DNA from: a virus
Length of the DNA stretch: 27,090 nt
Strand: one strand, 5' to 3'
Virus record (IMG/VR): IMGVR_UViG_3300031877_000009
Coordinates: 1 to 27,090 of that record
The notes below the pieces were generated by a model. It saw nothing but the letters and a program-made list of their open reading frames with translations. It searched no databases and was not told the origin of the DNA. A program made the translations under genes and the position numbers. Below are positions 1 to 27,090 of the stretch, in pieces (within the stretch, counting starts at the first letter, position 1; each line of letters starts with the position of its first letter).

Positions 1-120
1 ACAATAGAAAGAATGCCATTAGAATTAGCCATTCAGATCGGTAAGTATGGAAGACCCCCACAAGAGAAATCACATAGAAAAAATCCTCATTTAATTGGAA
101 GAAAACGCCTAGTGAAGTGA
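1..120 (+). CDS. 3' end of a gene cut by the window edge, product uncertain
   Basis: Frame 1 is open from the first base to a TGA at 118-120 and encodes 39 residues. It contains ERMPLELAIQIGKYG and ends in a basic tail, GRKRLVK. The MPLELAIQIG stretch faintly resembles the segment that follows motif X at the C-terminus of C5-cytosine methyltransferases (consensus P..LA..I). A methyltransferase start lies at the opposite edge of the window, but the match is too short to assign. The next gene starts 5 bases downstream, so the two are probably co-transcribed. Confidence 0.45.
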   Translation, partial: TIERMPLELAIQIGKYGRPPQEKSHRKNPHLIGRKRLVK

Positions 121-124
121 GAAT

Positions 125-841
125 ATGAAGAGGGAAGGAATCTTAGACATGCAGAAAAACATGTATCCGTTATCGGTTAAGCAATGGAATCCTTTTGTCG
201 GTTGTGATTTTCACTGTGTTTATTGTCTTCGTTCTTTTCAACAGCAACTTAAACGCTTTTCTAAATGCCCACAATGTTTGAGTTATGAACCGCATTGGCA
301 CAAAGATAGATTGCTTCAAAAAATGCCTAAAACTCGTTACATGCAATTTATCTTTGCTAATTCATGTGCAGATGTTAGTTTCGCCGAACCAAAAGATTTT
401 TGTCAACAGCTTGAGTTCATTGAATCTTGGAAAACAAGAACATTCTTAATTCAAAGCAAAAATCCAAGTTATTTCAAACAATTTGAAGGCCTGCTCCCAG
501 AAAACTTAATCATAGGAACAACAATAGAAACAGATGATTTTGAAATAACAAGTAAAATCTCCAAAGCTCCAAAACCACTTTTCAGATACCAAGCACTACG
601 AGATTTGAAACATCAACCAAAAATGCTAACAATAGAGCCAGTTCTCAAATTCCACTTAGACGAAATGATTACATACGCCAAAGACATCAACCCAACAATG
701 ATATGGCTTGGCTACGATTCAAAAAATTGCAAACTACCTGAACCAAGCCGACAAGAAGTAATGGCTTTACATTGGCATCTAAGCAGATTAGGGATTCCAG
801 TATTTCTCAAAACCATTCGGAAAGCATGGTGGGAAAAATAG
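125..841 (+). CDS. Radical-SAM-like protein of the phage Gp37/Gp68 (DUF5131-like) type
   Basis: The 238-residue protein opens with WNPFVGCDFHCVYC. This gives a CX3CX2C triad (C27, C31, C34) that would bind the 4Fe-4S cluster of a radical SAM enzyme. The WNP-x-x-GC lead-in is typical of phage Gp37/Gp68 proteins. A second pair, C48 and C51, followed by PHWH at 56-59, could hold another metal. The remainder looks like the later strands of a partial TIM barrel (for example IFANSCADVSF and LIIGTTIETDD). The substrate is unknown. The start may instead be ATG 149, which has a GGAAGGA upstream. It heads the left-arm operon. Family is seen in the sequence; function is not. Confidence 0.7.
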   Translation: MKREGILDMQKNMYPLSVKQWNPFVGCDFHCVYCLRSFQQQLKRFSKCPQCLSYEPHWHKDRLLQKMPKTRYMQFIFANSCADVSFAEPKDFCQQLEFIESWKTRTFLIQSKNPSYFKQFEGLLPENLIIGTTIETDDFEITSKISKAPKPLFRYQALRDLKHQPKMLTIEPVLKFHLDEMITYAKDINPTMIWLGYDSKNCKLPEPSRQEVMALHWHLSRLGIPVFLKTIRKAWWEK

Positions 842-932
842 TGTTTAGGGTTTGTTTTCGGTTTTGGTGTCTCCACCGCATCATACATGGATGCGCCACT
901 TGTCAACAATACCAAAAAGAGGTGATGTGAAG

Positions 933-1226
933 ATGGTTTCTGTTGAGGATGTGACGCAAAGATTGGAAGGCTTCAAAGATACTCTCAAAATTGAAGCCGA
1001 AGGCAACTGGATTATTGTGCGGGCTACAAAATGGCTTAGCCCAGAAGACTACGCTAAAATAAACACGTTAATTAGAGAGTTTAATGGAGAGCGAATTCAA
1101 GCTGGCAAAATGAGTCATTGGCGCATAAACGTAAGCCACGCTATTGTTGGAAGCCACGTGAATGTGCGTGACCGACTGATACAGTTAAGAGAACAAATAG
1201 ACAAAATTATACAAGAGATGAAATAA
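933..1226 (+). CDS. Small hypothetical protein with a W/K-rich nucleic-acid-binding look
   Basis: The protein has 97 residues. ATG 933 is chosen because GAGGTGATG lies at 919-927, 7 bases upstream of it. The frame is open further back, but that extension has no ribosome-binding site. GTG 927 is an alternative start. The centre reads NWIIVRATKWLSPEDYAKIN, then a basic stretch with SHWRI, then a helical C-terminus (RDRLIQLREQIDKIIQEMK). I do not recognise the family. Alternating aromatic and basic residues and the small size suggest a nucleic-acid-binding accessory protein, which is only inference. Its last codons, ATG AAA TAA, lie 3 bases from the next start. Confidence 0.7.
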   Translation: MVSVEDVTQRLEGFKDTLKIEAEGNWIIVRATKWLSPEDYAKINTLIREFNGERIQAGKMSHWRINVSHAIVGSHVNVRDRLIQLREQIDKIIQEMK

Positions 1227-1229
1227 AAA

Positions 1230-1373
1230 ATGAAGTGTAAAAAATGTGGTGCTGAAGGGATTTTAATAAATGATCAATCGCCACGATATAGAATTTACAA
1301 GTGTCCTAATGGAACTTGTGATTACGGATGCTTTGGCGAATACAAGAGTAATGGCCAATGGAAGGAACTATGA
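1230..1373 (+). CDS. Zinc-ribbon microprotein, 47 aa
   Basis: ATG 1230 to TGA 1371-1373 encodes 47 residues. They begin MKCKKCGAEGIL and continue YKCPNGTCDYGCFG, so a CXXC pair near the N-terminus is followed by a cysteine-rich second half. This is the usual layout of a single treble-clef or zinc-ribbon domain. The start is 3 bases after the upstream stop, in the GATGAAATAAA context that precedes several genes of this arm. Such proteins are common in archaeal viruses and usually bind nucleic acid or protein; no specific role can be given. Confidence 0.65.
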   Translation: MKCKKCGAEGILINDQSPRYRIYKCPNGTCDYGCFGEYKSNGQWKEL

Positions 1374-1398
1374 TAAAATCATAATGGAATGAAATAAA

Positions 1399-1635
1399 AT
1401 GAGGAATTTGTTAACTAAATTGCGTAAGGATATAGAAAACGAAATGCAAAAAGGCTTTTGGGAACTTACCGAAATTCATTTGACACCAACAAGCAACGAA
1501 AAAATCATTGAAGAACTCAAACAAATTTCAAACAGAAAAGATATTCACACCTTAGATAGATTATTCGGCATCACTATTGTAGTTGATGGTTCCATTCTAA
1601 ACGATAAAATGTGGATAATTAAACGGAAGAGATGA
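1399..1635 (+). CDS. Hypothetical protein, 78 aa
   Basis: The protein has 78 residues: an N-terminal helix (LLTKLRKDIENEMQKGFWELTE), a middle helix (NEKIIEELKQIS) and a C-terminal strand pair (FGITIVVDGSILNDKMWIIK). ATG 1399 follows GGAATGAAATAAA. The composition and alternating secondary structure look like a folded protein. I do not recognise the family. It lies between the zinc-ribbon gene and the larger 142-residue gene, 7 bases upstream of the latter. Confidence 0.6.
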   Translation: MRNLLTKLRKDIENEMQKGFWELTEIHLTPTSNEKIIEELKQISNRKDIHTLDRLFGITIVVDGSILNDKMWIIKRKR

Positions 1636-1642
1636 AATAAAA

Positions 1643-2071
1643 ATGAAAGTTGTAATAAACTCAGATTTCGGTGGATTCGGTTTAAGCATAGAAGCACAGA
1701 AGAAAATTGTTGAAATAGGTTGCTCGCATACAAAGTGGATTCCAGAAAATGAATACTTCTCCAAAGATTCCGAGTCAATTAGCATTAAAATTTGGGGAAG
1801 CGGAGAAAAAGCTAGACAGAACCATTGTGAATTTTGTGAGATACCGAGAGAAAACGGAAAAGTTCTGATAGATGACCATAATTGCGCTTACAAAAACCCA
1901 ATAATTAGAACTTGCCCAGCTCTCATTAAAGTTATTGAAGAGATGGGGACTAAAGCTAATGGGCAACATGCAACTTTGAAAATTGTTGAAATTCCTGATA
2001 ACATCGAATTTGAAATTGAAGAATATGATGGTTCAGAATGGGTGAGTGAAAAACATCGAATATGGAGATGA
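1643..2071 (+). CDS. Conserved-type phage hypothetical protein, 142 aa
   Basis: The protein begins MKVVINSDFGGFGLSIEA and ends NIEFEIEEYDGSEWVSEKHR. I associate these two signatures with a widespread phage protein of unknown function, which starts MKVVIN.cfGGFslS and ends with an E-EYDG-EW-E-HR motif. The middle has cysteines in CEFCEIP, and CPALIKVIEE. It appears full length for that family. The stop overlaps the GATGAATAAA that leads to the next start. The family resemblance is from memory; no biochemical role is established. Confidence 0.75.
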   Translation: MKVVINSDFGGFGLSIEAQKKIVEIGCSHTKWIPENEYFSKDSESISIKIWGSGEKARQNHCEFCEIPRENGKVLIDDHNCAYKNPIIRTCPALIKVIEEMGTKANGQHATLKIVEIPDNIEFEIEEYDGSEWVSEKHRIWR

Positions 2072-2078
2072 ATAAACC

Positions 2079-2243
2079 ATGAGTGATGATGAAGGCGAAT
2101 TTCAATATATAGTGCTTTTTTTTGACGGTGTAATTAGATTTTACATTGAACATGCAATGAAACAAAAAGATTGGGAAGTTGTTGCTATAGATAGAGAGAA
2201 AGGCACGGTTGTTTTAAGGAGATTTGAGGAGAAATCTAAATGA
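2079..2243 (+). CDS. Hypothetical microprotein, 54 aa
   Basis: ATG 2079 to TGA 2241-2243 encodes 54 residues. A first strand (EFQYIVLFFDGVIRFYIEH) is followed by a helix and a strand-turn-strand (DWEVVAIDREKGTVVLRRFE). It fills the gap between two larger genes exactly and overlaps the next gene by ATGA at 2240-2243. That arrangement strongly suggests a real, translationally coupled gene. No family is recognised. Confidence 0.6.
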   Translation: MSDDEGEFQYIVLFFDGVIRFYIEHAMKQKDWEVVAIDREKGTVVLRRFEEKSK

Positions 2244-2509
2244 GTAAGAATGAAGGACTATTCAAAAAACGAATTGCTCAAGCAAGTCGAGAAGATTGGC
2301 AATTGATTGCAACAGTTCCAACACATATAACACAAGAAATGATTGAGGATGCCAAAAGAGAAATTTTCTCTACAATGCCAAAATACATAGAAATGCATAC
2401 ATATTGTAATGATGTATGTGGCAATAAGGAATGGGTTAGAATCCCCCTTGAAGAGTGGAAAAAACTAATGGAATTATATATCTCTTTAAAGAAGTGGTTT
2501 GGAACATGA
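2240..2509 (+). CDS. Hypothetical protein, 89 aa
   Basis: The 89-residue protein starts at the ATG of an ATGA overlap with the upstream gene and ends in an ATGA overlap with the downstream one. The sequence is mostly helical: RIAQASREDWQLIATVPTH, then EMIEDAKREIF, then a C-terminal helix with LEEWKKLMELYISLKKWFG. The C-terminal KKWFG is repeated in the next gene product (KKWFGSEQK), so the two neighbours, both 89 residues, may be distant paralogues. Function unknown. Confidence 0.65.
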   Translation: MSKNEGLFKKRIAQASREDWQLIATVPTHITQEMIEDAKREIFSTMPKYIEMHTYCNDVCGNKEWVRIPLEEWKKLMELYISLKKWFGT

Positions 2510-2775
2510 CAGAAGACATAGGCGAAATCAAAAAACGAATAAAAGATTTGCTATTACCATGTCAAAAGTATACAAACTTTAAAGTGCCTCTGTTCAATAA
2601 TTTGAGAAGCGCATTAGAAGGAATAATGGAGGATGCCAAAAAAGAATTTCCATTTGAAGTTAAATTAACAGAAGAAGAAGAAAAAATGCAGGAATACAAC
2701 GAAATTTATGATCAAAAATGGTCTGAAGCAGTTATGGAATGGTTTAAAAAATGGTTTGGAAGCGAACAAAAATGA
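2506..2775 (+). CDS. Hypothetical helical protein, 89 aa
   Basis: ATG 2506 is chosen because it overlaps the upstream stop in an ATGA. The frame is open to 2455, but that extension would run inside the previous gene. The protein is charged and helical: an N-terminal helix (DIGEIKKRIKDLL), then GIMEDAKKEFPFEVKLTEEEEKM, then a C-terminus with EAVMEWFKKWFGSEQK. The shared WFKKWFG / LKKWFG ending and the shared MIEDAK / IMEDAK element with the upstream protein suggest duplication. Function unknown. Confidence 0.6.
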   Translation: MTEDIGEIKKRIKDLLLPCQKYTNFKVPLFNNLRSALEGIMEDAKKEFPFEVKLTEEEEKMQEYNEIYDQKWSEAVMEWFKKWFGSEQK

Positions 2776-2924
2776 AGCCGTTAACGAAATTGAAGAGAAG
2801 ACTTCTAAAAATTGAAGACCAAAAACTAAGAGACGAAATCAATTATTTAATTGAACTTGCTCTTTATGAGCAATTTAAAGAATTAAAAGAACTATTGACA
2901 GAAACTGATGTGATGATAAAATGA
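2772..2924 (+). CDS. Helical microprotein, 50 aa
   Basis: ATG 2772 overlaps the stop of the upstream gene and TGA 2922-2924 overlaps the start of the large downstream gene, both as ATGA. The 50 residues form two charged amphipathic helices (LTKLKRRLLKIEDQKLRDEI and LIELALYEQFKELKELL), probably a helical hairpin or a small dimerising coiled coil. The double overlap is the main support. No family recognised. Confidence 0.6.
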   Translation: MKPLTKLKRRLLKIEDQKLRDEINYLIELALYEQFKELKELLTETDVMIK

Positions 2925-3808
2925 GTGAAGAACATAGTTTAGAAGAATCTGTTGCGAAGCTTGGACGCTTAGTGCCCATTATAAAAGATGCACATGGCAA
3001 CATCATAGACGGTTTCCACAGACAAACCTTAGACCCTAAATGGAGCGAAGAATTCAGCATCAAACTCAACAATATCACAGATACAGTGCAACTTCTACTG
3101 GCAAGAATGAACATTAACCTTTGTAGGCGCAATGTATCAGCAGTGGAAAAAACGCAGTGGTTGAAAGAACTGAAGGAACTAACAAATTGGAATCCGAAAG
3201 AAATTGCAGAAAAAACAGGCTTTAGCGAAAGATGGGTTTACCTCTATTTGCCAAAAGAAACAAAACAACTTGAACCAGAACAACTTGCTAGTGCAAGGCT
3301 TGCACTGCGACCACTCGTAGAATGTAGTCATTGTTTCATGGCTAGTCGAGAAACCACAGAGTACAAAGGCGAAAACTTATGTCCTTCGTGTTTGATGAAT
3401 GCTCAGCAGAAACCCGTTGTGAAACCAGTTCCCATAGTGAAAAAGCCAGAGCCCACAATCATTAAGCCAAAAGACAAGTGGGAGCATCGAATTGCCCATA
3501 TGAAAGTGCCTGTGAGCAAGATGGAGCAAGCTGTGTTGGTTAAGTTGACAGAAAAAGGCTTGCATCCAGAAGTTCAGCGCCAATTTTGTTTACAGAACAC
3601 AACGCCAGACTACTATTTTCCACAGCAAAACTTAGCTATATACTGCGATGGTGAAGTGCACCGGGGCAGAGAAGACAGAGACCAAACCATACGAGAACTG
3701 TTAGCTAAACGTCACAATGTTAGAGTTGTCACCATACCATATGAAGGTTCTTCAGAAGCAACAGAAGATTATATAGTTACGCAAATTATGGAAGCATTTA
3801 GGGGGTGA
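2921..3808 (+). CDS. ParB-like / HTH / zinc-ribbon / PD-(D/E)XK (Vsr/DUF559-like) nuclease fusion
   Basis: The 295-residue protein has several modules. Residues 1-45 hold a short ParB-type segment with the IIDGFHR motif (28-34), lacking the first strands of a full ParB domain. Residues 75-110 contain a helix-turn-helix (NPKEIAEKTGFSERWVYLYL). C135, C138, C154 and C157 form a zinc ribbon, followed by a proline/lysine-rich linker (165-185). Residues 200-290 resemble Vsr/DUF559 endonucleases: E202, PD at 229-230, AIYCDGEVH with D243 and E245, then ED-R-D-TIRELL and RVVTIPY. It probably recognises a DNA site and cuts or nicks it. Activity is inferred. Confidence 0.75.
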   Translation: MSEEHSLEESVAKLGRLVPIIKDAHGNIIDGFHRQTLDPKWSEEFSIKLNNITDTVQLLLARMNINLCRRNVSAVEKTQWLKELKELTNWNPKEIAEKTGFSERWVYLYLPKETKQLEPEQLASARLALRPLVECSHCFMASRETTEYKGENLCPSCLMNAQQKPVVKPVPIVKKPEPTIIKPKDKWEHRIAHMKVPVSKMEQAVLVKLTEKGLHPEVQRQFCLQNTTPDYYFPQQNLAIYCDGEVHRGREDRDQTIRELLAKRHNVRVVTIPYEGSSEATEDYIVTQIMEAFRG

Positions 3809-3816
3809 AATGTTTT

Positions 3817-4029
3817 ATGGAAGTAAGTTCTGATAAACGAAGGAAATATAGATATGTAGTAACAATAAATGACATTATTGTGCATCGAGGCAACGATGCT
3901 ACTAAAGTATTGCAATGGGCAATTGACTACTGTAAAGATAAGCGTTTCAAATTGAATACAGGCGTTTACGAAAATGTAAAAAATCTGAAAAATCCTAACG
4001 GAAAATTTATACTTGGTGAAACAAAATAA
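3817..4029 (+). CDS. Hypothetical protein, 70 aa
   Basis: ATG 3817 is preferred because GGGGGTGA at 3801-3808, which overlaps the upstream stop, lies 9 bases before it. A GTG at 3805 would add four residues. The protein reads YRYVVTINDIIVHRGNDATKVLQWAIDYC and then a basic half ending NGKFILGETK. A beta hairpin followed by a helix is likely. It sits between the intact nuclease gene and a fragment that repeats the nuclease 3' end, so it may have arrived by insertion or recombination there. Function unknown. Confidence 0.6.
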   Translation: MEVSSDKRRKYRYVVTINDIIVHRGNDATKVLQWAIDYCKDKRFKLNTGVYENVKNLKNPNGKFILGETK

Positions 4030-4076
4030 CAATAGATTTTATAGTGCAAAAAATCATGGAAGAATTCAAGGATTGA
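4029..4076 (+). pseudogene. Fragment duplicating the 3' end of the upstream nuclease gene
   Basis: The frame ending at TGA 4074-4076 reads FIVQKIMEEFKD before the stop. The intact nuclease gene ends YIVTQIMEAFRG (3770-3808). Identical or similar residues occupy nine of twelve positions and both end at a stop, so this looks like the leftover C-terminus of a second, diverged nuclease copy. The 70-residue gene now lies between the two ends. Chance is possible because the fragment is short. Confidence 0.5.
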
Positions 4077-4080
4077 TGAA

Positions 4081-4188
4081 ATGACTAAAAAGCTGTTTTG
4101 CCCTCATTGTGGAAAAGAAATAGTGATTTTGCATTCGTTTACATTAAACATAGAAGATAGAGTGCAAAAACCAGAGGCATGTACTTAG
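4081..4188 (+). CDS. Zinc-finger-like microprotein, 35 aa
   Basis: ATG 4081 follows GATTGATGAA, a ribosome-binding context like that of other genes in this arm. The 35 residues begin MTKKLFCPHCGKEIVIL, a classic CPXCG half zinc ribbon. A lone C near the end (PEACT) and H19 could complete a site. A closely similar CPHCG microprotein occurs at 23110-23244 on the other strand. It is the last plus-strand gene of the arm, stopping 5 bases before the end of the converging structural operon. Confidence 0.5.
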   Translation: MTKKLFCPHCGKEIVILHSFTLNIEDRVQKPEACT

Positions 4189-4189
4189 T

Positions 4190-4203
4190 AAAACTAAAGT
4201 TTT
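4190..4203. terminator. Possible bidirectional terminator at the convergent junction
   Basis: AAAACT-AA-AGTTTT is a 14-base palindrome lying exactly where the plus-strand arm (stop at 4188) and the minus-strand operon (stop at 4194) meet. It gives a T-run on each strand. Archaeal termination needs mainly a T-tract, so a short bidirectional signal is plausible, but the stem is weak. Confidence 0.3.
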
Positions 4204-5882
4204 GACTTGAGTTTATCTGCTGCTATCTCCCGCATTGCCCGCCTTAAATCACTAATCATTTGAAAAGTGGACTCCTCAACAGAATGCCGAACATTCACGC
4301 TGTTAACACCTGTAAACGTTGTTAAAAACTGCTTATTTCCCAAGGCATGTTGCACAAAGAGAACATCAAAACTAGTTGACGAAATATTTTCGCAAGGAAT
4401 CGTTAATGATAAGCGGTCCCCAATTAAAACGTTAGTGTTACCTGGCACAGTCATTTCCACCTGAACTGCTGGGTCTTTGCTTTGGTAAAGCATTGTTTCC
4501 CCACGTTTCTGGCAGTCAGAGTCGCTACTTAAGCGTTCATCAACCACTTCTAAATCTCGTTGACCGTAAGTGTTTATGCTTGCGGAATTGGAAACTGTGG
4601 AGCGAAAACGTCCATGACCAAAATAGAGTCCATCTATTCCATAGTCAAACCACTGGGAGCCAACACCTGCTGGATTCTCAAAGTAAAACGCAAGCCAAGA
4701 AAGTGCTGCCCAATTAGGCGAACCACCAACATTCTTATACCATACGCCTGAAGGGTTTTTTGTTGCGTCGTATTCTTGGTTTTCGCCAAGTTGATAACTT
4801 TGCCACGCCCATGCAGCTGCATCCGCAAGTGTCAAATAAAAATAGTTGGAAGCATCTGGCGCATAAAGGCGAAGTTGTCTTGTTGCAACTGAAGTTGTCT
4901 TGCGATAATAGAAGTTGAGAGTTAAGTATTTAGCTTTGCCATATCCAGAAACCAGATTGGCTAAGTTATAGCGGATTAAGGAACGATGTTGAACGTCAAC
5001 TACGCCCCAGTTGTCACTTTTTGCTTTAAGACTATCCGCGCCTACCATTTTACTTACCGTATCTGGTTCATAGGTGCCATAGTCAGCTATCCAACCATTA
5101 TTATAAGTCCATGCGTCCATGTTTGATGGTTCAGTGCGGCCATTATCGCCTGGCACAGCGATTGTGCCATAGCGTCCATAAACTTTGATGTTATTAAACA
5201 CAGAACTAATGTTACGTAATACCTTGTAGCTTTTAACATTTGAAGTGACATCAAAGGATTCCACACCCCCAGTTCTAACTGGGCGACTTTTCCATTTGAA
5301 AACGTTATTCCAGTTAACCCAAAAATCTCTTTTCACTTGGTTGCTTGCGTCAACCCAATAGTCGCTTATTTCCCTTAGAATGTCAAAGTAGGTTTTGCTG
5401 TCCACTTCATAATTCATAGTTAAGGGGGGATCAGTAGTGGGGTCAATGTCTTTGGTTAGAGGGGGTAAGTCATCTATTAAATCACTCGCAATAGTGCTGA
5501 CTGCTGTAGCAAGCCAAATCTTATTAGTCTTCAATTGCCTAAGCAAAACTTCGCCATTGCCTAAACCCGTAATTCGCCTCGTATAACCAACAGAAGGGTC
5601 ACCACTGTCAATGGGCGCACTAATATCGGTGACTCTGCCAACGAAATTCGGGTTTCCGCTTATGGTATCGTATCCATACCAGATTTTCACGATGTCATGC
5701 AAATCAACATTATAATACTTCCATGCACCACTAACTTGAAGAGGCAACACAACTGTGAAGCTTCCAACATTATCAGACAAAGCTTCCTTGCTTGCAACCA
5801 AAATAGCTTCTGACGTAATGGAGTGAAGAGCAGAGCCACCGCCAGGCTCCCAAATTTCCACTTTATAAACTGGCCGGGTCAA
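4194..5882 (-). CDS. Baseplate hub / tail-tip protein with an inserted jelly-roll-like domain
   Basis: The 562-residue protein is the last and second-longest of the tail genes. Residues 1-240 resemble the tube-like hub domains of tail-tip proteins (GDxxKIWYGYD, FVGRVTDIS, YTRRITGLGNGEVLLRQL). Residues about 245-425 look like an inserted carbohydrate-binding jelly roll (NFYYRKTT, LRLYAPDASNYFYLTL, WLAFYFENP, WFDYGIDGLYFG). The hub fold resumes with INTYGQRDLEVVDE and ends with a beta domain (GDRLSLTIPCENI) and a C-terminal helix. It starts in an ATGA overlap with the preceding tail gene. The role rests on position and fold impression. Confidence 0.65.
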   Translation of the reverse strand: MTRPVYKVEIWEPGGGSALHSITSEAILVASKEALSDNVGSFTVVLPLQVSGAWKYYNVDLHDIVKIWYGYDTISGNPNFVGRVTDISAPIDSGDPSVGYTRRITGLGNGEVLLRQLKTNKIWLATAVSTIASDLIDDLPPLTKDIDPTTDPPLTMNYEVDSKTYFDILREISDYWVDASNQVKRDFWVNWNNVFKWKSRPVRTGGVESFDVTSNVKSYKVLRNISSVFNNIKVYGRYGTIAVPGDNGRTEPSNMDAWTYNNGWIADYGTYEPDTVSKMVGADSLKAKSDNWGVVDVQHRSLIRYNLANLVSGYGKAKYLTLNFYYRKTTSVATRQLRLYAPDASNYFYLTLADAAAWAWQSYQLGENQEYDATKNPSGVWYKNVGGSPNWAALSWLAFYFENPAGVGSQWFDYGIDGLYFGHGRFRSTVSNSASINTYGQRDLEVVDERLSSDSDCQKRGETMLYQSKDPAVQVEMTVPGNTNVLIGDRLSLTIPCENISSTSFDVLFVQHALGNKQFLTTFTGVNSVNVRHSVEESTFQMISDLRRAMREIAADKLKSKL

Positions 5883-6193
5883 CTGCCTTGAACCTCTGCC
5901 ATTGCCATGCTCTCACCAACTGCAAAACCTAATCCAATAACTGTTGTGGCGGCATACAACCAACCGATTGGTCCAGACGCAATTTGTAATGATCGTATGG
6001 CAATTTGTGCCATGCGAATAATAGTGATGAGGCGCTGAATTGCAACTATGGCGTTTTCTACGTTTTCGTTTCCCGTTAAGCGTCTAATGTAACCGAGGAT
6101 GCGAAAGAGGCTTATTTCAAGCTTGCGAAGTTCACTATAGCAGTTTGCACCAAGTTCTAAATTTATTATGTAATCAAGAGTTTCTGAACTCAT
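5879..6193 (-). CDS. Small helical protein in the tape-measure position
   Basis: The 104-residue, almost entirely helical protein overlaps both neighbours by ATGA. Its N-terminal half is amphipathic (RKLEISLFRILGYIRRL, NAIVAIQRLITIIRMAQIAIRSL). Its C-terminal third is a glycine/alanine-rich hydrophobic segment (GPIGWLYAATTVIGLGFAVGESMAMA) able to cross a membrane. Genes between the tube or gp10-like genes and the hub normally encode the tape measure, which also carries hydrophobic segments, but those are usually several hundred residues or more. It is either a drastically short tape measure or a different helical tail protein. Confidence 0.55.
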   Translation of the reverse strand: MSSETLDYIINLELGANCYSELRKLEISLFRILGYIRRLTGNENVENAIVAIQRLITIIRMAQIAIRSLQIASGPIGWLYAATTVIGLGFAVGESMAMAEVQGS

Positions 6194-6591
6194 TTTTCAT
6201 TCAACCATATTTTCCAACAATGCGTTTCAATTTGAGGCTGTGCCTTACTAATAACATTAGCATCAGTTTCTCGTCCATAATCAGAAAATGCTTCAAGAAT
6301 GGCTGGTCGTAAAAAAGGATGTTTCTCTTCAACGAAAATGGCATAGTCAACAAGTCGTCCTGTTTTAGGATTAGTTATGTACCCTCCTGCTCGAAGTTTA
6401 ATTTGTCGCCAATTCTTTCCCTCCCCACCACGCTCAACTCTTATACTATCCCTAAGCGAGCCTGTATCAACTAACACATTAACTTGAGCTAATCCCTTTG
6501 CCAACGTTACTTTTTGAATAATAACTTCCCATGCAATATCCATTATTCGCTCAGGTAATAGCTCAAGGTCTTGTTTAATTATGGTACTCAT
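6190..6591 (-). CDS. HK97 gp10-like tail completion / neck protein
   Basis: The 133-residue protein contains the HK97-gp10 pattern: VDTGSLRDSIRVE, then VDYAIFVEEKHPFLRPAILEAF. The DTG-L--SI and YA-FVE...PFLRPA motifs are diagnostic of this family, which caps the tail tube and docks it to the head. Length matches the family. It overlaps genes on both sides by ATGA, within the tail block. Confidence 0.8.
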   Translation of the reverse strand: MSTIIKQDLELLPERIMDIAWEVIIQKVTLAKGLAQVNVLVDTGSLRDSIRVERGGEGKNWRQIKLRAGGYITNPKTGRLVDYAIFVEEKHPFLRPAILEAFSDYGRETDANVISKAQPQIETHCWKIWLNEK

Positions 6592-7082
6592 GTTGCAGCA
6601 TCCGCATAACTAATGTAGTCAGCTTCACCTTCATACTCATATTCAGCGTCATCATCTCTTCCAATGACTGCTCTGTTTCGTAAGCAGTAACCATTCGTTA
6701 TTGTGTAGGTGCGAACATAAGGAACGCCTTCTGCTGTTTCAATTGCCACTTTAATCTTAAAATACTCGATTTTATTGGAGAAACCATTGTCAATCATGGC
6801 ATATTGGTTACCAGGAGCCACTTGAACATCAGTTGCGAAAAAGGCTTGTCGGCAATCACTTAGAAAACGCAAGCTCCACTCGAAAGAGCTTCCACCTAAA
6901 TCTTGCACGACACTTGCTACTGCGCTGCCTGTTGGAATGCGAGTTAATTCTTTTTTTCTATTGTATGTAAATTCTAGGATGCCTTTGTTTATGTCAACTC
7001 CATGTGTAGCATCATAACCAATGTAAACATGAGTGATTCGTCCAACAACTTTTTCTGTGCCAACTCCAGTTAATGACATCAC
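6588..7082 (-). CDS. Probable major tail tube protein
   Basis: The 164-residue beta-rich protein contains GRITHVYIGYD, GILEFTYNRKKEL, FEWSLRFLSDCRQAFF, YFKIKVAIETAEGVPYVRTYTITNGYCL and a C-terminus YEYEGEADYIS. Strand content, length and position just before the gp10-like gene fit a tube protein, where a final strand often carries an E-x-x-F/Y-x-G-E pattern. No specific family is recognised, so the call rests on position. It starts with two adjacent ATG codons, the outer one overlapping the upstream stop as ATGA. Confidence 0.5.
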   Translation of the reverse strand: MMSLTGVGTEKVVGRITHVYIGYDATHGVDINKGILEFTYNRKKELTRIPTGSAVASVVQDLGGSSFEWSLRFLSDCRQAFFATDVQVAPGNQYAMIDNGFSNKIEYFKIKVAIETAEGVPYVRTYTITNGYCLRNRAVIGRDDDAEYEYEGEADYISYADAAT

Positions 7083-7870
7083 GCATACCTCTTATACGGC
7101 AACACATAAGTAACAGAGTACAAAGTTGTGGAACCTAGATTTTGCTCATTATTATTCATGCGTTCCCAAGGTGACCTTAAACTGCCAGTTGCTTTTGTTT
7201 CAGCTATACGTCGGAGTTCAGCTTCACCCTTCCACCGTAATTTATTCCCTGTGATTCCTGTTTTGTCAATGGTGAAGATGCTGATGGGTACATGTTCAAT
7301 ATAACCTACTCCAACAGGTAAACCTTCACTTGTAGGCGTAGCTATAGAAAATACGAGGTCAACGCCTTTTGTTAGAAGCACTTTTTCTATGGGATAGGGC
7401 GGGTCAGCCCAACAAGTAATGTATAATGCTGGAGTTAAGTTGTCGTCTTTCGTAAGGTTGCCAGCAGTTAAATAATCGTCTAACCAGACCTTACTTCTCT
7501 GTCTAGGATCTTGCACTGTTGGGGCTGTGCCGTAAGTTGCGGGCATGTCATAATGAATGGGAAGCTTTACGAGTTCACATTCACGAAAAAAAAAGTTGTC
7601 GCCTAAATAATGTTCCTCTATGGTTTTAATTTCATAATACATGTTTTGAACATCCTTGATTTCATCACCTTCAACTACAGGGTCTTGTGTGTAGCCTGTC
7701 TGCGCATAACGTGAATAGAAGCCCATGCCCAATAACATGAAGGTTGAGCCTTTTGGGCGAATAATCATTTCAATAGTGGATTCAGTGAAGGTTTTAGCAT
7801 ACCATCCAGTAACTGAATCTGCATCGCCAAGCGATAAAGCTCGGCGAGTAACATCAAAACTCAAAGTCAT
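7079..7870 (-). CDS. Tail or head-tail junction protein, 263 aa
   Basis: The 263-residue protein is beta-rich and acidic, with no signal peptide: FTESTIEMIIRPKGSTFMLLGMGFYSRY, YYEIKTIEEHYLG, DFFF-like strands and LYSVTYVLPYKRYA at the C-terminus. It precedes the putative tube gene and is coupled to it by ATGA. It could be a second tube-type or terminator protein; I do not recognise a family. Confidence 0.5.
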   Translation of the reverse strand: MTLSFDVTRRALSLGDADSVTGWYAKTFTESTIEMIIRPKGSTFMLLGMGFYSRYAQTGYTQDPVVEGDEIKDVQNMYYEIKTIEEHYLGDNFFFRECELVKLPIHYDMPATYGTAPTVQDPRQRSKVWLDDYLTAGNLTKDDNLTPALYITCWADPPYPIEKVLLTKGVDLVFSIATPTSEGLPVGVGYIEHVPISIFTIDKTGITGNKLRWKGEAELRRIAETKATGSLRSPWERMNNNEQNLGSTTLYSVTYVLPYKRYA

Positions 7871-7882
7871 TATTGTGTTCTC

Positions 7883-8107
7883 TTATGGTTTGATACCTAA
7901 TCTTTTCATAGCTTCTTTTTGTTGTTTTTCGCTAAGCACACTTGATTTACTAAAATTTACAACCCCACATTTCGGACACTGATAAAAAATATCGGAAATA
8001 ATACTATTCGCATCTTTCCGCTCAAGAAGTAAGCCGTCAACAGGGCATATCATAGGTTCTTCTTTAAAATTTTGTAAAATATCTCCCACTATCTTCTTGA
8101 AGTCCAT
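7883..8107 (-). CDS. Zinc-ribbon protein, 74 aa
   Basis: The protein has 74 residues with MICPVDGLLLERKD followed by FYQCPKCGVVNFSK, the two knuckles of a zinc ribbon (one incomplete: C-P-V-D instead of CXXC). The C-terminal helix is basic (EKQQKEAMKRLG). The ribosome-binding site GAGAGGTAA lies over the end of the upstream fibre gene, so translation is coupled to it. Small zinc ribbons often occur between tail genes of archaeal viruses; role unknown. Confidence 0.6.
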   Translation of the reverse strand: MDFKKIVGDILQNFKEEPMICPVDGLLLERKDANSIISDIFYQCPKCGVVNFSKSSVLSEKQQKEAMKRLGIKP

Positions 8108-8111
8108 TTAG

Positions 8112-10055
8112 TTACCTCTCCAATGTTGAACTGAAAGCTATAAACAAAAATGAAGATGCACTTTCCGCTACAAAATAGAAGATTTCAATCGGTGTTTTAC
8201 TTTGATAGGCATTTGCCACATGCATAGGAAAGAAAACCTCTGAATATGATAAAGCTTCAGAATCATGGTAAACTTCTTGAAAACGTGAATCATAACCATT
8301 TGCTCTCCTCAATAAAACTGGTCTGTAATCTGTCTGATGACGTTCCATAGTTTGGACAATACCATCCTTAATAAAAAATTCTGGAAAAGCATAGGCATGA
8401 AAAGTTAAGACGTTTTTAGCCATATCTGTCATATCGTTGAGAACCCAGAAACCTTTTAAACCCAAAGGACTAGAATATTGTAAAACTTTTACCGTCATCG
8501 TTGGGTCATTCCAATTGACCTGTTTTTTGGCACTTAACAATGGTCTATTTAATTCATCCAAAACGGGCGTCAAACCAATTGTTACAGTTGCACTTGTTGC
8601 AACTAATGTTTGGGCTTCATCCAAGGGAAGCGTGAGAACTGTACCATCTGCCTTTTTCCAGGTTGTTCCTTCGTCATCCGAAAATGCAAAATAGAAGTTT
8701 TCTCTGGCTTCACTTACATATGTGTATTTGCTTCCACCTGTAATCATGTATTTGCCCTGCTTTAATGTGGTAAAATATGGGAATATGCCTGCTCCGAAAT
8801 TTATGAAATCAATCCAACCCGTCCAAGTTGTGCCGTTCACTGTTGTATTTTTCATCCAACGAGTTTGGCTACTACTAACTGAATCTCTCGCAACCAGCAC
8901 AAGTTTGTCAGCAAAGCTTGAAACTTGAGGATATGTCCAACCCATATTTATTACGGGAAGATTTAACTGTTCCCCCCATGATGATTCATCCCCGGCATTT
9001 TGCGAAATCTTGTAATATATAGGTTCATCTGAATGGCAACCATAAAAAACGATTAGTTTACCATTTGGAAGAATTCCTATGCTTGGGGGCGTATCTGCAT
9101 CCGTGAGGTGAGGTGAATCTGCAACTTTGTAACTTGAACCCCACGATTCTGTCATGTGATTATAGGCTTTAATATAAATGTCTTGTGCATTATCTTCCCA
9201 AACAAAATAAGTTTTTAGATAGGTTTGACGATAGATTGCGGAAGGATAATTTCTTTGTTGTAATCGACCTGAAAGTGAACCAGAATAACTGAAAATTGTT
9301 GTTTTCATGAAGACAAAATCTGTTCCTTTTGGTGTTCGTTCAAGGTCTTTGTCAAGTGCATAAATGTGTTGAATACCTTGATACTCTTCTATAACCATGA
9401 CATTACTTGATAAGAAAACTCCCGAAGGCAATTGAAAGCCTTTGAGGTAAATGATTCCACCAGTGTCATCAACAACATTCTCTACATCTTGAACAACAGT
9501 CGTTTCATTGGTTCCAGAATAGTCTATGGCTCCAGTTGCGCCATTTCGTGCATAATAGGTTGAATCCTTTTTATAAATAATGTAGTTTGTACATACATGT
9601 CCAATACCTTCAGCAAGTTTACTTGAAGTCACATTTAAATCAGTTATTTTCGCTGTAGTAACTGCGTTGTCTACAAGTTCTGCTGTGTTCACTGAATTAT
9701 CAGCCATTTTAGCATTAGTCACCGCATTGTCTACAAGTTCTGCTGTGTTCACGCTGTTATCTGCCATTTTAGCGTTAGTTACTGCATTGTCTTGGATGGC
9801 TGCTGTGTCAACTGCGTTATCAGCTAACTCACTAGCGCCCACAGCATTTGGGGCAATATCGACTGCAAGTACAGTGTCAGGTGCAATCTTCTCAGAAGTT
9901 ACAGCGTTGTCAGCAAGCTTCGCCGTCGTAACTGAACCATCAGCTAAACCCGCAGTGGGAATAGCCCCAGATTCAATCTCATGGTCTTCAGCCCAAACAG
10001 CACTAGTTTTAATATTGGTTCCCGCAGCCCTAGTTTTATGTTTAATTCCAGCCAT
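8112..10055 (-). CDS. Receptor-binding tail fibre with beta-repeat stalk and BNR/sialidase-like propeller
   Basis: This is the longest protein of the window, 647 residues. Residues about 35-155 are tandem units of the NAVTNAKMADNSVNTAELVD type, a trimeric fibre stalk encoded by 60-bp repeats. Residues about 160-225 form an adaptor (IIYKKDSTYYARNGATG and IDYSGTN) shared with the fibre encoded at 10463. The rest is strand-rich with an Asp-box, SDDEGTTW, near residue 459, and several blade-like stretches, as in BNR-repeat or sialidase propellers. It probably binds or cleaves host surface glycan. The sialidase catalytic arginine triad cannot be confirmed by eye. The start has AAGAAGGT upstream. 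Confidence 0.75.
   Translation of the reverse strand: MAGIKHKTRAAGTNIKTSAVWAEDHEIESGAIPTAGLADGSVTTAKLADNAVTSEKIAPDTVLAVDIAPNAVGASELADNAVDTAAIQDNAVTNAKMADNSVNTAELVDNAVTNAKMADNSVNTAELVDNAVTTAKITDLNVTSSKLAEGIGHVCTNYIIYKKDSTYYARNGATGAIDYSGTNETTVVQDVENVVDDTGGIIYLKGFQLPSGVFLSSNVMVIEEYQGIQHIYALDKDLERTPKGTDFVFMKTTIFSYSGSLSGRLQQRNYPSAIYRQTYLKTYFVWEDNAQDIYIKAYNHMTESWGSSYKVADSPHLTDADTPPSIGILPNGKLIVFYGCHSDEPIYYKISQNAGDESSWGEQLNLPVINMGWTYPQVSSFADKLVLVARDSVSSSQTRWMKNTTVNGTTWTGWIDFINFGAGIFPYFTTLKQGKYMITGGSKYTYVSEARENFYFAFSDDEGTTWKKADGTVLTLPLDEAQTLVATSATVTIGLTPVLDELNRPLLSAKKQVNWNDPTMTVKVLQYSSPLGLKGFWVLNDMTDMAKNVLTFHAYAFPEFFIKDGIVQTMERHQTDYRPVLLRRANGYDSRFQEVYHDSEALSYSEVFFPMHVANAYQSKTPIEIFYFVAESASSFLFIAFSSTLER
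9601..9960 (-). repeat. 60-bp-period tandem repeats in the fibre stalk
   Basis: The sequence keeps an exact 60-base period: 9661-9720 and 9721-9780 are nearly identical, and 9781-9840, 9841-9900 and 9901-9960 are diverged copies. Each unit encodes 20 residues made of two roughly 10-residue turns ending in -DNAV or -DNSV. The two near-identical copies indicate a recent duplication or gene-conversion event. The number of units would set the stalk length. Confidence 0.8.
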
Positions 10056-10059
10056 ATGG

Positions 10060-10419
10060 TTAAACCTTCTTTAATGTTCTTTTCATGTCTTGCCAAATAT
10101 CCGAGTAAACATCTAAGCGAGCATCATCGCCAACGCTGTCAACGATGCAGTCAACATCGCCATCAACGAGGATGCGAGGATAAGGTGTTGGAATATTTTT
10201 TTGGCGTTTCAATTGTTGCCAATGATCAGTGTAAACATCTACCCGTGCTTCATCTCCTACGCTATCAACGATGCAGTCGATGACACCGTCCACGGGGATA
10301 GGTGGATACACTATCGAGATGTTTTTTAATCGTTTAAGAACAATGCTCCATTCGCCAACACTAATAATGTCCCAATTGCATCTGTCCCATCGACCTATAT
10401 CCCAACGAGCAACATCCAT
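10060..10419 (-). CDS. Hypothetical protein with two internal repeats, 119 aa
   Basis: The protein consists of an N-terminal segment rich in W (ARWDIGRWDRCNWDI) and two copies of a 42-residue unit. Each unit carries DCIVDSVGD-x-AR-x-DVY and then a helix (HWQQLKR / IWQDMKR). The matching DNA segments are 126 bases apart. GGGAGTTT lies just upstream of ATG 10419. It sits between two fibre genes, so a fibre chaperone or a small structural adaptor is possible. Family not recognised. Confidence 0.6.
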   Translation of the reverse strand: MDVARWDIGRWDRCNWDIISVGEWSIVLKRLKNISIVYPPIPVDGVIDCIVDSVGDEARVDVYTDHWQQLKRQKNIPTPYPRILVDGDVDCIVDSVGDDARLDVYSDIWQDMKRTLKKV

Positions 10420-10462
10420 TTTTTAAACTCCCATTGCATTTTACCGTTCCATTTTTGTCACT

Positions 10463-11824
10463 TTAACTTTTTACTTCCCAACGATATTTTTTGGTATTAA
10501 CTGCTGTAACGTAAATGTTAGTAGCATTTGGTGTCCCTGAAATGTATGGGTTGGCTCCATCGTCAATGTTGCTTAAAACAACATTCGCATCTGTTGGCGT
10601 GAAGGCACATCCATGCGCAATTATTTGTTGTGCTCCAGTTCCTATTGCGGTTTCGCTGTTCTCAGTAACATAACCGATATTGTTAAAAATTCTGGTAGTT
10701 GAAGAACTATTCTTTAAAATAGGTCCTGAACCCGTAGAATCTTGGATGAAATTGTTGAGGACGTAATTCGAATTTAAAATAATCCTATTTTCTTCAATAT
10801 GATGTTTAGGTTTGTCGGTTTCTTCACATTGAAAGTAATTTCCTATAATTTCAACATTTGTTATAGCATTAGTTCCACTAAGATAAATACTTGAATACAG
10901 ATTGTTATTTCCACCCAAAATTCCTTGTTTTAAAAATCTATTGTTGACTATATGAATAGCCCCAATTATCGCAGAATCACTTGAAAGGATAACTCCATGT
11001 TCTTGAGAACTATCGAAATAATTATCAACTAATCTTACGTTTGGTGCACTTACGATAATATTATTTTTATTATCATACAGATGATTATAAGCCACAAAGT
11101 TTCCATGATTTATCGAAATTCCACAAGTGGAACGAATGGTTGGTTCAGCCGAGGAAGCACCATCGATTAAATTTCCGAAAATAATATTGTCACTACTATA
11201 TTGAGGAAGATTAATTCCCGCAGTTCTACAGTTTATTATTCTATTAAATAAAATATCGGTTTCAAAACTTCTAGAACCCCAAGAGCTTCCTGCAGATTTA
11301 AGTTGAATCCCACTCCCTGTACAATCCATAATATGTAAAAAGAAAATTTTGCTTGCTGCAAGGATTGCATTTATTGCATTTATATTATTATAGAGTTGCC
11401 CATCAATAAGAAAATCATGCAGGTTAACCCGAACGCATTGAGAGGAATTCGATATAATGTCTAGGTTGGCTCCACCAGCCATTAAGTAAGTTGCCGCACA
11501 TTCACCAAATATTTCTATATCAGATTTTATAATTATTGGAGATGTAATAACATATACTCCAGCTTTAATGAATATTTTTCCTCTGCTCGTCAAAGCGTTT
11601 ATTGTCGCTTGTATCACTGCTGAAGCGTTTGTTCCACTCACTCCACCAGCATTTCCAGAGCCACCATAATCTATTTTTCCCGTTGACCCATTTATGGCTT
11701 CATAGTAACTGTCTTTTTTTCTCACAATGAAACTGCATGGTTTCTCAAACGCGTGGTCAAGAATAGCGTTTGCCCATGCACTACTAATCAGCGTATTAGT
11801 GACTACAGTGTTAAACTCAGCCAT
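10463..11824 (-). CDS. Tail fibre / receptor-binding protein with right-handed beta-helix
   Basis: ATG 11824 is preferred over ATG 11839 because GGGAGTTG precedes it, giving 453 residues. After a short N-terminal cap (VTNTLISSAWANAILDH) comes the adaptor FIVRKKDSYYEAINGSTGKIDY. It is followed by the pectate-lyase-type entry AVIQATINALTSRGKIFIKAGVY. Then a long run of short N-rich strands (IIFGNLIDG, VAYNHLYDNKNNII, VRLVDNYFDSS, VEIIGNYFQ) forms a parallel beta-helix of the pectate lyase/NosD sort. Such helices in tail spikes bind or cut surface polysaccharide. Catalytic residues are not evident. The C-terminus (YISGTPNATNIYVTAVNTKKYRWEVKS region) looks like a trimerisation tip. Confidence 0.75.
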   Translation of the reverse strand: MAEFNTVVTNTLISSAWANAILDHAFEKPCSFIVRKKDSYYEAINGSTGKIDYGGSGNAGGVSGTNASAVIQATINALTSRGKIFIKAGVYVITSPIIIKSDIEIFGECAATYLMAGGANLDIISNSSQCVRVNLHDFLIDGQLYNNINAINAILAASKIFFLHIMDCTGSGIQLKSAGSSWGSRSFETDILFNRIINCRTAGINLPQYSSDNIIFGNLIDGASSAEPTIRSTCGISINHGNFVAYNHLYDNKNNIIVSAPNVRLVDNYFDSSQEHGVILSSDSAIIGAIHIVNNRFLKQGILGGNNNLYSSIYLSGTNAITNVEIIGNYFQCEETDKPKHHIEENRIILNSNYVLNNFIQDSTGSGPILKNSSSTTRIFNNIGYVTENSETAIGTGAQQIIAHGCAFTPTDANVVLSNIDDGANPYISGTPNATNIYVTAVNTKKYRWEVKS

Positions 11825-11892
11825 ATATTCAACTCCCATTCTTTACGTTAGGCATATTTCTCACATCAACCGATTTTTGTGGTCATTTATTT

Positions 11893-12777
11893 TTATCCAC
11901 TTGCTACTTGAATCCAGGCATACGTATTATCCGCTTTTTTCATGCAACAATATAATTTATCGGCAACTCCTGCTGCACCTTCAACTCTAATCATAACTCC
12001 TCGCATTGTTTCATCGGCTGTTGGTAAACCATTTTCAGTTTTGCCCATGAAAGTATAACGTTGAATTCCCACATCTCTCCAACGAACGGGAAAAACGGGA
12101 TGTAAAGGTGACCCTAAATCCAAACCTTCGTACGCTGGCTGAAAGTGAGAAGCAACAAAAAAGGTAGTGGATGGAAAGTCAAATCCCATCATGTCAATTT
12201 GTGTTAATTCATCTGCAGAAATCCCACTGAAAGTTAACGAACCATAATAGTTTGAGATGATGTATCTTGCAGTTTTTGTTCCAATTGGATATTCACAATA
12301 AAAGTCAATGTAGGGCACCGCTTCTTCGCCAGTATAACGTGGATGCCCTGTTGGAAATTTACCACCTACAATAAGTTTTCCAAGCATGTCAAGAACAGTG
12401 TTGCGTCCTTGCCAAAATCCACGAAGCCACGGTTTGCTATCAGAACCTATATTGTAAACTTCAGGAGATGCTGGCAACAGGTCGCTTGTCATGCCTTCTG
12501 AACCGTCTTTAGGCAAAAAATCTGGCGTGTGAAATTCATTGCCATGCTGAGCCATCCCGCTTCCACCGCCACTGCCTACAGCCTTAACAACAAAGCCTTC
12601 CCTTGCTTCCTCCACAATTTCTTTAGCATGCTTACCATCAACCATGTCAGCATTGAGCCCAGAGCCTTCACCTTGAGGCAATAATTCAAAAATACGTTGT
12701 CCCTCAGCCACACGCTTCCGATTGTTATGTAATCCTAAAACTTCATCTGCATGAGCAATTACTTCAGCCGTCTCCAT
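11893..12777 (-). CDS. Tail fibre protein, 294 aa
   Basis: An N-terminal helix is followed by LNADMVDGKHA, a motif common in phage tail fibres. A glycine-rich linker comes next (VGSGGGSGM). Then YNIGSDSKPWLRGFWQGRN, which resembles the G-S-x-x-x-x-W elements of fibre shaft domains, and a beta-rich C-terminal domain ending MIRVEGAAGVADKLYCCMKKADNTYAWI. This ending is typical of fibre tips. It starts 2 bases after the upstream connector gene. Confidence 0.7.
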   Translation of the reverse strand: METAEVIAHADEVLGLHNNRKRVAEGQRIFELLPQGEGSGLNADMVDGKHAKEIVEEAREGFVVKAVGSGGGSGMAQHGNEFHTPDFLPKDGSEGMTSDLLPASPEVYNIGSDSKPWLRGFWQGRNTVLDMLGKLIVGGKFPTGHPRYTGEEAVPYIDFYCEYPIGTKTARYIISNYYGSLTFSGISADELTQIDMMGFDFPSTTFFVASHFQPAYEGLDLGSPLHPVFPVRWRDVGIQRYTFMGKTENGLPTADETMRGVMIRVEGAAGVADKLYCCMKKADNTYAWIQVASG

Positions 12778-12779
12778 TT

Positions 12780-13163
12780 TTATTCAATTCCAGAAGTGTC
12801 TTCAGCAACTTTAAACGTGAAACTTTTCAGTTGAATCGCAATTTTCCTTACACTTTCCAAAAATATAGGATCACTCATTAAGTCTGGTTGTGTTATGGAT
12901 ACTCCACTTATTCCTACTGTTTCCACGCCTTTGTAGCCTCCAAAATAAAGTTTGCGGGCCACTGTGAATATTGCGCCTCGTTGTTTGCTTGTCACAGTTA
13001 ATGTTTTGTTTGGAGTTGTGCCTCCTAAATTTGAGAGGTTTGCGCCGAAGATGTTGAGGCTGTCGATTGCCCAATCTAAGATGTTTTCTGCGTTTGCATT
13101 ACTTAATTCACCATCACTTAGGTTTAGAATTGATTGAAATTCGTCAGCAGTTACAGTTACCAT
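12780..13163 (-). CDS. Putative head-tail connector (gp6-like) protein
   Basis: The protein has 127 residues. Its start, TVTADEFQSILNLSDGELSNANAENILDWAIDSLN, is a helical region with the DEF-x-x-x-L pattern of gp6/gp15-type head-tail adaptors, followed by a short beta segment and a final helix-strand. Length and position, after the capsid gene and before tail genes, fit an adaptor that binds the portal. The sequence match is weak, so this is a positional call. Confidence 0.5.
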   Translation of the reverse strand: MVTVTADEFQSILNLSDGELSNANAENILDWAIDSLNIFGANLSNLGGTTPNKTLTVTSKQRGAIFTVARKLYFGGYKGVETVGISGVSITQPDLMSDPIFLESVRKIAIQLKSFTFKVAEDTSGIE

Positions 13164-13184
13164 AGTTTATTCTTCCTTTTTTCA

Positions 13185-13538
13185 CTAAGTTGGATAGTTA
13201 GCGAAGAACTCGCAGAACTCAAACAACGGCTTCTCTAGCCATCGAAATCTTTTCATAATTTTATCTAATGTAACAATTATGGCGCAACGCAACATTGTGA
13301 AGTGTCCCCTTGGATCAATGTATAAGGTAACCCAATTTTGTTGATAAGCAACAACTTGATGGGTTTTTCGTTCAACAACAGCGTAATAATTAATTTTCCA
13401 AGGAAACGTGTAAAGAAGCCAATTGCTTGGATTTACAAATTTTTTGGTTAATCGCCTTCGCCAACGACAATACAAGCAAGTAAAATGGAAACGCTTTAAA
13501 CCTTGAGGGCAGTTACCAAGTTTACCAGCACACCACAA
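13185..13538 (-). CDS. Hypothetical cysteine-containing protein, 117 aa
   Basis: The frame opens with TTG 13538, 2 bases after the upstream stop, and has no better start. The N-terminus carries C3, C9, C21 and C24 in MWCAGKLGNCPQGLKRFHFTCLYC-type spacing, a possible zinc knuckle, then a basic RWRRRLTKKF. The centre is strand-rich and aromatic (NWLLYTFPWKINYYAVVE, QQNWVTLYIDPRGHF) and the end is helical. Position among the connectors suggests a virion assembly role; no family recognised. Confidence 0.5.
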   Translation of the reverse strand: MWCAGKLGNCPQGLKRFHFTCLYCRWRRRLTKKFVNPSNWLLYTFPWKINYYAVVERKTHQVVAYQQNWVTLYIDPRGHFTMLRCAIIVTLDKIMKRFRWLEKPLFEFCEFFANYPT

Positions 13539-13540
13539 CT

Positions 13541-13792
13541 TTAAGAAGTTAATTCTGACTCCTCCACAAATGTAGAATCTGAAGTCTCAGTTTTTCCTTT
13601 CTCCTTAACATGTGGTAAGGGTTCTTGTGGCTTCTCTTCTTGAATAACAAGTTTTGGTTGTGGTTCCTCAATTTTCTCCATGAACCAATCGCAGAAATCG
13701 GCAACGTCAATTTCTACTATATCGCCCGGCTTATACGTTTTACCACTTGATGTATAGGTTGAAACATTGTTTTTAATGCGTACTTTCGTCAT
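13541..13792 (-). CDS. Small head-tail region protein, 83 aa
   Basis: ATG 13792 is preferred because GGAGGTGAAT immediately precedes it; the frame extends only four more codons to ATG 13804. The N-terminal half is an SH3-like barrel sequence (TKVRIKNNVSTYTSSGKTYKPGDIVEID). The second half is acidic and proline-rich, probably disordered. Small proteins like this occur after capsid genes in many tailed viruses. Function is not established. Confidence 0.6.
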   Translation of the reverse strand: MTKVRIKNNVSTYTSSGKTYKPGDIVEIDVADFCDWFMEKIEEPQPKLVIQEEKPQEPLPHVKEKGKTETSDSTFVEESELTS

Positions 13793-13819
13793 ATTCACCT
13801 CCATAGAATTGTTATGGTT

Positions 13820-13827
13820 AAAAAAAA
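13820..13827 (-). terminator. T8 tract after the capsid gene
   Basis: On the minus strand CTTCCC is followed by eight T residues, 30-40 bases beyond the capsid stop. T-tracts are the main element of archaeal intrinsic termination. A partial terminator here would raise capsid mRNA relative to the connectors. No strong hairpin precedes it. Confidence 0.35.
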
Positions 13828-13856
13828 GGGAAGATAGACGTAGTTTTAATCGAAGT

Positions 13857-14738
13857 TTACGTTAAAGTGTTGATTTCCACAATTGCTTTGGGTCTCTTTA
13901 TCACGGGTACAACGGCTTCCCAAACTTTGCCTTGATAGTTCATAGTGGGCAACTGCGCTAGATAATTTGTGATGTCTGCGCCTACAAGTAATTCAAAGTT
14001 GCCAGGTTGCACATCTACAAGCACTACGCTGTCAACGTCTCCATCAGCAGCGTAAAGGTTATCGCTTATGAGAATGTTCTCTACGCCTCCAATTAATTCG
14101 CCGACTGCTTGAAACGCCCATTTCTCAGTGTTTGAAATCAAAACTTCAAGTTGACTATACCAAGTGCTCGTGAGAATCAGCTTGTACGGTCCATAGTAGC
14201 CTAAGGCTCTTAATGTTTGTTTTGCGGTGCTAACTTCAGTGAGATATGTGGCACTCCAGTCGCCACCATTCTGTTCGTTTCTACCTGTTGCAGTTGTGAA
14301 TCCTTGAATACCAAGTGCGGGCCAACCAGTGTATTCGCCTGATAGGATTAGTTTGTCTTCTTCTTCAGCCACTTGTCTTGCTGCATTTTCTGCGTGTTGA
14401 GTGTTTAAGTCTTCACCTTGGTTTCTACGCATTAAAACATCTCGCCAATGAAGGTTGTAGTCTTTGCTGATTATGGGAATTTTTACGCTTCCTTCAGTTA
14501 AGTCTACGAGGTCCATGCTTTGTTCTTCGCCTGTCATGCTAATGGTTGCTTGTCCCATGTCGTTCTCAGTGTAAAATGTGTATTTTGTGAAGCCTGCGTG
14601 TGCAAGGTTGCGAGCTGGCATCAATTGTCTGCCAACGAGTAGGGGTCGCACGGTTTTGACGATTTGGGTTTCAACATAGTTAACTTCATAGTCTGTTAAG
14701 GCTCCAGTTGCTAATCCGATTCGTTTAAGATTCTGCAT
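13857..14738 (-). CDS. HK97-fold major capsid protein, encapsulin-like
   Basis: The protein has 293 residues. The N-arm is followed by VNYVETQIVKTVRPLLVGRQLMP. The spine region has HAENAARQVAEEEDKLILSGEYTGWPALGIQG, and the axial and C-terminal strands include PYKLILTSTWYSQLEVL and VVPVIKRPKAIVEI. The E-D-x-x-I-x-x-G...G-x-x-G pattern is characteristic of encapsulin-type HK97 capsid proteins. Length matches the family. It follows decoration and scaffold genes, as expected. Confidence 0.85.
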   Translation of the reverse strand: MQNLKRIGLATGALTDYEVNYVETQIVKTVRPLLVGRQLMPARNLAHAGFTKYTFYTENDMGQATISMTGEEQSMDLVDLTEGSVKIPIISKDYNLHWRDVLMRRNQGEDLNTQHAENAARQVAEEEDKLILSGEYTGWPALGIQGFTTATGRNEQNGGDWSATYLTEVSTAKQTLRALGYYGPYKLILTSTWYSQLEVLISNTEKWAFQAVGELIGGVENILISDNLYAADGDVDSVVLVDVQPGNFELLVGADITNYLAQLPTMNYQGKVWEAVVPVIKRPKAIVEINTLT

Positions 14739-14749
14739 TGATAGTCACC

Positions 14750-15214
14750 TTAAATTGTCAGTTTGATGAGAATCCATTTGCAACTTGCTGTCAAGACTGG
14801 TGATTCAAGGCTATAACCTATGCATTTTCCTGCTGTTGTGCCTGCTACAACTAAGCCGTTAGCTGCTGTGCAAACTCTTGTTCCCACGGTAATGGTTTCG
14901 CCACTTTTAGCCATCACTTTAACTACAATGTCTCCACGCAATACTCTGATTTGATCTCCTGCTGCGAAGGTTTCTGTCACAGTTCCAGCGGCACTCTCCG
15001 TTATGTAATCAGTTAGTTTTTTGTCACTTGGGACGTCTGCCACTCCAATGGGGGTAGTTTCATCGCCTGCAACTTCGCATTGCCAATCTTCAGTGTCCAC
15101 GCTAACAACTTTCCCTGGACAGAATTGAGTTGTAGTTTCAACTTCCATTTCTTGAACTATTGGTTGCCCAGCATAAAGAATAGCGTTTGAGGGTTGAATT
15201 AATCTTTGGGGCAT
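14750..15214 (-). CDS. Capsid decoration / stabilisation protein (DUF2190-like)
   Basis: The protein has 154 residues and begins MPQRLIQPSNAILYAGQPIVQEM. It then has beta-rich stretches with the GxxVxVDTED, PIGVAD and GDQIRVLRGDIVVKVMAKSG motifs. The barrel-like pattern, with repeated G-x-x-V and PIGV, is seen in DUF2190-type head proteins and lies just upstream of the capsid gene, where decoration proteins usually sit. It shares its last base position with the neighbouring start, a 1-base overlap. Confidence 0.65.
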   Translation of the reverse strand: MPQRLIQPSNAILYAGQPIVQEMEVETTTQFCPGKVVSVDTEDWQCEVAGDETTPIGVADVPSDKKLTDYITESAAGTVTETFAAGDQIRVLRGDIVVKVMAKSGETITVGTRVCTAANGLVVAGTTAGKCIGYSLESPVLTASCKWILIKLTI

Positions 15215-15627
15215 TAGAAGTCGCCTCCCATCTTGAGGATTTCGTCTCGTGTTTTGCCGAAGAGGCTGCCAACAGTCATGCGAGCGTCAGATGCGGATGC
15301 TGTTCCAACTCTTATGGGTTTGTAGGTTGCATCTCCACCTTTCTTGCTTGTAGATAGAATCTCATCTATCTGTTGGAGTTCTTGCACAGTTTTTGTTTCC
15401 AAATCTTTCTCTGAGAAGTCGCTTTTAGCTATAATTCGTAGTTTAAGGTCTGCTTTTAAATCGTTTTCTATGACACTTGCGAGTTCAACAGTTTGCTTTT
15501 TCAAAGCATCTCTCTCTAAAGTAACTTCATCCAATGCTTTTTCAAGTTCAGCAGTTTTCAGAGTTAAACTAGCGAGTTGCGTTTTCACTGCATCATGAGA
15601 AGTCATTGTCTTTGAGTTTTCTGACAT
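15214..15627 (-). CDS. Coiled-coil head assembly protein, possible scaffold
   Basis: The protein has 137 residues. A heptad-rich helix (LASLTLKTAELEKALDEV, TLERDALKKQTVELASVIEN) spans residues 16-60. An acidic/basic helical part and an ordered tail ending ARMTVGSLFGKTRDEILKMG follow. Scaffolding proteins usually combine a coiled coil with a small capsid-binding tail, so this is a candidate next to the nested product of the protease gene. Confidence 0.55.
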   Translation of the reverse strand: MSENSKTMTSHDAVKTQLASLTLKTAELEKALDEVTLERDALKKQTVELASVIENDLKADLKLRIIAKSDFSEKDLETKTVQELQQIDEILSTSKKGGDATYKPIRVGTASASDARMTVGSLFGKTRDEILKMGGDF

Positions 15628-15779
15628 TTATAGAATCCTCTTTTATAATGTTTTTTTGCAGTTTCTTTAGTCACGCCTGCGTGGAACGTGAGCAACCCAT
15701 TTTGATAACTTAGCTTGTTGCCCACTAAGGAGAAGACTAATCTGCTTCTCAAAGAGTCACGAAAGTGACTGTGAAACAA
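15603..15779 (-). CDS. Possible 58-aa gene in frame after the protease stop
   Basis: Directly after the protease TAA (15780-15782), TTG 15779 opens a frame, in the protease's own frame, that runs 58 codons to TGA 15603-15605, inside the next gene. The product reads SLRSRLVFSLVGNKLSYQNG, then LLTFHAGVTKETAKKHYKRG, with an amphipathic basic helix. No ribosome-binding site is visible. Hence it is either a coupled gene, a readthrough tail of the protease, or a non-coding segment: it also contains several inverted repeats. Confidence 0.35.
   Translation of the reverse strand: MFHSHFRDSLRSRLVFSLVGNKLSYQNGLLTFHAGVTKETAKKHYKRGFYKCQKTQRQ
15730..15770. other. Two adjacent hairpins between protease and scaffold genes
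   Basis: AGTCAC-GAAA-GTGACT (15755-15770) is a perfect 6-bp stem. GAGAAG...CTTCTC (15730-15750) is a second stem with a 9-base loop. TCACG...CGTGA (15671-15691) and GCAAC...GTTGC (15692-15721) add further pairing nearby. On the minus-strand mRNA they follow the protease stop and may protect, process or attenuate the transcript. Confidence 0.4.
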
Positions 15780-16172
15780 TTAAATGGGGTGTCTGCGAGA
15801 TTCTCGTTGCCGTTCAATGTCTCGTTGAGCCTTCATTTCCAATAGCATTTCGCTTCGTTGAATCAATGAATCAACTTCTTCATGTTCACCAGCAAGTTCT
15901 GCCTTACACCATTCTGTTGCTTCTTCCTCGGTTTTGCCAGCATCCATCTGTTCTGCAATACAACGTTCAAGTGGTGTCTTCTCCACTTGCTCCTCTTGTG
16001 CTTGAGTTATTTTTGCTGCTCCAGTTGGCGGCGTAGGTTCATCAGATGGCAAAGTAGCCGCTTGACAGTGAGCTTCTGCTTCACCTTGAGTCATGCCTTC
16101 AGCCATGCGTTCCTTAACACATTTGTTGAACTCTTCACTTCTCTCAGGATACCTAGTTTCTTGTTCACTCAT
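15780..16172 (-). CDS. Nested in-frame scaffold-like product of the protease gene, 130 aa
   Basis: Inside the protease gene, GGAGGTA (revcomp at 16181-16187) lies 9 bases before an in-frame ATG at 16172. Translation from there gives the C-terminal 130 residues. They are acidic, helical, cysteine-paired and rich in E/A/Q, ending in a long charged helix (DSLIQRSEMLLEMKAQRD). Phage lambda makes scaffold Nu3 from an in-frame start inside protease gene C. The same arrangement is inferred here because one of the best ribosome-binding sites in the operon sits at a domain border. Confidence 0.6.
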   Translation of the reverse strand: MSEQETRYPERSEEFNKCVKERMAEGMTQGEAEAHCQAATLPSDEPTPPTGAAKITQAQEEQVEKTPLERCIAEQMDAGKTEEEATEWCKAELAGEHEEVDSLIQRSEMLLEMKAQRDIERQRESRRHPI

Positions 16173-17120
16173 GTTTTGTTTACCTCCAATATTTGATACG
16201 CTTGAACTTCCAAAACTTGATTTTATGGATTCATCGCCATGATTCCATAACCATCCGCAAAATTTATCTGGGTCATCTGCAAAACTTTGTGCTTTCGATG
16301 TGCAATTATCCCACCAATCTTGTGGTGGACGATTATCTTGATCGCCTAGAACTGATCCATCGTGTTTTTTAGCTTGAATTGCCCGATGCATAGCTTCAGC
16401 CTCTTCCTTTGTAGCAAAACATTTAATCACTTCTCCTTCTTCTTCACCATGACAGTGAACCACACACCATTTTTCGCCTCGCTTAACAACCTTGTCTATT
16501 TCAAACGCCTTCACATTTTCTTCGCAAATTGGAAATGTTTTACCCATTGAACGTGCAACTGTAACGCTGTCTGCACCTACACCGCACTGTGGGAAGTGAC
16601 ATCTTCCATAAACATTAGGTTTTGTGATGACTGCTACATGGTCGATAACTATGTCTCGCATCACATAGTCGTAGTGTTCTTCCTTGCCAGTGTTCACATC
16701 TTTATCTAGTCCTGCAGTCCAGTCTGGTGTATAATAGAAGCCTATGCTGTTGTCTAACCCTGTTTTCTTTGTAATTGCGTCTCGGATTTGGTCGATGGTT
16801 TCTTTTGGTAATTCATATTTGTCAAAGTTGAGGATTGCTCGAAGCTTGCCGCTGTCAAAGAAGGGTTTTTCCACGCCACCTTTAATGTCCCTTTGCGATT
16901 GTATAATTTGACTTGTAGGATGATCGCCAATAGTTAGTTTGGCGTATCGTGCTGTTCTTGTGGCTTTAAGTAGTTCTTGCTTGCTTTTCAAAGCTTTGCC
17001 ATCGTCATATTGATACACGCCTGCTCTACTAATTATGGCGTTGACTTTTAGACAGCACTTGCTGTCCTCTACGATTTGCCCTTGGTCTAAGGCTATACAA
17101 TCATACGCTATTTTCTTCAT
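15780..17120 (-). CDS. DUF2213-type prohead protease with C-terminal extension
   Basis: The protein has 446 residues. Residues 1-175 are a viral prohead protease: GDHP with H67, NSIGF with S125 and DHVAVI with H161 fit the His/Ser catalytic arrangement of that family. It would cleave scaffold or capsid propeptides inside the prohead. Residues about 180-250 contain CHFPQCGVG and a domain with WCVVHCHGEEEGEVIKCF and KEEAEAMHRAI. Residues about 265-300 carry PPQDWWDNC...FCGWLWNHG, a Cys/Trp motif that recurs in phage head proteins. From M317 the tail is acidic and helical, with two copies of a C-x-x-E-x-M-x-x-G-x-T-x-x-E-A-x-x-x-C motif, and has its own start signal. Confidence 0.75.
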   Translation of the reverse strand: MKKIAYDCIALDQGQIVEDSKCCLKVNAIISRAGVYQYDDGKALKSKQELLKATRTARYAKLTIGDHPTSQIIQSQRDIKGGVEKPFFDSGKLRAILNFDKYELPKETIDQIRDAITKKTGLDNSIGFYYTPDWTAGLDKDVNTGKEEHYDYVMRDIVIDHVAVITKPNVYGRCHFPQCGVGADSVTVARSMGKTFPICEENVKAFEIDKVVKRGEKWCVVHCHGEEEGEVIKCFATKEEAEAMHRAIQAKKHDGSVLGDQDNRPPQDWWDNCTSKAQSFADDPDKFCGWLWNHGDESIKSSFGSSSVSNIGGKQNMSEQETRYPERSEEFNKCVKERMAEGMTQGEAEAHCQAATLPSDEPTPPTGAAKITQAQEEQVEKTPLERCIAEQMDAGKTEEEATEWCKAELAGEHEEVDSLIQRSEMLLEMKAQRDIERQRESRRHPI

Positions 17121-17169
17121 ATTGATTTCACTTCGTTATAGAAATGATTAGGTGTTTTTGAGCAGTTTA

Positions 17170-17229
17170 GGCATAAAACATAAATAGCAATTTTGATAGC
17201 ACACTTTGATTCTTATGCCCTATAAAAAG
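17170..17229 (-). promoter_or_regulatory. Inverted repeat and TATA-like element upstream of the protease gene
   Basis: The 124-base gap 17121-17244 holds GGCATAA (17170-17176) and its complement TTATGCC (17213-17219), and on the minus strand AACTTTTTATAGGG (TATA-like, at 17221-17229). Together they could be an internal promoter with an operator. A 31-codon open frame (containing VLCLNCSKTPNHFYNE) ends in an ATGA overlap with the protease start but has no ATG, GTG or TTG, so it is not called as a gene. Confidence 0.3.
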
Positions 17230-17244
17230 TTGGCTAACTCTTTT

Positions 17245-17526
17245 TTATTCATATATTCTGGAAAGCCAACACCTACAATTAGGATGAACATTTGCTTCAA
17301 TTCTATCAATATCTGTTATCTCAAGATTTGGAAATTTATCTCGCAAATCATTACCATGATATAACTGAAAATTGTTATCTATGCATTCTGGGCAGATTTT
17401 TTCGTCAAATACTCCGTGAAATTGCCACACATCATGTATACTGAAGAAGGTGATGGCTTGTGGGAAACCTTCTGGAATCCGCTTTAAAGATGCAACTGCA
17501 GAGACTATTTGAATAAGTTTAGACAT
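17245..17526 (-). CDS. Minimal MuF-like minor head protein, 93 aa
   Basis: The C-terminal half has the MuF signature: FDEKICPECIDNNFQLYHGND, then IDRIEANVHPNCRCWLSRI. The CPEC plus HPNCRC combination is diagnostic of the SPP1 gp7 / Mu gpF C-terminal domain. Typical family members have 200-400 residues or more, whereas this one has only the C-terminal core. Its position between portal and protease is the usual one. It may help retain or eject DNA from the capsid. No ribosome-binding site is obvious. Confidence 0.75.
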   Translation of the reverse strand: MSKLIQIVSAVASLKRIPEGFPQAITFFSIHDVWQFHGVFDEKICPECIDNNFQLYHGNDLRDKFPNLEITDIDRIEANVHPNCRCWLSRIYE

Positions 17527-17538
17527 TTGGATTAGAAA

Positions 17539-17625
17539 TTAAAGATTGATGATTGATTTTGCCACAACCTCTTTTTTCCATAAGCCCTTTTTGACTTTAG
17601 GCTTCATACTAGATTTGTAACCCAT
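17539..17625 (-). CDS. Basic microprotein, 28 aa, between portal and MuF-like gene
   Basis: ATG 17625 lies 1 base after the portal stop and the frame closes at TAA 17539-17541, filling the gap to the MuF-like gene. The product is lysine-rich (8 of 28; SSMKPKVKKGLWKKEVVAKS). Coupled reinitiation would explain the lack of a clear ribosome-binding site. It may be a free peptide or a separated N-terminal piece of the MuF-like protein. Support is from position and composition only. Confidence 0.4.
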   Translation of the reverse strand: MGYKSSMKPKVKKGLWKKEVVAKSIINL

Positions 17626-17626
17626 C

Positions 17627-18982
17627 TTAACTTTTAACCTTCTTTTTCAATTCAGTGACAAGATAGCTGTCGCCTTGTTCTGTTATTTCAAATGGCAATT
17701 TCTTCTCAAACGGTTGAGCCTTACCTATGATTTCGTTGCCACCTTGCTCTTCCGATAAATCCTTTGCGTTTGGGTCTTCCATTTTGCGTATCTCATTGCG
17801 TGTATGCCACTCTGCTTGAATCCGTAAAGTCTGAGCCTTAACATAGTCTATGTTAGTTTTCTTTTCTTCGTCAAGTTCAAACCCGCCTTTCCAATTGAAC
17901 TTGAAATTTGGAATGTTATCTTCGCTGAAACCATTAAATTTAAGAATGGCTTTGATTAGTTCTCGCATGCCTTCTTCATAGCCACTTTGTTCATCACTGA
18001 TTAAGCCATAATATTCTTGCTGGTTAACTTCGCTACCCGTTAAGGCTCCAGCCTGCACACCACGAAGAATGGCTAAAGGAATGCTTGAGCCACAACTAAT
18101 GTGTTCCATAGGTGGCAAATAATAATTCATAGGGTCTAAGGCACGTCCTTGCAAGCCTTTAAACTCTAAAGTTTGGTCTTCACTGTGAGCGAAATAGGTG
18201 CGTGCAGACAAGTTGGCAAATGCTCCACTATCAATGTAGGCTTCAATGTCTGCGAGGTTTGCGCCTGTGAAGGTTAAGTCTGGGAAGCCTGAACCATAGC
18301 GGAACATGGTTTGCCCCATGCCCCAGCGAATGTTGCGTAAAGTTGTTAGGTCGTCCCATATTGGGTCGAGAACGCTTTTGCCTTTCCAATCGTGATCTAA
18401 AAGGCGTGTAGCAAAGTGAATTACTCGTGTATAATGAACTTTAAGACTTGCGATTCCACGTTGCTGAATATGATATAGTTTAGGTAAGCCATAACGGGAA
18501 TCATTCTTATCTGTTACTTCAGTTACGTTTGCTATTTGTGTAGGCGAATAGGCTTTGATGCTCACTAAGTCTGTGGCGTTTGTTAAAGGTTCAGCTAATG
18601 ATTTTGCTTCATCTTTATAGCCGAGCACAATGATAGCGTAGCCGTAGGCACGTTCAAAAACTGCCATCCTCATTAATTCTTGTTTAGCTCGCAACTTAGT
18701 TAATTGTAATTGCACTTGTTTATCGAATTGTTGGCTTTTCTCGCTTATTTCTTCACCTTCAAGTTCAAGATTAAACCAATTGTCAAAGATGTCATGGGCA
18801 ACCGTGAAAACTACGCGGTGGGCTACTGGCTCCCTTGTGATGGCGAATGTGCGGAGTTCATTGGTTATGTCTGCTCCAAATTCGCCTCCGCCTCCAGTGC
18901 CTGTTCTAGGAATAAGTAAGCCTTGTCCATGTGGAGCAACATCGGCTAAACCAATTCGTTTGAAACCAGTTTGGCTACTCAT
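17627..18982 (-). CDS. Portal protein (DUF1073/gp6-like)
   Basis: The protein has 451 residues. Portal features include VAHRVVFTVAHDIFDNWFNLE near the N-terminus, KAYSPTQIANVTEV and YHIQQRG in the wing, VHYTRVIHFATRLLDHDWKGKSVLDPIWDDL, and then SIPLAILRGVQAGALTGSEVNQQEYYGLI, a classic portal crown/stem segment. The final part is charged and helical. It forms the dodecameric DNA channel at the capsid vertex and docks the terminase. It overlaps the upstream zinc-ribbon gene by ATGA. Confidence 0.85.
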   Translation of the reverse strand: MSSQTGFKRIGLADVAPHGQGLLIPRTGTGGGGEFGADITNELRTFAITREPVAHRVVFTVAHDIFDNWFNLELEGEEISEKSQQFDKQVQLQLTKLRAKQELMRMAVFERAYGYAIIVLGYKDEAKSLAEPLTNATDLVSIKAYSPTQIANVTEVTDKNDSRYGLPKLYHIQQRGIASLKVHYTRVIHFATRLLDHDWKGKSVLDPIWDDLTTLRNIRWGMGQTMFRYGSGFPDLTFTGANLADIEAYIDSGAFANLSARTYFAHSEDQTLEFKGLQGRALDPMNYYLPPMEHISCGSSIPLAILRGVQAGALTGSEVNQQEYYGLISDEQSGYEEGMRELIKAILKFNGFSEDNIPNFKFNWKGGFELDEEKKTNIDYVKAQTLRIQAEWHTRNEIRKMEDPNAKDLSEEQGGNEIIGKAQPFEKKLPFEITEQGDSYLVTELKKKVKS

Positions 18983-19254
18983 TCTCGTGCTTTTCCTTTG
19001 CTACTTACTTGTTTAAAGTCGAATCCAGTTGAATTAACCACACCATTAAAATTACAGTTGGTGCATGATACTTCAGCATCCCAGCCTTTCACGGCATGCA
19101 CGAAACGGTTAAGTTGCAATGTTTTCTGATTACATGCGACACAAGATGTGTTGTTGATTAAGGCTTTGAAATGGTTAACTTCTTCAATAGAGGCTGTGAA
19201 TGTGGGTTCTATGTGGTTGTGTTGCCTTAGTTTTTGAATTAGGCTTCTAAACAT
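18979..19254 (-). CDS. Zinc-ribbon protein between terminase and portal genes, 91 aa
   Basis: The protein has 91 residues with an N-terminal helix, then CVACNQKTLQLNRFVHAV and VSCTNCNFNGVVN: two CXXC knuckles about 30 residues apart, a complete zinc ribbon. The ribosome-binding site GAGAGGTAG lies 8 bases before ATG 19254, inside the end of a microgene. Position between TerL and portal suggests a packaging-related role, which is inference. Confidence 0.65.
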   Translation of the reverse strand: MFRSLIQKLRQHNHIEPTFTASIEEVNHFKALINNTSCVACNQKTLQLNRFVHAVKGWDAEVSCTNCNFNGVVNSTGFDFKQVSSKGKARE

Positions 19255-19260
19255 TTTTCG

Positions 19261-19350
19261 CTACCTCTCTAGATTCATGTTTATTCTTTTCTTTAAGGCA
19301 TCGAGAACTTCTTGGCTTTTCTTAATTTCTTCTGCCAATGTTTTATCCAA
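19261..19350 (-). CDS. Helical microprotein, 29 aa, overlapping the TerL stop
   Basis: TTG 19350 overlaps the last codons of TerL (AAG TTT GGA TAA) and the frame ends at TAG 19261-19263, the codon that is part of the next gene's ribosome-binding site. The product is a single charged helix (AEEIKKSQEVLDALKKRI). Gap filling and the overlaps on both sides suggest a coupled gene; it could also be a spacer that happens to be open. Confidence 0.4.
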   Translation of the reverse strand: MDKTLAEEIKKSQEVLDALKKRINMNLER

Positions 19351-20644
19351 ACTTCCAAGCAGTTATATGTGGTTGACTGCGTAACTGTTCAAATGCTCCA
19401 CTTACAGCATCCACTTGGTCATCGTGGCTTCCCTGTGGGAAAGCTTCAAACTCATCTAGAAATTCACTGTTCCAAGTGCCTTTGACAAGTTTGATGTTGC
19501 CAGCTTCGGCTGCACTACTCACTGGCGTTGCTCTCTCTTCTTTTGGACCCGTAGTTTTAACTCCCCAAAAACTATAGCCCTGCAACACTTGCCTTGCGTA
19601 ATAGTCAATTTGCGCTACTCCACTTGACCCGGGTTCTTGTTCCATATAGATTCTGGTTGAGGCTACATCTAACTGTGCTGTTTGTTTTATTATGGCTTCA
19701 ACTTGAGGGGGTGCACCTTGCAAACGCTTTATGTCAAGTACATAGTATATGCCGTTTTTTTCTCCGATTAATGCTCCAACTGTCCAATCTGGTTCAGCGC
19801 CTTGTTTTGGTTTGGTTGCAGCTAAATCCCAATACCTAACTTTGCGAAGGTCTGTGGGTGCTTCATTGACGATGGTGAACCATTCTCGACGGAAGATTGA
19901 GCCACCATGCCGAGCCGACCAGTCGCCATCCAAATATTGTTTTCGTGTAATTGGGTCAAGCTCTCTCAAACTATCTATGTATTTTTGTCTATCAAGGTGT
20001 GGATTGTCATTAAGTTTGGCTGGCACGAATACTCGTCCATGCGTTGCTCCTTCTTCGAGGAATCGTCTCTTCACCCAATCGTGACCTATGTTGCCGGGGT
20101 TGCTGGCTGACCGCATGCGTAAAGGTATAGAACTTTCTTCGAGGCGTCTGAGCCGACTGAATAAATAGCGATATTGAGTCTCTGTGAATTGAGTAAGTTC
20201 GTCAAAGGCAATATATTGGAATGCTGCTGATTGGTAACGGTATTTGTCGTTTTCATATTCTAAGTTTCCAAACGCTAAGTTTGCTCCAGATGGGAAGTGC
20301 CAGATGTGGTTGATGTCCCATCGGGCTTCTGTGGGCTTTAACCATTCCATACTACGAGCAATGAGAGCTTCAGGTAAGGCTAAGTCGCTATATGTTCGCC
20401 GAAAGATGATTGCATTGTAGTTAGGTATGTCAACATACATGAGTGCTGCCATGAGTAGGGCATCGCTTTTGCCGCCGCCGGCTGCGCCTCCGTACAATGC
20501 TTCGGGGCAAGTTAAAGCTAGGAACTCAGCTTGTTTCAACGTTGGCTTGTGGGGTATCCATTTGTTTTCTAGCACGTAACGCTTGAATATCTCGTAGGCT
20601 TGCGGAATCAAGGGCGTTAACGTATTCTGCGAGGATTGTGACAT
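19343..20644 (-). CDS. terL: Terminase large subunit (packaging ATPase/nuclease)
   Basis: The protein has 433 residues. The ATPase domain has an adenine-binding Q at KPTLKQAEFL, Walker A GGAAGGGKS (52-60), Walker B YIAFDE (144-149) and the coupling motif RSASNPGN. The nuclease domain has RYWDLAAT with the first metal-binding aspartate, YMEQEPGSSG and the closing SHDDQVDAVSGA motif. All key residues are present, so it should pump DNA and cut concatemers. The first 119 bases overlap the 3' end of TerS in another frame. Confidence 0.92.
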   Translation of the reverse strand: MSQSSQNTLTPLIPQAYEIFKRYVLENKWIPHKPTLKQAEFLALTCPEALYGGAAGGGKSDALLMAALMYVDIPNYNAIIFRRTYSDLALPEALIARSMEWLKPTEARWDINHIWHFPSGANLAFGNLEYENDKYRYQSAAFQYIAFDELTQFTETQYRYLFSRLRRLEESSIPLRMRSASNPGNIGHDWVKRRFLEEGATHGRVFVPAKLNDNPHLDRQKYIDSLRELDPITRKQYLDGDWSARHGGSIFRREWFTIVNEAPTDLRKVRYWDLAATKPKQGAEPDWTVGALIGEKNGIYYVLDIKRLQGAPPQVEAIIKQTAQLDVASTRIYMEQEPGSSGVAQIDYYARQVLQGYSFWGVKTTGPKEERATPVSSAAEAGNIKLVKGTWNSEFLDEFEAFPQGSHDDQVDAVSGAFEQLRSQPHITAWKFG

Positions 20645-20963
20645 TTCTTTTCTCTTCTATATGTTCCACTACTTGTCGGCTTATGGCTTCTATGCGTTGA
20701 GGCAGCAGGATTTTGAGCAGTTCGTTGCGGTATTTCATGCCGAGTTCTGGGTTGTCCGTATCTGCTCGGAATATGGCTCTTTCTTGTCTACGTAACAGTT
20801 CGTCTATGAGGTGTTGGGCTGTGAGGTTGTGTCTGTGCCTGTAGATTGTGGCTAGACTTATGGTTGGATGGTCGTCTTTAAGTGTTGTTACTGTTTCTTC
20901 GGCTGTGAAGCCTAGAGCCCATAATTCGACTATGCGGTTGGTTACTTGTTTATTATAGCCCAT
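20526..20963 (-). CDS. terS: Terminase small subunit
   Basis: The protein has 145 residues. The N-terminal helix-turn-helix (NRIVELWALGFTAEETVTTLKD, then SLATIYRHRHNL) is the DNA-binding domain typical of small terminases. The following helical region (LIDELLRRQERAIFRADT, MKYRNELLKILLP) would form the oligomerisation core. The C-terminal tail, which binds TerL in other phages, is encoded within the overlap with terL. It heads the packaging genes; GTGATT precedes ATG 20963. Confidence 0.75.
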   Translation of the reverse strand: MGYNKQVTNRIVELWALGFTAEETVTTLKDDHPTISLATIYRHRHNLTAQHLIDELLRRQERAIFRADTDNPELGMKYRNELLKILLPQRIEAISRQVVEHIEEKRNVTILAEYVNALDSASLRDIQALRARKQMDTPQANVETS

Positions 20964-21054
20964 TGTTTCTAATCACTTTTACTCAGTTCATGATGATTTA
21001 GTAATGGTTGAGCTTTTAAGCATCTTCATTCCTTCTTACTTTAAGATGATCGTC

Positions 21055-21216
21055 ATGAAGTGTGTAATGTCGAAAGTAGAATGCAAGAAGTGTCAGCATT
21101 ATGGTGATTGCCAGATTCTAAATGACTTTTATGTTATGCAACATGAACTTAAGTCATTCATTAAGAAGGTTGAAGATGTCAGATTAATAGCTCAGTCCAT
21201 AGCTTCTAAGCGTTGA
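21055..21216 (+). CDS. Possible plus-strand cysteine-rich protein, 53 aa
   Basis: ATG 21055 follows GATGATC at 21045-21051, close to the archaeal ribosome-binding consensus, and the frame runs to TGA 21214-21216. It reads VMSKVECKKCQHYGDCQILN, a CX2CX5C arrangement, followed by an amphipathic helix (HELKSFIKKVEDVRLIAQS). It is the only apparent plus-strand gene inside the right minus-strand block and overlaps the methyltransferase 3' end by 25 bases. It may be a small metal-binding regulator. Moderate support. Confidence 0.45.
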   Translation: MKCVMSKVECKKCQHYGDCQILNDFYVMQHELKSFIKKVEDVRLIAQSIASKR

Positions 21217-22010
21217 CCGATGAAGAAGACTCGATGGCGCTTCTGCCTTATCCCTATTTCTTCACCCTTAACTATCTTTACTTCAACGATATATCCTTCG
21301 TTTTGCATGTCTTCTAAGATTTGTTGTTTAAAGTCTAAGATGCCCATGACGTTTTCCATTACGAAGTATTGAGGCTTTAGTTCACTGATTATTCGCATGA
21401 ATTGCTTATAGAGAACGTTTCTTGGGTCATCTTTAAATCGTAGTCCAGCAAGGCTAAAGCCTTGACATGGTGGACCGCCAATAACTAAGTTAATGTTTTC
21501 TTTTACGTGTTCTTGAATGTCTTGTTTAGTTAGTTTATGGATGTCTTTTAGAATGAAGGGAATTTGAGGGAAGTTTGCTTTATGCGTATATGCACAATAG
21601 ATATCCCAGTCAGTTGAAAGCACAATGTTATGTCTCACGTTTGAAAAGCCTAAATCCATTCCACCGCATCCAGAAAAAAGACTTAAAGCATTCGACTGTG
21701 GAATCATTTTGGCAACATGCTCAGCCATTTTAACATCTATAGCATTACCAATTTGTTGTTTAATGGTTTTCCTTGTCCCAACGAATTTAAACGTATCTGG
21801 GAAATCTTGAATCCGTGCATATTCTCTTAAGCTAAATTCTCTTCCATCAGAATGAAAGAACCATCCTTCTACTGTAAGAGTAGGATAAGATGATTCGTCA
21901 TAAATGATTTGATGTTCTGCGTCTCCTCGATTTTTCCTTGCTTCAGGTTTATTTGATACTACATACATGTTTTCTCCAATGGGAGTTATTGGTCTAAAGG
22001 GTAAAAGCAT
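21192..22010 (-). CDS. Circularly permuted C5-cytosine DNA methyltransferase
   Basis: The protein has 272 residues. Motifs are in permuted order. Motif IX-X comes first (REFSLREYARIQDFPDTFKF at 57-76, then IKQQIGNAI at 83-91). Motif I follows (LSLFSGCGGMDLGF, 109-122), then IV with catalytic C182 (GGPPCQGFS), V (DPRN), VI (VMENV, 217-221) and VIII (RQKRHRVFFIG, 255-265). The protein ends 7 residues after motif VIII and only about 40 residues precede motif IX, so a target-recognition domain is not evident. ATG 21968 is an alternative start with GGAG upstream. It probably methylates viral DNA against host restriction. Confidence 0.85.
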   Translation of the reverse strand: MLLPFRPITPIGENMYVVSNKPEARKNRGDAEHQIIYDESSYPTLTVEGWFFHSDGREFSLREYARIQDFPDTFKFVGTRKTIKQQIGNAIDVKMAEHVAKMIPQSNALSLFSGCGGMDLGFSNVRHNIVLSTDWDIYCAYTHKANFPQIPFILKDIHKLTKQDIQEHVKENINLVIGGPPCQGFSLAGLRFKDDPRNVLYKQFMRIISELKPQYFVMENVMGILDFKQQILEDMQNEGYIVEVKIVKGEEIGIRQKRHRVFFIGQRLEAMD

Positions 22011-22022
22011 TAATGAAGATGG

Positions 22023-22475
22023 CTATCCTTGTCTAACTCTTGCAATGGCTAAATTAGGATTCTGCTCAATTTCTAAGTAAGCCTTTAAGGTTTCATCATG
22101 TATTAAGAGTAGGTCTTTAAGGTCTTGTTCTTTGCCAGCAGCTATGATTTTATCAAATTCGTAAGCATCTTGTAGTAGTTCATGTTCGCCTCGCAGTTTA
22201 TTTAGGACTTGTCTTAGCAGTCTGCGGTCAACGTCTTCTACGGGTAAGCGTATGACTGAAACTTGATTCATGCCTAATGACTTAGCTACTTCCCATCTTT
22301 GCTCGCCGTCTGCTATCAATAAGTCTTTGTTCGTGATGATGGGCACGATGAAGCCGTAGCGTTTTATTGATTCGCTGAGGGCTTTGTGCTGTTGCTGTGT
22401 CATGCGGTTTGGGTTGTTGCCATCTACCTTTAATTCGTTGACGTTTACGAGTTCAGATGGTGGGATTTCAACCAT
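22023..22475 (-). CDS. ParB-like nuclease-domain protein, 150 aa
   Basis: The protein has 150 residues with the ParB N-terminal fold: VNVNELKVDGNNPNRMTQQQHKALSESI, then FIVPIITNKDLLIADGEQRWEVAKSLGMNQVSVIRL. The DGEQRW motif forms the CTP/phosphate pocket of the superfamily. No DNA-binding HTH follows; the rest is helical. Viral ParB-like proteins adjacent to a DNA methyltransferase and terminase are common, and may act in DNA modification or nicking. Its stop lies 12 bases before the methyltransferase start. Confidence 0.75.
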   Translation of the reverse strand: MVEIPPSELVNVNELKVDGNNPNRMTQQQHKALSESIKRYGFIVPIITNKDLLIADGEQRWEVAKSLGMNQVSVIRLPVEDVDRRLLRQVLNKLRGEHELLQDAYEFDKIIAAGKEQDLKDLLLIHDETLKAYLEIEQNPNLAIARVRQG

Positions 22476-22552
22476 GACTTGTCACTTTTTTGTGTTTGGT
22501 CTGGTTTGCCGAGAGAGAGAAAGGAGATGTACCTTCATTCCATAACACTATG

Positions 22553-22696
22553 CTATTTTTTTGCAGTTCTTGGATAGCTCCTTCTATATTTTTCGACAAT
22601 TTCTAGAGACATTTGCCCTAGGTCTTTTAGACATTTTTCCATTAGTTTTCCATTTATACACGGACATTTCTTGTGTCTGTAAAAGTTTTTAAGGGT
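22553..22696 (-). pseudogene. Open frame without a start, possibly decayed Cys protein
   Basis: A minus-strand frame is open from 22696 to TAG 22553-22555 and reads FYRHKKCPCINGKLMEKCLKDLGQM-like sequence with C-x-C and a later C. The first ATG is at 22642, after the cysteine pair. The coding look without a start codon suggests a decayed gene. The rest of 22476-22747 holds nothing I can identify. Confidence 0.25.
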
Positions 22697-22747
22697 TCAT
22701 CTTGCCACTAGATGATTGGGCTTTCAGAATTTATCATTAAGCCCAAG

Positions 22748-22813
22748 TTATCCACATTTTGAGCAGACGCTTTTCCAACATTCGCATCTGTCAAAAGGTT
22801 GTAAATTAATCAC
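22748..22813 (-). CDS. Cysteine microprotein, 21 aa
   Basis: GTG 22813 overlaps the stop of the upstream microgene (AGG TGA) and runs to TAA 22748-22750. The product reads QPFDRCECWKSVCSKCG at its C-terminus: C-x-C-x4-C-x2-C, four cysteines able to bind one zinc ion. It is very short, and its ribosome-binding site overlaps its start. A rubredoxin- or metallothionein-like knuckle is the only interpretation offered. Confidence 0.35.
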   Translation of the reverse strand: MINLQPFDRCECWKSVCSKCG

Positions 22814-22911
22814 CTCTTTTCGTGTCTTGTGTCGATTAATGCTACTGTGAAGTAGCCTAAGCCTATGCTTGCGAAAAATATGATTGTTAAGCCAAGTATG
22901 AGGTTCCACAT
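22810..22911 (-). CDS. Single-span membrane microprotein, 33 aa
   Basis: ATG 22911 has AGGTGAT 7 bases upstream. The product begins MWNLILGLTIIFFASIGLGY, continues FTVALIDT and ends RHEKR: one membrane helix of about 24 residues with a short positively charged tail that should stay in the cytoplasm. It overlaps the next microgene by 4 bases. Candidates include a holin-like or membrane-anchor peptide, without direct evidence. Confidence 0.55.
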   Translation of the reverse strand: MWNLILGLTIIFFASIGLGYFTVALIDTRHEKR

Positions 22912-22927
22912 TATGGCATCACCTCTA

Positions 22928-23104
22928 TCATTTCTGATTCTCTCGTTTTTCTAATTCATCGTAAAGTTCTAAGGCTTTTTGGCTTGTTTGTGCTTTTACA
23001 TAAATGTCTTTGTGACTCCCCGTTCCTCCAGTTGCCACAGTGTTTGTCACTTGTATAACGGTTTCATCTTTTGAAGCATCTTTTTGCCAAAATTTCCACT
23101 TCAA
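22928..23104 (-). CDS. Small conserved-looking protein, 58 aa
   Basis: TTG 23104 follows GAGGTAAC, a strong ribosome-binding site 7 bases away. The product has an N-terminal KWKFWQKD, a strand (TVIQVTNTVATGGTGSHKDIYVKA) and a C-terminal helix (SQKALELYDELEKR). The strand-helix layout, ending in an A-x-x-LYDELEKR helix, looks like a folded domain rather than random sequence. Family not recognised. Confidence 0.6.
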   Translation of the reverse strand: MKWKFWQKDASKDETVIQVTNTVATGGTGSHKDIYVKAQTSQKALELYDELEKRENQK

Positions 23105-23109
23105 TAAAG

Positions 23110-23244
23110 TTACCTCTTTTTGGCTTGCTTGATTTCTTCTGCTTTATGAATGTCATCGGATTTTAAATAGACAAATTCAATTTGAGCGTGAATTTTGAAT
23201 TTATGACCACAATGAGGACATTTAAATTCAGCAAATTCAGTCAT
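23110..23244 (-). CDS. Zinc-knuckle microprotein, 44 aa
   Basis: ATG 23244 has GAGGTGAT 6-7 bases upstream. The product reads MTEFAEFKCPHCGHKFKIHA, then a strand and a helix (DDIHKAEEIKQAKKR). CPHCG plus H14 and H19 could coordinate zinc. It resembles the CPHCG microprotein encoded at 4081-4188. Its last codons form the ribosome-binding site of the next gene. Confidence 0.6.
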   Translation of the reverse strand: MTEFAEFKCPHCGHKFKIHAQIEFVYLKSDDIHKAEEIKQAKKR

Positions 23245-23248
23245 AGCA

Positions 23249-23323
23249 TCACCTCTTTTTCTTTCGTGTTTTTTCTTTCAGTTTCTTCGCAACTTTAGTT
23301 GGAACATTTTTGCGATTACCCAA
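23249..23323 (-). CDS. Highly basic microprotein, 24 aa
   Basis: TTG 23323 lies 3 bases after the stop of the coiled-coil gene, with GGTGA 8 bases before it. The 24-residue product is half lysine or arginine (VPTKVAKKLKEKTRKKKR); its stop is embedded in the next ribosome-binding site. It may bind nucleic acid or acidic membrane lipid. Length makes it uncertain. Confidence 0.4.
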   Translation of the reverse strand: MGNRKNVPTKVAKKLKEKTRKKKR

Positions 23324-23326
23324 TTT

Positions 23327-23842
23327 TTACTTCACCACTACTTGTTGTTGTATTGGTCGCCTATCAAGTTCATTTTGCAAAGCTTTAACTTCTCCTTCAT
23401 AATATAATTTTAATTGCTCAAGGTCTTGTTGAGAAGGAGAATTAGCAAGTTGGGTTTCAAGACTTACGATTTTTTCGTCTTTAGTTTTAAGTAAATTATC
23501 TTTGGCTTCTATAGTTTTGTTTAAGTTTTGAATTTGCTCTGTAGCGTAGTTTTGAGTACTGTTGACTAAATTTTCTGCTTTTTGTACTTGTTGTTCAGCT
23601 TGGGTTAATTGTTGTTTAGTTTGAGTTAGTTTGCTCCATAATTTACCTATAACCACGCTTATAGAGGCAATTGCGCCTCCGATGGAAGCTAACACCTGCA
23701 TGGGTAATTGACTAATTTCTGTTATACTATCTTGAAGATATGTTGGAATATTCATGATGCTAAATGTTGGAAATAAGAAGACTATAGCTGCGCCTATGCC
23801 AACGAAAATTAAGAATACAACAATAGCTTTCTTTTTGCTCAT
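23327..23842 (-). CDS. Membrane-anchored coiled-coil protein, 171 aa
   Basis: Residues 1-26 form a membrane segment (AIVVFLIFVGIGAAIVFLF). Residues about 45-68 form a second hydrophobic stretch (LPMQVLASIGGAIASISVVIG). Residues 70-160 are a long Q/K/E heptad coiled coil (LTQTKQQLTQAEQQVQKAEN, ETQLANSPSQQDLEQLKLYY). It overlaps the upstream gene by ATGA. It is the last sizeable member of the GTPase-like cassette, and could anchor or oligomerise that complex at the membrane. Family not recognised. Confidence 0.65.
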   Translation of the reverse strand: MSKKKAIVVFLIFVGIGAAIVFLFPTFSIMNIPTYLQDSITEISQLPMQVLASIGGAIASISVVIGKLWSKLTQTKQQLTQAEQQVQKAENLVNSTQNYATEQIQNLNKTIEAKDNLLKTKDEKIVSLETQLANSPSQQDLEQLKLYYEGEVKALQNELDRRPIQQQVVVK

Positions 23843-24210
23843 ATTTTCACTTCAGCTAAAGGTTTCTTCAATTCAAGATTATTGGCTTGATGCCAACGCA
23901 TAATGCCTATTAAATCCAAAGTATTATTGAGAATTTGGAGTATCCGCTCTACATCAGAAGCGTCAAATTTCACAATAATTGTGTCATTGTCATGTACTGT
24001 TCTGCCACTACTATCTTGATTATTTGTGATGACTGTGCGAGCTATTGCCATATCATTAGGGAAAAAGTTTTCGTATTCGCCAACTTCTTCTTTACTTAAG
24101 TTCCACACAAGCGCAAGATTGTTAGGATTTAAAAGGTTCTCTACGCCTTCTGTTTGGTAATGTTCAAGACGGTCATTGACAAGTTTGTTTATGAATCTGC
24201 CTGTCTGCAT
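23839..24210 (-). CDS. Soluble protein of the GTPase-like cassette, 123 aa
   Basis: The protein has 123 residues, soluble and mixed alpha/beta: FINKLVNDRLEHYQTEGVENLL, MAIARTVITNNQDSSG, DTIIVKFDASDVERILQILNNTLDLIG. No membrane segment or known motif is seen. It starts 2 bases after the NTPase stop and overlaps the coiled-coil gene by ATGA, so it is very likely co-produced with them and may be a partner or regulator of the NTPase. Confidence 0.6.
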   Translation of the reverse strand: MQTGRFINKLVNDRLEHYQTEGVENLLNPNNLALVWNLSKEEVGEYENFFPNDMAIARTVITNNQDSSGRTVHDNDTIIVKFDASDVERILQILNNTLDLIGIMRWHQANNLELKKPLAEVKI

Positions 24211-24212
24211 TG

Positions 24213-25331
24213 TTAAGCAGCCACAGCTAATTTCATTAAGTCATTCAGCAGATTGTCAAACTGTAATTCGCTATAACTGATTTTTCTTGCGTTCTGCCAC
24301 CATTCACCTTGCGGGTCAAAAACATCTTTTGTCATGACCTTCGGTGTGTCTTCAAATCCAAGGTCTGTACTCACTATTTCGTTGCCTTGATCATCAGTTT
24401 CTACTTGAAAGAATGTTGGATAATATCTCACTATTGGAACTCTAAGGCTTTGGATGGCAGCATATGTAGCTGGGAAACATGCTGAAACGAAATGTTCAAT
24501 TTCACTTTGCCCAATATAAGGATCAAGTAAGTCAAATCCAACTCTTTCAGCTACTCTTTTCAGTTTATCCCATGCAGAAATAACCACATATACAGCTTTG
24601 ATTTTATGGCTTGAATGTGTAGCTTTATAAGTCATTAAATCTTCAAGCATACGAACAATATTAACATCTGGGTCACGACTCAAAGTTTTGTCCTTTTCAT
24701 TTTCTAATTGAACGCCTAAGCCCTTCGCTAAAGACGCTTTAAGAATCACTATGTAGGCATCACATTCTCGCATATCATTAATTGCGCATTGGATGGTTCG
24801 GCGAATAATAGTACCTTGTGGGCCTGTTTGCGCTCTTACTTGCCAAATGACTTGACTGAGGGTTTCTCCTGGTAAATCACAGATGGGCAACTGTAACATT
24901 TTATGCCAAAGTTGTTTTCGAGGACGCACATCTCTTCCGACTAATCGCCCAACCAAAGGAATAGAAGTGGCAATAAATTTTTTCTGTTCAAAAAGTAAGC
25001 CAGGGCTACTTCTGAATCCTAAATAATTCTGGGTTTTAGCTGGGAAATGCCCATCTCGCAAATTGCTTACATCTTGGTGAATGTCGCTTCCATGTTCTAA
25101 GACACGAAAATAAAAGGGTTCATCTGTATGTGTCGTTGTAGCGACTTTGTGTTCTGCACGCATAACTAAGCCAGCAACGGTTACGGTTTTGCCAACGTTT
25201 GGTGGACCCATGAGAGCTACTCGATTGCCATAGGGGAAAGCTGATACTGCTGGTGCTGTTTCTTGTTCACGGCTTGGAAAATTAATGTTTAATGCAGTGA
25301 GTAAATCTTCAATGCTTGTGGTGGTGCTCAT
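24213..25331 (-). CDS. P-loop G-domain NTPase (TRAFAC / DO-GTPase-like), 372 aa
   Basis: ATG 25331 is chosen because it overlaps the upstream stop as ATGA; the open frame continues to 25589 but that stretch is low-complexity shadow of the upstream gene. The G1 motif GPPNVGKT (42-49) is followed by a switch-I-like GHFPAKT (T100). Next come G3 DLPGE (152-156), a strand AYIVILKAS and a G4-like SAWDKL (252-257), with a C-terminal helical part. The DxPGE signature and the W-free TKxD-like G4 fit a diverged GTPase, possibly of the DO-GTPase type found in prokaryotic conflict systems; that assignment is inference. Neighbours are membrane and coiled-coil proteins. Confidence 0.7.
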   Translation of the reverse strand: MSTTTSIEDLLTALNINFPSREQETAPAVSAFPYGNRVALMGPPNVGKTVTVAGLVMRAEHKVATTTHTDEPFYFRVLEHGSDIHQDVSNLRDGHFPAKTQNYLGFRSSPGLLFEQKKFIATSIPLVGRLVGRDVRPRKQLWHKMLQLPICDLPGETLSQVIWQVRAQTGPQGTIIRRTIQCAINDMRECDAYIVILKASLAKGLGVQLENEKDKTLSRDPDVNIVRMLEDLMTYKATHSSHKIKAVYVVISAWDKLKRVAERVGFDLLDPYIGQSEIEHFVSACFPATYAAIQSLRVPIVRYYPTFFQVETDDQGNEIVSTDLGFEDTPKVMTKDVFDPQGEWWQNARKISYSELQFDNLLNDLMKLAVAA

Positions 25332-25735
25332 GAAGTGGTTTGAGTCTCCTCTTTTTTCACTTCTTCTATTATAGGTTGAACTACAGTTGGTGTTGGTTGT
25401 GGCTGTGGCTGAAGTGAAGGCTGTTGAAGTTGACTTTGAAGGGGTTGTGTTTGAGGTAGTACAGTAACTTTTTTCTTGAAGAGATAGCCCCGTTGAGTTA
25501 TCATTATTACAACAAGCAATATTATTGCACTGCTGAGAAATACTTGAGGTACTAGAAGCCAGTTTGCAAATGAGGTGATGTTTAACCAAACAAAGGCAAT
25601 TCCAGAAAGAAACAGCTCTGCAACTGCAGGCACGAAATAGGCAATTGTAACAATCATGCCTACAATAAAGGCAAAGATTAAAACCAAGACAAACTTTAGA
25701 GGTATCGCTTTCCTTGTTTTGATAGTATATGCCAT
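25328..25735 (-). CDS. Two-span membrane protein with Q/P-rich tail, 135 aa
   Basis: ATG 25735 is preferred because GGGGGTGAT lies 7-8 bases before it; the frame extends three codons to a TTG. Residues about 12-35 (PLKFVLVLIFAFIVGMIVTIAYFV) and 38-75 (ELFLSGIAFVWLNITSFANW, LLVPQVFLSSAIILLVVIMI) are hydrophobic, probably two or three helices. The remainder is a Q/P-rich cytoplasmic or external tail (TQPLQSQLQQPSLQPQPQPT) ending EEVKKEETQ. It overlaps the NTPase gene by ATGA. It may anchor the NTPase. Confidence 0.65.
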   Translation of the reverse strand: MAYTIKTRKAIPLKFVLVLIFAFIVGMIVTIAYFVPAVAELFLSGIAFVWLNITSFANWLLVPQVFLSSAIILLVVIMITQRGYLFKKKVTVLPQTQPLQSQLQQPSLQPQPQPTPTVVQPIIEEVKKEETQTTS

Positions 25736-25744
25736 TCTACACAA

Positions 25745-26050
25745 TCACCCCCTTACAATTGGATTTTGCAACGTACCTCTTCCACGTTTATCCGTTAAAA
25801 TTTCACCTTTCACAACAGGTTCCTCTAATGGTACAGCTTTAACTTCATAGCCAACCCTTACTTCATGAACAAGTATGCGACTTGAGTTTTCTAGGCTGAT
25901 GCTTTCTGCTTGTTCATCATCATAAAAACTTAAAATGTGTAAGAAACGCTTAAGACGTTCACGTTTTTTTTCTTTACTTCTTTTTCCTCGATGTAGTATA
26001 CCCAGAAACCGCACACACCTTTTTGGGTAGGTAGGCAAGTTAGTTAACAT
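25745..26050 (-). CDS. Basic soluble protein heading the cassette, 101 aa
   Basis: The 101-residue protein has a strongly basic first half (RGKRSKEKKRERLKRFLHIL) and a beta-rich second half (SRILVHEVRVGYEVKAVPLEEPVVKGEIL). No ribosome-binding site is seen before ATG 26050, so its mRNA may be leaderless; it is the first gene of the minus-strand block. The GTG at 26014 is an alternative start. Family unknown. Confidence 0.5.
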   Translation of the reverse strand: MLTNLPTYPKRCVRFLGILHRGKRSKEKKRERLKRFLHILSFYDDEQAESISLENSSRILVHEVRVGYEVKAVPLEEPVVKGEILTDKRGRGTLQNPIVRG

Positions 26051-26141
26051 ACTTTCATGCTAACTAAATTGTCTTATTCGTAAGAAGGCATATATAAGAT
26101 TAACGACATTTTAGTGGTTTAGTCTAGGCTATTTAGCTTCG

Positions 26142-26179
26142 TTTTATATGACTATTTTTGACCTATCCATTTTATATGA
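26142..26179. promoter_or_regulatory. Two copies of a TATA-box-like decamer
   Basis: TTTTATATGA occurs at 26142-26151 and again at 26170-26179, exactly 28 bases apart. It matches the archaeal TATA box (TTTATATA) in either orientation. These could drive the minus-strand cassette, whose first start is 91 bases away, and/or a plus-strand transcript through 26200-26500. Confidence 0.45.
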
Positions 26180-26204
26180 TAAATTTTAAATTCTAAAAGC
26201 GAAT

Positions 26205-26430
26205 AATAGTTGAGTTGCCTACCGAGACACAAAGCTTGCAACTATGATACTGTTGGAATTATTGTTCAGTGACTTCATGATTGGTTGGGTTGGGCGGTCT
26301 CGGCAACCCTTCCGTCCATAAAAAGCTTTATCGAAAAAGTTTTAAAGTTAAACGAACTAATAAATATCGCCTTCGTAAAATCTCCCTTTGGTAAGGAGAA
26401 ATGCGGGATACCAGCCCACAACCAAAGCAT
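26205..26430. other. Hairpin-rich segment, possible non-coding RNA
   Basis: The segment is clearly richer in G and C than its flanks and holds several inverted repeats. These are ATAGTTG...CAACTAT (about 26208-26244), GGGTTG...CAACCC (26287-26309), GGGCGG...CCGTCC (26292-26317, with one G-U pair), TCTCC...GGAGA (26381-26399) and CTTTGGT...ACCAAAG (26386-26427) enclosing GGG...CCC. No known RNA family was recognised. A 78-codon plus-strand frame (26285-26521, TTG start) crosses it and is not called. Confidence 0.35.
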
Positions 26431-26569
26431 CCAAGATACCTTAAAAGGGTCACTTGGAAAAAAGGCTGAGGGTAAAGCGATGCACAACTCATTATGTTAT
26501 ACTGTGTCATGCTCAGTTTAGTTCTACCAAACAACCATTATGAATAGTTAATAATTTTGGAGGTTAGAT

Positions 26570-26623
26570 ATGGTAGAGAGGAGAGTATTAGTATTAGTTT
26601 TATATTTATGTAATGTAATGTAA
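26570..26623 (+). CDS. Possible leader peptide, 17 codons
   Basis: GGAGGTTAG lies 5 bases before ATG 26570, one of the best ribosome-binding sites on the plus strand. The frame encodes MVERRVLVLVLYLCNVM and stops at TAA 26621-26623 inside the pentanucleotide repeat. It is in the same frame as the downstream regulator gene. A leader peptide or a truncated older start are both possible. Confidence 0.35.
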   Translation: MVERRVLVLVLYLCNVM

Positions 26624-26630
26624 TGTAACG
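26585..26630 (+). repeat. GTATTA and TAATG short tandem repeats before the regulator gene
   Basis: GTATTA occurs twice at 26585-26596, followed by TTTTATATTTATG, TATA-like, at 26598-26610. TAATG is then repeated three times at 26611-26625, preceded by TTATG and followed by TAACG. Copy-number change of a 5-bp unit alters reading frame or promoter spacing. Confidence 0.6.
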
Positions 26631-26680
26631 TGGTGTTCTTCTTGGTGCGTCCAAAAAAATTTAGAAACGGCTTCACAACC

Positions 26681-27034
26681 ATGACATTAATGCGAATCAA
26701 TGATTGTAAACAAGTCTATGAGCAGGCTGAGGAGCTTGCGAAAAGAGAGAAGGTTAGCTTTAGCGAGTTGGTTGTTAAAGCTTTAGCTGATTATTGTAAA
26801 GTGCATTATCCTGGTCAACCGCAACCGCCTTTACCTCTTTCTTCTAGTTTGATGGATGATTATGTTTTTAGGCGGGTTAAGGCTCGGCTTGAGCATTTGT
26901 TAGGTAAACCTTGGGTTAATCGTGAGGCGTGGTTGTTGGCGGTTGATAATATTGTGTTGAAGTTGAAGGGCGTTAGAGGGCATGATGCTGAGAGAGAACA
27001 GTTGTTGCAATTGACATTAGAGAAGGCAAAGTGA
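26681..27034 (+). CDS. Ribbon-helix-helix-like regulator, 117 aa
   Basis: ATG 26681 gives MTLMRINDCKQVYEQAEELA, then KREKVSFSELVVKALADYCK: a strand followed by two helices, as in CopG/Arc-type ribbon-helix-helix DNA-binding proteins. A PPLPLSS linker leads to a basic helical C-terminal domain (VFRRVKARLEHLLGKPW, NREAWLLAVDNIVLKLKG). The frame is open to GTG 26630, but those residues look like untranslated leader. It probably regulates the neighbouring divergent cassette or its own operon; the TATA-like element at 26598-26610 would be its promoter. Confidence 0.65.
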   Translation: MTLMRINDCKQVYEQAEELAKREKVSFSELVVKALADYCKVHYPGQPQPPLPLSSSLMDDYVFRRVKARLEHLLGKPWVNREAWLLAVDNIVLKLKGVRGHDAEREQLLQLTLEKAK

Positions 27035-27041
27035 CGGAAAA

Positions 27042-27090
27042 ATGAAGATGCTTGATTGTTTCTGTGGCATGGGGGGGCATTTTCCCCCGG
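27042..27090 (+). CDS. Start of a second C5-cytosine methyltransferase (cut by the edge)
   Basis: ATG 27042 follows AAAGTGACGG and encodes MKMLDCFCGMGGHFPP before the window ends. LDCFCGMGG is motif I, the SAM-binding loop, of C5-cytosine methyltransferases (consensus LDLF-G-GG). This one appears to have the normal motif order, starting with motif I. Only 16 codons are visible. Confidence 0.55.
   Translation, partial: MKMLDCFCGMGGHFPP

Follow-up and report, generated by a model that had tools for sequence, protein, structure and literature searches.

DO-GTPases (Pfam PF19975, DO-GTPase1; Kaur et al. 2020, PMC7159879) have been assigned to predicted systems with which cells respond to invaders. 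In that study a Walker-B glutamate is the defining feature of the family, and there, as in PMC11237479, these GTPases are repeatedly associated with membranes. GAP1-N1 conflict systems comprise two GTPases together with a full GAP1 protein, GASH and a metallophosphoesterase. No report of DO-GTPases in viruses was found in the literature searched, as far as its accessible text extends. Here, a gene cassette with a DO-GTPase-like protein in its middle was analysed in the virus record IMGVR_UViG_3300031877_000009, the whole of which (27,090 bases) is called the window.

Genome setting and layout of the cassette

Genes for large terminase (TerL), portal, head protease, major capsid and tail fibre were found on the minus strand of the window. 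The terminase shared 48% identity with that of Methanothermobacter virus psiM2 across 97% of its length, with Gordonia phages giving comparable scores, and the top match of the portal was the archaeal ANMV-1 virus (E 2e-18); the window is likely to represent a tailed virus of an archaeal host.

Five minus-strand genes had been placed at positions 23327-26050 by the initial annotation, and all five ORFs (A to E, Table 1) were present there, joined by short gaps (9 nt for A-B, 2 nt for C-D) and by overlaps of 4 nt (B-C and D-E), as had been stated. The protein types read from the letters also held on inspection: A, called basic and soluble, had a pI of about 10; B, called a multi-span membrane protein with a Q/P tail, had three predicted TM spans and a tail rich in Q/P and K/E; the three motifs named for the NTPase were all located in C; and E, called a membrane-anchored coiled coil, had two hydrophobic spans (residues 6-24 and 50-68) and then a long coiled-coil-like stretch. 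Two other statements stood in part. The cassette had been regarded as no normal part of a structural operon, which agrees with the absence of C from most of the terminase relatives searched, but it forms the 5' end of a same-strand run into the terminase genes. The five genes had also been taken as one unit; A occurred upstream of terS without C and the other cassette genes in two virus contigs (L047 and L048), so B-C-D-E was treated as the core.

Table 1. Positions of the cassette genes and of the other features named in the text
Feature	Record	Position	Strand	Description
A	window	25745..26050	-	small basic protein, 101 aa, C-terminal GEILTDKRGRGTLQ motif; first in the run, not cassette-specific
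B	window	25328..25735	-	multi-span membrane protein, 135 aa from ATG
C	window	24213..25331	-	DO-GTPase-like GTPase, 372 aa; G1 GPPNVGKT, G3 DLPGE with Walker-B Glu, G4-like SAWDKL
D	window	23839..24210	-	small soluble alpha/beta protein, 123 aa; possible reduced GAP1-N1 domain
E	window	23327..23842	-	171 aa; N-terminal membrane anchor, second hydrophobic span, long coiled coil
Putative archaeal-type TATA box	window	26090..26097	-	TTATATAT, 40-47 nt upstream of A start codon; read from sequence, weak
Intergenic region	window	26051-26629		roughly 580 bases
Divergent gene	window	26630-27034	+	possibly small DNA-binding regulator
ParB-like protein	window	22023-22475	-	immediately upstream of the methylase
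C5-cytosine DNA methylase	window	21192-22010	-	PF00145, 201 bits
Small protein	window	10060-10419	-	internal duplication
Tail-fibre protein	window	8112-10055	-	tail fibre PHROGs
Gene F	L034; L004; L092; L002; L013	8589-9038; 4148-4564; 3081-3491; 2232-2582; 375-791		one TM span and probable beta-rich domain
TerL	L092	4890-6314		
GAP1-type GTPase operon	L102 (Aliivibrio plasmid pVSAL840)	889-10267		adjoins RADAR defence genes

The intergenic region between the cassette and the divergent gene opposite it is likely a regulatory centre; the divergent gene had no Pfam match. The putative TATA box had no evident counterpart ahead of A in the relatives, and scans for bacterial sigma-70 promoters and terminators gave no signals above those of shuffles.

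Elsewhere in the window, the methylase showed a motif order that looks circularly permuted, with the C-terminal motifs (EFSLREYARIQDFPDTF...KQQIGNAI) first, then motif I (SLFSGCGGMDLGF), GGPPCQGFS, ENV and RHRVFF. The best PHROG of the ParB-like protein was the N-terminal part of a DNA methyltransferase, and a similar ParB-like domain was seen in L048 within a longer protein with DNA-methylase-like motifs. The tail-fibre protein contained repeated NAVTNAKMADNSVNTAELVD-type segments, and the duplicated stretches of the small protein were DCIVDSVGDEARVDVY and DCIVDSVGDDARLDVY.

The GTPase encoded by gene C

The grouping of C with DO-GTPase-like families, proposed in the initial annotation, gained support from Pfam, from profile-profile comparison with controls and from the Walker-B glutamate. 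In Pfam, C of the window matched DO-GTPase1 with an E-value of 6.4e-6 and 26.1 bits, short of the gathering cut-off of 27 bits; all five C members tested matched this family at E<=1, the other viral proteins with lower scores than that of the window. C would thus be a distant relative of DO-GTPase1 rather than a formal member.

For comparison, eleven GAP1-N1 operons were collected from plasmids with a GAP1-N1 consensus as the probe, and the matches were checked by annotated GASH and metallophosphoesterase neighbours (in L098 by position only); they yielded two sets of bacterial GTPases. One GAP1-type operon, on the Aliivibrio plasmid pVSAL840, had its GASH gene interrupted by an IS30 transposase. 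With hhalign, the profile of six viral C proteins scored 96.3% and 97.2% against the two GTPase sets and 97.6% against both combined, with E-values from 1e-9 to 2.9e-12, while the controls (GASH, metallophosphoesterase, terminase and GAP1, a set containing no unrelated GTPase family) reached at most 2.1%, the value obtained with a set of 51 TerL sequences. When a single C sequence replaced the family, the scores were 38-92%. Conversely, when 3855 viral ORFs were searched with the HMM of the second bacterial GTPase, C of the window (18.1 bits) and of L002 (16.3 bits) took the top two ranks.

The glutamate following the G3 glycine ([D/E]xxGE) was present in 6/6 viral C proteins and likewise in the bacterial sets. 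A structure model of C from L034, of moderate confidence (pLDDT 62.5), gave Ras, Rag and EF-Tu as the top Foldseek matches, with probability up to 1.0. The three viral C alleles shared only 22-28% identity. Searches with C as a single sequence, covering phages and plasmids as well as viral and genome contigs, returned no relatives besides one weak match, an unconvincing partial one to an Arthrobacter phage (E 0.09) from tblastn against 50,697 phage records, and the C profile found similarity at P-loop level only among PDB sequences.

A known packaging or partition ATPase, which the initial annotation had set against its own reading, was ruled out for C, with no such match and none to terminase. 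Because its profile matched DO-GTPases and not terminase, C was taken as a relative of the former; judged by sequence, it is a TRAFAC-type GTPase closest to the bacterial DO-GTPases, and very probably a diverged, virus-borne relative of them.

D, a probable partner protein

D followed C closely wherever it was found, with a 4-nt overlap in four viruses and the 2-nt gap of the window, and it is quite likely that the two proteins form a functional pair. Four of the five D proteins start with MKIERFxYGMxDGK, the YGxxDG motif being absent from D of the window, and bacterial GAP1-N1 domains start with a DQxxxGYxDGH-like stretch at a similar distance from the N terminus. The pattern [FYWH]Gxx[DENS]G[HKR] in the first 28 residues was matched only by the four D proteins among 3855 viral ORFs and only by GAP1 proteins in the plasmid set, for a pattern that was picked after both families had been viewed and for which about 1.3 chance matches would be expected in the N-terminal windows. 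The predicted topology of D, beta-beta-alpha(-alpha)-beta-beta-alpha, is compatible with that read from GAP1-N1 sequences.

The comparison of D with GAP1-N1 by hhalign reached 3.8%, a value below significance and equalled by 4/300 column shuffles. An HMMER search of the viral ORFs for D/GAP1 similarity, with a working positive control, returned nothing, nor did the viral records match GAP1-N1 of Pfam in a search that had no positive control. Structure search with D gave nothing significant, the best matches (E 0.1-0.5) including the GTPase-associated folds LokiRagM and SEDL. The chances that D is a reduced domain of GAP1-N1 origin appear about even.

Recurrence and exchange between virus backbones

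Contigs with related terminases were collected and then searched with C and with the C profile. C was present in five other IMG/VR viruses (L034, L003, L004, L092 and L002), and none of the remaining 50 viral records, many of which are short fragments, was matched by the profile; the distribution of the cassette is patchy. The order A-B-C-D-E, on one strand and upstream of terS-terL, was identical in L034, L003, L004 and L092, with A clearly recognizable in three of them and weakly in L003. The L002 contig starts just before C and retains C, a small zinc-ribbon-like gene and E. Co-occurrence of the genes elsewhere, which the initial annotation had proposed as a check, was therefore seen in four contigs and partly in a fifth, and this recurrence of gene order exceeds chance.

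The junction of D and E varied. In L003 the two genes were separated by about 700 bases, in which two short ORFs lie, and in L004 by 121 bases; L092 carried one additional two-span membrane gene there. Downstream of E, gene F was found in L034, L004, L092 and L002 and was not seen in the window; a relative of F was found in L013, the contig of which begins about where E would end.

A membrane protein stood at the place of B in L034, L003, L004 and L092, and the architecture and position of E were repeated in these four and in L002. Identity of B between viruses was at background (18-24%), except for L003-L004 (61%) and L003/L004-L092 (30-33%). That the B proteins, and likewise the E proteins, of different viruses are homologous rests mainly on order, size and topology and not on sequence. 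The matches of E in PADLOC were rejected as coiled-coil noise.

Identities of terminase and of C/D were discordant. The window shared 79-81% terminase identity with L034 and L002 and only 28% in C, whereas L034 and L092, with unrelated terminases (22%), shared 70% in C and 52% in D. TerL of L092 had only background identity (22-25%) to TerL of the other five cassette viruses. Between L003 and L004, terminase, terS, B, C and D were 61-90% identical, but E only 29%. Because of this discordance, C-D was considered a unit that moves from one virus backbone to another and keeps its site; as read from these identities, C and D are inherited together and independently of terminase, and the sequences of B and E have for the most part diverged to background.

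Possible function

We propose that the cassette represents a viral derivative of the DO-GTPase switch. C would bind GTP and, together with D, which may be a pared-down GAP1-N domain, would toggle between two states at the inner side of the host membrane; this switch would govern B and E, which would alter the state of the membrane or surface once triggered. A membrane-acting, GTP-gated device is the probable nature of the cassette.

The likeliest use of such a device would be to exclude or kill competing genetic elements, that is, superinfection exclusion or viral conflict. This use was preferred because of the predicted role of the family, the patchy distribution and the swapping of alleles, and the putative anti-conflict role in the initial annotation thus has some support from family context. 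It is the most likely of the uses weighed, with egress ranked close behind, and taken alone it stays tentative, at somewhat less than an even chance. The bacterial mechanism could not simply be transferred, since the cassette has one GTPase and lacks GASH, a full GAP1 and any effector domain that could be recognised. A further and slightly more speculative reading is that archaeal viruses took up the core of a cellular conflict switch, a DO-GTPase with a reduced GAP1-N-like partner, and coupled it to fast-evolving membrane proteins, giving a GTP-timed device for exclusion or release, a kind of machine previously undescribed.

The cassette immediately precedes terS/terL and shares their strand, a position that fits egress as well as exclusion, and the lysis genes of lambda and P22 also adjoin the terminase genes, upstream and on the same strand. 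For egress or lysis, the envelope would be opened late by B, with its holin-like architecture, and by E, an anchored coiled coil with spanin-like architecture, with C and D setting the time and supplying the power; in the relatives that have F after E, F would contact the S-layer. At the cassette locus, the cassette-less viruses L006, L008, L010 and L011 (63-69% terL identity) carry small hydrophobic, apparently two-span membrane proteins, which also speaks for this reading. Against it, no holin, endolysin or spanin family was found above noise in the cassette proteins, and we know of no GTPase in any lysis cassette; egress is rather unlikely as the purpose.

Under counter-defence, a DO-GTPase/GAP1 conflict system or an envelope-stress response of the host would be disabled by C and D, acting as decoys or dominant negatives. 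C resembles the core switch of DO-GTPase/GAP1 systems, D may resemble the GAP1 interface, and DO-GTPases occur also in PSP-type envelope-stress operons (PMC11237479). This reading is improbable, as the nucleotide-binding motifs, needless for a decoy, are kept in C, no explanation is given for B and E as membrane genes, and only a few archaea are described as having DO-GTPase systems (PMC7159879). A role of a membrane-linked GTPase in head assembly or packaging, suggested by the strand and gene run shared with terminase and structural genes, is the least probable, because the cassette is missing from most viruses with related terminases and is exchanged independently of terminase, and C has no match to packaging ATPases.

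For the preferred exclusion or conflict use as for egress, the locus may be where uncultured tailed viruses of archaea encode novel functions. With the cassette swappable and its site constant, a testable question also arises, namely what role the GTPase has in a minimal four-gene setting as compared with a multi-effector operon.

Comparison with known systems

As in the GAP1-N1 conflict systems, the GTPase gene of the cassette is followed by a gene the product of which has an N-terminal YGxxDG[HK] (in the viral D homologues) and a compatible topology, and a conserved core is combined with variable other components. The G4 of C in the window is of the SAWDK type, as in the second GTPase of the bacterial GAP1-N1 operons. 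The cassette differs from these systems in having one GTPase in place of two and no full GAP1, GASH or metallophosphoesterase; HMMs of the latter two, built from the plasmid systems, found none among the viral ORFs and detected the positive control.

Phage lysis cassettes such as those of lambda and P22 share with this locus the position by terminase, small membrane proteins and an anchored coiled coil. They differ from it in that the viral cassette has no detectable homology to holin, endolysin or spanin and has a GTPase in its middle. In psiM2/psiM100, viruses of Methanothermobacter, the related TerL is likewise preceded by terS and a series of small genes, but no relative of C was detected in the phage collection containing them.

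Compared with the DO-GTPase family itself, viral C is encoded by viruses in single copy, lacks the N-terminal zinc ribbon and falls 1 bit under the Pfam cut-off. Two paralogous GTPases (38% of DO-GTPase systems) and the zinc ribbon (60%) are common and not universal in the family; the cassettes have one GTPase, and none of their C proteins has the ribbon. The likenesses are a predicted TRAFAC-type G domain with the Walker-B glutamate and membrane proteins encoded nearby. The retention of C-D with varying B and E parallels the pattern of constant core and variable components given for DO-GTPase systems in PMC7159879, and a switch of this kind, so far placed in cellular systems, would now be seen in viruses.
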